In this document: positions 1 through 47,642 of the stretch, piece after piece
Numbering within the stretch: the stretch's first letter is position 1
How the letters are laid out: the number at the start of each line of letters is the position of its first letter
Source: a virus
Length of the DNA: 47,642 bases
Strand: one strand, 5' to 3'
IMG/VR virus record: IMGVR_UViG_3300034407_003043
Span: 1-47,642 of that record
Program-made: the position numbers and the translations under genes
Notes under the pieces: generated by a model
Seen by the model: the letters and a program-made list of their open reading frames with translations, nothing else
Told to the model about the DNA's origin: nothing
Database searches by the model: none

Positions 1-104
1 GTAAGTAGGTTAAGCTCAATGTTACGCTTATTGAACTCATTTTTATGAACTACGAAAGCAGCTTTAATCTGTGCCGGACTAGGGGCAAAGTTAAGGAATT
101 TCAT
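1..104 (-). CDS. Hypothetical protein, 5' part only (gene runs off the window)
   Basis: An ATG at 104 on the minus strand opens a frame that stays open to the window edge (34 codons, beginning MKFLNFAPSPAQIK). It starts two bases after the stop codon of the helicase gene, and a GAGG ribosome-binding site lies in the helicase 3' end, four to five bases before the ATG. The spacing says it is translated as the next gene of the same leftward operon. The visible part shows no recognisable domain. Confidence 0.6.
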   Translation of the reverse strand, partial: MKFLNFAPSPAQIKAAFVVHKNEFNKRNIELNLL

Positions 105-106
105 TT

Positions 107-1414
107 CTACCTCATTAGGAATAAATCAGACGAACACCGAGAGAAGGCCGTATAGAATAGCCTTCTTTTCATATCATCATCATGCCATTTTTCAATAGAA
201 CCTATATCCACATAGACATTCGAAGAAGTAATACCTTGAGCCAAGTGAATGGTTTTAGCGATACTAGGACGTACAAATACGAAGCTGACTTGGGTTTCTC
301 TATGGATACCCCATAATGCAGCCATCCGCTTACCACTAAGTCCTTTACCGCCATCCCCGCTAAGTAGATAAATGAGGGTACGCCCCTCAACCATAAGGGG
401 TGTAGCAATCTTGTTTAGGAAGCGTTCGTATTGGCTACATGACGTATTGATAAGAGACTTAGCATTGTCATGTGCAAACCTAGTGGCAGAGGCACTAGGT
501 AGTTGGTTACACTGTCTCATCCAATGGACTGTAGTATCGTGGTCAGGTGCTACAACAGTATCTATAATTACTTTTTCACCCTTGTTAAACAAAGACAACC
601 CTGCTTTAGCTCTGGTCTGAACAACGTAGTTATTGTAGTCATCAGCTTTCTTACGAGTAGCTGTTAGTATACAGAAGTCAGTATATTCAACAGGTTCTGT
701 ATCTAAGATACGTCTACGCAATTCAGGTTCTAACTGACCAGTACGAATACAGTGAATACCTTTATCAGATTCAGTAGGGATTAAGGACATATAATCCTTT
801 TCCTTATATTCCACCGCAAGTAGTAAGGTGTTAACCAAATCACTCAAGGGGGAATATTGTTTGAATCTAGGGGTTTCATTCAGTGTATAAGTAAGCTCCG
901 TTAAGTCTTCAACAGGTGAATGACTTACACCAACAGGCGGTGTCTGGAATGGGTCACCTATCATTACATAACGAGCATTAGGTAAGTAATAGTCTAGTAA
1001 ATCCAACATTAGTTGGTCTAGTCTAAACGCTTCATCTATGACAATAATCATAGGAGCGAGTGTTATTACCATCTTAGATTTTAAAAAATATCCACATTCC
1101 CTAAACTGCTCAGGGTTAGTATGTACATAACTCTTAGTAGTAGGTGATGCACCTATGAAGGAATGCACAGTTTGTGGGTCTATTGCCAGTCTCTCAGAAG
1201 ATAATATCTTCGTTAAAGAATCACATGCTTGTTTAGTGGTAGCAAGTAGCTTATAGGAACTAGGTTTTTTACTAAGACTAGGTAAAAAACCATTCAGTGT
1301 AGTCCAACTTTTACCCCTACCTGCACCTGCACGTAAGACAAAGTATTTTTCAGAAGTAGGTAACCATTCGGAAAATCTAGTTATTGCCTCTAACTGGCTT
1401 TTAGTAGGGGTCAT
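107..1414 (-). CDS. Dda/RecD-like superfamily 1B DNA helicase
   Basis: A 435-residue protein with the motif order of SF1 helicases. A Q-like motif (TPTKSQLEAI) opens it, followed by Walker A AGAGRGKS at residues 29-36, Walker B IIVIDEAF near 123-130 and motif III GDPFQTPP near 153-160. Motif V (HLAQGITSSNVYVD) and motif VI (YTAFSRC) lie in the last 50 residues. Length and motif order fit T4 Dda-type 5'-3' helicases, which remodel replication forks; N4-like phages carry such a helicase among their replication genes. It follows the VWA gene at a 2-bp gap, so it is probably co-transcribed with it. The helicase assignment is firm. Direction and partner are inferred from the family. Confidence 0.9.
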   Translation of the reverse strand: MTPTKSQLEAITRFSEWLPTSEKYFVLRAGAGRGKSWTTLNGFLPSLSKKPSSYKLLATTKQACDSLTKILSSERLAIDPQTVHSFIGASPTTKSYVHTNPEQFRECGYFLKSKMVITLAPMIIVIDEAFRLDQLMLDLLDYYLPNARYVMIGDPFQTPPVGVSHSPVEDLTELTYTLNETPRFKQYSPLSDLVNTLLLAVEYKEKDYMSLIPTESDKGIHCIRTGQLEPELRRRILDTEPVEYTDFCILTATRKKADDYNNYVVQTRAKAGLSLFNKGEKVIIDTVVAPDHDTTVHWMRQCNQLPSASATRFAHDNAKSLINTSCSQYERFLNKIATPLMVEGRTLIYLLSGDGGKGLSGKRMAALWGIHRETQVSFVFVRPSIAKTIHLAQGITSSNVYVDIGSIEKWHDDDMKRRLFYTAFSRCSSDLFLMR

Positions 1415-1416
1415 TA

Positions 1417-2700
1417 TTATGGGTTTCCTATAATGTCATTGATATAGATTTTCTGACCTATGGTGAACTTGTCGTGATTGGTATCGTAGTTATCATGGAT
1501 TAACCACACCAGTTCACCATCATGACTCCAATTAGTAATAGGGCTATCTTCCATATCAGTAAGGATGAATACGAGTTTATTTTGAGGGGGTACATCTTGG
1601 ATAACACGATTGATATTAGTACCGCCACCAGTGCGGATTTGAAGTCTGTCTAGGTTAGTAGCAGCATCAATAACGAATGTATCAACGTGTCTTTGGTTAT
1701 AGGTGTGTACTGTTACCGGAGCAACTCCATATTTAACAGCAAATTTCAGTACTAATTTGAAAGCATTAACAATCGACTGCTTATCCATAGAACCGGACAC
1801 ATCACAGTATATAACAACGTCATTATGCCATTCTTCAACCTCACCAAATTGTTCTACTTCAGAACGTTGGTGTCTTCCCATGAGAGCCATACCCATAAAC
1901 TCTCTACGTAATATAGAGCGTTGATTGAATACACTATCGTCAGAAGCTTCACCACGTCCGTAGGTCTTTTTAAATAGACGTACAAGACTATCCATAGAAC
2001 TAATATTAGCTAAGTCACTAGATAGGTTAAGTAACTCTTCAGCTTTGGTTGAAGTACCTGCTTTCTTCCCGTTAGAGGGTCTGTTGTTATTGGTTGCAGC
2101 TTCTTTTTCAGCAGCTTCGATAATCTTATCTTTGGCTTCAGCAGCAGCTTGATGCATAGCACCTTGGAGAGCTTGTTTACCTTGACGAGATAGAATTGGG
2201 ATATGGTCTGCATCAGGAGTATCTTTGTCTTCTGGATTAGTAGAGGCAATCCCTGCATACATCTGCTCTGTAGATTGGTTATCCCATTTTTCACGGGGGA
2301 TGGTTTGTTTAAGCCCCTCATGATGTTTTGGGTCACCGGGCAACAGTGGGAAATCTCTATCTAAAAATGACTCGATTGCACAGTCAGCAGCAATGTTAAA
2401 GGCTTTATGGTTTTCACCTTTAACATTCATCATTTCCTTACGAGCAAAGTGCTCAAGGGCTATATGACCCGCTTCATGAAGTAAATCACGTAATGTTCTA
2501 TTCACATCTGTCTTTTGAATAGACTCGATGGTTGGATTGTATAGGAGTTCACCATCAGGACTTACTGCAAATTCAGGAATATGAGTAGCTTCACGCAGAG
2601 TAAGACGACTCAATATACAACCGTAGTAACATGTACTAACTCTACTAATCAGTAGGTCAATACAATGAATGATGTAAGTTCGTTCTTTACTATTGACCAT
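1417..2700 (-). CDS. Metallopeptidase-like / VWA domain protein, partner of the MoxR-type ATPase
   Basis: A 427-residue protein. The N-terminal part holds a zinc-metallopeptidase signature HEAGH (H75, E76, H79), as in the DUF2201 family. The C-terminal third is a von Willebrand A domain with the metal-ion site DVSGS (D300, S302, S304), a GGGT threonine near 361 and FILTDMED near 378-385. An alanine- and lysine-rich linker (about 180-215) joins the halves. The next gene upstream encodes a MoxR-type AAA ATPase, 8 bp away, which is the classic MoxR/VWA pairing used for protein or metal-cofactor remodelling. N4 also has an ATPase followed by a VWA protein. RBS AGAGG precedes the ATG. The substrate in the infected cell is unknown. 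Confidence 0.85.
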   Translation of the reverse strand: MVNSKERTYIIHCIDLLISRVSTCYYGCILSRLTLREATHIPEFAVSPDGELLYNPTIESIQKTDVNRTLRDLLHEAGHIALEHFARKEMMNVKGENHKAFNIAADCAIESFLDRDFPLLPGDPKHHEGLKQTIPREKWDNQSTEQMYAGIASTNPEDKDTPDADHIPILSRQGKQALQGAMHQAAAEAKDKIIEAAEKEAATNNNRPSNGKKAGTSTKAEELLNLSSDLANISSMDSLVRLFKKTYGRGEASDDSVFNQRSILRREFMGMALMGRHQRSEVEQFGEVEEWHNDVVIYCDVSGSMDKQSIVNAFKLVLKFAVKYGVAPVTVHTYNQRHVDTFVIDAATNLDRLQIRTGGGTNINRVIQDVPPQNKLVFILTDMEDSPITNWSHDGELVWLIHDNYDTNHDKFTIGQKIYINDIIGNP

Positions 2701-2708
2701 ACTAACCT

Positions 2709-3791
2709 CTAGAACGGGAGCGTGAATAAGGCTTTAACTTTTTCATGGTTTTGAAGAAAGTTAGAGGATGCTGTGACTTTAGACGCTACAGACATACGTG
2801 CTTCAGGGTCTAATCGTTCAAGGTAGGTAAGCATAGTATCTACCGTGTTTTCGGTAGTTACATTACTAACCAAGAATTGAGATACCTTTAGAATGTCAGC
2901 AGTTGACGTAGGTACTTGAGCTGATTCAGGATTAACCAGTATTTCGTCTAGACCTACACTTGGATTCATCAATGAAGAATGGAAATCAGAACCATTGGTG
3001 TATCCCATGATTGACTGGAAGGTAACCAAGTTATTACGTACTAGGTTAGTCAGAGGTACATTTCGCTTACCTGCTGAGTCCTGTAGACGCTTCATCATGG
3101 TTGATACAGCTTCAAGACAACGCCAAGTAGTAAATGGGGATTCACCATCATGTACTAGCTTAGGGTCAGCTTCTTTTATTTCGTCAGGATTATTCTGTAC
3201 CCAAGCCACTACTGATGGATGCCAGTTCTGACTTTGAATATAGTTTTGGAATTTACTAATACTCTCAACACTCTTGGTTTCAAGTTCAGCAATACCACAA
3301 CGACTACGAATAGCAGATGAAATAGGAACAGCATTAGCACCGGATGATACCTTATTACCCAGTAGAACAATCTTAGCTTTCTCATGTAGTTTGTGAGAGC
3401 CGATAGACTTTTCTAGAAGAATACGTTGAGCAGCTACCTGCATTGATTTAGGACAGTTACCAAACTCTTCAAAGATAATCAGGTGTCCTTTGTAAGGCTT
3501 ACCCGTATCAGGGTTGGTTTCCAGTTTTTCACCGGCCAACGGAAATAAATCACAAGGCAAGTATTCAAACTTACCCTTTTCTTTATTAGGTGTTGCATAG
3601 CCAATAACATCCATTTCATACATAGAATCTAGATAGATAGTATGTACTTGTAGTTGCTTATTCTTAGCGTAACTTACTGCTAACTGGCTTTTACCTTTAC
3701 CTACATCCCCGATAAGGAATGGGCAAAGCTCAGTAGCCATTACGTAATTAAACCAGTTGTGTACTTCTTCGTGTTGGATTTGAGGAATCAT
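2709..3791 (-). CDS. MoxR-type AAA+ ATPase
   Basis: A 360-residue AAA+ protein. Walker A is GDVGKGKS at 28-35, Walker B is LIIFEEF at 104-110, the sensor-1 asparagine is in VLLGNKV near N146, and a candidate arginine finger lies in AIRSRC near 160-165. The helix-2-insert-type segment before Walker B (YATPNKEKGKFEYLP) and the compact size suit the MoxR branch. MoxR ATPases act as chaperones together with VWA-domain proteins, and the next gene encodes just such a protein. GAGAG precedes the ATG. It lies between a coiled-coil protein and the VWA gene with 8-14 bp gaps, so the three look like one transcript. Confidence 0.87.
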   Translation of the reverse strand: MIPQIQHEEVHNWFNYVMATELCPFLIGDVGKGKSQLAVSYAKNKQLQVHTIYLDSMYEMDVIGYATPNKEKGKFEYLPCDLFPLAGEKLETNPDTGKPYKGHLIIFEEFGNCPKSMQVAAQRILLEKSIGSHKLHEKAKIVLLGNKVSSGANAVPISSAIRSRCGIAELETKSVESISKFQNYIQSQNWHPSVVAWVQNNPDEIKEADPKLVHDGESPFTTWRCLEAVSTMMKRLQDSAGKRNVPLTNLVRNNLVTFQSIMGYTNGSDFHSSLMNPSVGLDEILVNPESAQVPTSTADILKVSQFLVSNVTTENTVDTMLTYLERLDPEARMSVASKVTASSNFLQNHEKVKALFTLPF

Positions 3792-3805
3792 AAGGTGCTC
3801 TCTAG

Positions 3806-4120
3806 TTATTCCCAGTGAGTATTGTTGTACTCACGTATTCCCTCGCGAGCAGACTTAGCTTGTATTTGCGTCTGTCCTTCGAGGGATTCTAATTGATGAT
3901 TTAGGGTAGCTATCTTACTAACAAGCTCCCGTTTAGTTTTGGTTACAGCTTTATCTAGCTCAATCGTTGCGTCTTCAATGGTTTCACACCAGATGTAACG
4001 TTTAGTTTCACGGTCACGTTTTTTACCATTCACAATCACAGTCTTATCCGTGATGTGTGCTGTAGGGTCAGTAGTGAACTCAAGCTTAAGTAGCTGTCTA
4101 TCGACTCTGAATAAGAACAT
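3806..4120 (-). CDS. Hypothetical protein with C-terminal coiled coil
   Basis: A 104-residue protein that I do not recognise. The first 55 residues look like a small beta-rich fold (MFLFRVDRQLLKLEF...). Residues 50-95 are charged and helical with coiled-coil character (two-residue-spaced leucines and many Lys/Glu). GGAGA precedes the ATG. It sits one base after the stop of the ClpX-like gene and 14 bp before the MoxR gene, between two AAA+ ATPases, so it may be an adaptor for one of them. That is inference only. Confidence 0.75.
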   Translation of the reverse strand: MFLFRVDRQLLKLEFTTDPTAHITDKTVIVNGKKRDRETKRYIWCETIEDATIELDKAVTKTKRELVSKIATLNHQLESLEGQTQIQAKSAREGIREYNNTHWE

Positions 4121-4121
4121 C

Positions 4122-4979
4122 TTAGTCTCCTAATGATGTTTCAAAACCTAGCTCTGCTTGCAGTGCTTCTAGGTCTTCACCCATATCAGAACCTTCTTCT
4201 AGAATGTATTCAGGGAACACACCATCGAATAGGAAATACTGGTGAATCAAACGAGTGATAAGACGATAGCCAATTACATTGGTTGGGAAGTGTTTACGAA
4301 TTTGTTCAGCAATAGCATCTTGTGCCTTTTCAATGCCTTCTTTATCCAACTTGTGATTATTAGCATAGTTAACAAGTAATTCATCTTTCTTCATTGCTTT
4401 AACCAGTTCATCACACTCAATGCTAGGCAGTTCAATATGTAAGTTTACACGGCCTAACAATTCAGGGTACATACCCATGCCTAGTAACTTTTCAGGGGTA
4501 AGGTTAGTCTCACCCATGAATGCACCTGCAAAGATGAATAGAACATTCTTCGTATTCACCTCATGGTATTTACCGTAGTCAGCAATAACCTGAACTACAC
4601 CCGAAGAGATGATGTGAAGAACTTCTGATTGAACACCAGAACGCTCATCACCTGTAGCCCCATTAGCACCTAGGAATAGTTTATCGAACTCATCAAACAA
4701 GACTACTGTAGGTTTACCTTGTAGCTTCTTGAGGGGTTCTAGGGCTTTGGATAGGGAGTTACCCGAAATACCTTCACGGGTTAGTTGAGCACCGTTGATA
4801 TTTAAGAAAGCCATGGCATGTTTACGACATAGATTTTCTAGGATAAATGATTTACCTGTACCACTCTTACCTGAGATAATGAAGTGAGGACGGATTTTAC
4901 CTTGAGAAGCCATGTAGTTGCTGAGTACCTTATCAACAAACTTTATAGCTGACTCTTGGGATTCGAGTTTACTTGCCAT
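4122..4979 (-). CDS. ClpX-like AAA+ ATPase without zinc-binding domain
   Basis: A 285-residue AAA+ ATPase. Walker A is GKSGTGKS at 37-44 and Walker B is VVLFDEFDK near 92-100. The segment MYPELLGRVNLHIELPS near 172-187 resembles the box VII/arginine-finger region of ClpX (ELxGRxP), and GYRLITRL near 240-250 sits where sensor 2 (GxRxLR) is found. The N-terminal zinc-binding domain of host ClpX is absent and the protein is shorter (host ClpX is about 424 residues). No IGF-type ClpP-docking loop is evident, so it may unfold or remodel proteins without a protease. AAGGA lies about 10 bases before the ATG. Only 17 bp separate its start from the divergent gene at 4997. Confidence 0.85.
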   Translation of the reverse strand: MASKLESQESAIKFVDKVLSNYMASQGKIRPHFIISGKSGTGKSFILENLCRKHAMAFLNINGAQLTREGISGNSLSKALEPLKKLQGKPTVVLFDEFDKLFLGANGATGDERSGVQSEVLHIISSGVVQVIADYGKYHEVNTKNVLFIFAGAFMGETNLTPEKLLGMGMYPELLGRVNLHIELPSIECDELVKAMKKDELLVNYANNHKLDKEGIEKAQDAIAEQIRKHFPTNVIGYRLITRLIHQYFLFDGVFPEYILEEGSDMGEDLEALQAELGFETSLGD

Positions 4980-4996
4980 GGGAGGTTTCCTTAGTT

Positions 4997-5233
4997 ATGG
5001 ATATCGTGTTTTTAGAGCCGGATTTCGACCAAAAAGACAAACCTAGTATCACAAAAGAAATACTACGTTTAGCTTCTGGATTTGGGGGAGTCAGTTCATC
5101 TGAACTAAAAGATACCCTCATCACTTGCGATCAAAGGGTATGTAGTGAGTGCTTTAAAGTACTAAGAGAATCGGGTCAGATTAGTAAGTACTGGTATGCT
5201 ACTCTTGAGGAGTATCGTTGGGTGCAGGGATAG
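4997..5233 (+). CDS. Small winged-helix-like protein, isolated on the plus strand
   Basis: A 78-residue protein starting MDIVFLEPDFDQ. The start at ATG 4997 is preferred because GGGAGG lies about 11 bases upstream; the longer frame would need a TTG. Residues 20-75 (ITKEILRLASGFGGVSSSEL, then CFKVLRESGQI and YWYATLEEYRW) have the helix-turn-helix-wing layout of small DNA-binding proteins and resemble the other winged-helix proteins in this window. It is read opposite to all neighbours, diverging from the ClpX-like gene and overlapping the 3' end of the zinc-binding gene by 35 bp. If it were not real there would be a 219-bp hole in a very tightly packed region. No promoter is obvious in the 17 bp before it. 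Confidence 0.62.
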   Translation: MDIVFLEPDFDQKDKPSITKEILRLASGFGGVSSSELKDTLITCDQRVCSECFKVLRESGQISKYWYATLEEYRWVQG

Positions 5234-5675
5234 TAATCTTGTGTTTAGAACAGCAGTCAAACTCACCTAGTAACGGTTGGTACTGACCTTGTTCATTCTT
5301 AGTTGAGTACTGCTCACCTGCATTTTCACGGATAGCCATAGTGTACTTAGATTTCTCCAGAACACCTCTGGAATCACATTCAGCACAGTGGTAGTAGATA
5401 CCACCGTCAATAACCTTCATAGCATCTTCATAGTAAGAATCCTTACACGAATTACAGATACCCTGACGGATTACTTCTTTGGCTGTGATACGTTTCCATT
5501 CACCGATACCAATACCCTCTTCAGCTAAAGTATCTTTAACTTGTTGGCGTTGGTTTAATGTAGCCATATGTTGATTACCATTAGAGTCAGTAGTTTTATA
5601 GACCATCTGAGCTAATGGAATCTTAGCTGTAACATTGCTACAGTTCAGACACAGAATCGAACGTTGTTTGCTCAT
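5199..5675 (-). CDS. Zinc-ribbon-type hypothetical protein
   Basis: A 158-residue protein with four cysteine clusters: CLNC (residues 9-12), CNSC (about 74-77), CAEC (about 97-100) and CCSKH near the C-terminus. These suggest two zinc-binding knuckle pairs. I do not recognise the family. It overlaps the MazG-like gene upstream by 38 bp, so translation is probably coupled. A GAGAGG lies 12 bases before the ATG, a little far. Its 3' end overlaps the plus-strand winged-helix gene. Confidence 0.75.
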   Translation of the reverse strand: MSKQRSILCLNCSNVTAKIPLAQMVYKTTDSNGNQHMATLNQRQQVKDTLAEEGIGIGEWKRITAKEVIRQGICNSCKDSYYEDAMKVIDGGIYYHCAECDSRGVLEKSKYTMAIRENAGEQYSTKNEQGQYQPLLGEFDCCSKHKITIPAPNDTPQE

Positions 5676-6120
5676 TAGTTGGTAAAGCCTCTCTTACTTT
5701 TGCTGCTGTATAGCAGGTAGGTTTAATTACTTTGTTTTCAGAAGGTGAGTATAGACGGTAGAAACCATCACCTATGTCTACAGCTTCTGCATCAAAGTAA
5801 CGCTCTCGTGCAATGGTAATCTCTTTACCAAGTTCGTCTTTAGGAACACGTTTAGACATGTTACTAATATGAAGTAAGTCCATACCCATATCCACGTCAA
5901 CACCCATACCACGTAGCTGTTGGCTAGTAGCATAGATAACATCAAGCAGCTCTTTTACCGCAGGTTCAGTTAGGAAGGTATTTAATTGAGTTTCCTCATA
6001 CGCTTCTTGTGCTTCAGCAGCAGCAAAGTTAGCAGCTTTCCTCACGTTATCAGGGGTGATACGAACAACCTCAACACCGTATTGTGTGTTGAACTCATCC
6101 ATCATTTTGTTCAGAGACAT
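5638..6120 (-). CDS. MazG-like nucleotide pyrophosphohydrolase
   Basis: A 160-residue all-alpha protein with the all-alpha NTP-PPase signature: the helix EAQEAYEE (residues 36-43) supplies EExxE-like metal ligands, and ELLDVIYATSQQL (57-69) supplies the downstream ExxD pair. The segment MDLLHISNMSKRV and the late KVIKPTCYTAAKVREAL match what many phage phosphoribosyl-ATP-pyrophosphatase-like proteins show (HxxNMSK and a final K-x-P-x-x-Y element). Such enzymes hydrolyse NTPs or dNTPs, or in phage may clear alarmones or non-canonical nucleotides. RBS AAGGA precedes the ATG. The exact substrate cannot be read from sequence. Confidence 0.8.
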   Translation of the reverse strand: MSLNKMMDEFNTQYGVEVVRITPDNVRKAANFAAAEAQEAYEETQLNTFLTEPAVKELLDVIYATSQQLRGMGVDVDMGMDLLHISNMSKRVPKDELGKEITIARERYFDAEAVDIGDGFYRLYSPSENKVIKPTCYTAAKVREALPTNEQTTFDSVSEL

Positions 6121-6348
6121 TTACTTTTCCTTAACTTGATAAGCAATATTGAATGCACCAATAACCACAAGAATGAGGTCATAGGGTGAACAATAAGCTA
6201 GGTTTGTGATAGGTAACCAAGAGGAGTAATCCTCATTAAAGCGTAGGTTAACTTCCTTGGTATTAATGTCAAATGAGAAATAGGATTCCCAATCTGCCGG
6301 AATTGCTTTGAAAGCAATTAGCAGTGATTTACGTAGTTCTTGAGTCAT
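6121..6348 (-). CDS. Hypothetical protein with hydrophobic C-terminus
   Basis: A 75-residue protein (MTQELRKSLLIAF...). I chose the ATG at 6348 over one at 6381 because GGGGGT lies 7-8 bases before it, while the upstream ATG overlaps the rIIB stop and lacks a ribosome-binding site. The last third (PYDLILVVIGAFNIAYQV) could be a membrane segment. It follows rIIB and abuts the MazG-like gene. The family is not recognised. Confidence 0.65.
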   Translation of the reverse strand: MTQELRKSLLIAFKAIPADWESYFSFDINTKEVNLRFNEDYSSWLPITNLAYCSPYDLILVVIGAFNIAYQVKEK

Positions 6349-6380
6349 AAGAATACCCCCTATTACTAGAGGGTTCTCCA

Positions 6381-7892
6381 TTATTTTTTGGTGAGTACTT
6401 TAACGAAGTCTTCAGATACCCCAAGAACACTCCAACCTTTTTTAGCTTTCTTCTTGATAGCTACTACTAAATCAATATCTTTCTGAGACAGTTCAGTTGG
6501 TTTTTTACCTTTCAACACACTGTGAATCTGGTCACGCGTGGTAGGTTTCTTAGGAGCTTTCTTAGCTTTGGTAGTCTTAGAGGGTGATTTCTTAGCTACT
6601 TTCTTCTTAGGCTTGGTTACAGCTTTAGGTTTCTTAGCCGTATCTTCGATACTCTTAGGGTCAGTAACTAATTCTTTATTGGATGCACTAGAGACATCTT
6701 CTAAAGTAACTGCTTTGCTTGTAGAAGTATTACTGGCTAATGGGTTAACAGGTGCATCGGTTAAATCGGAATAGACAATATCAGTACCTCTACTACCTTT
6801 AATAAGCGTATGCTTACTCGGAGCAGGGTATAGATTATTAATAGCCTTTCCTAAAATCTCAGTACCCCCTGAAGCAGTAGTTATTGGTTTATCTGATTTT
6901 AAGACCGAATACATTTCAGGAGTTAATTCCTCCAAGATATGATACTTAGTTACACGTATTTTACTGCCTGTACCTTCGGGTACAGCAATAACATCCACAG
7001 GGTCTAAGTAACATATCACACAGGTATCACATCTGAAGCTACTTAGATAACCACGTCTAGCAAGGTGTAGTCCGTTAGAACAGTCTCTACGTCTATCAGG
7101 GTCAACGTTAGCAATAGGGGTTTCTACTAAAGAACCTATCTCTTGTTTTACCCTACCTGTATGTGCATCAACGAATACCCCATCTCTCGTATTCAAAGCC
7201 TTGTAGACAATGATACGACCATCATTAGAGATAGGTAGTTCAGCTCTTTCAAGAAATACCATGAGGTCTTCCACAGAGTGTCTACGTTCATCTACAACGG
7301 TAGCCAGACGTTTAAGCATATTATCTAGACCCTCTTGAGAGCCTAGGTTGTTGCTTGCTTTCACGTAGTTACTAAGACGTTGGGCATCAGGGATTAACTT
7401 ACCATCAACCAAGGCAACGATAGTATCTTCCTTGTCTTCTTGGTCGTTAATATGATTATCCTCAGTCATGGACACTTCTTTAGCCACGTGCTTAGTTATG
7501 TCAAAGGAGTCATCTGAAGCAGATACAGCATGTTTCATTACTTCATCTAAACCTGAATCCGGCTTCTGAACTGTAAACTCAGTAGTACCTACTTCTGTTG
7601 GTTCAGCCACAGTAGGAGTAGAGGAGAAGATTTCAGCTAGTTTCTTCTTAGCAATACTAAAGAATTTAACTACCTTAGATTTCTCTTCATACTTCTTGTA
7701 TTGGTTCTCTTCAGACGGGGGTGTCAGGTCACCAATAAAATACCCATTCTGTTGAATCTCAGGTATTACTTTTTCAACAATAAGGGGTACTAGTTCAGTG
7801 CCTTGTTTAAATGATAAGGAAGTACCATCTTCCTTATACAAAGTAATACGGTGTGTATCGACTACAGCACCAATTAACTTTACGTTTTTCAT
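6381..7892 (-). CDS. rIIB: rIIB-like protein
   Basis: A 503-residue protein. Central residues about 190-345 carry the rIIB core: SVEDLMVFLERAELPIS, then GRIIVYKAL and the cysteine/histidine-containing segment RRDCSNGLHLARRGYLSSF, ending in DVIAVPEGTGSKIRVTKY. The N-terminal 60 residues and a long lysine/alanine/proline-rich tail (about 420-475) are extra compared with T4 rIIB (about 312 residues). The start overlaps the rIIA stop by ATGA, so translation is coupled. rII proteins of T-even phages protect against prophage-encoded exclusion; N4-like phages also carry rIIA/rIIB homologues. Mechanism here is inferred. Confidence 0.88.
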   Translation of the reverse strand: MKNVKLIGAVVDTHRITLYKEDGTSLSFKQGTELVPLIVEKVIPEIQQNGYFIGDLTPPSEENQYKKYEEKSKVVKFFSIAKKKLAEIFSSTPTVAEPTEVGTTEFTVQKPDSGLDEVMKHAVSASDDSFDITKHVAKEVSMTEDNHINDQEDKEDTIVALVDGKLIPDAQRLSNYVKASNNLGSQEGLDNMLKRLATVVDERRHSVEDLMVFLERAELPISNDGRIIVYKALNTRDGVFVDAHTGRVKQEIGSLVETPIANVDPDRRRDCSNGLHLARRGYLSSFRCDTCVICYLDPVDVIAVPEGTGSKIRVTKYHILEELTPEMYSVLKSDKPITTASGGTEILGKAINNLYPAPSKHTLIKGSRGTDIVYSDLTDAPVNPLASNTSTSKAVTLEDVSSASNKELVTDPKSIEDTAKKPKAVTKPKKKVAKKSPSKTTKAKKAPKKPTTRDQIHSVLKGKKPTELSQKDIDLVVAIKKKAKKGWSVLGVSEDFVKVLTKK

Positions 7893-10420
7893 ACTTTTAC
7901 TTTCCTTACTTGGGATATCAAGTGTTTAACAACCAGTGTCTCTTCTGGGATGAGAGGTGATGCTAATTCATCAAGGTCTAGGTCAAATAAGTGATGAGCA
8001 GGGTACTTCTCTACTTGCTTAAGGAACTTAACCATAGACTTCGAAGGAACAGACTCAGGGATAATCGAATTGAGTTTAATACGTGTCTCATTCTGAGATA
8101 GTAATCTACGATTAAGCTCGTTACACACTACGTCATATAAACGATTGAATCGTTTAATCTCAGGGGTAGACACGTAGACTTTGAATGGAACTAAATCACG
8201 CAACTGCCTAGAGGTATATGTAGTATGTAACTTTTTTACTACCCAGTTAGCTGAGTTAAACTCATCAAAGGCAGTAAGTAATGACTCTTCAGTAGTTGCT
8301 TGGTACTTAACATAGTCAGTTTTAATTTTCTTAAACTCACTAACTAGGTAGTCAACCATAAGTTCATCAACATTAGTATTACCTACTTTATCCCACTTAG
8401 CTTTCTGTACAGATGTACCTACAATGCCTATTTGGTCACCAAAGATGTCAATAACCTCTTTGAGGTAATCAATGTTATTGAATGCTTCGACCTGATTAGT
8501 AGAAGTACTCTTATTGATACGAACTAGTATATTAGCTATTGGTTTCTCAACACGTTTAGCATTGTCTGTACAGGACAGTCGAGTATTTATATAACCGTCA
8601 CTATCTAATATAGAGCTTAAAGCAGGTAGTGAATCTGCCTTAACATTACGGTTAATTCGAGGAGTAGATACACCGCCACCTGTACTGGTTGTGTAGGTTT
8701 TCTCCCAAGGCAGTGCTTTAGTGAAGTCATACACTTTATAACCGGAGTTACGAAGCACATACATAGCTTGTTCTACGTTCTTCTTACCAATGGGTACATG
8801 GTAAACAAGAGCACCTGTGATATCAGGTTCGTTTTTGTAATAACTATTGTATTCACTAATACGGTCAGTAGTTTTACGTAGGTTAGTTGTAACAATAACC
8901 GGACGGTCACGGAATCCCATCAGGTATTGAGGGTGTCTAACTACTATGTCAGTCAAAGGACTAACTAGGTAATTAGCATCCTGTTTGTACGTAGACTGCC
9001 CTCTAGACTCCAAATAAACATAGATGCGTTTGTTATTGAGTAATGGGGTGAATAACTTTCTATACCATTTATAGAAGAATTGTTCAGAACCGTAGTAACC
9101 CTTTCCTATTATCTGCGTGTCATAAAATTCAGTGTACTGAACTTTATATAGTTCTTTATCATACACATTTAGGAAGTCTTTATTGAGTTGATACTCGTTT
9201 ACAAAGTGGTTCTCAAGTAAATCATAAACACTATTAGCTTGTGTACCAACCACAGGTGATTTATTCACATAATGAGCAAGTGTATTGTGAACTTCACATG
9301 GGGTACTAACATCGAGTACATACCGTATAGAATCATATACCTTTCTATAGGGTACACAGTTATTTGTAGAATCCCCTAATGACTCTGACACTTTCGATAT
9401 CATAAGTTCTGTATGCTCATGAACCAGTTTTACAAGCTTGCCTTCTAAGTCATCAACCACAGTAGTAAGGAGCTTAGTTAGAGACTCATATGTAAACCCA
9501 GTCTCAGATAATGACTCACGACTTGGTTGTACTGATAAGGTATTAGGGGCTGCTTGGACAACTAGAAAATAAGTACCGTATACACGTTGGTTTAACATCT
9601 TTTTGAAGTTACTTAACTTATTTAATACCGTTGCACAGTCATCAGGAACATCAGTACTTATTGCAGGTAATGGATACAGAATATTTGCGTAACGTACAAA
9701 CATATCATGGTTACCCAAATTACTAATATAGTGCAAAGCATTAGGTAGATGGTTATCGTTACTAAATAGGTAAGAACCAGTTTCAAGTTCCATACCCATG
9801 TTACCTACTTGATTGTCGTTTAGTTCTACAGTTAACTCACCTAGGTAAGCAAGAGAAGAGACTATACGTTTAATAGATTGAATATCTTTAGTGTGGATAG
9901 GGATGGTTACAGTAATCCCCGTTTCTTCTCCACAGGGTACAGATAGAATAGTAATGATTGAGGGCTTACCATTAGCAATTTTAGAACCCTTCGACATACG
10001 GTATACAGTTTTCACACCGGCATAACAGGAAGTAACTTCAAAGTTATCTGTGTAGGCAAAAGGTGATTTACAGCCTAACCCAAAACCACCAATAGCGTTA
10101 TCATCGTTACGCTTCGTACCACTACCATATGTACCGTAGATAGGTTTAATAAGGTTTGGTGGAATACCTGTACCCTTATCCTTAACAATAAAGTAATCAT
10201 CGTTTACTGTTACTTCTACGGGTTCTGTTACCTGAGCATCTGTATGAGCATCTACCGCGTTAGATAGTACTTCACGTACCATTGCAAGGGTTTGATGCTT
10301 ATATAGTGATGACGACAAGATGTGGAAGAACTCAGGGCTATTATCAATACCCATCTCTTCTACTTTTTCATAACCAACAGTTGCATTAGTTACATGGTCT
10401 TTTACATTTGTTACTTCCAT
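7889..10420 (-). CDS. rIIA: rIIA-like GHKL ATPase
   Basis: An 843-residue protein with an N-terminal GHKL (gyrase/Hsp90/histidine kinase/MutL) ATP-binding domain. The N-box helix is REVLSNAVDAH (E50, N54, D57), the G1 box is VKDKGTGIP (79-87) and the G2 box is GGFGLGCKS (111-119). A transducer-like segment follows (about 130-330), then a long unassigned C-terminal region. T4 rIIA is about 725 residues, so this form is longer. It ends inside rIIB with ATGA overlap. The start has GAGGATTCCCC just before the ATG. Role inferred as rII-type membrane or exclusion-related function. Confidence 0.9.
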   Translation of the reverse strand: MEVTNVKDHVTNATVGYEKVEEMGIDNSPEFFHILSSSLYKHQTLAMVREVLSNAVDAHTDAQVTEPVEVTVNDDYFIVKDKGTGIPPNLIKPIYGTYGSGTKRNDDNAIGGFGLGCKSPFAYTDNFEVTSCYAGVKTVYRMSKGSKIANGKPSIITILSVPCGEETGITVTIPIHTKDIQSIKRIVSSLAYLGELTVELNDNQVGNMGMELETGSYLFSNDNHLPNALHYISNLGNHDMFVRYANILYPLPAISTDVPDDCATVLNKLSNFKKMLNQRVYGTYFLVVQAAPNTLSVQPSRESLSETGFTYESLTKLLTTVVDDLEGKLVKLVHEHTELMISKVSESLGDSTNNCVPYRKVYDSIRYVLDVSTPCEVHNTLAHYVNKSPVVGTQANSVYDLLENHFVNEYQLNKDFLNVYDKELYKVQYTEFYDTQIIGKGYYGSEQFFYKWYRKLFTPLLNNKRIYVYLESRGQSTYKQDANYLVSPLTDIVVRHPQYLMGFRDRPVIVTTNLRKTTDRISEYNSYYKNEPDITGALVYHVPIGKKNVEQAMYVLRNSGYKVYDFTKALPWEKTYTTSTGGGVSTPRINRNVKADSLPALSSILDSDGYINTRLSCTDNAKRVEKPIANILVRINKSTSTNQVEAFNNIDYLKEVIDIFGDQIGIVGTSVQKAKWDKVGNTNVDELMVDYLVSEFKKIKTDYVKYQATTEESLLTAFDEFNSANWVVKKLHTTYTSRQLRDLVPFKVYVSTPEIKRFNRLYDVVCNELNRRLLSQNETRIKLNSIIPESVPSKSMVKFLKQVEKYPAHHLFDLDLDELASPLIPEETLVVKHLISQVRKVKV

Positions 10421-10445
10421 GGGGAATCCTCGGTTATTAGGTTAA

Positions 10446-10970
10446 TTACCAACCACTGTAGATTAAGTAGTTGTGTTCAAAATCGAATGTTTTTAGGATG
10501 TGGACTAAATTGAAGATTGCGTAGTCGGTGTACCATGAGCGGGTCATTTCACCATCTTTTCCTTCCTCATATTGGATACTGCTGAAGAATCTGTTGTTCC
10601 AGACATTACTTTTACCAAAGAGGTAAGAATGAATAGCATCAGGGTCTTTATCTTTTAACAACTGTTTGTAGTATTCGGCTACATCTTTCTCCTGTTGTTG
10701 GATGATGGAGATGAGAGCTTCTTTGGTTAGAATGTACATTTCAGTTTCATAGCATTCGTAGCAATCAAAGTTCTTGTGAAAGGCTTCAAATGTATCGTCT
10801 ACGTATGACACACTCTTACCTATCTCATAAAGATGTACTAACTCTTCCGGTCGATAACAGGCATCTAGCCTATCATCATAGAAACGTTCAGCTTCTTCAG
10901 GTGTCATATCACGGAGTGCGTCAGTCGAGACTGACTTAGGGAGTGACCCTAACTTAACTCGATATCCCAT
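10446..10970 (-). CDS. Hypothetical protein, acidic and tyrosine-rich
   Basis: A 174-residue protein (MGYRVKLGSLPKS...), rich in Tyr, Glu and Asp, probably mostly helical. It has an N-terminal TPEEAERFYDDRLDACYRPEEL segment (given here in parts: TPEEAERFYDD, then RPEELVHLYE). AAGGAG lies 7 bases before the ATG. I do not recognise the family. It sits between a free-standing HNH gene and rIIA, with a 25-bp gap to rIIA. Confidence 0.75.
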   Translation of the reverse strand: MGYRVKLGSLPKSVSTDALRDMTPEEAERFYDDRLDACYRPEELVHLYEIGKSVSYVDDTFEAFHKNFDCYECYETEMYILTKEALISIIQQQEKDVAEYYKQLLKDKDPDAIHSYLFGKSNVWNNRFFSSIQYEEGKDGEMTRSWYTDYAIFNLVHILKTFDFEHNYLIYSGW

Positions 10971-10979
10971 AGGGACTCC

Positions 10980-11330
10980 TTATTTAGAGCGTCTAACGCG
11001 TCTACGTTGGTTTTCTTTAGGGGTTACTAATTCTAGGTGAGCAGGGTTACAGCAAAGACGGTTGTTGCATAAATGGTCAACCTGTTTGTTAGCAGGGATA
11101 TAGCCATAGTAATGAGTGAATACGATAAGGTGTGTAGAGCATGTTCTCCCATCAAGTGAGATACGTCCGTATCCTCTACCTGCACCATTACCTTTACCGG
11201 AGTTACCCCCCTGCCAAATGTGACAAGGAGAGGCTACACCCTTGATAGTGAATCCATTATCCACCTCAAGACAACGTGAGCCTATACGACTAAGTATTTG
11301 GTTACGTCTATCATTCTGAGTCCCGTTCAT
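10980..11330 (-). CDS. Free-standing HNH endonuclease
   Basis: A 116-residue protein from ATG 11330 (a longer reading would need a TTG at 11336). It carries the HNH_3-type signature: CHIWQGG near residue 36, a glycine-rich strand, HLIVFTHYYGYIPANKQVDHL with the catalytic DH, and NNRLCCNPAHLELVT with the final N and H. Basic C-terminus (KENQRRRVRRSK). AGAGGA precedes the ATG. Such genes are mobile: they cut intron-less or endonuclease-less alleles and spread by recombination. No intron or split gene is visible around this one, so it looks like an intergenic homing endonuclease. Confidence 0.9.
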   Translation of the reverse strand: MNGTQNDRRNQILSRIGSRCLEVDNGFTIKGVASPCHIWQGGNSGKGNGAGRGYGRISLDGRTCSTHLIVFTHYYGYIPANKQVDHLCNNRLCCNPAHLELVTPKENQRRRVRRSK

Positions 11331-11526
11331 TTTCAATGTCCTCTAATATGAGTTTAGATACCCAATCAGGGTCATAGTTGGTAACCATTACTTCATCAAT
11401 ACTAAGTTCAGTAGGTACATCAGGTAGACGACTATCTGGATGCCCTTGGTTACGCGATTCACTAGGAATCACATCGTAGATAATGGTAAGTTCTACTCCT
11501 TCATGATTAATGTGTCTGTATGGCAT
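11311..11526 (-). CDS. Small acidic hypothetical protein
   Basis: A 71-residue protein (MPYRHINHEGVELTIIYDV...), acidic in its second half (LSIDEVMVTNYDPDWVSKL). GGAGAG lies 6 bases before the ATG. It overlaps the upstream basic protein by 34 bp and the HNH gene by 20 bp. The family is not recognised. Confidence 0.65.
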   Translation of the reverse strand: MPYRHINHEGVELTIIYDVIPSESRNQGHPDSRLPDVPTELSIDEVMVTNYDPDWVSKLILEDIENERDSE

Positions 11527-11714
11527 GTTCTCTCCGGTATTCTTATTACTCTCCCTTTACGGGATATTCGATAGTTAGTAGAACCTGTATCCACAACAAA
11601 AAAGCATCTACCATGTTCTATGATAGATGCTCGGTCTTGTTTAATAAGTTTGTTGAAATACTGTCTACGTCTATCATGGCTGTACTTGAATTTATGTACG
11701 TAATGAACTGACAT
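11493..11714 (-). CDS. Small basic hypothetical protein
   Basis: A 73-residue, strongly basic protein (MSVHYVHKFKYSHDRRRQYF...). AGAGAGG lies a few bases before the ATG. It is the first gene after thymidylate synthase and overlaps the next small gene by 34 bp in another frame. Its basic character allows nucleic-acid binding, but no motif proves it. Confidence 0.65.
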   Translation of the reverse strand: MSVHYVHKFKYSHDRRRQYFNKLIKQDRASIIEHGRCFFVVDTGSTNYRISRKGRVIRIPERTCHTDTLIMKE

Positions 11715-11727
11715 AAGACCTCTCTAT

Positions 11728-12591
11728 TTACACGCCTTTAGTAGTTGTGAATAGATAATCGATAGGTGGGTGTGATTCGTACCCGTCTAGAGCTAAATGT
11801 AATGTAGGGTCTTCATCAGTATTCAACACTAAATCTTCCCAATTCTGTTCATGGTCAAACAAAAACCAAGGAGCTGTATGAGGTTTACGAATAACCTGTT
11901 GAGCAACCTTTTTCATTTGGTTGTCATAGATATGAGCGTTATTCATCAACAAGGTTACATCACCGATACGGTGACCTGTGATTTGACTCATCCACCATAA
12001 GAAGAACCAAGCTTGTACTAGGTTATAGTTACTTCCTAGTGGGATGTCAGCACTACGTTGAACACTCGCTAGATGTAAGACACCATTCACAAGAGAAAAT
12101 GTGTGTGAGTACATACAAGGACGTAAACAACCCTCATGTAATTCACCAACATTCCACATGGTTAGGATTTCACCACGGTCATCAATACCCTGTTTAAGGT
12201 TATTGATAGTCTTGGTTAACTGGTCAATATGACCCTTTGATGAGTTCCAATTACGGAGTTGTACTCCATAAATTCGACCTAAGTCACCATCACCTGAGTA
12301 ATGTTCATTGTTCAACCAATGCTCATTTGTGCCATTAGCATCCCAAGTATTGACGCCCATTGCTTTAAATTGCTTTAGATTGTCATAACCACGTAGGTAG
12401 CAGACAAATTCACGTATAGCTGATTTCCAGTAAGATTTACGGGTAGTACATATTGGGAAGATATGGGGTTTTAATACAGCCACTACATTAGGAACTACAT
12501 GAGTTAGAACATCATTAGTTTGGTTATGTACTGGTGCTGCATTACGAAACACATGCTCAAGTAACTGGTCATATGTATTAATTTCAGACAT
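11728..12591 (-). CDS. thyA: Thymidylate synthase (ThyA type)
   Basis: A 287-residue enzyme that methylates dUMP to dTMP with methylene-tetrahydrofolate. The catalytic cysteine is C159 in LRPCMYSHTF. The dUMP-binding block is VQRSADIPLGSNYN (R179, S180, D182, N190). The second nucleotide site is NNAHIYDNQM (H220, Y222). The N-terminal half contains CTTRKSYWKSAIREF and GDLGRIYGVQLRNW. N190 keeps the asparagine that distinguishes dUMP enzymes from phage dCMP hydroxymethylases, where it is aspartate. The short N-terminus seems to lack the usual phosphate-binding RTGT loop. AAGGG precedes the ATG. It diverges from the plus-strand gene at 12681. Confidence 0.95.
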   Translation of the reverse strand: MSEINTYDQLLEHVFRNAAPVHNQTNDVLTHVVPNVVAVLKPHIFPICTTRKSYWKSAIREFVCYLRGYDNLKQFKAMGVNTWDANGTNEHWLNNEHYSGDGDLGRIYGVQLRNWNSSKGHIDQLTKTINNLKQGIDDRGEILTMWNVGELHEGCLRPCMYSHTFSLVNGVLHLASVQRSADIPLGSNYNLVQAWFFLWWMSQITGHRIGDVTLLMNNAHIYDNQMKKVAQQVIRKPHTAPWFLFDHEQNWEDLVLNTDEDPTLHLALDGYESHPPIDYLFTTTKGV

Positions 12592-12620
12592 TTTATATCC
12601 CTTATTCTATTGAGGTATTC

Positions 12621-12651
12621 AGGAGTATACTGACTAAGAGGATACTCCTCT
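12621..12651. promoter_or_regulatory. Inverted repeats between thyA and the divergent gene
   Basis: The 89-bp divergent spacer holds AGGAGTAT (12621-12628) and its exact complement ATACTCCT (12642-12649). Overlapping them is a tighter hairpin AGAGGA-TAC-TCCTCT (12637-12651). A TATACT box at 12626-12631 lies in the same place, so this could be an operator over a promoter. The 6-bp stem with 3-nt loop also resembles the shape of N4 virion-RNAP promoters. Which reading is right cannot be decided from sequence. Confidence 0.4.
12626..12631 (+). promoter_or_regulatory. Candidate -10-like TATACT box for the 12681 gene
   Basis: TATACT followed by GAC, 50 bp before the ATG. Similar TATACTA boxes occur before other transcription units (23559, 30257, 38285, 42442). 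No good -35 hexamer is seen at 17 bp, so it may need an activator or another polymerase. Confidence 0.3.
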
Positions 12652-12680
12652 AATATGAACCAAAAAGAAAAGGTGACTAT

Positions 12681-13388
12681 ATGCGTATTAATTGGTTTGG
12701 CTTATTCAATGAGCCTAAGTTGGGAAGTATTAAACGATTGGTAGATAAACTATATAGGGTGAAAGGTGTTCGACAGGAGGATGTAGAAAAGATAGCAGAG
12801 GCTCTACTTACGTATAGTAAGGATTCAGGTGCATCAGTTGAGGATATTACATCAGGCTTAGGTAGTTTGTTTGAGCCTAAACAAGCTTCTCTTGTTATTA
12901 CTCAGAAGGATAGCAATGATACAACTACTAACACTATGGCTGTAGTAGCTCATCCTTCAGGTACGACTACGCTGAATCCTCCGGTAGCTAAATTAGGTAT
13001 TGGTGTTACTTCAGGGGGTGGTTATTACAAGTCAACTGGATGGGAGTTAGAGTCAGGTAGTGAAGGGTTCACTTCTGGTACTAATGAGCTGATTGCTGAG
13101 ACAGATGGGTTATATATTGTTGCAGTGGGATGGGGTGGATTTAGACATACTGTGAATGCTACGACAGTAGGTTTTGTTCTTGGGGTTGAAGATGAAACTG
13201 GAATTGCTTTGAGTCAGCGTCCTACTAGTGCAGAAGTCCCTAATGGGGATGACATAGGTAACGTTGCAGGTGGAGGTAGAGTAAGACTGAAAGCAGGTGA
13301 TAAGCTCTCAGTCTGGTTAGCAGCTAGTAAGACAGGTAATGTCATTCTAGGTAATGCTAACCTTACTCTATTCAAAGTATCTAACTAA
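12681..13388 (+). CDS. C1q/TNF-like virion-associated protein (possible head fibre or decoration)
   Basis: A 235-residue protein in two parts. Residues 1-70 are helical (KLGSIKRLVDKLYRVKGV, then EDVEKIAEALLTYSK). Residues about 95-235 are a glycine- and threonine-rich beta sandwich whose end (GRVRLKAGDKLSVWL, then NANLTLFKVS) resembles the final strands of C1q/TNF-like trimers. Such layouts occur in phage head fibres and decoration proteins, where the helical part trimerises or anchors. AAGGTG precedes the ATG. It stands alone on the plus strand inside a leftward middle-gene block, like an independently expressed add-on gene. Virion location is inference. Confidence 0.7.
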   Translation: MRINWFGLFNEPKLGSIKRLVDKLYRVKGVRQEDVEKIAEALLTYSKDSGASVEDITSGLGSLFEPKQASLVITQKDSNDTTTNTMAVVAHPSGTTTLNPPVAKLGIGVTSGGGYYKSTGWELESGSEGFTSGTNELIAETDGLYIVAVGWGGFRHTVNATTVGFVLGVEDETGIALSQRPTSAEVPNGDDIGNVAGGGRVRLKAGDKLSVWLAASKTGNVILGNANLTLFKVSN

Positions 13389-13825
13389 ACTACATAGACA
13401 ATAACATTGTCCGGTAGTGTTTCCATAGTTGGTTCTAGCTGTTCACGGTAGATTCCACCAAGACCAATAGCAGGGTAAGGTAAATGGAAAGTGAAAGCTT
13501 TCCCTTTATCCTCTGCTATTTCTTTGAGGTCATTGATTGCCTCAATAACACTGTCCAGCTTGCTAGGGTCTTTGTAATGGTCTTTTGTAAACATACAACC
13601 AACAAGACCATCATTCTGGTCAAGGAATAGATTAGAGGCATCTTTAACACCCTTCATCTTAGCAATACGTCTAGGTAGTTGTGGGTATGCTTCACGACAT
13701 GCAAGTGCATTACCACCACCCATAATCAGTCCATGTTGACCAATTACTCGGTTACCCGTAAACATAAATACCTGCTTCTCTGGAATGAAGTCAGGGTAGT
13801 GAAGAAGTTCATTTACTAATTTCAT
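13385..13825 (-). CDS. Macro-domain-like protein
   Basis: A 146-residue protein starting MKLVNELLHYPD. The ATG at 13825 follows the upstream stop by two bases and has AAGGCGA before it; a longer frame from 13855 only reads back into the previous gene. Residues about 18-50 (VFMFTGNRVIGQHGLIMGGG, then NALACREAYPQL) and the end (FHLPYPAIGLGGIYREQLEP) look like the ADP-ribose-binding loops of Poa1p-type macro domains. Such proteins bind or hydrolyse ADP-ribose derivatives. In phage they could remove ADP-ribosylation or recycle NAD breakdown products. Function is inferred from the fold signature only. Confidence 0.65.
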   Translation of the reverse strand: MKLVNELLHYPDFIPEKQVFMFTGNRVIGQHGLIMGGGNALACREAYPQLPRRIAKMKGVKDASNLFLDQNDGLVGCMFTKDHYKDPSKLDSVIEAINDLKEIAEDKGKAFTFHLPYPAIGLGGIYREQLEPTMETLPDNVIVYVV

Positions 13826-13827
13826 GG

Positions 13828-14109
13828 TTATTCGCCTTTGTATTGCCATAGCCATGCATTACATCGAGCATGTACAGCACCTATAGTCATATGAGTGTTA
13901 TGGCAGTGATGCAAGTGGATAGGGTATTTGAACATTGAAGCAGGGAATAACATGAGGTTTATATAAGCCTCTTGTACTTCCTTGTTTGGTTTACCGTTTA
14001 AAGGTTCACCGCAATGACAACACTTACCATCCTGTTCATTTACATATTGCTCTCTAGCCTGTTTTCTTACAGTCCAATGAGCATTATTATAATTGATTGG
14101 TAATTGCAT
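13828..14109 (-). CDS. HNH / endonuclease VII-like small nuclease
   Basis: A 93-residue protein from ATG 14109 (GGAG six bases upstream, inside the end of the previous gene). It has CCHCG at residues 30-34 and a C-terminal HLHHCHN ... HARCN block, giving two Cys pairs plus the HH/N/H catalytic pattern of beta-beta-alpha-metal nucleases, close in layout to phage endonuclease VII proteins. It could resolve branched DNA or be a mobile nuclease. The short size and missing C-terminal dimer domain argue against a full endonuclease VII. Confidence 0.7.
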   Translation of the reverse strand: MQLPINYNNAHWTVRKQAREQYVNEQDGKCCHCGEPLNGKPNKEVQEAYINLMLFPASMFKYPIHLHHCHNTHMTIGAVHARCNAWLWQYKGE

Positions 14110-14111
14110 AG

Positions 14112-14357
14112 TTACTCCAAAAAGTCGATTAAAATACAAGCACCGCTTACCTTGATTTTATGTTTGTAACCTAGTGTTTTTAGAGCTTTTCTAACGATAG
14201 GTAGGATGCGGGTAGCTTCATCCATACCAATATCATCAATATAAGCACCCTCACGGCCATGACGGTATTGCCACATAACAAACTCCATCTGTTTACGAGC
14301 ATCTCTCATGGTTCGTTCGTAGACTGCTTTTTGACGTTCTTCTTGGCTGGGACGCAT
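14112..14357 (-). CDS. Hypothetical basic protein
   Basis: An 81-residue protein (MRPSQEERQKAVYERTM...). The N-terminal half is a charged helix; the end (KIKVSGACILIDFL) is a beta hairpin. GAAGG precedes the ATG. It is followed at a 2-bp gap by the small nuclease gene. Not recognised. Confidence 0.7.
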   Translation of the reverse strand: MRPSQEERQKAVYERTMRDARKQMEFVMWQYRHGREGAYIDDIGMDEATRILPIVRKALKTLGYKHKIKVSGACILIDFLE

Positions 14358-14371
14358 ATGTATACCTTCGG

Positions 14372-15010
14372 TTAAAAGTAAGTTTTACCTGTGATTTCTG
14401 TTAGCCAATCACGGACATTATAGAGAGCTACAAATGAAGTAGGATTTACTACCTTACTCACTTGAGCTTCCTTACCAGTGATAGCCATGGTTTCGTAATA
14501 GAATGCTACGGTAGTACCAACTAATTCATTAGCTGTGTTGTATACCCCACCACCAGACATACCTTGTCCGGCAGTAGCTGTAGTTATCACATCAGCATCA
14601 CAGTTAGGGTTCTCTAGAGATTTGATTGTGGATACAAAAGTACCTTTATTTTCAGACTGCATTACGCCTAAGTAATAACCAACATGAGAAAGTTCATCTC
14701 CGATGTGGAATACACCTACAGGTACTGTATTAGTACCTTCACTACGGTACAAAGCAATATCACACGTAGGATGATAGAAGACCTCTTTACCGGTACTCTC
14801 AAGAATAAACTTGTTGTGGGCAGCAGTAACCATCCACTCATCGTCAAGACGAGCAGCACTTGCAGACATACTTAAAAGTAGCGGTACTCCTACCACAATA
14901 AGTTCAGTGTTTTTTGTGTTGGATGAAAAACCACTAGGAAGTGGTACACCGTTGACACAACCAACTAATGAAGAGGTGAGTAAGATTAGAGTTAACTTTA
15001 ATATGTTCAT
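14372..15010 (-). CDS. Secreted trypsin-like serine protease lipoprotein
   Basis: A 212-residue protein. The start at ATG 15010 is supported by AGGGG eight bases upstream and by the signal peptide MNILKLTLILLTSSLVGC, whose lipobox LVGC puts the lipidated cysteine at 18. Residue 19 is valine rather than aspartate, which favours the outer membrane. The mature part has the chymotrypsin-fold triad in order: H65 in VTAAHN, D84 in CDIALYRS and S152 in GQGMSGGGV. This is a rare cargo for a phage. It may change the surface of the infected cell, for example by degrading receptors or incoming phage proteins; that role is inference. The 5' leader can form alternative RNA structures (see 15011-15110). 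Confidence 0.8.
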   Translation of the reverse strand: MNILKLTLILLTSSLVGCVNGVPLPSGFSSNTKNTELIVVGVPLLLSMSASAARLDDEWMVTAAHNKFILESTGKEVFYHPTCDIALYRSEGTNTVPVGVFHIGDELSHVGYYLGVMQSENKGTFVSTIKSLENPNCDADVITTATAGQGMSGGGVYNTANELVGTTVAFYYETMAITGKEAQVSKVVNPTSFVALYNVRDWLTEITGKTYF

Positions 15011-15110
15011 GTTATTACCCCTATAGGTTAAGGGGATTCCCCCCAATACAAACATTAACATCGACCAAGATAGTTTTGTTGACTGCACAGTGAATACAGG
15101 AATCCCCTTA
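15011..15110 (-). promoter_or_regulatory. Possible RNA switch controlling the protease ribosome-binding site
   Basis: Reading the minus strand, TAAGGGGATTCC (15110-15099) is perfectly complementary to GGAATCCCCTTA (15040-15029), with a 58-nt spacer. The second arm also contains CCCCT, which can instead pair with the AGGGG ribosome-binding site eight bases before the protease ATG. A third small hairpin GGGG-AAT-CCCC is possible. Forming the long helix would free the ribosome-binding site; forming the short one would hide it. The mutually exclusive pairings are seen in the sequence; any ligand or trigger is unknown. Confidence 0.4.
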
Positions 15111-15493
15111 GTTTTGTGTACTGTCTTATGCGTAGTCATACGATACTTAATGAATGAATACCAATACACAAAAATAAGGGTGAGCAGTTAGTCACATGCT
15201 CAGGTCAGGGTCTGTTGTTGAACCATAAAACCTTAAGGCGTTAAGGAGAGATTGATAGTCTCATTCTATATAGTTCAACCAGTTCGTTTATACTCATAGA
15301 ACCATTGAGTTACCTTAGCAGCGAGCTTAGGGTTTGGTTGAATCAAACCACAGGGACTATGGTATTAGGCTCACTCGCAGTAGTCCGAGATACTTAGGCC
15401 AATTAAGAAAGTAAATGCCCGAGCTTATTTATATGGATTGATTCAATGAGTAACCCCAACCCAAGCATATCTAGTGCAGTAAACCATAAATTC

Positions 15494-15527
15494 ATTAATT
15501 TAAATTAAGGGTTAAAGGGTTAGGGTT
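15494..15527. repeat. 14-bp AT palindrome followed by three GGGTTA repeats
   Basis: TTAATTTAAATTAA at 15494-15507 is its own reverse complement. It is followed by GGGTTA at 15508-15513, 15516-15521 and 15522-15527. An AT-rich unwinding-type segment next to short iterated repeats in a noncoding stretch is the usual look of a replication origin or protein-binding array. There is no functional evidence. Confidence 0.5.
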
Positions 15528-15551
15528 AAAATAAATAGTCTAGGTTAGACG

Positions 15552-15626
15552 GAGACTGGATACCCACCTGATAGGAGTCTCTGACTATCATAGTTCCCTA
15601 GCGAACTATTAACCGTACCTATCAGG
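15552..15626 (-). ncRNA. Nested stem-loop just after the 15628 gene
   Basis: Outer arms CCTGATAGG (15567-15575) and CCTATCAGG (15618-15626) match over 9 bp and enclose a second perfect hairpin ATAGTTC-CCTAGC-GAACTAT (15590-15609). A competing pairing joins GAGACT (15552-15557) to AGTCTC (15576-15581). The structure begins directly after the stop codon of the 15628 gene on the minus strand, so it could be a 3'-end structure of that mRNA or the start of a small RNA. There is no U-run, so it is not a standard terminator. Confidence 0.4.
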
Positions 15627-15627
15627 C

Positions 15628-15924
15628 TTAGTTATTCTTATGCAAAGAGAAAGCAACCCATGTTACTTCATCTTCTGAATCGTGTGTTAGGACACTAGTG
15701 TCTAAGGTGTTGTCTTCTTCTAATTGGTAACCAATGAAGGATTCAACCGCTTCCTGTTGTTCAGGAGAAATAAGCTGCTCAATGAGTTCTTTTTTAAGGT
15801 CAGCTAAAACAAAGTCCGTTTTACCGGTAAGCTTGATGTTAATCAGCTCAGGTATATGTTGCAGGAACTGCTCACGACACACAGGTTGTTCAAACATACC
15901 TATAAATTCTAAAGAGTATTTCAT
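15628..15924 (-). CDS. Hypothetical acidic protein
   Basis: A 98-residue protein (MKYSLEFIGMFEQPV...), acidic, with helix-rich middle (KKELIEQLISPEQQEAVESF). AAGGA precedes the ATG in the recurring form AAGGATTAACCAATG. Last gene of the leftward operon before the noncoding island. Not recognised. Confidence 0.72.
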   Translation of the reverse strand: MKYSLEFIGMFEQPVCREQFLQHIPELINIKLTGKTDFVLADLKKELIEQLISPEQQEAVESFIGYQLEEDNTLDTSVLTHDSEDEVTWVAFSLHKNN

Positions 15925-15927
15925 TGG

Positions 15928-16311
15928 TTAATCCTTGATTTCTACTTTGATAGAAGGGTCTTCATTAATCCACTTGGTTAGGTGGTTGACCCAATAGTTG
16001 TATTCTTTTCGGTTGGTCTTAGGAGTACCATCCATAACGAGACTAGCAGTTTTACCAACTGAACCAGTCTGAGCGTAGACCGACAAAACAAGGTCTTTGT
16101 ATAAGGTTGCACTGATGAAGTCGCCACCTGTGTATTCAGGTAGTTCACCTACTTCAGTGACCTTTTTGTACAGGATACCATCGACTACCACTACACCACG
16201 TTTAAGTTGATTCTTGAACGTATTACGGTCAACCGTTGCCCAACTAGCCATAGCAGATTGGTTGTTCTTAAAGTGAAGAGTCAGTTCCTCTTGAGTGATT
16301 ACTTCAGCCAT
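15928..16311 (-). CDS. Hypothetical protein
   Basis: A 127-residue protein (MAEVITQEELTLHFK...). The C-terminal 45 residues look like a helical DNA-binding-like segment (LVMDGTPKTNRKEYNYWVNH), similar to a helix-turn-helix, but this is weak. GGAAT lies before the ATG. It is closely packed (3 bp) with the next gene. Not recognised. Confidence 0.7.
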   Translation of the reverse strand: MAEVITQEELTLHFKNNQSAMASWATVDRNTFKNQLKRGVVVVDGILYKKVTEVGELPEYTGGDFISATLYKDLVLSVYAQTGSVGKTASLVMDGTPKTNRKEYNYWVNHLTKWINEDPSIKVEIKD

Positions 16312-16319
16312 AGGTATTC

Positions 16320-16658
16320 CTATTCTATTAAGTGATAAGTGGAGGCTCTACAATCTATGATGTAGCCTTTCTCTCTTAATGCTTTGATACCCGAGGCAAC
16401 ACCACTAGGTGACTTCTCTAGGGTACGTACAAGCTCTGACATCGTCATAGGACGACTTCTTAGAGCTGAGAGTAGTTTTGGTTGAATCTCCGTTACTCTG
16501 GCTTGACGGCCTTTATAGAAAGAACTATCGCTAGTTCCTTTCCAGTAACGGGGTTTAACATACTGCTGTAAGGTGGTAGCTGTATGTGTCTTCTTACTTG
16601 GTTCGCCATTAAACTGACACCAAACACGAGGATAGGAATCCTCCAATAGAAATTTCAT
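16320..16658 (-). CDS. Winged-helix protein (paralogue of 22751 gene)
   Basis: A 112-residue protein from ATG 16658, with GGAG six bases upstream (the longer frame needs a TTG). The C-terminal 60 residues are a winged helix: MTMSELVRTLEKSPSGVASG, then IKALREKGYIIDC and the wing ASTYHLIE. This segment aligns clearly with the C-terminus of the 22751 gene (SEIVSKTGSTPESVRSAIQG ... SSYRLVE). Probably a DNA-binding regulator; the target is unknown. Confidence 0.7.
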   Translation of the reverse strand: MKFLLEDSYPRVWCQFNGEPSKKTHTATTLQQYVKPRYWKGTSDSSFYKGRQARVTEIQPKLLSALRSRPMTMSELVRTLEKSPSGVASGIKALREKGYIIDCRASTYHLIE

Positions 16659-16674
16659 AAAGGACTCCAATCGG

Positions 16675-16959
16675 TTATAGAGCAGAAGGCGGAGGTGAGG
16701 AGCTAAGTGAGTTTAACCACTCAACCATAGAAACAAGTTTAGGATTATCTACATACCACCCTGTTGTGTAGTAGACGCTAAAGATAACCCCGAATACTAC
16801 AGCCAAAGCTATTAGGACTACCACAACAAGCCAACAACCGATTACTAAAGCATCGCGGTAACTAGCATGACTAAAAATATTACCTATAGCACAAGGCATA
16901 ATGATAAATATAAAAAAGGCTGTACTAAACAGCCCAACAAGAATATCAGTAGTTTCCAT
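16675..16959 (-). CDS. Small membrane protein with two transmembrane segments
   Basis: A 94-residue protein with hydrophobic stretches at about residues 6-28 (LVGLFSTAFFIFIIMPCAIG) and 38-64 (ALVIGCWLVVVVLIALAVVF). The tail is short and serine/proline-rich. AAGGA precedes the ATG. It lies between winged-helix genes. Function unknown; not in the lysis cassette, so a holin role is unlikely. Confidence 0.7.
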   Translation of the reverse strand: METTDILVGLFSTAFFIFIIMPCAIGNIFSHASYRDALVIGCWLVVVVLIALAVVFGVIFSVYYTTGWYVDNPKLVSMVEWLNSLSSSPPPSAL

Positions 16960-16961
16960 AG

Positions 16962-17369
16962 TTAATCCTTATCCGGTTGGTTAAAAGTGTATCGAACGAT
17001 TCTGGTTGGTTTTTGGCCCAGAGCAGTAACCATACGACCAACAAGAGAAGGTACTTTGGTAACGTCTATCTCAAAAGCGTCAGCTATCTCATCGACAGTA
17101 ACACCCTCTTCACCGGCTTCAGTGATGAAAGTATGTAAACGAGTAACAGGAGATTCATAGCGAGGTAACACCTCATCTGGACTGTAAATCCAGTATCCTC
17201 TGTCTACAGCGTATACATCCTTAACTTCCTGAATGGTGATGAGTCTATAAATACAATCTGAAATCCTCTCCACAGGGACACCAGAATGAAGAGAAAGGGT
17301 TTTTCTAGACAAAGCGATGTCTTTGTACTTGTGTAAAGCCTCAAGTACTTTCTGTGAATTGGTTTTCAT
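16962..17369 (-). CDS. Double winged-helix-like protein
   Basis: A 135-residue protein with two helix-turn-helix-like units. Residues 1-65 run from NSQKVLEALHKYKDIALSRK to YAVDRGYWIYSPDE, with GVPVERISDCIYRL as the likely recognition helix. Residues 75-130 include EEGVTVDEIADAFEIDVTKV. The first unit resembles the N-terminal half of the 22751 gene (YRVSRGVYQFTPWERDD). A role in transcription control is inferred. A GTAGG lies before the ATG. Confidence 0.68.
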   Translation of the reverse strand: MKTNSQKVLEALHKYKDIALSRKTLSLHSGVPVERISDCIYRLITIQEVKDVYAVDRGYWIYSPDEVLPRYESPVTRLHTFITEAGEEGVTVDEIADAFEIDVTKVPSLVGRMVTALGQKPTRIVRYTFNQPDKD

Positions 17370-17375
17370 AATTAC

Positions 17376-17798
17376 CTACTCAGTTACTGTAATTTCTACT
17401 TCTACACACTGAGCACCATCAAGATTTTCAGGTAGGTTTTTGTACTCACCCTGTAGAACACCTTTGGAGTTGTAGACAAGCCAACGTTTTTCTTTGGTTG
17501 GTTCGATTTGAGAATGTACAGAAGCATCCATATACCACGCATCCGTATTCCATGGCGCTGTCGTGTATACAGGGGTATTGCCATCATTTATACATACATT
17601 TCCCCCATTAAGGGAATGTAGTACGGGGGAAGTATGTACATGTAAACAAAGGAAGTACTGGAAATTATCACTAACCATGAAATGCCTAGTTGAATCACGT
17701 GCTACTTCCCAGTTCTCCCAGTCGCGGTGTTTTTCAAATAACACCAAACCCATATCATTAAGTTTATGGGTAAACAGTTCTACATACGGGTGTTTCAT
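17376..17798 (-). CDS. Hypothetical protein
   Basis: A 140-residue protein (MKHPYVELFTHKLND...), rich in Trp, Tyr, His and Val, probably alpha/beta. The end is a beta strand (CVEVEITVTE). GGGAG precedes the ATG. No recognised family. Two bases separate it from the PadR-like gene upstream, so they are likely co-translated. Confidence 0.72.
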   Translation of the reverse strand: MKHPYVELFTHKLNDMGLVLFEKHRDWENWEVARDSTRHFMVSDNFQYFLCLHVHTSPVLHSLNGGNVCINDGNTPVYTTAPWNTDAWYMDASVHSQIEPTKEKRWLVYNSKGVLQGEYKNLPENLDGAQCVEVEITVTE

Positions 17799-17800
17799 AA

Positions 17801-18196
17801 TTAACTCCCAATATGACTAGCTAAGAAGTCAGCTTCAGCTTTCTTCATGGCTTTGATGTACTCACTATGGAATACAGGATGTTTAGATTTAAGGTCTAAG
17901 CAAGCGAGTGTGTAGGATGTAGGTGTCTTACTAAAGTCAGTAAGGTATCCAGTATTACCCGTTAACCAGTTAGCTACCTTGGCTTGGTCAGCAATGGTAT
18001 ACACCTTACGGTCAGGTTTACCTTCTTGGGGGTACACAGTGTGTACTAGGTAACCTTGGCTCTCTAGTACTCCTAGAGTACGGTAGATTTGTTGATGTGA
18101 GTTACCAGTAGTAGTACTCATGTACTTAGCTATGTCGTAGCCAGAAGCTTCTTTACGTACATTTAGATAAGTGAAAATAACCGATTGAATATTCAT
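17801..18196 (-). CDS. PadR-like winged-helix regulator
   Basis: A 131-residue protein. Residues 15-75 carry the PadR pattern: ASGYDIAKYM, then GNSHQQIYRTLGVLESQGYL and the wing EGKPDRKVYTIAD, where the tyrosine/arginine-rich wing tip is typical. The rest is helical, as in the PadR C-terminal dimer domain (SKHPVFHSEYIKAMKKAEAD). PadR proteins bind inverted repeats as dimers; here it could govern a switch between phage gene sets. AAGGA precedes the ATG. Confidence 0.75.
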   Translation of the reverse strand: MNIQSVIFTYLNVRKEASGYDIAKYMSTTTGNSHQQIYRTLGVLESQGYLVHTVYPQEGKPDRKVYTIADQAKVANWLTGNTGYLTDFSKTPTSYTLACLDLKSKHPVFHSEYIKAMKKAEADFLASHIGS

Positions 18197-18225
18197 TTCA
18201 GTTCCTTGATTGTGTGGGGAATGAT

Positions 18226-18405
18226 TTAGATACGTTTTAGACGAACATCGACATGCTCTTGTCTAATACTTGGTTGGAGTCTGACAATACGATACTTAAC
18301 GTTCTCGTATTCTAGTTCAGCATTTGTGTCGAACTTCTCCAAAATAGCTGCGATATGCATAGCAAGTTTACTACCTACATGCACACTGATTACACGTTCA
18401 TCCAT
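18226..18405 (-). CDS. Small hypothetical protein (59 residues)
   Basis: A short frame beginning MDERVISVHVGSKLAMHIAA at ATG 18405 and ending ...VDVRLKRI. AAGGATTAACC sits directly before the ATG, the same strong ribosome-binding form used by neighbours. It fills most of the gap between the genes at 18539 and 18196. Alternating hydrophobic residues suggest an alpha/beta mini-fold. Not recognised. Confidence 0.65.
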   Translation of the reverse strand: MDERVISVHVGSKLAMHIAAILEKFDTNAELEYENVKYRIVRLQPSIRQEHVDVRLKRI

Positions 18406-18425
18406 TGGTTAATCCTTAACAGGAA

Positions 18426-18530
18426 AACCCCTACGCCATCTGCCAATAGAATTATCAGAAGCTTTAGAGAGAGTCACTTACTCAATCACAGGGATACTCA
18501 GATTAGTGTTACCTTTTCTGAATAGGGGTT
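18426..18530 (-). promoter_or_regulatory. Long-range inverted repeat in leader of the 59-residue gene
   Basis: AACCCCTA (18426-18433) and TAGGGGTT (18523-18530) are perfect complements, 89 nt apart, filling the intergenic space upstream of the gene at 18405. On the minus strand the second arm is followed by TTCCTGTT. It may be a structured leader or weak terminator. The layout resembles the long-range pairing before the protease gene at 15011-15110. Confidence 0.35.
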
Positions 18531-18538
18531 AAGTTTAA

Positions 18539-18934
18539 TTACAGAGCGTCAATCATTGCCTGAAGTTCTTCAGGTGATTTGTTAGATAACTCTTCATTTT
18601 CTTTTTGTGCAAGAAGATGAAGTAGTTTTTCTTTCTGTACTTTCTTAGCGTTAGCTGAAGACGTTTTATTACGTTCTTCTTTAAGTACAGCAATGACGTG
18701 TTTAACTACATCAAGACGTAACTGAGCAGTTGCATTAGGTTTTGATGCAATCCCAACAAAGTCAGTTTCTCCTAAAGACTTAACCGCGTTATCACAATCG
18801 GTTGCTACTGTTTGTAGGTCACAACCAGATTTAGATGTGAAGGGTAAGTCAAATAGTTGCTCAACTGACAGCACACCTTTGGTTGAATTAAAACGAAGTT
18901 TTTGACGTACTGCTTGTTCGATAATAGTAGACAT
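18539..18934 (-). CDS. Hypothetical helical protein
   Basis: A 131-residue protein (MSTIIEQAVRQKLRFNSTKG...). The second half (residues 75-131) is a long charged helix with coiled-coil features (KKVQKEKLLHLLAQKENEEL). Its gene lies 9 bp after the large DUF2135-like gene, so the two likely work together. GAGG precedes the ATG. The family is not named. Confidence 0.72.
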   Translation of the reverse strand: MSTIIEQAVRQKLRFNSTKGVLSVEQLFDLPFTSKSGCDLQTVATDCDNAVKSLGETDFVGIASKPNATAQLRLDVVKHVIAVLKEERNKTSSANAKKVQKEKLLHLLAQKENEELSNKSPEELQAMIDAL

Positions 18935-18943
18935 ATTAGCCTC

Positions 18944-20944
18944 TTAGAAATTGATTTTGATTGTACGAGAGTAAGCACCAGTAACTTTACAGATAAGCGA
19001 ATCCGCTTTACCTGAAGAGAAACCAACACCACTTAGTTGTTGTTCTGAGTGAGGAGCACGTAACTTACCACCAAGCAACTCAAACACTTTACGATGCTTG
19101 TGTAGGTCGTTAGATAAGAACTCGTTGTATAGCCCACGTACAGGGTCAGGATTTACACATCCTTTCAACATAAAGAATACATGCTTAAGACCTGTTTCTT
19201 CACCATCCCAATGGTTAGGTGAATTGAGAACTGTTTCTACTGGTACAAAGGTACTTGTAGCTACACCCCAAACATCAAGAGAAGAAGATGATGAATCAAT
19301 ATGATGTTTGAATGTTGCTTTACCATCAATGATAGTTACATCTGCTACTTTAACGTTAGCGTTCTGCTTAATTGGTTTAGCGTAAGAGTAAGTATGGATA
19401 TCACCCATAAACTCAATCTCTGCTGTGAACCCGTCAGTACAGCTACCTGAATAGTTATTCACATAGAATTGATAGTTACCATGAGGTAGTTTTTTATGGT
19501 CAGCCCATGTGATGTTCTCTACAGCCACTCGCCCTGAAGGACGTTGGATATCTACATCAAGACGACCGCCATGGTTATCGCGTGGACTGCTGAAGTAGAT
19601 ATGACTATCCGGTGTATTACAGTGAGCATCTAAATCAACGCTGTTATCGTTGAAGTCTTCATTCCATTGGATAGAGAATCGTAGGTCACCATCAACTTTA
19701 CCACCGGCTGCTTTAACACGGTCACGCATTAGTGAATCAGTTACATCACCGTTGTAAGACCAACTGAAGTTATTACCCCAACCAAGGATGTTAGGTGCTT
19801 CACTGTCTACAGGTGCTACCAGACTGACAAACTTATTCAATTGGTTATTACTAACCATGACTTCAAGCTTATCTGCTTTAGGTAGAATCTGAGATAGGAA
19901 TGTCTCAATAGAGACTTCTTCTAGCTTATCTAGGTTAGGTACTACACTACTTGCTGTAGGTTTGATAGCGTCAAACACACCCATAGATGGTTTAACAGCA
20001 CTGTCTGCAAACAATACGTTGTTGATTGTCAGGTCATCTGCCGTAGCAAATCGACGGGTAAGAGCACTTTCAATACCGAGTTCGGTAACAGTATTCATTG
20101 CATTATCAATCATCTTCTGAGTAACAGGAGCTGAAGAACGTTTGTAGTTTTCAGGTGCTACCATCTTTTCGTATTTAACTACGGCTGTATTGATATCTTC
20201 TCCTTTACTGATGGAATCTACTAGAGAACCAATAGCACTACCACGGAAGTTAGCGTACTCACCCTGTTCAAACGCTTTTTCAATTAGCCAAGCATCATCA
20301 ACGTCAGTCGCGACTGCTTCACGTTCTTTGATAAACTGTAGCCATTTAGATAGCATCCCAATTTTCTCTTCACCGCGGTATAGAGAGCCTGTTGAAGCCA
20401 ATTCCAGTACTAATTCAATAGCTCCTGAATCGATAGCAAGTGAGTTCTTAAGGGCAGTAAAGTGGTTGTTAACTAAGTTAAGTGGGTGTCCAGTACCTAC
20501 CACAACGTACTTCTTAGGCATGACGTGATGGAAATGTTCGTACTGTTCTTGAGTATCTAAATCAAAATTAGATAGAGTACCTACGTTGTGGTCTTCTAGA
20601 CGTAGTACATTGGTTACTGCATGTGCTTTAACAGCATCAGCTAGAGCACGAGCTACTACCGCATAACCTTCATCTACATCAGTGGGATTGATATCCCAAA
20701 TAGATTCTAAGTTACCGTCAATAAGAGCTACTACGTTACCTACTTTACGAATGAAGCCCTTACAACAGTTACAGTCGTGCTCAGTACGTTCACGGTAAAG
20801 AGGGTTAGTACCTTCAGGGAAAGATGCAAGGTAGGTTGTATACAGAGCATCTTTGTTAATGTCAGTTACAAGGAGTAGGTTACCTTCTGTTTCCATACGT
20901 AGGATTTGAGCAGAAACAGCATTACGGAAGTTTTCAAAGTTCAT
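18944..20944 (-). CDS. Large protein with DUF2135-like beta-sandwich domain
   Basis: A 666-residue protein from ATG 20944 (a start at 20998 would overlap the small gene upstream). The N-terminal part has HDCNCCKGFI, a possible metal-binding cluster (about residues 55-64). Residues about 425-560 form a beta-rich domain with NSVDLDAHCNTPDSHIYFSS and later GRLDVDIQRPSGRVAVENI, then HGNYQFYVNNYSG. These match the DUF2135/YfaP pattern of acidic strands. The C-terminal 90 residues are separate. The ribosome-binding site is weak (GTGAG). Such large proteins occur in several phage groups without known role. Confidence 0.72.
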   Translation of the reverse strand: MNFENFRNAVSAQILRMETEGNLLLVTDINKDALYTTYLASFPEGTNPLYRERTEHDCNCCKGFIRKVGNVVALIDGNLESIWDINPTDVDEGYAVVARALADAVKAHAVTNVLRLEDHNVGTLSNFDLDTQEQYEHFHHVMPKKYVVVGTGHPLNLVNNHFTALKNSLAIDSGAIELVLELASTGSLYRGEEKIGMLSKWLQFIKEREAVATDVDDAWLIEKAFEQGEYANFRGSAIGSLVDSISKGEDINTAVVKYEKMVAPENYKRSSAPVTQKMIDNAMNTVTELGIESALTRRFATADDLTINNVLFADSAVKPSMGVFDAIKPTASSVVPNLDKLEEVSIETFLSQILPKADKLEVMVSNNQLNKFVSLVAPVDSEAPNILGWGNNFSWSYNGDVTDSLMRDRVKAAGGKVDGDLRFSIQWNEDFNDNSVDLDAHCNTPDSHIYFSSPRDNHGGRLDVDIQRPSGRVAVENITWADHKKLPHGNYQFYVNNYSGSCTDGFTAEIEFMGDIHTYSYAKPIKQNANVKVADVTIIDGKATFKHHIDSSSSSLDVWGVATSTFVPVETVLNSPNHWDGEETGLKHVFFMLKGCVNPDPVRGLYNEFLSNDLHKHRKVFELLGGKLRAPHSEQQLSGVGFSSGKADSLICKVTGAYSRTIKINF

Positions 20945-20972
20945 AATTTTTCTCACTTTATTGGGGAACTGG

Positions 20973-21134
20973 TTATTCGATTTCAGAATCAACTGCATGA
21001 ACTACCACAGCATTTTTAGCTAGGTATTTATTCATACGTTTGATTAAATCTAAGTGGAATTTACCCACAAGGTTTGAGGGTACAGTAAGAACCAGACTGA
21101 TTCTTATTTTGGTTGTTGCTTGTTTAGATGTCAT
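20973..21134 (-). CDS. Small hypothetical protein (53 residues)
   Basis: A short frame MTSKQATTKIRISLVLTVPS... from ATG 21134, with GGAG nine bases upstream, ending ...VVVHAVDSEIE. It occupies the space between the genes at 21140 and 20944 without overlap, which argues that it is real. Beta-alpha-beta character. Not recognised. Confidence 0.62.
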   Translation of the reverse strand: MTSKQATTKIRISLVLTVPSNLVGKFHLDLIKRMNKYLAKNAVVVHAVDSEIE

Positions 21135-21139
21135 AGCCA

Positions 21140-21550
21140 CTACTCCGATGATAGAAGTGCAATGGGTTTATCATCTCTTTTTATACTTTTGATTCCTTGT
21201 ATGTCAAACGTGTCAAAGTACACAGAAACACCTGCTTTACGGCAATCAGTAATAGCCTTCTGTAAGTCATCAATACACTTATATTGCTTACTACGAGTTA
21301 AGCTATCTAATTCATTAAAGAACTCTATAGGTAGATTAGCTGTATTAAGGACATCTATTTGGGTGTTTAAGGTGACATATTTAGTAATACCCTCACTATC
21401 AATAACCTCGGCTAGTACCTTGATAGTGTCACCATACCCCCAACAGTGAGACTCACCGTATATGAACAACCATAGAGGCTGTAGGTCATCTTCGGCAGGT
21501 ATAGTGTAAGTGTTCCCTACAATAGAAGCACCCTTAGTTTCAGTAGTCAT
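21140..21550 (-). CDS. Hypothetical protein
   Basis: A 136-residue protein (MTTETKGASIVGNTYTI...) with a beta-rich first half (PLWLFIYGESHCWGYGD) and a helical middle (DLQKAITDCRKAGVSV). AAAGG precedes the ATG. It is the first gene after the terminator at 21573-21598. Not recognised. Confidence 0.7.
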   Translation of the reverse strand: MTTETKGASIVGNTYTIPAEDDLQPLWLFIYGESHCWGYGDTIKVLAEVIDSEGITKYVTLNTQIDVLNTANLPIEFFNELDSLTRSKQYKCIDDLQKAITDCRKAGVSVYFDTFDIQGIKSIKRDDKPIALLSSE

Positions 21551-21572
21551 TGGATTACCTTTCTTTCAGAAA

Positions 21573-21598
21573 TGAAAAACCCACCTCTAGGGTGGGTT
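21573..21598 (-). terminator. Rho-independent terminator after the tRNA region
   Basis: AACCCACC (21578-21585) and GGTGGGTT (21591-21598) form an 8-bp stem with a 5-nt loop. On the minus strand the stem ends in a TTTTTCATTT tract. It lies downstream of the tRNA and structured-RNA stretch and before the gene at 21550. Confidence 0.75.
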
Positions 21599-21611
21599 CT
21601 TGGTTTGCTTA

Positions 21612-21712
21612 TCCTCTATTTGAATGACATCAGAATCCAAGTTCTGTGCTTGCCTTAGTTAAAAGGTAATGTTGCTTTGGTGAAGCAACTAGCATACGTC
21701 TATCTATAGAGG
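21612..21712 (-). ncRNA. Candidate three-arm structured RNA beside the tRNAs
   Basis: On the minus strand CCTCTAT (21712-21706) pairs with ATAGAGG (21618-21612), closing a 101-nt unit. Inside are three hairpins in order: GTTGCTT-CACCA-AAGCAAC (21689-21671), CCTT-TTAACT-AAGG, and CAGAA-CTTGGA-TTCTG. The outline resembles a tRNA-like junction but lacks a T-loop and a CCA end. It lies between the tRNA gene and a terminator, much as T4 places stable RNAs C and D in its tRNA cluster. Confidence 0.45.
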
Positions 21713-21726
21713 AAAGGCTCTTAGTA

Positions 21727-21787
21727 GGAAGTTCTTTAACTTCCAAATACAGTACTATACGAATGAATAAGAGCATTCTGTATAGTA
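21727..21787. repeat. Two further hairpin-forming repeats between tRNA and structured RNA
   Basis: GGAAGTT-CTTT-AACTTCC (21727-21744) is a perfect 7-bp hairpin with a 4-nt loop. TACTATAC (21753-21760) and GTATAGTA (21780-21787) are perfect 8-bp arms 19 nt apart. Both lie in the 3' flank of the tRNA on the minus strand and could be processing structures or parts of a longer structured transcript. Confidence 0.5.
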
Positions 21788-21827
21788 AGTATGTGAGTTT
21801 ATTCATACCTTTCCTTGTTTGGTTATG

Positions 21828-21903
21828 TGGTGCTCCTAACAGGGGTTGAACCTGTGACCAATCGATTATGAGTCGAACGCTCTACCAACTGAGCTATAGG
21901 AAC
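21828..21903 (-). tRNA. tRNA with CAT anticodon, probably tRNA-Ile2 (AUA-reading)
   Basis: A 76-nt cloverleaf with encoded CCA. Acceptor GTTCCTA/TAGGAGC (one G.U), D-arm GCTC-AGTTGGTA-GAGC, anticodon loop CTCATAA, T-arm ACAGG-TTCAACC-CCTGT, discriminator A. The first anticodon-stem pair is T-T. It has a normal first pair, so it is not an initiator. The anticodon arm and variable region (GACTCATAATCG, TTGGTC) resemble bacterial minor tRNA-Ile as I remember it rather than elongator tRNA-Met. In that tRNA the host TilS enzyme turns C34 into lysidine to read AUA. Confidence 0.9.
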
Positions 21904-21980
21904 AGAAATTGAGACCGTTGACTACTCATGTTATCCAAACACGGTCTACGTCTGGGAGATTCTGATAGCTATCATGAATT

Positions 21981-22056
21981 TGGCGGTGAGTATAGGATTC
22001 GAACCTATGACCTAGTGGTTAACGGCCAGTCGCATATACCATTTATGCTTCCCACC
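21981..22056 (-). tRNA. Degenerate tRNA-Asn(GTT), 5' half overlapping an HNH gene
   Basis: A 76-nt unit with encoded CCA, T-arm ATAGG-TTCGAAT-CCTAT, variable loop AGGTC and acceptor 3' strand ACTCACC plus G73. The 5' acceptor GGTGGGA pairs at six of seven positions. The D-stem is GCAT/ATGC, with only one linker base. The anticodon stem ACTGG/CCACT has a C.C mismatch and the loop is CCGTTAA, so position 33 is C instead of the near-universal T. The first 14 bases are also the end of the HNH coding sequence at 22043. It may be a rebuilt, weak tRNA or a pseudogene. Confidence 0.55.
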
Positions 22057-22402
22057 CCTTAGCGAAATGTTCAATACGGTGACAGTTAGAACATAACATA
22101 ATGCACTTTTCAAGCTCGGCTTCAATCTTAGCCCAACCCCAAGTTACCCCTTTTGCCCCTAAACCAAAGTCTTTATGTTCTGGCTCAGTATGGTGAAACT
22201 CGTAAACGCAATTAGGGAAAACCCCTTCACAATGAGCACATTTACCACCCATATGTTTTACTGCTTTGGTCTTTAACATCTTACGACGTTTAGATACCGC
22301 ATCAACCGAGCACTTCTTACATCGCCCTTTAGGACGGTCTTTTGACACTCGAAAATCTGTTAACCCGTGAATCTTACACTCACGCTCTACTGTAGGGTTC
22401 AT
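22043..22402 (-). CDS. HNH homing-type endonuclease inserted in a tRNA gene
   Basis: A 119-residue HNH protein. An N-terminal zinc cluster (C9, H12, then CKKC near 28-31) precedes GGKCAHCEG, the catalytic YEFHHTEPEHKDF and the closing CIMLCSNCHRIEHF. This is the HNH_5-like layout with two CxxC pairs. AAGGAG lies eight bases before ATG 22402. Its last five codons and stop run into the tRNA-Asn-like gene, and a second copy of a tRNA 5' half lies 59 bp before its start. It therefore looks like a mobile endonuclease that entered a tRNA gene. Confidence 0.88.
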   Translation of the reverse strand: MNPTVERECKIHGLTDFRVSKDRPKGRCKKCSVDAVSKRRKMLKTKAVKHMGGKCAHCEGVFPNCVYEFHHTEPEHKDFGLGAKGVTWGWAKIEAELEKCIMLCSNCHRIEHFAKGWEA

Positions 22403-22440
22403 ATAGTAATCTCCTTAAATGGGGGAGTTCACTATAACAT

Positions 22441-22476
22441 GGTAGAGCAGTGTTTGCTATGCCAGTCAGCTCTACC
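22441..22476 (-). other. Hairpin formed by the orphan tRNA 5' half and the HNH leader
   Basis: GGTAGAGC (22441-22448) and GCTCTACC (22469-22476) pair over 8 bp with a 20-nt loop. One arm is the D-arm of the orphan tRNA half. It could end tRNA-side transcripts or shield the HNH leader; there is no U-run. Confidence 0.4.
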
Positions 22477-22493
22477 TACTGAGCTAACCCACC
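22461..22493 (-). pseudogene. Orphan 5' half of a tRNA
   Basis: The minus strand from 22493 reads GGTGGGT-TA-GCTC-AGTAGGTA-GAGC followed by TGACTGGC: a textbook tRNA 5' half with T8, A9 and a perfect D-arm. Its acceptor strand pairs 7 of 7 (one G.U) with the ACTCACC acceptor of the tRNA 3' half at 21985-21991, beyond the HNH gene. No T-arm follows it locally. Both it and the downstream tRNA contain GACTGGC at the same relative place, so the HNH gene is flanked by a 7-bp direct repeat. Confidence 0.7.
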
Positions 22494-22750
22494 GGAAATT
22501 TAGAACCCCTCATAAGAGAGGTTCAAGGATATTTTCATACCCTTACCTCGATTCCCCAATCAAAGTACTTGTATTAAGTTAATGTATTAAGTGGTTACAA
22601 TCAAGAGTAATTCTTAAGTAATGGGGGGAGTTTATTACATTGATTGTCAAGAAAACCAGAAAAAGAAGGTAATCAGGCTAATAAGTAACCAAGCTATAAT
22701 AGCTGATATCTCATCAGAATATACATCCTGATACCTATATACCTTCTTGG
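22494..22750. other. Noncoding spacer upstream of the tRNA/HNH unit
   Basis: No supported gene. It holds a hairpin GAACC...GGTTC with one mismatch (22503-22525), a GATT-CCCC-AATC element (22550-22561), a direct repeat GTATTAAGT (22571-22579 and 22584-22592) and an 8-bp inverted repeat ACAATCAA/TTGATTGT (22597-22604 and 22640-22647). A TTGACA on the minus strand (22650-22645) has no matching -10 box at normal spacing. Confidence 0.5.
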
Positions 22751-23113
22751 TTATTCTACTAATCGATAGCTTGATTCTCGAATGATACATAAGCCTTCAT
22801 CCCGTAATCCTTGGATAGCACTTCGTACACTTTCAGGAGTAGAGCCAGTTTTACTGACTATTTCACTAAGTAAGATATTAGGATTTTCTTGCAGTAATTT
22901 CTTAACCGCAGGGCGAAGAGGTTTAGCATCATCTCTCTCCCAAGGGGTGAACTGATACACACCTCTTGAGACACGATAGACATTACGCATCTTATCCAGA
23001 CGTGAATTAAGAGTAGCCAGTTTACCATATCCTAGCTCACTTAACTCTTTCAGAGTATATGAACGTTGCCAGTTGGTTCTGAGTAGTTCTAACAATTCTT
23101 TAGATGTTTTCAT
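22751..23113 (-). CDS. Double winged-helix protein (paralogue of 16320 gene)
   Basis: A 120-residue protein from ATG 23113, which overlaps the previous stop as ATGA; GGAAG precedes it. Residues 1-55 are one helix-turn-helix with a wing (TLKELSELGYGKLATLNSRL, then YRVSRGVYQFTPW). Residues 65-120 are a second one (LLSEIVSKTGSTPESVRSAI, then GLRDEGLCII and SSYRLVE), aligned with the C-terminus of the gene at 16320. Probably a small transcription regulator. Confidence 0.7.
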   Translation of the reverse strand: MKTSKELLELLRTNWQRSYTLKELSELGYGKLATLNSRLDKMRNVYRVSRGVYQFTPWERDDAKPLRPAVKKLLQENPNILLSEIVSKTGSTPESVRSAIQGLRDEGLCIIRESSYRLVE

Positions 23114-23466
23114 GAGTGCTTCCAATACCAGTTACGAATACATTTACCTATTATCTTAGTTGGAACACCTAGTTCTTCCATAAGGTCAATAGGCACTCTA
23201 GGTACGTTACTCAGTAGTGCCAGATGTATACAGAGTAGAATAGTACCTAAGATTTTATATGCTACTACCCAGATAATAATATCCAGTAGTACATAACCAA
23301 AAGAGTCATCCATGTCTATACCAAACCAGATGAATGTAAGTACGTAGGTTAGGAATAGGATGAGTATACGGGTAGCCTTGGTAAACCCTTTAGGTTTCCA
23401 AGTCATTGCCTTATCTAATGCTACTTGCATTTCGATATGCTTCTTTATTACTTTTTCTAAGCTCAT
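23110..23466 (-). CDS. Small membrane protein
   Basis: A 118-residue protein from ATG 23466 (the longer frame starts at TTG). Two or three hydrophobic segments: ATRILILFLTYVLTFIWFGI near 30-50, then VLLDIIIWVVAYKILGTILL near 58-80 continuing into CIHLALL. The ends are amphipathic. It ends in an ATGA overlap with the winged-helix gene, so the two are translated together. Only GGA precedes the start. Function unknown. Confidence 0.65.
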   Translation of the reverse strand: MSLEKVIKKHIEMQVALDKAMTWKPKGFTKATRILILFLTYVLTFIWFGIDMDDSFGYVLLDIIIWVVAYKILGTILLCIHLALLSNVPRVPIDLMEELGVPTKIIGKCIRNWYWKHS

Positions 23467-23555
23467 AGTTAGTATCCATCTGATTGATAAAAAGACCGAA
23501 AAAAGAGGGTATAGACTATCGTCTATATATAGTAGGGTTTTGGTCAATTTGGAAA

Positions 23556-23564
23556 GTTAGTATA
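23556..23564 (-). promoter_or_regulatory. Candidate promoter box TATACTAAC
   Basis: TATACTAAC on the minus strand lies about 90 bp before the gene at 23466 and directly after the terminator at 23575-23607. That order, terminator then box then gene, supports a new transcription start here. No clear -35 box. Confidence 0.35.
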
Positions 23565-23574
23565 TCGGTTCATA

Positions 23575-23607
23575 TGAAAAAATAAGTCCCCTCGTATTTG
23601 AGGGGAT
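23575..23607 (-). terminator. Terminator after the RNA polymerase gene
   Basis: TCCCCTC (23587-23593) and GAGGGGA (23600-23606) form a 7-bp GC-rich stem. The minus-strand 3' side is CTTATTTTTT. It follows the stop of the RNAP II large subunit by 13 bp and so ends that operon. The other strand also carries TTTT, so it may work both ways. Confidence 0.8.
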
Positions 23608-23618
23608 TTTATAGTTAT

Positions 23619-24599
23619 TTACGATATTGCATAATGGTTATTTCTTAGCTTACGAATGATATCAGCACTAGGCTTATCCATATCTTTAAGCATGTTGATA
23701 CCAGTTAGTTGTTGCACTACTTTAGGTAACCACTCACCGATGTAGACTTCAGCCAATATGTTGTTGTAGTGAGTCTTAGTAGAGTTCACATGGTTAGGTA
23801 ATGAACCAAATCCATCATGAATTAGTTTCAGTTGATGTGGTTTGTCCTCTTCCAATATAGAATCAACGATAGCCAGTAGTTCACGTAGATACATATGGTC
23901 GATGTCAGCTAGGTAACCTCGTTTAATTTCCTCAGCACCACGAATAGATACCATCTTGAACTTCTTAGAGATAGCTTCTAGACGTTTAACTTCAGTCATA
24001 GTACCAATTTGAGTTTCACCATTAAGGCATGTCTCAATAGCTTCCTTAGCCATACGTAGTTGAGTTTCATTGTAGTCACAACGAGCATCGACCTCACGTA
24101 GTACAAATGCATCTAGTGAATGTGTTACACGAGCAGCTAAAGCTTTAGTACCTTCATCACCTTTCTGTTTAGCACCTACTTCTTCGTACACATAAGTGAA
24201 GCGTTTACCATTGTAGTAGTACACTTCAGAGTTGCTACGTACTACTTTGATGTGTGCGGTATGACCATCAGGTAGTTCCCATTCATAGTATTCAGCTTCT
24301 GAATCCCATGCATTTACTAACAGGTTCTTAACTACTTCAGCTCTTGGTACAGCTTTGTAGTAAGACTTAGTGAATAGGTCATGGAAGTCACCAAATACTG
24401 TTTTAGGTGCTTTACCTGAACCGTATACGTAAGGAACAGTTGCTTTCTTAACATTCTTACGTTTGATTACAGCTAGGTTAGGTACCTCTTTTCTCATGTA
24501 GCCAAAGATAGATGTGTACAGGTCAGGTACAGTATCACTGATAGCACCTGTGATAAGCATACCTTGGATACAGCGTGTAGCTACCGATAGTAATTGTGG
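23619..24599 (-). CDS. N4 RNAP II-type RNA polymerase large subunit, exon 2
   Basis: Second exon of an intron-split gene; 326 codons. It starts CCA CAA TTA (24599 on), giving PQLLSVATRCIQG before the first internal ATG. Joined to exon 1 it makes a 420-residue subunit, near the 404 residues of N4 p7 (gp16). Motif B is VKKATVPYVYGSG (K146, Y153 in the joined protein), matching T7 RNAP K631/Y639. THSLDAFVLREV corresponds to the T7 HSQDGSH region. Motif C is LKLIHDGFGSLP with catalytic D356. A reader starting at the internal ATG 24560 would miss the first 13 codons and the polymerase motif A. Confidence 0.88.
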   Translation of the reverse strand, partial: PQLLSVATRCIQGMLITGAISDTVPDLYTSIFGYMRKEVPNLAVIKRKNVKKATVPYVYGSGKAPKTVFGDFHDLFTKSYYKAVPRAEVVKNLLVNAWDSEAEYYEWELPDGHTAHIKVVRSNSEVYYYNGKRFTYVYEEVGAKQKGDEGTKALAARVTHSLDAFVLREVDARCDYNETQLRMAKEAIETCLNGETQIGTMTEVKRLEAISKKFKMVSIRGAEEIKRGYLADIDHMYLRELLAIVDSILEEDKPHQLKLIHDGFGSLPNHVNSTKTHYNNILAEVYIGEWLPKVVQQLTGINMLKDMDKPSADIIRKLRNNHYAIS

Positions 24600-25635
24600 C
24601 AGTATGTTCAGACAGGTTCACTACACCTGTCCCGTTTAATTATAAATTACCAAATATCCATCCCTTGAGTATTCCACTCTTCTTGGGTTTATCAATATTC
24701 GTGTAATGAAATCTATGTTCCATTTGTCTAGGGGTTAAACCGAGAGTAGATGCGTAATCTTTCTTGGTTATGTCGTAGACTTCTGTTTTATTACCTAGGT
24801 CGTCAATAAAGTACCAAGGAGTAAAAGCTTGATTGCTTATCCCCTTATGTCCTTTTTTACTATTAGGTATACCTTTAGTGGTTTCGGATAATCTAACATC
24901 TGCTGCTTTCTGTGCAGGTGTTCTATTCTCACCACAGTAGTTACTTAGCTTTTGAGCAGTACCTCTGAGATACCCATGAGTATCTTCGGTTCTACCTTTC
25001 AGCTTAGATTGCATACTACGGATGTTAGGATGGGTCTCTGCTTTCTGTCCATACTTATCAAAGGTTTTAAGTCTTTGATTATAGTAATGTTCTGACTCTA
25101 CACAACCATGTTCTAGGATGTATTGAATCTCCGCATTAACAGCATCTTCTCTGCTATCGTGTAGGGCAAGAATTGTCTTGGTACATATACTCTCATCCCT
25201 GATTACAGGTAACTCAGTACCTGACCCTCTGTATGTTACATCCAGTTCAGGGTCAAGGTGAGTAGAGTGTACGCCTACGTAAAGCATTCCATCATTAAAG
25301 GTTAATAAGTAAGTATAATGGTTCATAAATGTCCTTGAGGTATGTTGCTTCTGAACCTCAAGTATATGTTAAACAGCTATGCATTTCTACATAGTTCAGA
25401 CTATATCTTCACCCTCAGTTGTAGGGTGTTCCGCATTTCCATTTAAAGCACTAGGCTACCGTTTGGCTGTATGGATTTCATCCTCCGTTCTGGAAGGTCT
25501 ATCCTAGTCGTTGAACCTTCAAAGGGATTCCTCCCTAAGCTTGGCTGCTGATTGTCTTCACCTTTACGTGGTCAGAGTTCCCAGCAATTAACGGAATGTT
25601 CGATAACCATTACTGGTTAAAGGGGCACACTATTT
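24600..25635 (-). ncRNA. Group I intron (IA-like) within the RNA polymerase gene
   Basis: A 1036-nt intron. The 5' exon ends GGGT and pairs with GCCC in the intron, placing a U.G pair at the splice site (P1). The last base is G and the next exon starts CCACAA, with UGUG in the guide region able to form P10. Core elements on the minus strand: P (AATTGCTGGGAACTC, 25589-25570), Q (AATCAGCAGCCAAGC, 25553-25539), R (GGTTCAACGACTAGG, ending 25500) and S (GAAGATATAGTCTGAAC, 25410-25394), with the GACTA/TAGTC P7 pair. A 3' hairpin GACAGGT-GTAGTGA-ACCTGTC precedes the 3' splice site. The order and sequence match T4 and SPO1-type introns. It encodes a GIY-YIG endonuclease after the S element. Confidence 0.92.
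24640..25326 (-). CDS. GIY-YIG homing endonuclease encoded in the intron
   Basis: A 228-residue protein. The N-terminus MNHYTYLLTFNDGMLYVGVH is a GIY-YIG domain in a degenerate form (YTY...YVG), followed by a conserved YRGSG and the EAxxxE-like helix REDAVNAEIQYILEHG with the catalytic glutamate. The C-terminal half holds NUMOD-like DNA-binding parts: TPWYFIDDLGNKTEVYDITK and then YASTLGLTPRQMEHRF. AAGGACATTT precedes the ATG. It lies downstream of the intron core. Its likely job is to cut intron-less alleles of the polymerase gene and spread the intron. Confidence 0.9.
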   Translation of the reverse strand: MNHYTYLLTFNDGMLYVGVHSTHLDPELDVTYRGSGTELPVIRDESICTKTILALHDSREDAVNAEIQYILEHGCVESEHYYNQRLKTFDKYGQKAETHPNIRSMQSKLKGRTEDTHGYLRGTAQKLSNYCGENRTPAQKAADVRLSETTKGIPNSKKGHKGISNQAFTPWYFIDDLGNKTEVYDITKKDYASTLGLTPRQMEHRFHYTNIDKPKKSGILKGWIFGNL

Positions 25636-25917
25636 ACCCGAAGCTGCTGCATCTAGCTCAATGTAATGACCAGATGGATTACCATTAACGATATCCCATA
25701 CATTCAATAGAGATGCAGTGAATATCTCAGGTTCATCAGCACTATCAATCTTGTCTTGAAAGTGTTTGCTTAGGTCAAGCATTCCCTTACATTTACGGAT
25801 AGTAGGTAACTGTTCTCTACCCCAAGATAGGCGTTCTTCAAATGGTTTCTTGTCTAGACCGAACATAGATGCTAAATCGATAAGTGACCATTGTGCAGCA
25901 GTAAATAGGTGTTTCAT
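25636..25917 (-). CDS. N4 RNAP II-type RNA polymerase large subunit, exon 1
   Basis: First exon, 94 codons, from ATG 25917 (AAGGA upstream). It corresponds to the palm region of T7 RNAP before motif A: GLDKKPFEERLSWGREQL resembles the T7 segment around VDKVPFPERIKF, and the exon ends GHYIELDAAASG with catalytic D89 (T7 D537). Without splicing the frame would end after one more codon (AAA TAG, 25635-25630), so a truncated 95-residue product would be inactive. The splice joins GGT to CCA and continues as PQLLSVATRC, in frame. Transcribed with the small subunit and the 25949 gene. Confidence 0.88.
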
Positions 25918-25931
25918 AAGTTGTTTTCCTT

Positions 25932-25945
25932 TGATTGGGGAATCA
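25932..25945. repeat. TGATT-GGGG-AATCA element
   Basis: A 5-bp inverted repeat with a GGGG core just before the RNA polymerase exon 1 ribosome-binding site. The 12-nt core GATTGGGGAATC recurs in the other orientation at 22550-22561, and the shorter TTGGGGAAT recurs at 27271-27280. It may be a protein or RNA-processing site. Confidence 0.35.
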
Positions 25946-25948
25946 GAT

Positions 25949-26380
25949 TTATTTACGGTTAACTTTGTATATTACTTCTTTGGCGTTATCTAATAACACC
26001 TTCATATCCTTCCCTTGGATAGCCTTGTTTCGGATATCCCAAAGTACGGTAGCTTGGCAACATCTACCTTCTTGTCCGAAGATATCTGATAAGCCGGCAG
26101 CTTGTTTTAAGACGATAAGTAGAGGGTAGTTTTCAGCTAGGGTGTAGTAAGTCCATAGAGCCTTATAGTACTCGGTACACTCATCCATGTTGACAGCTTG
26201 CTTACCTTTAGCCTCACGCCAAGTAAGCCCGGTACTACCATCTTTAAAGACCTTACTTGCTTGGTATAGATCTTCTATCGACTTACCCTTAGCACCCTTT
26301 ATACGAGCACAGAATGCACTAAATCGTTTATCACCTTTGGTTGAGCACTCAAGGAATGGTTCTTGTCCATGTCTAATCAT
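25949..26380 (-). CDS. Conserved phage protein between the two RNAP subunits
   Basis: A 143-residue protein. It has the pattern FSAFCARIKGAKGKSIEDLY, then GSTGLTWREAKGKQAVNMDE and GLSDIFGQEGRCCQATVLWD, which I associate with a widely spread phage protein of unknown function. GGAG precedes the ATG. Its place between the RNAP II subunit genes (2 bp after the small subunit, 31 bp before exon 1) suggests early expression. No mechanism can be read off. Confidence 0.75.
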   Translation of the reverse strand: MIRHGQEPFLECSTKGDKRFSAFCARIKGAKGKSIEDLYQASKVFKDGSTGLTWREAKGKQAVNMDECTEYYKALWTYYTLAENYPLLIVLKQAAGLSDIFGQEGRCCQATVLWDIRNKAIQGKDMKVLLDNAKEVIYKVNRK

Positions 26381-26382
26381 GA

Positions 26383-27270
26383 TTAAAACTCCGGTTCTAC
26401 TAGTTCTTTATTGTAAGATTGAATCATTGCTTTTATATAGGCGATAGACTGGTAGTTAAAGTGATGAGCCTTAGCGTAACATCTACCACCATTATCAAAT
26501 CGATGGTGTATGTAGAAACGGTTACCATTCTGAGCCATTAACTTGGCTTTACTAGGTAGCTCATCCATTAACTGTGACCATGTTTCAAATCGTTTAGACA
26601 CATCTAATTCTGACTCCATATTACCGTCATCTTTCATCTTTGGTTCAGAGTCAAACTTAGGTGTTACTAGGAATTGAATACGATTGTCTACTCGATAAGG
26701 AGTACGGTTTACTCGGTTGATGTGATTAAGATTTAGAGGCTTATCATGATGTTTAAGTACACCACCACAGATAATACTTTGGTTAATAGTTCTATAACCA
26801 ATCATAGAGTTGTTGGTTATCTTTAGAGGGATATCAATACTAGGTAATACATAGCTTAACTGTTTACGTTTATCAGCTATCTCTTTAGGTAGTTTATTCT
26901 TACACGTAAACATTAAGTACATACCTAATCTGTTTACTTCAATAAACTTACTACTAGATACAGCATTAAGCATAATATCAATGATATGTTGCTTATGTTC
27001 GTAACTACGTAGTTTGTTATACATCATACCTACTAGAGCTTGAGCAGTAGCTTGACCATCAAGTACTACTCTTGCTATGAGTCTGTAGATAGTTTCCCCT
27101 AGGTTATCCTTTTCTAACCATTCATATATCTCATTATGTTCCTCATCTGATAAAGGAGCATCTAATAGGTCAATGTTATCTAAATACTGCATTGCATCAG
27201 TTGTTAATTGCTCTTCACCATGTCTAAGTAATTCTAGTTCATGGTCTTTAGCTAGTTGTTCTAAGTTCAT
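26383..27270 (-). CDS. N4 RNAP II-type RNA polymerase small subunit
   Basis: A 295-residue protein that resembles the N-terminal/thumb-and-palm entry part of T7-family polymerases, as N4 p4 (gp15, about 269 residues) does. The best landmark is the end: GNRFYIHHRFDNGGRCYAKA, then HHFNYQSIAYIKAMIQ, which parallels the T7 block FPYNMDWRGRVY plus the following helix. With the product of exons 1+2 it would form the heterodimer that transcribes middle genes. AAGGATTCCCCA precedes the ATG. Confidence 0.82.
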   Translation of the reverse strand: MNLEQLAKDHELELLRHGEEQLTTDAMQYLDNIDLLDAPLSDEEHNEIYEWLEKDNLGETIYRLIARVVLDGQATAQALVGMMYNKLRSYEHKQHIIDIMLNAVSSSKFIEVNRLGMYLMFTCKNKLPKEIADKRKQLSYVLPSIDIPLKITNNSMIGYRTINQSIICGGVLKHHDKPLNLNHINRVNRTPYRVDNRIQFLVTPKFDSEPKMKDDGNMESELDVSKRFETWSQLMDELPSKAKLMAQNGNRFYIHHRFDNGGRCYAKAHHFNYQSIAYIKAMIQSYNKELVEPEF

Positions 27271-27291
27271 TGGGGAATCCTTACGAGGTTA

Positions 27292-27519
27292 TTAATTGAT
27301 AGGTTCAATAGACCAACAAGTACCTGCACCAGTAGCAATATATTTACGTTCAATACCTTTAGATATTAACTTACCAATACATTGACCTTCTAGTTGTTGT
27401 ATACGTTGTTCTTCTTTAAATAAAATTAGGAATTCATGCATCACATAGGTAGATACACATAGCATTATGATAATACCCCACACAAGTACACTGTCGAACT
27501 TCTTCTTATTGGTTAGCAT
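27292..27519 (-). CDS. Small single-pass membrane protein
   Basis: A 75-residue protein with one membrane segment (VLVWGIIIMLCVSTYVMHEF, about 12-31) after a basic N-terminus (MLTNKKKF). GGAG lies 7 bases before the ATG. A repeat element GAGCAAAGCGA lies 32 bp upstream. Function unknown; possibly membrane targeting of an early-phase process. Confidence 0.7.
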   Translation of the reverse strand: MLTNKKKFDSVLVWGIIIMLCVSTYVMHEFLILFKEEQRIQQLEGQCIGKLISKGIERKYIATGAGTCWSIEPIN

Positions 27520-27541
27520 TAGTTTTCTCCTTTAATAAATA

Positions 27542-27562
27542 CCAGAAACAGAGCAAAGCGAG
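27542..27562 (-). repeat. Upstream repeat, copy 1 (CCANNNACNGAGCAAAGCGA)
   Basis: Plus-strand CCAGAAACAGAGCAAAGCGA. The same pattern is present at 29509-29528 and 30177-30196, each 30-60 bp before the start of a leftward gene. It is likely a promoter-associated or processing element. Orientation is given as that of the downstream genes. Confidence 0.5.
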
Positions 27563-27573
27563 AGGTATATCAG

Positions 27574-27765
27574 TTACCATCTACCTTTTTGATAGAATGG
27601 CTTTACATGTATTTTATCTTTTGGGTTAGCTGGTTGTTTGAAGTCATCTACTTCGGTTATATCCTTTAGTGATATAATCTCTATTTCGTTTGTATGCCAT
27701 TGGTAAGAAGCAGGTGACATAGCGAAGGCAAAGAGAGCTATCTTATTACGTCCACGTAAATTCAT
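27574..27765 (-). CDS. Small hypothetical protein
   Basis: A 63-residue protein (MNLRGRNKIALFAFAMSPAS...). GGAAT precedes the ATG. The middle (TNEIEIISLKDITEVDDF) is beta-like. It lies 3 bp after the gene at 27769. Not recognised. Confidence 0.6.
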   Translation of the reverse strand: MNLRGRNKIALFAFAMSPASYQWHTNEIEIISLKDITEVDDFKQPANPKDKIHVKPFYQKGRW

Positions 27766-27768
27766 AGG

Positions 27769-28137
27769 TTAATTCCTTAGTTTCAGGTCACCACGTAGGT
27801 ATTGGCCACACCGGTTAATTACAAAGTTAAGCCAGACTATTCTCCAGTACTTAAGGTTTTCACTATGCCAAGGTTGCTCACCATTTATGTCACACCAATC
27901 ATTCAAGAAGGCACTTAAATGATACTCCAGACATAACTGACTACGTATGAAGTCATACCCTAAGCTGTCTATCAGGTTACGTTTTATGTAATGTGTTAAT
28001 CCTAAATCAGTACAGATGTCTGACATTTCATTACATGTCCAGTAGTTATGTAACGCTAGATTCTCTGTCTGGTCTCTTAGGATTGTTTTAGCAGCATCGC
28101 GTATAGCAGTTAGATATTTCTTTGTAAGGGTATCCAT
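27769..28137 (-). CDS. Hypothetical protein, member of a local paralogous family
   Basis: A 122-residue protein. It shares a layout with the next gene upstream: AIRDAAKTILRDQTENLALH, then WTCNEMSDI near the middle and KYWRIVWLNFVIN near the end. It is therefore a paralogue of the 28164 gene and, more distantly, of the 28559 gene. Helical, rich in Trp, Cys and Leu. GAGAT precedes the ATG. Function unknown. Confidence 0.7.
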   Translation of the reverse strand: MDTLTKKYLTAIRDAAKTILRDQTENLALHNYWTCNEMSDICTDLGLTHYIKRNLIDSLGYDFIRSQLCLEYHLSAFLNDWCDINGEQPWHSENLKYWRIVWLNFVINRCGQYLRGDLKLRN

Positions 28138-28163
28138 AATAAGTATCTCTTTGGTTAAGTAGG

Positions 28164-28496
28164 TTAAGATTCAGGGTAGTCAATAATAAAGTTAAGCCAT
28201 CGGATACGAAGCTCCTTCAGCTTAGCACCTATATTCCAGAGGTTAGGATATACTCTGTTAATGTGTGCATGGAGAAAAGCGGGAGAGTAAGGATAGTAAT
28301 TACCTAGCTCATCAGACAATTGTTTATTGAACTCATAAGACAGTCTTTCAAGTATTACGTTACTTATACTTGTACTTGGTTTAGATAACTCTATGCAGGT
28401 ATAGAATCCGTCTTTATCAAAACTATCTTGTTTCTCAAGTAAACGTTTAGCATTACTCTTAAGCAGCAATAAACTCTCTAGTTGTAATTCGTTCAT
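28164..28496 (-). CDS. Hypothetical protein, member of a local paralogous family
   Basis: A 110-residue protein with LLKSNAKRLLEKQDSFDKDG, then FYTCIELS and a C-terminal KELRIRWLNFIID, each aligned with the 27769 gene. Its middle (HAHINRVYPNLWNIG) resembles the 28559 gene (HLNYPYMWNQCN). Likely arose by gene duplication in the early block. AAGGG precedes the ATG. Function unknown. Confidence 0.7.
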   Translation of the reverse strand: MNELQLESLLLLKSNAKRLLEKQDSFDKDGFYTCIELSKPSTSISNVILERLSYEFNKQLSDELGNYYPYSPAFLHAHINRVYPNLWNIGAKLKELRIRWLNFIIDYPES

Positions 28497-28525
28497 AGTA
28501 CACCCTTACTTATGAATGTTTATAT

Positions 28526-28552
28526 AACCACTCATGTATTATGTGAGTGGTT
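28526..28552 (-). other. Strong hairpin between paralogous genes
   Basis: AACCACTCA and TGAGTGGTT form a perfect 9-bp stem with a 9-nt loop in the 62-bp gap between the genes at 28559 and 28496. The downstream side on the minus strand is ATATAAAC, so it is a poor terminator; it may slow decay or cause partial termination. Confidence 0.5.
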
Positions 28553-28558
28553 AATTCC

Positions 28559-28873
28559 TTAATCCAATGGGTCTTCGAAATCAGCGAGGGCAATAACATA
28601 CCAAGAAGTTCTTAGTTCTATATTGCATTGATTCCACATGTAAGGGTAATTCAAGTGGTCTATCTTCATATGTTTGTAGTAGAGATACTTAGCATGTTCT
28701 ATCTGTAGGTGTTCAACTAGCGATGTGTACTGAGCTTCCTCATCTCTTCCAAGAAGTTCAGTACTAGGTACTTGGTAACTATAAGCAGCACACTCAGCTA
28801 ATCCATATCTTACTGCCTTCTTATAGTTAGGCTTGAGAGTACGCATCTTCTTCATGATATCTAAAGGTGACAT
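28559..28873 (-). CDS. Hypothetical protein, distant member of the paralogous family
   Basis: A 104-residue protein (MSPLDIMKKMRTLKPNYKKA...). The segment HLNYPYMWNQCNIELRTSWY and IALADF matches the C-terminal layout of the two following genes (YPNLWNIG, ELRIRWLNFIID). GGAAT precedes the ATG. Function unknown. Confidence 0.68.
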   Translation of the reverse strand: MSPLDIMKKMRTLKPNYKKAVRYGLAECAAYSYQVPSTELLGRDEEAQYTSLVEHLQIEHAKYLYYKHMKIDHLNYPYMWNQCNIELRTSWYVIALADFEDPLD

Positions 28874-28890
28874 AGATAATTCCTTAATGG

Positions 28891-29058
28891 TTATATGTCT
28901 TGTTGCTCTTTCGCTACTTTGTTTAGAGCCTTGGCTATAGCTTCCATATCTACTGAATCATCAGCAGCAATAAGAAGTTGTTCACCATAAGCATCTACGA
29001 TTTCTTCTCCGTTATGTATTGTCCTAATAGGGAATGATATTGCTTCAGTTAATTTCAT
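28891..29058 (-). CDS. Small hypothetical protein (55 residues)
   Basis: A short frame from ATG 29058 (MKLTEAISFPIRTIHNGEEI...) to a TAA at 28891, with AAGGAATTAAT before the ATG. It fills the gap between the genes at 29133 and 28873. Acidic; one strand-turn-helix is likely (VDAYGEQLLIAADDSVDMEA). Not recognised. Confidence 0.65.
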   Translation of the reverse strand: MKLTEAISFPIRTIHNGEEIVDAYGEQLLIAADDSVDMEAIAKALNKVAKEQQDI

Positions 29059-29085
29059 ATTAATTCCTTAGTGACTATCTATTAC

Positions 29086-29121
29086 TTAAAGAGGAATCCC
29101 CAACTCTTTCGAGTCAGGGAT
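29086..29121 (-). terminator. Terminator after the 29133 gene
   Basis: On the minus strand ATCCCTGACTC-GAAA-GAGTTGGGGAT forms an 11-bp stem (with two G.U pairs) closed by a GNRA tetraloop, followed by TCCTCTTT. It lies 11 bp after the stop codon. Confidence 0.65.
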
Positions 29122-29132
29122 AATTCAATTGG

Positions 29133-29459
29133 TTACAGCTTACCAGTCCAACCGCTAGTATCAGCTTCTTTAGAACCGCGTTTGAACAGCGTACATTTAA
29201 CTGGAACTTGAATGGTTAGTGCTTCATCACGTTCAGCACCTTCAGGTAATTCAAGTGCTGCTTCAGTCTTTTCTAACAGCAGTTCCATCAGCTTACGTTG
29301 ATTCGCATTCATGCCTTTGATGTCTGAACTTACAGGACAGTTCAGAGGCATACGAATAACTACATCTTCAGCAACTTGCAACTCAACGTTTAGGTAAACG
29401 TCAGTTTGGTTAGATGAATTAGACTCAGATGCAGATGTTTCCCAAATAGTATTTGACAT
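29133..29459 (-). CDS. Hypothetical beta-rich protein
   Basis: A 108-residue protein. A serine/asparagine-rich N-terminus is followed by strands (DVYLNVELQVAEDVVIRMPL), a helix (NANQRKLMELLLEKTEAALE) and a final strand region (LTIQVPVKCTLFKRG). GGAG precedes the ATG. It has its own leader (with the repeat at 29509-29528) and its own terminator, so it is a single-gene unit. Not recognised. Confidence 0.7.
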   Translation of the reverse strand: MSNTIWETSASESNSSNQTDVYLNVELQVAEDVVIRMPLNCPVSSDIKGMNANQRKLMELLLEKTEAALELPEGAERDEALTIQVPVKCTLFKRGSKEADTSGWTGKL

Positions 29460-29508
29460 AGGTATTACTCCAATAGGTTTAGGTTAAGGTCATTCGCTTA
29501 TCGAACAA

Positions 29509-29528
29509 CCAAAAACGGAGCAAAGCGA
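29509..29528 (-). repeat. Upstream repeat, copy 2 (CCANNNACNGAGCAAAGCGA)
   Basis: Plus-strand CCAAAAACGGAGCAAAGCGA, about 50 bp before the gene at 29459. Matches copies 1 and 3 at every fixed position. Confidence 0.5.
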
Positions 29529-29768
29529 CAAGGAGTGAAGTAATGGACGGATATACAGTAGTTTAAGTAGACGAGGAACAGAGGAAGGAGTTAAAGGGAT
29601 TGGTTATGTTATCGGTAAGATATCGGTTGAGGTTTGGGATAGGTTAGAGGGAAGTTGATGGGATAGTGGGAAATGAGGTATGGAGAATAGTGATAGATGT
29701 ACTGCATCAGCCTCTCTAACCTACCTCACGTATAAGATTTATACCTATGCTTAGGTAGGAAATTAAAA

Positions 29769-29781
29769 CCTCATACTGAGG
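29769..29781 (-). promoter_or_regulatory. 5-bp stem, 3-nt loop hairpin, possible virion-RNAP-type promoter
   Basis: CCTCA-TAC-TGAGG. N4 virion RNA polymerase recognises small template-strand hairpins with 5-7-bp stems and 3-nt loops with a central purine. Here the plus strand (template for leftward genes) has A at the loop centre. The same loop TAC occurs in the hairpin at 12637-12651. Shape match only. Confidence 0.25.
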
Positions 29782-29873
29782 CTTACAGGAACGATTAGGT
29801 TAGAGAGTTATAAAGGAAATCTTTCTACCTAATACCAGACTATCTTGGATGTGTTTGTGTATGTGTTATGTGT

Positions 29874-29901
29874 TAAAAGGTTAAGGACTCCGAAGAGTCC
29901 T
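29874..29901 (-). terminator. Terminator with UUCG tetraloop
   Basis: On the minus strand AGGACTC-TTCG-GAGTCCT is a 7-bp stem with the very stable C(UUCG)G loop, followed by TAACCTTTT. It lies 15 bp after the stop of the 29916 gene. Confidence 0.75.
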
Positions 29902-29915
29902 AGGTATTGATGATG

Positions 29916-30149
29916 TTACAGATTCCACTGTTTCTTTTCTGTTTCGTACTTCTTATCGACTTTGGTTTGGATGTCCTCTAGACGTTTCTTGTTGAGGATG
30001 TCCTGTTCGTTGACTTGATGCTCAGTCCACTGTTCTCCTAGTTTGGAGATGTTATCGAATGACTTAGCGTTACGTTCCATAGCAATGAAGAACGTTGAGA
30101 AGAAGTTGAAGAATGCACGTAGTGAAGTGATAAAGTTTACGTTAATCAT
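29916..30149 (-). CDS. Small hypothetical protein, possibly membrane-associated
   Basis: A 77-residue protein from ATG 30149 (GAGG eight bases upstream; a longer frame has no ribosome-binding site). The N-terminus (FITSLRAFFNFFSTFFIAM) is an aromatic amphipathic or membrane helix, and the remainder is a charged helix (NKKRLEDIQTKVDKKYETEK). Single-gene unit with upstream repeat copy 3 and its own terminator. Function unknown. Confidence 0.65.
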   Translation of the reverse strand: MINVNFITSLRAFFNFFSTFFIAMERNAKSFDNISKLGEQWTEHQVNEQDILNKKRLEDIQTKVDKKYETEKKQWNL

Positions 30150-30176
30150 GGGGTATACCTCGATAGTTGAATTATT

Positions 30177-30196
30177 CCATTTACCGAGCAAAGCGA
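30177..30196 (-). repeat. Upstream repeat, copy 3 (CCANNNACNGAGCAAAGCGA)
   Basis: Plus-strand CCATTTACCGAGCAAAGCGA, about 28 bp before the gene at 30149. See copies at 27542 and 29509. Confidence 0.5.
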
Positions 30197-30253
30197 GTAT
30201 AGGGGGGGATGTTTAAGTTTTATGGGACTCAACATAGGTAGTACTACATCTGT

Positions 30254-30262
30254 ACTAGTATA
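30254..30262 (-). promoter_or_regulatory. Candidate promoter box TATACTAGT
   Basis: TATACTAGT on the minus strand, about 105 bp before the gene at 30149, in a 185-bp spacer. The identical 9-mer occurs at 38285-38293 and 42442-42450 on the plus strand. No -35 hexamer is seen. A nearby 7-bp A/T hairpin (30266-30285) is too weak to call a terminator. Confidence 0.35.
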
Positions 30263-30334
30263 AGTAAAAATCAATGGAGATTTTTCAAAAATATTACAAA
30301 TTCCCTATACATCCCAATTGATAATAATTCTCAT

Positions 30335-30523
30335 CTACCTAGATAGTATATACCCATTAAGAATCATACGTTCGTAGAGTAATGCTTGGTTAGTCATTAC
30401 TGTTGTTGTACGTTCTAAACTTCTATTATAGAAGCCGTTTACCTGTTCAATACTGTCATCACAGTTAGCTAGGTATTTCATAGTGTCTTCTATGAATCCT
30501 GCATCACTTATATACTCTTCCAT
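30335..30523 (-). CDS. Small acidic hypothetical protein
   Basis: A 62-residue helical protein (MEEYISDAGFIEDTMKYLAN...). GGAG lies 7 bases before the ATG. It follows the 30526 gene at a 2-bp gap. Not recognised. Confidence 0.6.
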   Translation of the reverse strand: MEEYISDAGFIEDTMKYLANCDDSIEQVNGFYNRSLERTTTVMTNQALLYERMILNGYILSR

Positions 30524-30525
30524 GC

Positions 30526-30804
30526 TTACTCCTTAAGGTAAGAAATTAGTTTCATATACCACGGTTTCTTATAGATACGAATACCATCAAACCAGACTTC
30601 ATCATAGTAATAAGGTCTACTATCTATGTTGGCATCTAGATTGTATGTTTGGTCTGTAGGTATAGTAATCACACCACCTGTAACAAGTCTTTGATACCAG
30701 TTATGTTCATGGCCGTCATAGAGTCTGATTTTACACACACCTACTAAGTGACCTTTCCTAACCATAAGTCTTCCATAGTCAGTTGCTTTGTCTTTATCTC
30801 CCAT
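30526..30804 (-). CDS. Hypothetical protein
   Basis: A 92-residue protein, beta-rich and aromatic (DYGRLMVRKGHLVGVCKIRL, then YYYDEVWFDGIRIYKKPWYM). GGAGG precedes the ATG. Part of a tight early operon with its neighbours (3-bp gaps). Not recognised. Confidence 0.65.
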   Translation of the reverse strand: MGDKDKATDYGRLMVRKGHLVGVCKIRLYDGHEHNWYQRLVTGGVITIPTDQTYNLDANIDSRPYYYDEVWFDGIRIYKKPWYMKLISYLKE

Positions 30805-30807
30805 AGG

Positions 30808-31077
30808 TTACCTCCTGTTAGGATTGAAGTCTTCAGGTTTGAACACACTGAAACTACCATCCTTATTCTTGGTTATGTAATCACCTAGATGGGCGTCTGT
30901 GTCTCCATACTTGGTATTAACCACTGCTACTATTGAGCCTTGCTTAGTACCATCTACCCTTGTAGGGAAGTGAGTAGTTCTACCTAAGAATGCAGTAACT
31001 TCAGATGAGTTGGTATGAATGGTATAACCCCGCTTACGTTTGGTTTTACCTGTTTGAATGAATTGAATGTATTCCAT
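30808..31077 (-). CDS. Hypothetical basic protein
   Basis: An 89-residue protein (MEYIQFIQTGKTKRKRGYTI...), basic and beta-rich. Its start overlaps the previous stop as TAATG, so it is probably translated by re-initiation. Not recognised. Confidence 0.65.
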   Translation of the reverse strand: MEYIQFIQTGKTKRKRGYTIHTNSSEVTAFLGRTTHFPTRVDGTKQGSIVAVVNTKYGDTDAHLGDYITKNKDGSFSVFKPEDFNPNRR

Positions 31078-31295
31078 TAAGGCTCACACCTCTCTGAGTG
31101 AATAAAATCAACAACCCCTGACTCAGAGGTATCCACGTCACCCCCGTATATGGTGAAGTCATACGCTTGACTCTTAGGTAGTCGCTCTAGGGCTAGACCC
31201 AGTGCCTCTTTTTCACTGTTAGCATTTATTACTATGATACTCTCCTTATTATACCAACCACCGTGGTATTCATGATGTAGTACATAACTTCTCAT
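31077..31295 (-). CDS. Small hypothetical protein
   Basis: A 72-residue protein (MRSYVLHHEYHGGWYNKESI...), likely beta-alpha-beta, with EKEALGLALERLPKSQAYDF as a helix. GGAG precedes the ATG. Coupled to the 30808 gene by TAATG. Not recognised. Confidence 0.65.
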   Translation of the reverse strand: MRSYVLHHEYHGGWYNKESIIVINANSEKEALGLALERLPKSQAYDFTIYGGDVDTSESGVVDFIHSERCEP

Positions 31296-31308
31296 TGGTT
31301 AGCTCCTT

Positions 31309-31336
31309 ATAAAAGAAACCCCATACTATGATAGGG
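31309..31336 (-). terminator. Terminator after the 31349 gene
   Basis: On the minus strand CCCTAT-CATAGT-ATGGGG (one G.U) is followed by TTTCTTTTAT. It lies 12 bp beyond the stop codon. Confidence 0.55.
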
Positions 31337-31348
31337 CTTGTTAAGTGT

Positions 31349-31858
31349 TTAATGACGGTCTGAGGTTTTACCGGTTATTTTAAGTAGGTAACCTTCCAGT
31401 TGCCATAGAGTATTTTTAGCCTCTACTAAGGCACGTTCACGGGCATACTTACAACCATCATCATAGTTGTAGTTATTAGGGTCTACACAAGCAGACTTAC
31501 CTGAACCTACACTGAAGCCATTAGGTAAGAATGCTTCACATACCGTAGTGGTTGTATCCCCAATTCGAGCATACTGGAATGTACATGAATCAAGTAGTGA
31601 TTGGATGTGGTCGAACTCCACTTTATCTTGGTTGTATGTACCTTTGCCTACGTCTAGAAGAACACGTTCATTAAGAACAGATTCATATTGAGCCATGTGT
31701 TCTAATTGAGTTGTAAGTAATTGCTGCTGCTCTAATGGCAATCCAAGGAAGATGTCACTTGATGCGGTGAACTTACGTAGCTTACTTACTCGTTCTGATA
31801 GTTGCTGCTGTTCATCTAGAAGACGGATTTGATGTGGTGCTAGTGTTGGTTGTTCCAT
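31349..31858 (-). CDS. Two-domain phage protein: crAss001_48-like N-terminus and Gp49-like C-terminus
   Basis: A 169-residue protein. Residues 5-65 (PHQIRLLDEQQQLSERVSKL ... LTTQLEHMAQYESVLNERV in parts) resemble the helical-hairpin crAss001_48-related family. Residues 95-160 (VCEAFLPNGFSVGSGKSACV, then DDGCKYARERALVEAKNTLW and QLEGYLL) resemble the Gp49-like family. Both families are common in phages with unknown role, often as separate genes, so a fusion is notable. AGGA precedes the ATG. Single-gene unit with a terminator. Confidence 0.7.
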   Translation of the reverse strand: MEQPTLAPHQIRLLDEQQQLSERVSKLRKFTASSDIFLGLPLEQQQLLTTQLEHMAQYESVLNERVLLDVGKGTYNQDKVEFDHIQSLLDSCTFQYARIGDTTTTVCEAFLPNGFSVGSGKSACVDPNNYNYDDGCKYARERALVEAKNTLWQLEGYLLKITGKTSDRH

Positions 31859-31909
31859 TTTTTATTTCCTATTTGGTTGTGAGTTTGCTAATTATTTTGT
31901 TTTACCAAG

Positions 31910-31935
31910 AAAAAAGCCTCAAGTTAATGAGGCTT
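31910..31935 (-). terminator. Terminator after the first leftward gene
   Basis: AAGCCTC-loop-GAGGCTT (31914-31920 and 31929-31935) is a 7-bp stem with an 8-nt loop; on the minus strand it ends in TTTTTT. Confidence 0.75.
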
Positions 31936-31952
31936 AGTTAAGAGTAAGTAAC

Positions 31953-32132
31953 TTACTTCTTATAGCGTGTGGGTGCTTCGAGTGGGTCTACATTAGGGGC
32001 TTTAAGTCGAGCCGCTTGAACTTTCTTCTGTGCTTCTGAAGTAGTTAGTACTTGAGCAACATAGGTAGGCTTACCTGCTGATACTACTTCTTCTACAACT
32101 TCTTCATTTACTTCTGTATTTGTCTCAGACAT
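31953..32132 (-). CDS. Small acidic protein (59 residues), first leftward gene
   Basis: A short frame MSETNTEVNEEVVEEVVSAG... from ATG 32132 to TAA 31953. AGAGG lies 8 bases before the ATG. The first 17 residues are highly acidic; the rest is basic/neutral (YVAQVLTTSEAQKKVQAARL). It is flanked by the divergent promoter region and a strong terminator, which supports it as a real one-gene early unit. Not recognised. Confidence 0.65.
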   Translation of the reverse strand: MSETNTEVNEEVVEEVVSAGKPTYVAQVLTTSEAQKKVQAARLKAPNVDPLEAPTRYKK

Positions 32133-32198
32133 TGTACAATCCTCTTTAGATTTACTATATTAGCCCTACATACTAACTGTATAAGGTACTACTGAATT
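32133..32198. promoter_or_regulatory. Divergent spacer between leftward and rightward gene blocks
   Basis: Only 66 bp separate the first leftward gene from the terminase small subunit. It contains TTTACTATATTAGCC, nearly repeated as TTACTATATATTAGCC before the portal gene (42457-42472), plus CATACTAAC and TGTATAAGG. These shared AT-rich strings are candidates for late promoter parts. Confidence 0.35.
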
Positions 32199-32900
32199 AT
32201 GAGTGTCTCACTAACTCCCGAAGAGTTCAAACGTTGTTTGCCTAAGCAAATGGGAACAAGAATAAATATAGAGGTTGTTGATAAGGTCAATGCAGCTTTA
32301 AGTGACCCTGATACTGCTGAGATGATGAGGGATAATATCCTTGGTTATACAGATGTACTCTCAGAAGGACGATTTAAAATAACTAGCTACATTGATGCTG
32401 TTAAGTACGTTAGTTTTAAACTAATGGGTAATACAAACATTGTTGCTTTTGTTAAGACCTTCCCTGATAAGTACAATGATTACGTAGCTAGAGGTGTAAG
32501 TAAGAAAGACATAGCTAGTTATGTAACTGCTTACAATAAAAACAAACTAGTTAACCTAATTTTAGAACAGTCTCTTATTCCTACTTATGTACTTAATGCT
32601 GCTAACTACCAAGAAGCTATTAATACACAAATGGAACTAATGAGAGATACAGATGTTAGTGCTAAGGTACGTAGTGATGCTGCTAACAGTATCCTTAATC
32701 ATCTTAAACGTCCTGAACCTGCTAAAGTAGAATTAGATGTAAGTCTAAAAGATTCTGATACATTAACAGAGCTTAAGAACCTTTCCCGTCAGTTAGCTAG
32801 TCAACAGGCTAACCTTATTAATGATGGTTCAGTAAGTTCTAAAGATGTAGCAGAAACTAGAATCTTTGATAGTGAATGTACTGAGGTAACTAATGGCTAA
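32199..32900 (+). CDS. Putative terminase small subunit (N4 gp69-like)
   Basis: A 233-residue protein immediately before terL, overlapping it by 8 bp. The first half is helical with a phage-type DNA-binding layout (NIVAFVKTFPDKYNDYVARG, then KKDIASYVTAYNKNKL). The middle (VSAKVRSDAANSILNHLKRP) is like the segments of other small terminases that precede an oligomerisation region. The C-terminus is acidic. The call rests mainly on gene order (N4-like phages place such a gene before terL). No clear ribosome-binding site is seen in the AT-rich leader. Confidence 0.6.
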   Translation: MSVSLTPEEFKRCLPKQMGTRINIEVVDKVNAALSDPDTAEMMRDNILGYTDVLSEGRFKITSYIDAVKYVSFKLMGNTNIVAFVKTFPDKYNDYVARGVSKKDIASYVTAYNKNKLVNLILEQSLIPTYVLNAANYQEAINTQMELMRDTDVSAKVRSDAANSILNHLKRPEPAKVELDVSLKDSDTLTELKNLSRQLASQQANLINDGSVSSKDVAETRIFDSECTEVTNG

Positions 32901-34506
32901 AGTAGATGATGGGATTAACAGAAGTCTTGAGAGGTTGTTGTCTGAAGTAGACTATGCCTTCATGAATACTAAGTATAAACCTTCAGCCAATGCTATTGAG
33001 TTTATCAACTTCATTAAGATGGTTAATGGTGCAGAAGGGGAAGAAAACAAATCCCCTGTTATTCACTTGGATATGCTAGACAACGCTATTGAATTTGATA
33101 GTAACTTGTTTGTTGCTGCCCGTGGTACGGCTAAGACTACAGCACTCCATGAATATGCATTTCTTTACATGGGTACATATGGTGAGTTCTTTGACTTCGG
33201 TAGTGTAGAAGTGGCTATGTACATCTCAGATACTATTGATAATGGTGTGAAGAGTATGAGAAAGAACTTACAGTTCCGTTATGAGAACTCAGACTTTCTT
33301 CAGAAGTACATACCTACAGCCAATTTTACTGATGTAAGATGGGAGTTCATTAACGTAGCCGGTCACCGTTTCTGTGTACGCGGGTTTGGTGCTAACACTG
33401 GTGTTCGTGGTTTCAAAGAGTATGGTAAGCGTCCTACGTGGTGTGGTATGGATGATTTGATGTCAGATAAAAATGCTGAATCTCCAACCATTGTTAAAGA
33501 TATTACGAACATTATCTATAAGGCTGCTCGTCAAGCGATGCACCCTAAGAAGCGTAAGGTAGTATGGACTGGTACTCCATTTAATAAGAAAGACCCATTG
33601 TACAAAGCAGCAGGAAGTAATGCATGGAAGACCCGTGTATATCCTATCTGTGAGAAGTTCCCCTGTACTAGAGAGGAGTTCAGAGGTGCTTGGGAAGACC
33701 GATTCAGTTATGACTTCATTAAGTCCGAGTATCAGACACTGAAAGATGCAGGTCAAATAGCAGCATTCAACCAAGAGCTTATGCTTAAGATATCTTCAGA
33801 CGAAGACCGTATTGTATTGGATAGTGATATCAAGTGGTTTAAACGTGCTCACCTACTTCCTGCTATTTCTAATTTCAATGTTTATATCGTTACTGACTTT
33901 GCTACATCAGGCGAGGCTAAAGCTGACTTTAGTACCATAGGTGTATTTGCTATTAACCATATAGGTCAGTGGTTCTTGGTTGATGGGATGTGTCGTAGAC
34001 AATCCATGGATAAGAACATTGATGCTCTATTTAACTTAGTACAGCAGTACTCACCTAAGAGTGTAGGTATAGAGGTATCTGGACAGCAAGGGGGTTTTGT
34101 ATCAATCCTAGGTCAACAGATGATGGAACGTAATTGTTTCTTTAACTTGGCTTCAGATAACAATGGTAACAAACCGGGCATTAGACCCTCATCACAGAAA
34201 TTTGATAGATTCCATATGAATGCTGTCCCTTGGTTCAAACAAGGTCTTATTCACTTACCAGAAGATATGAAAGACCATCCACTTGTGGTTGAAATGGTAG
34301 AGGAGTTAGAGTCAGCTACTATTGGTGGTTTCAAATCAGCACATGATGATGCCTTGGATTTAATTTCAATGCTGACTGTGATTAGTGCTTGGAAACCAAG
34401 TCCACAGATGACAGGTGAATTTAAAGCAGAAACTAGTAACTGGGGAATGGGTACAACCTATGGAGGTGGAAGTGATGATGCTAGTATAAATTCCTATGTA
34501 GTGTAA
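32893..34506 (+). CDS. terL: Terminase large subunit
   Basis: A 537-residue packaging motor. Walker A is ARGTAKTT (76-83). Walker B is PTWCGMDDLM with D187/D188, and the coupling region WTGTPFNKKDPLY follows. The nuclease domain has YIVTDFATSG (first metal aspartate near residue 335), VGIEVSGQQGG and the terminal HDDALDLIS aspartates. These cut concatemeric DNA. GAGG precedes the ATG. N4-like phages have a terminase of this size (N4 gp68). Confidence 0.92.
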   Translation: MAKVDDGINRSLERLLSEVDYAFMNTKYKPSANAIEFINFIKMVNGAEGEENKSPVIHLDMLDNAIEFDSNLFVAARGTAKTTALHEYAFLYMGTYGEFFDFGSVEVAMYISDTIDNGVKSMRKNLQFRYENSDFLQKYIPTANFTDVRWEFINVAGHRFCVRGFGANTGVRGFKEYGKRPTWCGMDDLMSDKNAESPTIVKDITNIIYKAARQAMHPKKRKVVWTGTPFNKKDPLYKAAGSNAWKTRVYPICEKFPCTREEFRGAWEDRFSYDFIKSEYQTLKDAGQIAAFNQELMLKISSDEDRIVLDSDIKWFKRAHLLPAISNFNVYIVTDFATSGEAKADFSTIGVFAINHIGQWFLVDGMCRRQSMDKNIDALFNLVQQYSPKSVGIEVSGQQGGFVSILGQQMMERNCFFNLASDNNGNKPGIRPSSQKFDRFHMNAVPWFKQGLIHLPEDMKDHPLVVEMVEELESATIGGFKSAHDDALDLISMLTVISAWKPSPQMTGEFKAETSNWGMGTTYGGGSDDASINSYVV

Positions 34507-34537
34507 AATTTAAGACACACATACAAAGGAGCTTACT

Positions 34538-35266
34538 ATGAGCATATACACACTACAGAGGCTATTTGATGATTTAGCCTCTGGGGAGTTAAGTCAGATA
34601 AACCTTAATGGAGAAGACTCAGTTGAGAAGACATTCAATACTATTGCTAAGAACAGTATAGTAAGTCACCTTAATCTTGGTTTGACTGAGTTGTTTAGTC
34701 GGTTTCCCCTGAACCAAAAAGAAGTGGTTATTCAACTGTATCCCCACATTACTCAGTACTTTCTAGACAGTAAATACGCTGTCAGTAACACATCATCTAC
34801 AGAATCTATTAAGTATATTATAGATTCACCTTACTACCCTTTTGCAGATGATGTGCTTAGAATTGAGAGTTGTTATACTGAGTTAGGGGAAGAGTTGTAT
34901 ATCAATGATGTATCCAGAGAGTACAGTGTATTTACCTCTGACTACAAAAGCATTCAAGTCCCTTTCCCTGAATTAGAGATAGCACTATCATTTAACTACA
35001 GAGCCAAACACGCTCTAATAAGTTATAGTGAAGGTGTTGATGCTAATACAGTACCAATCAATATTCCTCCTTACTTGTACGAAGCTCTACTTTATTACAT
35101 AGCATACCGTGTTCATAAGGCAAGGCATAACCAAGAAGCAAGAGCAGATTCTCTTCAATACTACCAATTGTTTAACAACCGTTGTAATGAGATGGAACGT
35201 AGAAACATGTTCAACGATAGTATTGCAGGGTCGAACCAACTTTTAGACACAAACGGATGGATGTAA
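34538..35266 (+). CDS. N4 gp67-like virion protein
   Basis: A 242-residue protein placed between terL and the tailspike genes, as in N4. It is mostly helical with an early EKTFNTIAKNSIVSHLNLGL and a late LYEALLYYIAYRVHKARHNQ. The layout suits a head-tail connector or adaptor (helical core, C-terminal long helix). AAAGGAGC precedes the ATG. Assignment is by gene order and size rather than by clear motif. Confidence 0.6.
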   Translation: MSIYTLQRLFDDLASGELSQINLNGEDSVEKTFNTIAKNSIVSHLNLGLTELFSRFPLNQKEVVIQLYPHITQYFLDSKYAVSNTSSTESIKYIIDSPYYPFADDVLRIESCYTELGEELYINDVSREYSVFTSDYKSIQVPFPELEIALSFNYRAKHALISYSEGVDANTVPINIPPYLYEALLYYIAYRVHKARHNQEARADSLQYYQLFNNRCNEMERRNMFNDSIAGSNQLLDTNGWM

Positions 35267-35267
35267 A

Positions 35268-38114
35268 ATGAGAAGACGCCCACTGGGTAACTCAGTACCC
35301 GTAGCCATAAACCGATACATTAATAGTGCATACGATAATGTATTGTTGGTAGCTGAGAACATAGAATCTGTAAACAAGGCAGCAGAAAACATTGAGTATT
35401 TACAACGATACTTAGGCGTGTACGAAAGTGGTTCACCTTCAGAACGCCCTGATGGTACTCCATTGGAGACAGGTGATTTCTACTACTCAGACAAAGCTAC
35501 ATACTACTACAATGCTGATGATGATACTTGGACTGAGTTCAATCCTGAAGAGTTACTGAATGCTTCTGTGGCTGCTGTAAATGCGGCTGTAGAGGCTGAA
35601 GAATCCAAAGATATAGCTGTAGATGCAGCAGAGAAAGCATTTTCACTTATCGGTGGTACAGACATCGGTAATTACGAAGAAGACCCAACATTCAATAACA
35701 TTACTGATTATGTAGTGTTTGGTCGAGGTACTTCAGAGATTGCACTATTTAAGGTAGAAGAAAATGTAGACCTACCTTACACAGTAGACAGTACAACTAA
35801 TCCCCATCCAACGGATGATGATAACCTACGTGCTTATACATCTACCGCTACGATGTATACCTATGAAGAGACTACCTACTTAACTGATGGTCAAGTGGTT
35901 GTAGATGCTACATCTGAATTAAAGAACTATGTGGTTTACTTATGGGATTCTGCAAGCGGTGAACGTGAACGATTAGATGTGGTTTATGACTACACAACCA
36001 ATAACAGTAATCAGATTGTACTAACTGATACATACCCTGTTGGTTCTATTGTTACTATTGTCTTTGAAGATATTGGTCAGAACAGTGACACCTATCTGAA
36101 GAAGCAGGAAGCAGAACAGAAATACGGTGACCATACCAAACAAGCTAATCGAGGTTCTGAGAACTCACACCCTGCTAGTGCAATAAGCACAACTTCAGGT
36201 GAATCCGTTCAAACCATGGTTGAAGCTATCAAAGGCAATAATGAACTAAGTAATTCAAATTTCCTAACGCCATCACCTGATGATATTACTCACCCTAGTT
36301 CAGTAGCTACGGCTTACAGTGCAGGTACTCAAATCTTCAGTGGGGTTTATGCAGGGGAAGACGGCTGTACTATTACCTACATCAATGGTCAGGTAACCTG
36401 TACAGTAGGTTCATATGAGTATCGAGTACCTAATACCGATGGCCTAGATTATATACCTACCTTCTCAGCTAGTATTGCTAGTTACAATGGACTGCCTAAG
36501 CAGATAGGGGTTAGTTATGCTTTAGTTAGTGGTGAGTATGTCATAAGCGTAACACCGGAAGCGGGTTCAGTATTCACTGTTAAGTTTGAGCAGGGCAGCG
36601 TGGCGACTGGGCATGAGGTTGACAGTAAAACAACGAGTGAGTGGCGAGCGGCTGGCGATATTCGTGGTTTCGGTGGGTTCCCTAATCTCGACTGCACCGA
36701 TGCGATAACTCAAGCTGCAAGTGCAACCGGTGTGGTACTATTCCCCCCAAATACAAAAGACACGCCTTACTTAATTAGGGATGTGGCAACAGCAAGAGCT
36801 ACGCAATTTAAGTCAATTTCAGGAAAGTGTTACCTCAAGATGATAACACCAACCGCCCCGTCAATAGTAAACGCCTCTATGGTGACTATATCTGACAGCG
36901 ATAGCTCTTGGGATTGGAACATAAAGATAGATGGTAACAGTCAGTCAAGAAGTGCTGTATTTTTGTCAGACGGTGCTAACGACTGTGAAGTTCACGTTGA
37001 CGCGGTTAACATTAATGCGGATTTAGTGTCATATGATAATAACGCATTTCCTGCTGCATTAAACGTAGGGGCTGTTAACAACTTAACTTACTCAGCAAGA
37101 GGTGAGAACTTCCAGAATACAGGACACACCAATGAGTCCGTACCTAGAGTTGTAACGCTACGAGGAGGCGCTACAAACTACTCTTGCAGCCTTATTAAAA
37201 GTAACTCTGTAGATGGTTCTACCATATTGTCTGATACCTCCTATGGTGTAATTGACACTCTCGATGTCGAGAACGCAGGGGATAACGGTTTGTACATAGG
37301 AGGTGGTGATGTCTACATAGGCAATCTTATCTACAAGGGAAGCCAAGAGGCATTAGTACCTCTGGGTGGTGCATCTGTTAAGGTAGGTACAATGTCTGTG
37401 TCAGGTCTTGGCTCTTACGCGATAAACCTACAAGACCACAAATGCGTTGATATTGGTACTCTAATTGTTGACATGGAGGATAATGGAGATTCAATATCAG
37501 GGTTAGTAAGAACTAGAAACGGCAATATTTCTGGCGGTACAGTTAAAATAGGGAGCATTCTGGGTAGATTCTCAGGCTCTAGATTACTTGCGTTTGATAC
37601 AGGTACAATTGAGACACTAACAATAAACAACCTAGATGTAGAATTTGTTTATGACGAATCTAAGGTAACTGCCCCTGCGTTATGGGCAAACTTTGATTCA
37701 TGTAAAGAGGTTCATATAGGTAGAATGAATGTTAAGGTGACAACACCTACCCTGTCATCGCTCCTTATTCTTGAGCTTAAAGGTTTGGGTAATTTAACAA
37801 AAGCCTCATACTTAGAAAATCTAACAGTTGACTTCTACGATGCAAACGGAGTCAGAGATGTGTTAGGTTTGTTCAGAGGTGACTTAGCAGTAGAAAACAT
37901 GCGGGGTAGAGCAGGTAATTCATGGCGTACATCGATAGGGCCATTTGTTAAGGAGGTATCAGACGACTGGATTGATGGTATCGCATCTGGAGGATTGCCT
38001 ACGGGTGGTTATTGGTACAGAGGTACTGACCTACCTATTGGAACTCAAACATCGCCTCCGTTTAGAGCAAGATGTACAGTTTCAGGATCTCCGGGTACTT
38101 GGGTTGCGTATTAA
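35268..38114 (+). CDS. Tailspike 1 with anchor and beta-helix domains
   Basis: A 948-residue protein. Residues 1-110 hold an anchor and the repeated fibre element PSERPDGTPLETGDFYYSDK, then YYYNADDDTW. Residues 115-300 are repeated beta units. After about residue 440 comes FGGFPNLDCTDAITQAASAT, the usual start of a right-handed beta-helix tailspike, and a long series of short strands up to about 900. The end (TVSGSPGTWVAY) is shared with tailspike 2. Likely binds and may cut surface polysaccharide. From about 36,590 the base composition becomes more GC-rich, which suggests the beta-helix was swapped in from elsewhere. No catalytic residues can be named safely. Confidence 0.8.
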   Translation: MRRRPLGNSVPVAINRYINSAYDNVLLVAENIESVNKAAENIEYLQRYLGVYESGSPSERPDGTPLETGDFYYSDKATYYYNADDDTWTEFNPEELLNASVAAVNAAVEAEESKDIAVDAAEKAFSLIGGTDIGNYEEDPTFNNITDYVVFGRGTSEIALFKVEENVDLPYTVDSTTNPHPTDDDNLRAYTSTATMYTYEETTYLTDGQVVVDATSELKNYVVYLWDSASGERERLDVVYDYTTNNSNQIVLTDTYPVGSIVTIVFEDIGQNSDTYLKKQEAEQKYGDHTKQANRGSENSHPASAISTTSGESVQTMVEAIKGNNELSNSNFLTPSPDDITHPSSVATAYSAGTQIFSGVYAGEDGCTITYINGQVTCTVGSYEYRVPNTDGLDYIPTFSASIASYNGLPKQIGVSYALVSGEYVISVTPEAGSVFTVKFEQGSVATGHEVDSKTTSEWRAAGDIRGFGGFPNLDCTDAITQAASATGVVLFPPNTKDTPYLIRDVATARATQFKSISGKCYLKMITPTAPSIVNASMVTISDSDSSWDWNIKIDGNSQSRSAVFLSDGANDCEVHVDAVNINADLVSYDNNAFPAALNVGAVNNLTYSARGENFQNTGHTNESVPRVVTLRGGATNYSCSLIKSNSVDGSTILSDTSYGVIDTLDVENAGDNGLYIGGGDVYIGNLIYKGSQEALVPLGGASVKVGTMSVSGLGSYAINLQDHKCVDIGTLIVDMEDNGDSISGLVRTRNGNISGGTVKIGSILGRFSGSRLLAFDTGTIETLTINNLDVEFVYDESKVTAPALWANFDSCKEVHIGRMNVKVTTPTLSSLLILELKGLGNLTKASYLENLTVDFYDANGVRDVLGLFRGDLAVENMRGRAGNSWRTSIGPFVKEVSDDWIDGIASGGLPTGGYWYRGTDLPIGTQTSPPFRARCTVSGSPGTWVAY

Positions 38115-38141
38115 CTCTTGTAAATAAGTAAATCCCTACTC

Positions 38142-38176
38142 ACACAGCTCTCAACAACTGAGAGCTGTGTACTTTT
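38142..38176 (+). terminator. Terminator between the two tailspike genes
   Basis: ACACAGCTCTC-AACAACT-GAGAGCTGTGT forms a perfect 11-bp stem with a 7-nt loop, followed by ACTTTT. It separates the terL/tailspike 1 unit from tailspike 2. Confidence 0.85.
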
Positions 38177-38284
38177 AGCCTAACGCACTAATCAGTACCT
38201 ACCCACAATCCAACAACCCTACTTATCCGTACACCGCTCTCATTACGTGATTAGTCGTGTTTTTCTTTCTGGGACTTTATTTTG

Positions 38285-38299
38285 TATACTAGTTATACT
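38285..38299 (+). promoter_or_regulatory. Tandem TATACT boxes before tailspike 2
   Basis: TATACTAGT (38285-38293) and TATACTAAG (38294-38302), 30-45 bp before the ATG at 38331 and after the terminator at 38142-38176. Good candidate for a separate tailspike 2 promoter. CTGGGA lies 10-15 bp upstream, and also upstream of the portal box at 42442, but at different spacing. Confidence 0.4.
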
Positions 38300-38330
38300 A
38301 AGTGAAACACTTTATGTAAGAGAGATTAGT

Positions 38331-40667
38331 ATGAAGAAGCAATGGACTACAGTACTTGATTTTATCCAACATGGTAAGGTCACAAGTAAGTACCAGATAG
38401 TAGAAGTACAGGGCATGAATACCGTAGGTGATGGTGGAGCTTTAACCTTGGTTCGTACAGGGACTGTAGGTACTCCGTCACAGTCTTTTTTAGATACGGG
38501 TAACAATACTTGCATTGATAAAAATGGGGACGTTTGGAAACCAAAAAAGGGTAGTCTGGTCTACTATAATGGTGTGGATGATTGGTTTGGTAATGGATTC
38601 GGTTTACAGGATATTGGTAACTATTCATTTAAAGGGGATAGTTGGGGACAATCTGAGACGATTGTAAGCAAGGGGGAGTACGAATCCGGTATACTCCTTG
38701 CCAACAAGTATGAATATATTGAATACGAGGACGGTCGTTACTATGCACTCGCCCCTCCGTATACCACAACAGGGGTAACACCTGACCTAGATAATAATCT
38801 CTACTTAGGCGATTACATGACTCAATCTGATGTCATGGAAACCATAATTAGGAAATCCCTTCTTACTTTTAGAAATACTGAAAACTCTGCGATAGATAAT
38901 ATGCTTGCGGAGTTTAACCTGAATCCGCTGATGTACGTTATAGGTACTATGGTGATTACGGGTAAGACTATATGGGAATATATAGATACAACAGGAACTA
39001 TCACGTTAGATAACTTTAGGGCTTTTGATGCTTTTTGTACCTTGGATTTTGGACTTACTGGGGACGGGTCTGATGAGACATCCAAATTACAGAGGGCAGT
39101 AAGCGAGACACCTGAAAACGGAACACTCTTTGTCCATGATGGGGAGTTTCTAATTTCGGAAGATATAGACCGCGACTTACCTATTGAAATACGAGGTGCA
39201 GGTACTAAAAGAACACATATTAAATGGGAACAAGGGCTAGTAGTTTATGGCTTAAATTTTGATACAGGGGGTGTTGTTGTTCGAGACCTGACGTTAGGTA
39301 CTGATTATGAAAGACCTAGCGGTAAACCTGATGGGGTACAACTTGGTTGGGGTATTAGAGTTGCCTCTGGTGATTACACAGGTTTTGAAATAGACCATGT
39401 ATGCTTTACCGGACTGAATAATGGTATATTCTTTGTGGATGGTGCTAGTGATATCACCATCAACCGCTGTCGTTACCAACACCTACATCATGGTACAAGC
39501 AGTACTACAGGTGGTTATGGTATTGTCTTTCAAGCGTGTCAAGACACTACTATTAGTTTCTGTCGATTTATGGAAACTATCAACAGACGCGGTGTGTATT
39601 TGTCAACTAACTCGAACCCAAGTCAAGAGTCTAAAGACCACACTGTTATAGGGTGTAAGTTCTTTGGTAGAACCGGTGGGAGTGCTGATTACCCAACAGG
39701 TTATGAAATACACTTAAAAATACGTGCAAGCTCTGATGTCAATGTACTAGGTTGTACTTTTGATGGTGGTTTAGGGGCAATCTTTGGTGAGCAATCTGAC
39801 GAGCATACGATGGGTAACTACCCATCAAATGTCACTATCATGGGGTGTGTATTCAAAAACTTCAATTCGTTTGGTGGGGATGCATCTATTATTACGTGTA
39901 TGAACCGTAATGCACTTATGAAGAATTGGACTATTTCAGGTAACACAGGTGAAAACTGTGCTTGTAGATTTTTACTATTAAGTAGTATTGAGACAATGGT
40001 AGTAGCCAACAATACCATGGAGATTGTTTCGGGTGAGTTGGTTGACTACGCTAGTGTAGAGGTTATTAATGGGGAGAGTATAGTAAACCTTACTCTCTCG
40101 CATAATACCTTAATAAACAAAACCCCTGCTGGACAAGCTTTGAAGATGTTTATGAACTCAGCTAGTGGTGAGGCTATTGTTGGTCTTAAGCTACACGGAA
40201 ATATATTACAAAGCCAAGCGTATAATGCCTCAGATATACGAGGCTACGCAGGTGATATAGTAGACATGTCTCTGAAGGAAAACACAGTTAAAGGATATGG
40301 CGGTGGGGCGGCATTTACAGTATCAACCGATGGTGAGATAACAGCAACATTAGATGGTAATGACCTAACAACCACTCGTACATTACCAAGACTATTTCAG
40401 GTATCAGATGCTATAGGTGGTGAAATACGTGTTGGTACAGTAGGTGGGGAGGTTACAGTACCTAGTTCAGCTATCCTTGTTTACTCAGACGGTAATCGAT
40501 ACGGTAAAAAGGAGGCAACCTTTACAGCAATCCCAACACAGGGTGAGTGGGAAATAGGGGATAGAATTTACTATCGAGACCCAGTTGCTTCCGGCTTTAT
40601 CGGAGCTGTCTGTGTTACCGCAGGTACTCCGGGAACATGGAAAGATTTCGGAGCAATAGACGCATAA
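38331..40667 (+). CDS. Tailspike 2 with pectate-lyase-like beta-helix
   Basis: A 778-residue protein from ATG 38331 (AGAGAG upstream); the longer frame needs a GTG. Residues 1-70 are an anchor (MKKQWTTVLDFIQHGKV ... DKNGDVWKP). Residues about 230-260 (FRAFDAFCTLDFGLTGDGSD, then ETSKLQRAVS) are the typical Pectate_lyase_3 opening. A long right-handed beta-helix follows, with repeated short lines such as ITINRCRYQ, TISFCRFME and HTVIGCKFF. The end (YYRDPVASG ... VTAGTPGTW) matches tailspike 1. It has its own promoter candidate and terminator. Probable depolymerase against capsule or O-antigen. Confidence 0.82.
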   Translation: MKKQWTTVLDFIQHGKVTSKYQIVEVQGMNTVGDGGALTLVRTGTVGTPSQSFLDTGNNTCIDKNGDVWKPKKGSLVYYNGVDDWFGNGFGLQDIGNYSFKGDSWGQSETIVSKGEYESGILLANKYEYIEYEDGRYYALAPPYTTTGVTPDLDNNLYLGDYMTQSDVMETIIRKSLLTFRNTENSAIDNMLAEFNLNPLMYVIGTMVITGKTIWEYIDTTGTITLDNFRAFDAFCTLDFGLTGDGSDETSKLQRAVSETPENGTLFVHDGEFLISEDIDRDLPIEIRGAGTKRTHIKWEQGLVVYGLNFDTGGVVVRDLTLGTDYERPSGKPDGVQLGWGIRVASGDYTGFEIDHVCFTGLNNGIFFVDGASDITINRCRYQHLHHGTSSTTGGYGIVFQACQDTTISFCRFMETINRRGVYLSTNSNPSQESKDHTVIGCKFFGRTGGSADYPTGYEIHLKIRASSDVNVLGCTFDGGLGAIFGEQSDEHTMGNYPSNVTIMGCVFKNFNSFGGDASIITCMNRNALMKNWTISGNTGENCACRFLLLSSIETMVVANNTMEIVSGELVDYASVEVINGESIVNLTLSHNTLINKTPAGQALKMFMNSASGEAIVGLKLHGNILQSQAYNASDIRGYAGDIVDMSLKENTVKGYGGGAAFTVSTDGEITATLDGNDLTTTRTLPRLFQVSDAIGGEIRVGTVGGEVTVPSSAILVYSDGNRYGKKEATFTAIPTQGEWEIGDRIYYRDPVASGFIGAVCVTAGTPGTWKDFGAIDA

Positions 40668-40675
40668 TAACCAGA

Positions 40676-40710
40676 GGGGGTATATGAGTATTATACCCCC
40701 CCCCCCCTAT
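40676..40710 (+). terminator. Terminator-like hairpin with a run of 12 C
   Basis: GGGGGTATA (40676-40684) pairs with TATACCCCC (40692-40700), 7-nt loop. The C run then continues to 40707 (12 in total), followed by TATTT. The stem is strong but the tail is C-rich, so ending may be partial. The run length is liable to sequencing error. Confidence 0.6.
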
Positions 40711-40733
40711 TTAATGTAAATAAGGAGAAGCTA

Positions 40734-41285
40734 ATGAAAACAGTAGCGTTAGTAGTAGGTCACTCACATGAAGTGAGAGGGGCAGGGAATAAGGAATTAG
40801 GTATATACGAGTATGACTTTAATAAGTTACTTGCAGATAAGATTGCACCTACCCTTATTGACCTTGGTTATAATCCGGTAGTTATCTACCGCGATACATA
40901 TGCAGGGTTACCTGCAAAGATTAACCGAGTAAATCCAGATATTGCAGTATCACTTCACTGTAATGCATTCAACACCAAAGCATCAGGCTCAGAAGTCCTC
41001 TATTATGACGGAAGTAATAAAGGTAAGCTGTTGGCTGCCTACTTACAGAAAGCCATTGTAGAGGTTATGAGAGAGAATGACCGAGGGGTTAAACCAATCA
41101 GTTATGGTCATGTAGGTAAGGCAGGTGATAGAGGAGGTTATCTAGTAGCAAAAACTACTATGCCTACTGTTATTGCTGAACCCTTATTTATCGACAATAC
41201 TGACTCACTCACAAAGGCTCAGGAGCTTATGGATGAGTTAGCATTAGCTTATGCTACAGCTATTGATAACTATTTTAAGGAGTAG
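40734..41285 (+). CDS. N-acetylmuramoyl-L-alanine amidase (endolysin)
   Basis: A 183-residue Amidase_3-type enzyme. Zinc ligands are H10 (VVGHSHE), E26 (GIYEYDF) and H75 (AVSLHCNAF); the catalytic glutamate is E149 (VIAEPLFIDN). It cuts the bond between N-acetylmuramic acid and the peptide stem. AAGGAG precedes the ATG. No signal sequence, so it needs the downstream holin. First gene of the lysis cassette (endolysin, holin, spanins). Confidence 0.93.
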   Translation: MKTVALVVGHSHEVRGAGNKELGIYEYDFNKLLADKIAPTLIDLGYNPVVIYRDTYAGLPAKINRVNPDIAVSLHCNAFNTKASGSEVLYYDGSNKGKLLAAYLQKAIVEVMRENDRGVKPISYGHVGKAGDRGGYLVAKTTMPTVIAEPLFIDNTDSLTKAQELMDELALAYATAIDNYFKE

Positions 41286-41287
41286 TC

Positions 41288-41482
41288 ATGACGTTTGCAC
41301 AGAAGGTAAGTAGCCGTAAGTTCATTCTGGTTTGTACTATCCAATTGGTTAATACCATAGCCATGTTCCTAGGTTCAATCACAGGTGGGGAGTATGTAAC
41401 TATTACAACACTTACCTTTACTTCTTACATAGGTGTAAACACCTATCAGAAAGGGGTATTCAAAGATGAACCCCATAGTTAA
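41288..41482 (+). CDS. Putative holin
   Basis: A 64-residue protein with two likely membrane segments (KFILVCTIQLVNTIAMFLGS and YVTITTLTFTSYIGVN) and a short charged tail. It sits 2 bp after the endolysin and overlaps the i-spanin start by 17 bp. Position and size suit a class II holin. No unique holin motif is present. Confidence 0.75.
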   Translation: MTFAQKVSSRKFILVCTIQLVNTIAMFLGSITGGEYVTITTLTFTSYIGVNTYQKGVFKDEPHS

Positions 41483-41816
41483 GTATCTATTGGCTATTGT
41501 TGGTACAGGACTCGTTTTATACGGCTCTTTCCAATATGGTTATTTAGAGGCTACAGAAAAAGCAGAGATTAAACGTCTTGAACTAGTAGAGCTTCATGGA
41601 CAAACCATGAAAGAGAAGAACCAAAAGATAGCTGAAGTAATGTCTGATTTGGATAAGGTTAATAACCAAACCAAGGAAGAAGTTAAAACCATAGTTAAAG
41701 AGGTAGTGAAGTATGTACAAACACCTACTACTGTGTGTGAGTTTGATGATGACTGGTTGCGTATCAGACAAGATATCTTACGAGCTGCCGACAGTAGACA
41801 CGAACTTACAGAGTAA
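41466..41816 (+). CDS. i-spanin (inner-membrane spanin, Rz-like)
   Basis: A 116-residue protein with an N-terminal membrane anchor (YLLAIVGTGLVLYGSFQYGY, about 6-25) and a long periplasmic coiled coil (KAEIKRLELVELHGQTMKEK ... DKVNNQTKEEVKTIVKEV). It joins with the o-spanin to bridge and fuse the two membranes in the last step of lysis. Confidence 0.85.
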   Translation: MNPIVKYLLAIVGTGLVLYGSFQYGYLEATEKAEIKRLELVELHGQTMKEKNQKIAEVMSDLDKVNNQTKEEVKTIVKEVVKYVQTPTTVCEFDDDWLRIRQDILRAADSRHELTE

Positions 41817-41955
41817 GCCGTGTCACTTGAATTTAGAACCTGTGAAGGATAGTACGGAAGTACTGGTACAGGATAGAGAAAATTGGGAGTGTGCTAACAC
41901 TTGGTTACAGCAGTTGGTTGGTTGGCAAGCTTGGTATGAGAATGCTAGTCAATAA
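41713..41955 (+). CDS. o-spanin (outer-membrane lipoprotein, Rz1-like)
   Basis: An 80-residue lipoprotein starting inside the i-spanin gene in another frame. The signal MYKHLLLCVSLMMTGC ends in a lipobox with the lipidated C16, followed by V. The mature part is short and polar. The nested start is the classic Rz/Rz1 arrangement. Its 3' end overlaps the minus-strand gene at 41945 by 11 bp. Confidence 0.85.
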   Translation: MYKHLLLCVSLMMTGCVSDKISYELPTVDTNLQSKPCHLNLEPVKDSTEVLVQDRENWECANTWLQQLVGWQAWYENASQ

Positions 41956-42328
41956 GAGTATGAACCTTTGCTTTCAAGTCAACTACGTCATCATTTAATT
42001 TACGTACTTGGCTTGAGAGTAATTTCTTATCGTCCTCTTCCTTATCGCGTAAAACTAAGACAGTTTTTAAGTTTATATTAAACTCTTGGATAGAAGTAGT
42101 TAGGGCAATAACTGCATTATTTGTAAGTGCTGATTCTCTATCCAACCTATCTATAACAGGAACGTACTCAGCAAAGAGTTTATCTTGTCCCTTCTTAACA
42201 CTAATTAACGTGGTATACATATGTGTGGTTGTATAGGTGAACCCACCCAAAGCGAATACTGCTATCAATATTTGTAACCACCCAATAGATAGCTTTTCTA
42301 TTGTAATACCCTCTGTTTTCATTGTCAT
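41945..42328 (-). CDS. Membrane-anchored coiled-coil protein, opposite strand to late genes
   Basis: A 127-residue protein. A short N-terminus precedes a membrane segment (WLQILIAVFALGGFTYTTTH, about 17-36), followed by helical periplasmic or cytoplasmic coiled coil (VIDRLDRESALTNNAVIALT, then KLLSSQVRKLNDDVVDLKAK). AGGA lies 8 bases before the ATG. It is the only leftward gene in the late block, convergent with the o-spanin and divergent from the portal. It may be an inhibitor of lysis or of superinfection; there is no direct evidence. Confidence 0.7.
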   Translation of the reverse strand: MTMKTEGITIEKLSIGWLQILIAVFALGGFTYTTTHMYTTLISVKKGQDKLFAEYVPVIDRLDRESALTNNAVIALTTSIQEFNINLKTVLVLRDKEEDDKKLLSSQVRKLNDDVVDLKAKVHTLID

Positions 42329-42441
42329 AGTGTAAGTCCTGAAGAAGATTCATATAATAGTATGAGTATACATTCATCTGTTTACTGTACAAAATAAAAC
42401 AGACAGAGTGTTAAGGAGATTCTGTTTTACTGGGATTAGTT

Positions 42442-42472
42442 TATACTAGTCATTAATTACTATATATTAGCC
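42442..42472 (+). promoter_or_regulatory. Candidate promoter region before the portal gene
   Basis: TATACTAGT (42442-42450) then TTACTATATATTAGCC (42457-42472) in the 169-bp divergent spacer. The first matches the boxes at 38285 and 30254; the second nearly repeats the terminase leader (32153-32165). Confidence 0.38.
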
Positions 42473-42497
42473 ATCTAACTACAAACGAGGGTATGTT

Positions 42498-44684
42498 GTG
42501 AGTGATATAGAACCTATTGTTGAAAATTCAGATACCGTTACGGTAGATACTGGATGGAAAAATCCTCCTACATTAGCCAAGATTAAAGAAGATATGGCTA
42601 ATGTAGTTGAGAACCAAAGTAAGCATATCGAAAACATAGACCGTTGGTTAGACCTACTCTATGTAAGAGGTACTGCTAAACGTAAGAAAGTAGATGGGCG
42701 TTCTAACGTACAACCTAAACTAATACGTAAACAACTAGAATGGAGAATCCCATCACTAACAGCTCCATTCTTAAGTACTGATGAGTTATTCAATGTAACT
42801 CCCCGTACAGCAGAAGACCGTTGGGCAGCTAAACAAAACCAACTACTACTTAACTACCAGTTCAATACTGTAATAGATAAAGTCTCTTTCATTGATAACT
42901 ATGTACGTAGTGTTTCTAGTGAGGGTACTGTTTTCTTACGTATTGGTTGGGAATACGAAGTAGCACTACGTGAAGTAGAAAATGTTCTGTATGAATACCC
43001 AGAAGCTAACCAAGGTGATTTGTTTGTTCTTCAGCAAGCTATGCAGTTACAACAATCAGACCCATCCCGGTTCAAAGCATTAGTCCCTGAAGCCGTTAAA
43101 CACTCATTAGAGATATCTGCTCAGTTAGGTAAAGCAGTAATGGCTGTAGACACCGGTGAAGTAGAGACTACAAAAGAAGAGGTTATAGTTAAGAATCAAC
43201 CTACTATTGATGTAGTAGATTACCGTAGACTCTACGTAGACCCCAATGCTATGGGTGACATAGAGAAAGCTGATTTTATTGTTTATGCGTTTGATACCAC
43301 TCTAAGTGAATTACGAAATGACGATAACTACTCTAATCTAGATTCTATTGATATGGGTACAAGTGAAGCATCATCTCTTACAGATGCTCAAATCCAAGCA
43401 GGTATCAACTTCAACTATTCAGATGACTCCCTTAAAAGAGTTACTGCTTACGAGTATTGGGGTAATTGGGATATAGAGGGTACTGGTATTGTCGAACCTG
43501 TATTAATTACTTGGGTAGGTAACACTGTTATCCGTATGGAGAAAAACCCATTCCCTGATAAGAAACATCCTTTTGTAAATACTGTATATACACCGGTTAA
43601 AGATTCTATCTATGGTGAACCAGATGCAGAAATCCTAGAAGAGAACCAAGCAATCTACGGAGCTACTATGCGTAGCATGATTGATATCCTAGGTAAGACA
43701 GCTAATGGTCAGAAAGGTATACGTCAAGATATGCTAGATGCATTGAATAGACGTAAATATGAAAGAGGGGATGACTTTGAATATAACCCTATGGTTGATG
43801 CCCGTCAGGGTATTGCTAATTTCACCTCACCTGAAGTACCTCAGTCAGCACAATACATGTTACAGCTACAGAATAACGAAGCTGAATCTATGTCTGGTGT
43901 TAAGTCATATGGTTCAGGTATTGGTAGCCAAGCATTAGGTGATGTAGCAGCAGGTATTAAAGGTGCATTAGATGCAACATCGAAAAGAGACCTTAGTATT
44001 CTAAATCGTTTGGCTAATGGTTTAATTAAAGCTGCTAGAAAAGTAATGGCTCTAAATGCAGAGTTTCTTAGTGATGAAGAAGTAGTAAGAGTTACAGATG
44101 ATGAGTTTGTAGAAATACGTAAAGATGACTTATTTGGTAACTTTGACCTTAAATTATCCATCAGTACTGCCGAAGAAGATGAAAATAAGGCTAATAGATT
44201 AGAGTTTATGCTACAAACTCTAGGAAATAGTGTACCTTTTGAAGTAACTAAGTTAATCTTGGAAGACATAGCCACATTACGTAAGATGCCAACTTTGGCT
44301 AAGAAACTTAGTAATTATCAGCCACAACCTAATCCAAACGCTGAGTATAGGGAGCAATTAGAACTACAACTGTTACAAGCACAAATTGCTAATGAACAGA
44401 GTAAGTCTGTAGAAGCCAGAGCTGAAGCAATATTGAAATCAGCTAAAGCCGGTAACTTAGATGCTAATACTAGACAACAGATTTTGGATTTTGTTGAACA
44501 AGAAACAGGTGTTGCTCAAGAAAGAGCTAAAGAGTTACATCAGTCTCAAGCTGAAGGTAATATGAAATTAGAACTTATTAAGAGTGCTCTTAATAATAAA
44601 CCACAACCAACACAACCTACTGAACGGGTAGAGCCGCAGGACACAGGAGCTAATAATGAGCCAAGAAGAAATCCAATTGCTTGA
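42498..44684 (+). CDS. Portal protein (N4 gp59-type)
   Basis: A 728-residue protein. The start is GTG at 42498 with GAGGG seven bases before; the nearby ATG at 42493 is followed at once by a stop. Portal-like features are the N-terminal wing and stem region (RKQLEWRIPSLTAPFLSTDE, then VDYRRLYVDPNAMGDIEKAD), a central DSIYGEPDAEILEENQAIYG and a helical C-terminal crown (REQLELQLLQAQIANEQSKS). Size and position next to the capsid genes match N4 gp59 (94 kDa class). It forms the ring through which DNA enters the head. Confidence 0.88.
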   Translation: MSDIEPIVENSDTVTVDTGWKNPPTLAKIKEDMANVVENQSKHIENIDRWLDLLYVRGTAKRKKVDGRSNVQPKLIRKQLEWRIPSLTAPFLSTDELFNVTPRTAEDRWAAKQNQLLLNYQFNTVIDKVSFIDNYVRSVSSEGTVFLRIGWEYEVALREVENVLYEYPEANQGDLFVLQQAMQLQQSDPSRFKALVPEAVKHSLEISAQLGKAVMAVDTGEVETTKEEVIVKNQPTIDVVDYRRLYVDPNAMGDIEKADFIVYAFDTTLSELRNDDNYSNLDSIDMGTSEASSLTDAQIQAGINFNYSDDSLKRVTAYEYWGNWDIEGTGIVEPVLITWVGNTVIRMEKNPFPDKKHPFVNTVYTPVKDSIYGEPDAEILEENQAIYGATMRSMIDILGKTANGQKGIRQDMLDALNRRKYERGDDFEYNPMVDARQGIANFTSPEVPQSAQYMLQLQNNEAESMSGVKSYGSGIGSQALGDVAAGIKGALDATSKRDLSILNRLANGLIKAARKVMALNAEFLSDEEVVRVTDDEFVEIRKDDLFGNFDLKLSISTAEEDENKANRLEFMLQTLGNSVPFEVTKLILEDIATLRKMPTLAKKLSNYQPQPNPNAEYREQLELQLLQAQIANEQSKSVEARAEAILKSAKAGNLDANTRQQILDFVEQETGVAQERAKELHQSQAEGNMKLELIKSALNNKPQPTQPTERVEPQDTGANNEPRRNPIA

Positions 44685-45027
44685 AGAGTTTATCGATGAA
44701 CAACAAGTACGTATTAAAGATGGTGAAGCTTTAGAGCGTTTACTACGTAATCGTGACTTTAAACGTCTTATTGACAATGGTCTCTTTAGCAAAGAAGCAA
44801 CTCGTTTGGTTATGCTTAAAGCAGACCCTGATAACCAAGATGAATTTCGTCAAGCTGAAATCCTTAAAGGTATTGACTCCATTGGTTACCTACGAAATCA
44901 CTTCAAGGCTATTGAGAGCTTAAGTGGTCAAGCTAAATTACGTACTAATGAAAGTCGTCAAGCAATTGATGAGATTCGTTCTGAGATATCTCAGGTTGAT
45001 ACTGACCATGGCTACACTAACGAATAA
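44656..45027 (+). CDS. Small helical protein, N4 gp58-like by position
   Basis: A 123-residue, all-helical protein (MSQEEIQLLEEFIDEQQVRI...) overlapping the portal 3' end by 29 bp. AGGAGC precedes the ATG. N4-like phages carry a small gene in this place. Possibly an assembly helper; no motif. Confidence 0.7.
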   Translation: MSQEEIQLLEEFIDEQQVRIKDGEALERLLRNRDFKRLIDNGLFSKEATRLVMLKADPDNQDEFRQAEILKGIDSIGYLRNHFKAIESLSGQAKLRTNESRQAIDEIRSEISQVDTDHGYTNE

Positions 45028-45042
45028 TAGATAGGTATTCAT

Positions 45043-46152
45043 ATGAGCGAATTTAATATCGAGAGTATGGCTAACCTATCTGATGCAGATATTATTAGCC
45101 AAGTGGATTCTATTCCTGCTTACGCACCTGAATCAACTGACACAGATGTAGATACTTCTCTGGAGACTACTGACGATGAAACCTCAACGGAAGAAGATAC
45201 AGAAACGGAAGATACATCTAATGAATCTGAAGAGGATACATCGGATGACGTGGTTACTTCAGAAGAAGAACAGGACTTAGAACAAGAAGAAGAGAATGAC
45301 GAAGAAGAGGATGAGGATGAAGTTAATACTGACTCTGAATCTGACTCTGAAGAATTAACTAAACTCCGTTCAGACCTCGAAGACTTATTTAGTCCATTTG
45401 CAGCCAACGGTACTCAAATTAAAGTAGACACTGTTGAAGAAGCTAAAGACCTAATGCGAATGGGTGCTAACTATCATAAGAAAATGCATATGCTAAAACC
45501 TAACTTGCGTTTTCTTAAAACACTTGAAAAAAATAACTTATTAGACGAAGATAAAATTAATTTCTTAATTGATGTCCAGAATGGTGACAAGAAAGCAATT
45601 TCGAAATTAATGAAAGATGCGTCTATTGACCCATTGGATTTAGAAACACAAGAAGACATAGATTATTCTCCTGTAAAGCACACTGTTAGTGAAGAGTCTG
45701 TAAACTTAGATGAGGTACTTGAACGTGTTCAAGATGCACCATCATTTAAGGACACGATGGATATCGTTACAAATCAGTGGGACAGCTCCAGTAAAGAAAT
45801 CTTGGTAAAACATCCTGCACGTATTGAAGTACTTGTAGCACATAAGGCAGATGGAACATTTGACCGTATCAATGCTGAAGTTACTAAACAACGTATGTTA
45901 GGTAAATTACCACAAGGTCTTTCTGATATAGAAGCTTATGAACATATTGGTTCTGAACTAATGCAGAAACAAGCCACTGCTACAAGCAAGCCTGTTACTA
46001 AAGTAGCTAAGAAGACCAAAGCTTCAAATCCGAAAAAGGTTGCTACTCCTAAAGGTAGTAAGCCAAACCAACGTCAAGCACCTTCGGACTTAGAACAGTT
46101 AGCGAAGATGTCTGATGAAGACTTTCTTAAAACAGCAAGCAAATATTTCTAA
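45043..46152 (+). CDS. Acidic scaffold-like protein
   Basis: A 369-residue protein between portal and capsid genes. Residues 30-105 are extremely acidic (runs of Glu, Asp, Ser, Thr). The middle and end are helical and more basic (about 300-345: lysine-rich KPVTKVAKKTKASNPKKVAT in part). The order portal, scaffold, capsid and the acidic helical composition fit a head scaffold. N4 gp57 occupies the same place. AGGTATTC precedes the ATG. Confidence 0.72.
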   Translation: MSEFNIESMANLSDADIISQVDSIPAYAPESTDTDVDTSLETTDDETSTEEDTETEDTSNESEEDTSDDVVTSEEEQDLEQEEENDEEEDEDEVNTDSESDSEELTKLRSDLEDLFSPFAANGTQIKVDTVEEAKDLMRMGANYHKKMHMLKPNLRFLKTLEKNNLLDEDKINFLIDVQNGDKKAISKLMKDASIDPLDLETQEDIDYSPVKHTVSEESVNLDEVLERVQDAPSFKDTMDIVTNQWDSSSKEILVKHPARIEVLVAHKADGTFDRINAEVTKQRMLGKLPQGLSDIEAYEHIGSELMQKQATATSKPVTKVAKKTKASNPKKVATPKGSKPNQRQAPSDLEQLAKMSDEDFLKTASKYF

Positions 46153-46165
46153 CTAGGAGCTAATC

Positions 46166-47356
46166 ATGGCTGACGAAATTAAATACAATGACCCTGCGAA
46201 TGGCACACCGTCTTCTGTAGGTTCTCAAATGAATCTGTACTACTGGGATCGTCAATCTCTGATTGAGATGCAGAAAGAACAGTACTTCTCACAAATGTCT
46301 GATACAACCAAGATGCCTAAGCATTACGGTAAGACAATCAAGAAATACGTTTGGATTCCAGTTCTAGACGACCGTAACCAAAATGACCAAGGTCTTGATG
46401 CGTCTGGTGCTCAGTATGCTAACGGTAACATCTATGGTTCTTCTAAAGACGTAGGTACTATCGCAGGTAAACTCCCAGTACTAGGTGAGTCTGGTGGTCG
46501 TGTTAACCGTATCGGTTTCACTCGTGTTGAAATTGAAGCAAGTATTACTCAGCTTGGTTTCTTCGATGAGTTTACCCGTGACTCAGTAGACTTCGATTCT
46601 GAAGATGACATTCTAATGCACTTCCGTCGTGAGATGATGTATGCAGCTAATGAAATCTCAGAAGATGCTCTACAAATCGACTTGCTTAACGCAGCAGGTG
46701 TGATTCGCTTTGGTGGTGAAGCTACCCAAGACTCAGAAATGACAGGTGAAACTGGTGCTGTTGTATCTGAAGTTGATTACGATGACTTCATGCGTTTGGC
46801 TATTGACCTTCGTGCTAACCGTACTCCTGTTAAGACTAAAATCATTACTGGTTCTCGTCTAACAGATACTCGCGTTATCTCAGATGGTTTCCCTCTGTAT
46901 GTAGGTCACGAAATGCTTCCTACACTACGTAACATGGTTGACCCATTTGGTAATGCTGCATTTATCCCTGTAGCTCATTACGCTGCTGCGGGTACTATCA
47001 TGCGTGGTGAAGTTGGTACTATTGACCAATTCCGTATCATCGTAGTTCCAGAGATGCAAAACTGGACTGGTGTTGGTGCAGCAGTAACTGATAATGGTGG
47101 TTACTTAGACGATGGTTCTAACTACAACGTTTACCCTCTACTATCTATTGGTACTGGTTCATTCACTACTATTGGTTTCCAATACGATGGTAAGAACAAC
47201 AAGTGGGAAGTAATCACTAAACTACCGGGTGCTAAAATTGCTGACCGTCAGAACCCATATGGTAAAATTGGTTTCACTTCTATCCAATGGTGGTATGGTA
47301 CTCTTATCGAACGTGCAGAGCGTATCGGTTTGATGAAATCAGTAGCACGTATGTAA
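46166..47356 (+). CDS. Major capsid protein (N4 gp56 type)
   Basis: A 396-residue protein, close to N4 gp56 (about 400). The pattern KHYGKTIKKYVWIPVLDDRN, then NDQGLDASGAQYANGNIYGS, is a hallmark of the N4-gp56 capsid family, as is the later TRVEIEASITQLGFFDEFTR. HK97-type fold expected. AGGAGC precedes the ATG. Codon use is richer in C-ending codons than in neighbours, as expected for the most abundant virion protein. Confidence 0.93.
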   Translation: MADEIKYNDPANGTPSSVGSQMNLYYWDRQSLIEMQKEQYFSQMSDTTKMPKHYGKTIKKYVWIPVLDDRNQNDQGLDASGAQYANGNIYGSSKDVGTIAGKLPVLGESGGRVNRIGFTRVEIEASITQLGFFDEFTRDSVDFDSEDDILMHFRREMMYAANEISEDALQIDLLNAAGVIRFGGEATQDSEMTGETGAVVSEVDYDDFMRLAIDLRANRTPVKTKIITGSRLTDTRVISDGFPLYVGHEMLPTLRNMVDPFGNAAFIPVAHYAAAGTIMRGEVGTIDQFRIIVVPEMQNWTGVGAAVTDNGGYLDDGSNYNVYPLLSIGTGSFTTIGFQYDGKNNKWEVITKLPGAKIADRQNPYGKIGFTSIQWWYGTLIERAERIGLMKSVARM

Positions 47357-47369
47357 TTTCAATAACTAT

Positions 47370-47394
47370 AAGGCTCTTTTCGGAGAGCCTTTTT
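47370..47394 (+). terminator. Terminator after the capsid gene
   Basis: AAGGCTC (47370-47376) pairs with GAGCCTT (47385-47391), 8-nt loop, followed by TTT. It lies 14 bp after the stop codon and may reduce expression of the next gene. Confidence 0.75.
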
Positions 47395-47429
47395 CAATGT
47401 GGTTCCACCCACTTTAAAAGGACAACATC

Positions 47430-47642
47430 ATGAGCGAAACAAATAACCAAGAAAATCCAGTAGTAGACGAAAAGACTCTTCTAAAACAACAATGTAAAAC
47501 AATGGGTATTCCTGTTCAGGGTAACCCTTCAGTAGAGACTCTTAAGGCTCTTATTGCTGACCGTAAATCAGATGTAGAACAGAAAGCGTCTGGTGTAGAA
47601 GAACCAAACGAAACTAAGTTGCAACGTCATAAACGTATTCGT
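47430..47642 (+). CDS. Protein with LEM/HeH-like motif, 5' part only
   Basis: Frame from ATG 47430 (AAAAGGAC upstream) open to the window edge (71 codons). Residues 15-45 (KTLLKQQCKTMGIPVQGNPS, then VETLKALIADR) are a HeH/LEM-type small helical motif seen in several phage head or DNA-binding proteins. Follows the capsid gene, so a head-associated role is likely. Confidence 0.7.
   Translation, partial: MSETNNQENPVVDEKTLLKQQCKTMGIPVQGNPSVETLKALIADRKSDVEQKASGVEEPNETKLQRHKRIR

What the first reader, a model, noticed from the sequence alone, without database searches (positions are those of the whole stretch)
21981..22493. HNH gene wedged in a tRNA-Asn-like gene with duplicated tRNA 5' half
A perfect tRNA 5' half (22493-22461) faces a T-arm and acceptor 3' half (22020-21981) that match it 7 of 7, with an HNH gene in between. 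The HNH 3' end supplies a second, poorer 5' half that overlaps its own last codons, giving a 76-nt tRNA with encoded CCA. A 7-bp direct repeat GACTGGC flanks the insert at the same tRNA position. It looks as if a mobile nuclease inserted and brought a replacement tRNA half, or as an unusual split tRNA.
Basis: seen in the sequence. Interest (0 to 1): 0.68.

Follow-up and report, generated by a model that had tools for sequence, protein, structure and literature searches.

The report
Mobile nuclease gene lodged in tRNA
A small DNA-cutting gene of a selfish kind sits inside a virus's asparagine tRNA gene, having left the old front half of that tRNA behind and supplied a new front half that overlaps its own last codons; the same nuclease-tRNA overlap recurs in many other phages and on many kinds of tRNA, which points to a mobile element that specialises in tRNA genes and leaves them complete.

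Summary
On the minus strand of an N4-like phage contig, an orphan tRNA 5' half (22493-22461) is followed by an HNH gene (22402-22043), whose last 14 nt are the start of a complete but weak tRNA-Asn (22056-21981). The 3' half pairs 7/7 with the orphan half and 6/7 with the HNH-supplied half. Orphan plus 3' half scores as a full-threshold tRNA-Asn resembling the uninterrupted tRNA-Asn of N4-like Erwinia phages (62/76 against 56/76).

It is not unique. In an unselected sample of 75 relatives, 13 HNH genes overlap the 5' end of a tRNA (2.5 expected). Six end at exactly tRNA nt 8-10 (0.07 expected), so the tRNA's own U8-A9-R10 is the HNH stop codon. Truncated tRNA stubs lie upstream of the HNH more often than chance (10 against 1.8; P about 2e-5). 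One HNH-tRNA cassette pair is 97.5% identical in weakly or unrelated flanks.

Best reading: a free-standing HNH homing endonuclease specialised on phage tRNA genes, which carries or overlaps a replacement tRNA part. It works like SegB but is a different nuclease family. Cutting, homing and tRNA production are untested. A split tRNA is unlikely. New variant of a known kind.

The parts
22461..22493 (-). Orphan tRNA-Asn 5' half (nt 1-33), the displaced stub
   Evidence: Read directly; 7/7 acceptor pairing with the downstream 3' half; nearest of 113 tRNA-Asn genes is the uninterrupted gene of N4-like phage Tellus
22043..22402 (-). HNH endonuclease gene (119 aa); CxxC...FHH...CxNCHRxxH motif
   Evidence: ORF; phrog_2255 HNH endonuclease 3e-26; invariant HNH and zinc residues in 11 relatives; profile matches McrA and LtrA/maturase HNH domains
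21981..22056 (-). Regenerated tRNA-Asn(GTT) with encoded CCA; its 5' end lies inside the HNH gene
   Evidence: Rfam RF00005 39.7 bits; ARAGORN only at 80% threshold
22043..22056 (-). 14-nt overlap: last HNH codons and stop are also the start of the tRNA
   Evidence: Coordinates; same layout (usually 10 nt, stop = tRNA nt 8-10) in many relatives
22461..22467 (-). Left copy of GACTGGC, end of the stub
22025..22031 (-). Right copy of GACTGGC, in the anticodon arm of the downstream tRNA
22402..22436 (-). Predicted RNA hairpin that pairs the Shine-Dalgarno GGAG and the A of the HNH start codon
   Evidence: hairpins upstream of the start are common in the family
22441..22476 (-). GGTAGAGC (in the stub) facing its exact 8-nt complement GCTCTACC
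   Evidence: not the predicted minimum-energy fold; meaning unknown

Best explanation
A free-standing HNH homing endonuclease gene entered a resident tRNA-Asn gene of an N4-like phage. The resident nt 1-33 remain upstream as a dead stub. The element supplied a new 5' part (about nt 1-25 to 32) that overlaps the HNH stop, so a complete tRNA-Asn is re-formed with the resident 3' half. SHOWN: the anatomy, the better fit of the stub to the 3' half, recurrence of the HNH-tRNA 5' overlap on many isotypes, enrichment of stubs, one clear co-mobile HNH-tRNA cassette pair, and a start-sequestering hairpin like those of known phage homing endonucleases. INFERRED: that the nuclease cuts HNH-less tRNA genes, that the break is repaired by copying the HNH plus adjoining tRNA sequence, and that the different D-arm of the new half shields the gene from its own nuclease.
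For: Stub plus 3' half is a full-threshold ARAGORN tRNA-Asn, 62/76 identical to uninterrupted Tellus tRNA-Asn; the native gene is found only at 80% threshold, 56/76. Among 113 tRNA-Asn genes the N4-like Tellus and Frozen genes are among the nearest to both stub and 3' half, whereas the HNH-borne half is nearest to other tRNAs, among them LAh_6's odd-D-arm tRNA-Asn beside a related HNH. Uninterrupted tRNA-Asn heads the tRNA cluster downstream of RNAP2 in N4-like Vibrio phage K479. Family: 13 of 75 unselected HNH ORFs overlap a tRNA 5' end (2.5 expected), 6 at exactly -10 (0.07 expected); 56 of 122 at -10 in the larger, tRNA-enriched set over 14 isotypes. Upstream stubs 10 against 1.8 expected, including Asn (L241), Pro (L008), Trp (L352), Ile (L093), Arg (L275). 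L329 and L332: HNH-tRNA-Pro cassette 477/489 identical, right flank unrelated and left flank only partly similar. HNH present/absent next to the same tRNA: VH1_2019 against phi-ST2, PAK_P2 against JG004. Hairpin upstream of start in 45% against 9% of controls, TATAAATA late-promoter motif in 37 of 114. The window's HNH groups with L241, also Asn with a stub.
Against: No close relative of this phage with an intact tRNA-Asn was found, so insertion into this gene is not shown by direct before/after comparison. In most other stub cases the stub does not pair with the downstream 3' half (4-6 of 7), so there the whole downstream tRNA, not only its 5' part, is probably foreign. In VH1_2019 and PAK_P2 the HNH sits exactly before an unaltered resident tRNA, with no half replaced. 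The stub's anticodon-arm spacing is one nt too long. Near-identical HNHs can be followed by different tRNA alleles, so HNH and tRNA do not always travel together. Nuclease activity and homing are untested.
Confidence: 0.6

Rival explanations
1. Two tRNA-Asn genes stood in tandem. An HNH-tRNA-Asn unit arrived beside a resident tRNA-Asn, whose 3' half was later deleted. The downstream tRNA is wholly foreign, and the stub is ordinary decay of a redundant copy.
For: KVP40 has two different tRNA-Asn genes in tandem at the equivalent site. In most other stub loci the stub does not match the downstream 3' half. HNH and tRNA can move as one cassette.
Against: In the window the 3' half pairs better with the stub (7/7 against 6/7), and the composite looks more like N4-like tRNA-Asn than the native gene does. 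The stub ends at the shared GACTGGC.
Confidence: 0.27
2. Plain neighbourhood effect: HNH genes accumulate between tRNA genes, and deletion of spacer makes the ORF run into the next tRNA, where UAG/UAA at nt 8-10 happens to stop it. No tRNA-specific insertion.
For: U8-A9-G10 is near universal in tRNAs, so one reading frame always stops there. Near-identical HNHs precede different tRNA isotypes, with the upstream tRNA constant (groups A and B).
Against: Does not explain truncated 5' stubs, the frame bias (72:14:11) or the excess at exactly -10 in the unselected set.
Confidence: 0.09
3. An unusual split tRNA or alternative 5' halves used in trans.
For: The stub is a near-perfect 5' half and pairs 7/7 with the 3' half.
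Against: No better-than-chance pairing between the sequences flanking the halves (P 0.15). A contiguous downstream tRNA exists. No intron model in the insert.
Confidence: 0.02
4. A degenerate group I intron with an HNH gene interrupts the tRNA.
For: The phage has a group I intron with GIY-YIG gene in RNAP2. Introns do occur in tRNA genes (own knowledge).
Against: Rfam finds no intron core in the insert. The non-coding part is only about 58 nt on the 5' side. The 5' flank lacks the usual U before the splice site.
Confidence: 0.02

Closest known systems
SegB of phages T4/T6 (free-standing GIY-YIG homing endonuclease in the tRNA cluster; PMC13096335; Table 1 of PMC2988022)
   Same: Lies among tRNA genes and cuts in the tRNA region. 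[quoted passage not shown] Translation is controlled by a hairpin (PMC2988022).
   Different: GIY-YIG, not HNH. No ORF-tRNA overlap with the tRNA supplying the stop codon, and no tRNA stub left behind, is described in the passages read.
Free-standing HNH homing endonucleases of phages (MobA-MobE and others; PMC2988022, PMC10448857)
   Same: Small HNH proteins, sporadic, next to conserved genes, hairpin and late-promoter control.
   Different: The listed Mob genes lie by protein genes such as nrdA, nrdB and 39. Insertion in a tRNA gene with regeneration of its 5' end was not found in the literature searched.
Intronless homing (segF/56, segG/32, mobE)
   Same: Nuclease gene without intron or intein; presumed target beside the gene.
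   Different: Known cleavage sites lie hundreds of bp or more from the insertion (PMC2988022). Here the insertion is at or inside the presumed target itself.
Integrative elements that use tRNA genes as attachment sites (own knowledge)
   Same: The element carries a piece that restores the tRNA after insertion, leaving the displaced piece at the far end.
   Different: Those restore the 3' end with an integrase. Here it is the 5' end, with an HNH nuclease and no integrase.

Membership tests
Free-standing HNH homing endonuclease | HNH catalytic and zinc-binding residues | tested here: met
   Invariant C55, C58, H70, H71, C104, N106, C107, H108, H112 in 11 relatives; phrog_2255; McrA and LtrA HNH domains. 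Pfam HNH itself is below cut-off.
Free-standing HNH homing endonuclease | Sporadic presence at an otherwise occupied site in close relatives | tested here: met
   For family members: VH1_2019 against phi-ST2, PAK_P2/JG003 against JG004/PA10. Not testable for the window, no close relative found.
Free-standing HNH homing endonuclease | Hairpin and late-promoter control upstream of the start | tested here: met
   Window hairpin pairs the SD; family 45% z<-2 against 9% control, TATAAATA in 37/114. Supportive, not strictly defining.
Free-standing HNH homing endonuclease | Cuts the allele lacking the gene and is inherited preferentially | not testable with these tools
   Needs biochemistry and mixed infection.
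SegB-type tRNA-region homing endonuclease | GIY-YIG domain | tested here: not met
   The protein is HNH.
SegB-type tRNA-region homing endonuclease | Association with tRNA genes | tested here: met
Group I intron in a tRNA gene | Intron catalytic core in the insert | tested here: not met
   Rfam finds the only group I intron at 25377-25645.
Split (trans-spliced) tRNA | Complementary flanks that bring the halves together | tested here: not met
   Duplex energy no better than shuffles, 15% reach it.

The most novel reading that the evidence does not exclude
The overlap is a built-in control. RNase P cutting at the tRNA 5' end removes the last codons and stop from the HNH message, so any transcript that makes tRNA yields a non-stop nuclease mRNA, while the recoded 5' half keeps the tRNA working yet uncleavable. 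The element would be a natural self-rescuing gene drive with expression tied to tRNA processing.
Probability: 0.12. Interest if true: 0.78.

Novelty: new variant of a known kind. Interest (0 to 1): 0.57.

Why it matters
If right, a widespread phage nuclease family uses tRNA genes as landing sites and repairs them as it lands. That would help explain why phage tRNA arrays change so fast and hold fragments and swapped alleles, and would give a natural example of a selfish gene that carries a replacement for the piece of gene it breaks. It can be tested directly in laboratory phages such as PAK_P2/JG004 or the KVP40 relatives. It also warns annotators: HNH calls and tRNA calls hide each other where they overlap (tRNA-Lys unannotated in PAK_P2 and JG003, HNH unannotated in VH1_2019, VCPH, ClubL and Miskis).

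Tried and rejected
Split tRNA: flanks do not pair beyond chance. Group I intron in the tRNA: no Rfam hit in the insert. Plasmid relatives of the HNH: none. Close viral relatives from the RNAP2 C-terminal exon and the 136-aa neighbour: none. Exact search for an uninterrupted copy of the stub in viral contigs: none. The idea that one tRNA isotype is the universal target was rejected: isotype changes at least 54 times among 106 members on the tree, with isotype-consistent clades (Pro, Arg, Met) and mixed ones (Val/Ala/Gly/Asn/Arg). The idea that the tRNA 5' half is always the replaced part was rejected: in L328/L396 and L347/L395 the whole tRNA body differs behind almost identical HNHs. The exact complement GGTAGAGC/GCTCTACC was noted but not explained.

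Full report
WHAT IS THERE. The window is a complete 47,642-base IMG/VR virus record of an N4-like phage: the split RNA polymerase RNAP2 matches N4-like phages and is itself interrupted by a group I intron and a GIY-YIG gene. On the minus strand, downstream of RNAP2, come in order: an orphan tRNA 5' half (22493-22461), a short spacer, an HNH gene (22402-22043), a tRNA-Asn (22056-21981) that starts inside the last codons of the HNH gene, and a normal tRNA-Met (21903-21828). The stated coordinates and the GACTGGC repeat are correct.

WHICH 5' HALF BELONGS. The 3' half pairs 7/7 with the orphan half and 6/7 with the half provided by the HNH end. Joining orphan and 3' half in a script gives a tRNA-Asn that ARAGORN accepts at full threshold; the native gene is accepted only at 80%. 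As a query, the composite finds tRNA-Asn of N4-like Erwinia phages first and is 62/76 identical to that of Tellus, against 56/76 for the native gene. Among 113 phage and related tRNA-Asn genes the N4-like Tellus and Frozen genes are among the closest to both orphan and 3' half, whereas the HNH-borne half is closest to a different set, including LAh_6, where an odd-D-arm tRNA-Asn lies beside a related HNH. So the most likely history is a tRNA-Asn broken after nt 33, with its front replaced. The re-formed tRNA is weak (A7-A66, missing linker nt, C28-C42, C33), and its function is uncertain.

IT RECURS. Relatives of the HNH were collected from viral contigs, genomes and phages. In the unselected viral set (75 ORFs) 18 have a tRNA 5' end within 40 nt of the ORF end (5.6 expected), 13 overlap it (2.5 expected), and 6 overlap by exactly 10 nt (0.07 expected). 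At -10 the HNH stop codon is tRNA nt 8-10, the conserved U8-A9-R10. In the larger set, partly collected by a pattern that demands a nearby T-loop and therefore biased, 56 of 122 sit at -10 on 14 isotypes, and the overlap frame is biased 72:14:11. These counts are not corrected for relatedness.

STUBS. Orphan A-boxes upstream of tRNA-linked HNH genes: 10 in 18.8 kb, against 1.8 expected from the rest of the same loci. Convincing ones besides the window: L241 (Asn), L008 (Pro), L352 (Trp, including the anticodon), L093 (Ile), L275 (Arg), and L108, where a tRNA-Asn in a Dependentiae metagenome contig looks plainly broken. Most stubs end in the D-arm; the window and L352 end in the anticodon arm. 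Only in the window and L108 does the stub fit the downstream 3' half better than the local 5' half does.

MOBILITY. L329 and L332 share a 489-nt HNH-tRNA-Pro cassette at 477/489, with unrelated DNA to the right and only partial similarity (62/82) to the left. Nearly identical HNHs also stand before different isotypes or alleles, with the change starting at tRNA nt 1, so the junction is a recombination point. Between close phages, VH1_2019 differs from phi-ST2 and PAK_P2 from JG004 by a block ending exactly at tRNA nt 1 that adds the HNH and changes the upstream tRNA region; there the downstream tRNA is unchanged.

CONTROL OF THE NUCLEASE. The window's HNH start and Shine-Dalgarno are in a predicted hairpin. 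Across the family 45% of start regions fold with z below -2, against 9% of controls, and 37 of 114 carry the T4 late-promoter motif TATAAATA within 80 nt. Known phage homing endonucleases (I-TevI, segB, mobE) have such hairpins and late promoters (PMC2988022).

HOW IT PROBABLY WORKS. Inferred from homing biology: the nuclease cuts tRNA genes that lack it; repair copies the HNH with neighbouring tRNA sequence; the resident front half is stranded; and the altered D-arm may prevent recutting. None of these steps was tested.

COMPARISON. The nearest working analogue is SegB, a GIY-YIG enzyme tied to tRNA genes that cuts within them and whose gene shares microhomology between its 3' end and the tRNA-Tyr 5' end (PMC13096335). 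The family here is HNH (phrog_2255; McrA/LtrA-like domain), so it is not SegB. Searches of the held literature did not turn up a description of an HNH gene whose stop codon is supplied by a tRNA it overlaps. The library is partial, so prior description elsewhere is possible.

VERDICT. Observation confirmed; interpretation as a mobile nuclease with replacement half partly supported and generalised; split tRNA rejected. New variant of a known kind.

Noticed in passing
window 23619-25917: N4-like RNAP2 gene split by a group I intron (25377-25645) with a GIY-YIG gene (24640-25326).
   Followed up: partly
L086, about 165 nt upstream of the HNH start: A tRNA whose anticodon loop appears to hold an insert of about 35-40 nt (CTCCATTAGCTCAGTGG...GGCATGGAGAGCCA).
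   Followed up: no
L117, L138, L149, L182: Actinobacterial (Thermoleophilia and similar) metagenome-assembled genomes carry an HNH relative just before a tRNA-Asn (L182 overlaps by 10 nt); in L138 and L149 the last HNH histidine is changed (SNCHAEVE).
   Followed up: no
L313, L315, L316, L024: KVP40-like Vibrio phages carry several different tRNA-Asn alleles at one locus, with or without the HNH.
   Followed up: partly
L328 and L396: HNH 99% identical and 3' flank 92% identical, but the tRNA-Thr body between them only 66% identical.
   Followed up: partly
L024 2280-2420 and L316: A degenerate tRNA-like sequence with a 7/7 acceptor match (GCTACGT...ATGTGGC) directly upstream of the HNH.
   Followed up: no
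window 22441-22476: GGTAGAGC in the stub's D-arm is followed 20 nt later by its exact complement GCTCTACC; a clade of Asn-linked HNHs has a similar GGTAGAA...TTCTACC hairpin before the start codon.
   Followed up: partly

Follow-up and report, generated by a model that had tools for sequence, protein, structure and literature searches.

A probable mobile group I intron at motif A of the RNAPII large-subunit gene of an N4-like phage

The stretch of DNA analysed here, referred to as the window, comprises 47,642 bases and is the record of a single virus contig. Its gene content is that of an N4-like phage and includes genes for terminase, portal, head, RIIA/RIIB and both RNAPII subunits. The large-subunit gene (p7) lies in two pieces, separated by a group I intron containing the putative gene of a homing endonuclease (Table 1). 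Exon 1 matches phrog_2051 over profile positions 3–80, and exon 2, when entered from its ATG, matches the same family over positions 103–401 (E = 4.5e-54). The gene for the small subunit, the partner of p7, is located nearby, as is characteristic of N4-type RNAPII large subunits. A profile generated from six intronless p7 homologues, including N4 gp16, detected T7 RNA polymerase at 3.2e-16; it also recovers N4 RNAP2 (6dt7_B), by construction, since N4 gp16 is part of the profile. A near-DNA search for the p7 region among phages gave no matches. Between the two RNAPII subunit genes is a gene for a NADAR-like protein (25949–26380, minus strand; phrog_9995; PF22397 at E = 2e-5, which is below the Pfam cut-off). 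Further along the window, an HNH endonuclease ORF (22043–22402, minus strand; phrog_2255, E = 3.1e-26) overlaps at its 3' end by 14 nt with a predicted tRNA gene (21984–22056, minus strand).

Table 1. Features of the RNAPII region of the window (positions in the window; all on the minus strand)
Feature	Position	Strand	Basis
RNAPII large subunit (p7/gp16), exon 1, residues 1–94 (ends D89-AAA-S-G94)	25636..25917	-	phrog_2051 RNA polymerase, homologue alignment
RNAPII large subunit, exon 2, residues 95–420 and stop; motif B, HSLDA motif, motif C (H355-D356)	23619..24599	-	phrog_2051
Group I intron of 1,036 nt, from AAATAG to CATACTG, with G as the last base	24600..25635	-	RF00028, 82.8 bits; boundaries set by the reading frame and by homologues
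Catalytic core of the intron, from the intron side of P1 to P9	25377..25635	-	RF00028 alignment, pair counts
P1, exon GGGU (25639–25636) with internal guide GCCC (25626–25623), U.G at 5' splice site	25623..25639	-	Aligned introns
P7 5' strand, GACUA	25505..25509	-	Conserved, no covariation
P7 3' strand, UAGUC, pairs with GACUA	25399..25403	-	Conserved, no covariation
Putative intron-encoded homing endonuclease, 228 aa, 3' of P9	24640..25326	-	phrog_314, E = 1.7e-16; predicted fold
RNAPII small subunit (N4 gp15/p4-like), partner of p7	26383..27270	-	phrog_2166 N4-like RNA polymerase, E = 2.7e-38

Read separately, the two pieces of p7 form frames of 95 aa (25917..25630) and 313 aa (24560..23619), and in the unspliced reading the exon 1 frame reaches a stop after 95 residues. 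It was originally predicted that the two frames join from GGT to CCA. Translation of this join gives 420 residues with no stop, and alignment with homologues bears it out. Extending exon 2 in frame 5' of its ATG (24560) to the CCA at 24599 adds 13 residues, PQLLSVATRCIQG, which align with PQLLSCLTRCETG in Vibrio phage D505. The junction falls within motif A (D89..SG^PQ). Across it, the spliced protein can be aligned with homologues encoded by intronless genes of Vibrio phages; the sequence there reads DAAASG^PQLLSVATRCIQGMLITGAIS..VPDLY in the window and DAASSGPQLLSCLTRCETGMMNTGAID..VPDLY in D505. The join would be called into question if the residues flanking it were missing from homologues; D505 matches these residues, so that the objection does not apply. 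Both catalytic aspartates occupy their predicted places in the spliced protein, D89 of motif A being supplied by exon 1 and D356 of motif C (H355-D356) by exon 2. The base preceding the intron is T and its final base is G; since the boundaries were chosen to suit the frame, the U and the G, these three features are not independent tests. In-frame joins are also possible if exon 2 is taken to begin with ATC CAA or with CTT near 24560. These were rejected, as 10–14 residues present in the homologues would be lost and the ATC start would need an unusual terminal base for the intron, whereas the CCA start suits the homologues and gives a terminal G.

The window was scanned with 4,227 RNA families. 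The covariance check with RF00028, proposed together with the original prediction, gave a full-length match at 25645–25377 (minus strand; model positions 1–253) of 82.8 bits (E = 1.1e-19), above the gathering score of 50, and the predicted U at the 5' splice site with P1, terminal G and P7 pair are all present. For analysis of covariation, five distinct introns sharing this insertion point (site A) were aligned, namely those of the window, phages VL1 and PAP02, and the IMG/VR loci L016 and L017. Helices P1, P2, P3, P4, P7, P8 and P9 comprise 35 pairs, with 99.4% of the cells paired. Two-sided changes were found at 14 of the 35 pairs, compared with a mean of 5.3 after shuffling (0 of 500 shuffles as high) and 0–2 in slid controls. 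The covarying pairs lie in P2, P3, P8 and P9. P1 (GGGU/GCCC in all five introns), P4 and P7 are invariant and therefore add nothing through covariation. RNAalifold, which cannot represent the P7 pseudoknot, recovered P1, P2, P3, P4, P8 and P9 unaided. Introns of subgroup IA carry an insertion (P7.1/P7.2) between P7 and P3. About 70 nt are inserted at this place in the window intron, the comparison being made with this general rule.

The earlier account of the locus, which was right about the intron and the exons, did not mention the 228-aa ORF (25326..24640) assigned here to the phrog_314 homing endonucleases. The Pfam family SegE_GIY-YIG matches the window protein with E = 0.024, below the cut-off; at E<=0.05, SegE_GIY-YIG is found in 6 of 12 family members including the window (best 1.8e-8) and PF01541 in 4 of the 12 (best 1.4e-4). 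The predicted structure has a mean pLDDT of 67.8 and is confident at about residues 1–80 (92–95 in blocks 1–30 and 51–70) but poor in the middle. Residues 1–91 of the model resemble the catalytic domain of I-TevI (1mk0; Z 7.3, rmsd 3.1 over 85 aligned residues) and the GIY-YIG domain of UvrC (Z 5.2), and residues 163–228 resemble the end of I-HmuI (1u3e; Z 4.0). Values of Z below 8 are weak evidence when taken singly, but the best-ranking structures, I-TevI and UvrC, belong to the homing-endonuclease or GIY-YIG domains. Foldseek with the same model returned no match at E<=0.001, with I-TevI in sixth place (E = 2.2). As modelled, the N-terminal part (about residues 1–91) adopts an I-TevI-like GIY-YIG fold. 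In phage T4, the td (thymidylate synthase) gene contains a group I intron with the GIY-YIG endonuclease I-TevI. The window resembles it in having a GIY-YIG endonuclease in a phage group I intron, with an endonuclease model that matches the I-TevI fold, and differs in its host gene. Relatives of the endonuclease are also found in phages FBPa1 and phPLST.

Position 20 of the endonuclease is His in the window and Arg in the other 11 of the 12 aligned members. Since the window protein also scores below the Pfam cut-off and finds no Foldseek match, it may be weakened or inactive. The missing Arg, together with the fact that the window is a single virus contig, raises the question of whether the intron as a whole has degenerated, having formerly been spliced and now being inactive, in which case the phage would be without a working RNAPII or belong to a dead lineage. 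However, all seven tested helices are intact in the window, the exons are open over 420 codons and the endonuclease frame is open, and we regard degeneration as very improbable. The intron endonuclease also has relatives that are encoded elsewhere than in p7, namely in Vibrio phage VBP32 (L008, 3501–4208) and at the IMG/VR loci L018–L038. Since no RF00028 match above threshold was present in VBP32 or in the 17 scanned of these 21 loci, these relatives may be free-standing.

In the phage collection, the endonuclease has its nearest relatives in phages of Pseudomonas. Those of VL1 and PAP02, both members of Litunavirus, are 46.9% and 42.7% identical to that of the window, respectively, and lie between two RNAP2 pieces. 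The insertion again follows the SG of motif A, and an RF00028 core is present; the p7 of these phages, however, is of a different lineage, about 30% identical to that of the window. Phage Ab09, belonging to the same genus, has a whole p7, and its 92–96% DNA identity with VL1/PAP02 pinpoints the insertion after this SG. The p7 gene of Ab09 has close matches in 83 records; among the 60 of these that were listed, p7 is in two pieces in LP14, YH6 (two records) and Pa_WF01 and in one piece in the other 56. A relative of the window's endonuclease is located between the p7 pieces of YH6, LP14 and Pa_WF01, and the GenBank record of Pa_WF01 contains a depositor-annotated Intron_gpI at site A. The IMG/VR loci L015, L016 and L017 also have a site-A intron with an RF00028 core, and in L016 and L017 both the core and the endonuclease are related to those of the window. 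The prediction of a group I intron at motif A of an N4-type RNAPII large-subunit gene is thus upheld by the RF00028 match, the compensatory changes, the homologue alignment and the VL1/Ab09 comparison.

The separation of the p7 halves by an endonuclease gene has been read differently in the literature. The VL1 paper (PMC9729221) presents such halves as separate polymerase genes, and the ZC08 paper (PMC5418858) mentions phage Aeh1, whose ribonucleotide reductase gene is a reported precedent for a gene in pieces. Applied to the window, this would mean that an endonuclease gene has split p7 and that the halves, each of which is an open frame with its own start codon, give rise to two polypeptides that together form an active polymerase, with no RNA splicing. 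Against this, a complete covarying group I core is present at the junction, translation from the ATG at 24560 would forgo 13 residues including a Q invariant in the six intronless homologues, and p7 of the relatives with empty sites is one continuous frame. We therefore consider separate translation of the halves most unlikely. It is very probable, in our judgement, that a mobile group I intron has been inserted into p7 of the window behind the SG of motif A, that self-excision of this intron restores the 420-residue subunit, and that the GIY-YIG endonuclease would spread the intron. At the sequence level, this is supported by the split gene, the intron core with its covarying pairs, the frame regained on joining the exons, the introns at the same site, the empty sites and the patchy distribution, from which we infer splicing, cleavage, homing and a middle transcription that awaits splicing.

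The nearest p7 relatives of the window, those of SBP1, D505 and PG11 (37.9–45.4% identical), are encoded by uninterrupted genes, that of SBP1 spanning the start of its circular record. In a tree of 138 p7 proteins, constructed by a quick method, the window clusters with these three (support 98–100), far from the other site-A carriers; because of its long branch (1.63), its exact place within the clade is less sure. The site-A carriers do not cluster on the tree, requiring 4 changes compared with a shuffled mean of 4.7 (199 of 500 shuffles as low). Between carriers, the endonucleases are 42.7–46.9% identical, whereas the p7 proteins share 30.4–34.9% identity. The scattered carriers and this contrast in identity fit horizontal movement of the intron, with repeated loss as the alternative.

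Interruptions of p7 were also found at other positions. A first IMG/VR scan with exon 2 alone yielded 4 stretches, none of which was confirmed. A scan favouring whole genes gave 80 loci (77 distinct) and no split p7; it was biased against introns since an intact motif C was required and ranking was by one piece. In a scan favouring carriers, with an exon 2 query built from four site-A carriers, 74 loci were obtained (69 distinct by a 150-nt probe), and p7 is interrupted by 0.8–1.3 kb at 9 of the 69. Three of these (L127, L156 and L178) are contigs that had themselves supplied rows of the query (L016, L015 and L017, respectively), and setting them aside leaves 6 of 66 distinct loci. Taking the two larger scans together, p7 is split at 9 of 128 distinct loci, in a sample partly biased to whole genes; L039 and L192, among the 154 loci, are cut off and were left unjudged. 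The IMG/VR interruptions outside motif A lie in motif B (L179), the HSxDG motif (L186, L188 and L189) and motif C (L182 and L183), and those in cultured phages in motif B (JWAlpha and 1.188.B) and motif C (ZC08 and D267). The motif names derive from an alignment between T7 RNA polymerase and the profile of the p7 family, in which motif A is strong while B, HSxDG and C are collinear but individually weak. Boundaries of the insertions were read from the frame, conserved residues, preceding T and final G, those of 1.188.B by eye.

In all, nine positions were inferred: 1 in motif A, 3 in motif B, 2 in the HSxDG motif and 3 in motif C, the last three within seven bases. RF00028 exceeds its gathering score at five of the nine, i.e. 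1) site A, 2) A^NVxHS, 3) the L186 site, 4) the ZC08 site and 5) the site shared by L183 and Pseudoalteromonas phage pYD6-A. At the other four, in motif B (L179, JWAlpha and 1.188.B) and at H^D (L182 and D267), it remains below that score (22–33.5 bits, with partly shifted coordinates), and these inserts are interruptions compatible with an intron. The ORFs within the inserts are of the GIY-YIG type at motif A and of HNH or other kinds elsewhere, as judged by eye or from record annotation. The simplest reading of these sequences is that p7, an apparent insertion hotspot, has been invaded on separate occasions.

N4 RNAPII synthesizes middle RNAs, and motifs A, B and C are carried by gp16, as stated in PMC4496689. 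For the window, the following course of events is the most likely: i) the intron would be transcribed together with p7 in the early transcript, ii) the RNA would fold into a group I ribozyme, with P1 (GGGU with GCCC) at the 5' site and the terminal G at the 3' end, iii) self-excision of the ribozyme would join codons 94 and 95, giving the 420-residue catalytic subunit, iv) active p7 would then drive middle transcription, and v) the GIY-YIG endonuclease would cut intronless p7 of coinfecting relatives, leading to spread of the intron. From the biology of N4, the early-to-middle switch would then depend on p7 splicing, a dependence put more firmly in the original prediction than the sequence data allow.

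Since N4 RNAPII makes the middle RNAs, splicing would gate middle transcription, and the intron might even serve as a control element that times the switch through the rate at which it is spliced, this rate being governed by translation or by the endonuclease ORF. A hairpin over the ribosome-binding site of the endonuclease is predicted in the five folded site-A introns (z of -2.5 in the window and -0.7 in L017). However, pairing of this site is 0.61–0.80 in six introns compared with a mean of 0.58 in 53 window ORFs, which is no clear excess over ordinary ORFs, and the hairpin was rejected as a timing or translational control of the endonuclease. Moreover, most of the p7 genes examined are intronless, as the above counts indicate. 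A role of the intron as a control element is thus improbable.

A broader proposal, which we put forward tentatively and hold to be possible rather than probable, is that p7 is a recurrent landing site. Mobile group I introns with GIY-YIG or HNH endonucleases would have entered separately at motifs A, B, HSxDG and C, at the nine inferred positions, with two introns together in pYD6-A. Because p7 controls middle transcription, a carrier would both need splicing to switch its programme and hold an endonuclease directed against the active-site codons of intronless rivals, so that these introns would act as weapons between N4-like phages. The use of the intron as a weapon is possible by analogy with PhiPA3, in which the RNA polymerase gene gp210 has a putative group I intron with an endonuclease beside conserved aspartates, and the intron is reported to act against an intronless rival phage (PMC11620839, PMC12908238). 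Unlike p7, this gene is a multisubunit RNAP beta gene of jumbo phages, and the endonuclease is of the HNH type.

Interrupted RNAP2 genes have been published previously. In the Achromobacter phages JWAlpha and JWDelta (2014), the RNAP2 gene is split by an endonuclease gene and the authors asked whether it is still functional (PMC3915230, PMC4193335); the term "intron" was not found in the main text of either paper. JWAlpha resembles the window in having p7 interrupted by an endonuclease gene, but differs in its insertion in motif B and its endonuclease; with its insert, RF00028 reaches only 22 bits (E = 0.074). For Pseudomonas phage ZC08 (2017), a homing endonuclease insertion in RNAP2 was described but not called a group I intron in the account given in PMC5418858. 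ZC08 likewise has an endonuclease gene inside an N4-type RNAP2, with an RF00028 match of 88.9 bits, and differs from the window in its motif C site and HNH endonuclease. In other genes of N4-like phages, a group I intron has been reported in td of pVa5, and endonuclease-split homologues of gp24, DNAP and gp43 in JA1. Among the matches listed in the open-access PMC literature, no N4-type RNAPII gene was found to be described as carrying a group I intron. The novelty originally claimed for the window nevertheless goes beyond the evidence, since the interruption itself was already published for JWAlpha/JWDelta and ZC08, and Intron_gpI is annotated in the Pa_WF01 record.

The window intron is ordinary in kind, yet it leads to the apparent insertion hotspot in p7 and offers an answer to the question raised for JWAlpha/JWDelta on the function of an interrupted RNAP2. 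Introns in p7 may explain seemingly broken polymerase genes in some published genomes; if the halves are exons, the p7 gene is intact and the annotations of JWAlpha/JWDelta and VL1 need mending. With four active-site motifs, several endonuclease types and empty sites in sister phages, p7 provides a natural series that could be used to test what makes catalytic codons a home for mobile introns, and whether introns let one phage exclude another, as in the report on PhiPA3. The latter test is practical since site-A carriers and non-carriers share a host species, P. aeruginosa.

Two of the interrupted genes in cultured phages deserve separate description. In pYD6-A (L010), for which the record gives two polymerase pieces, one p7 contains two group I introns: 1) an intron of 292 nt (3400–3691) in the HSxDG motif, which yielded no ORF of at least 90 aa, and 2) an intron of 971 nt (3984–4954) in motif C, containing an HNH-like ORF. 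In Vibrio phage D267 (L196, 1995–4102), an insert for which the record annotates an HNH endonuclease separates the His from the Asp in motif C of p7, and the missing p7 C-terminus is encoded in a 65-residue frame downstream of the insert; D449 shows the same truncated match.
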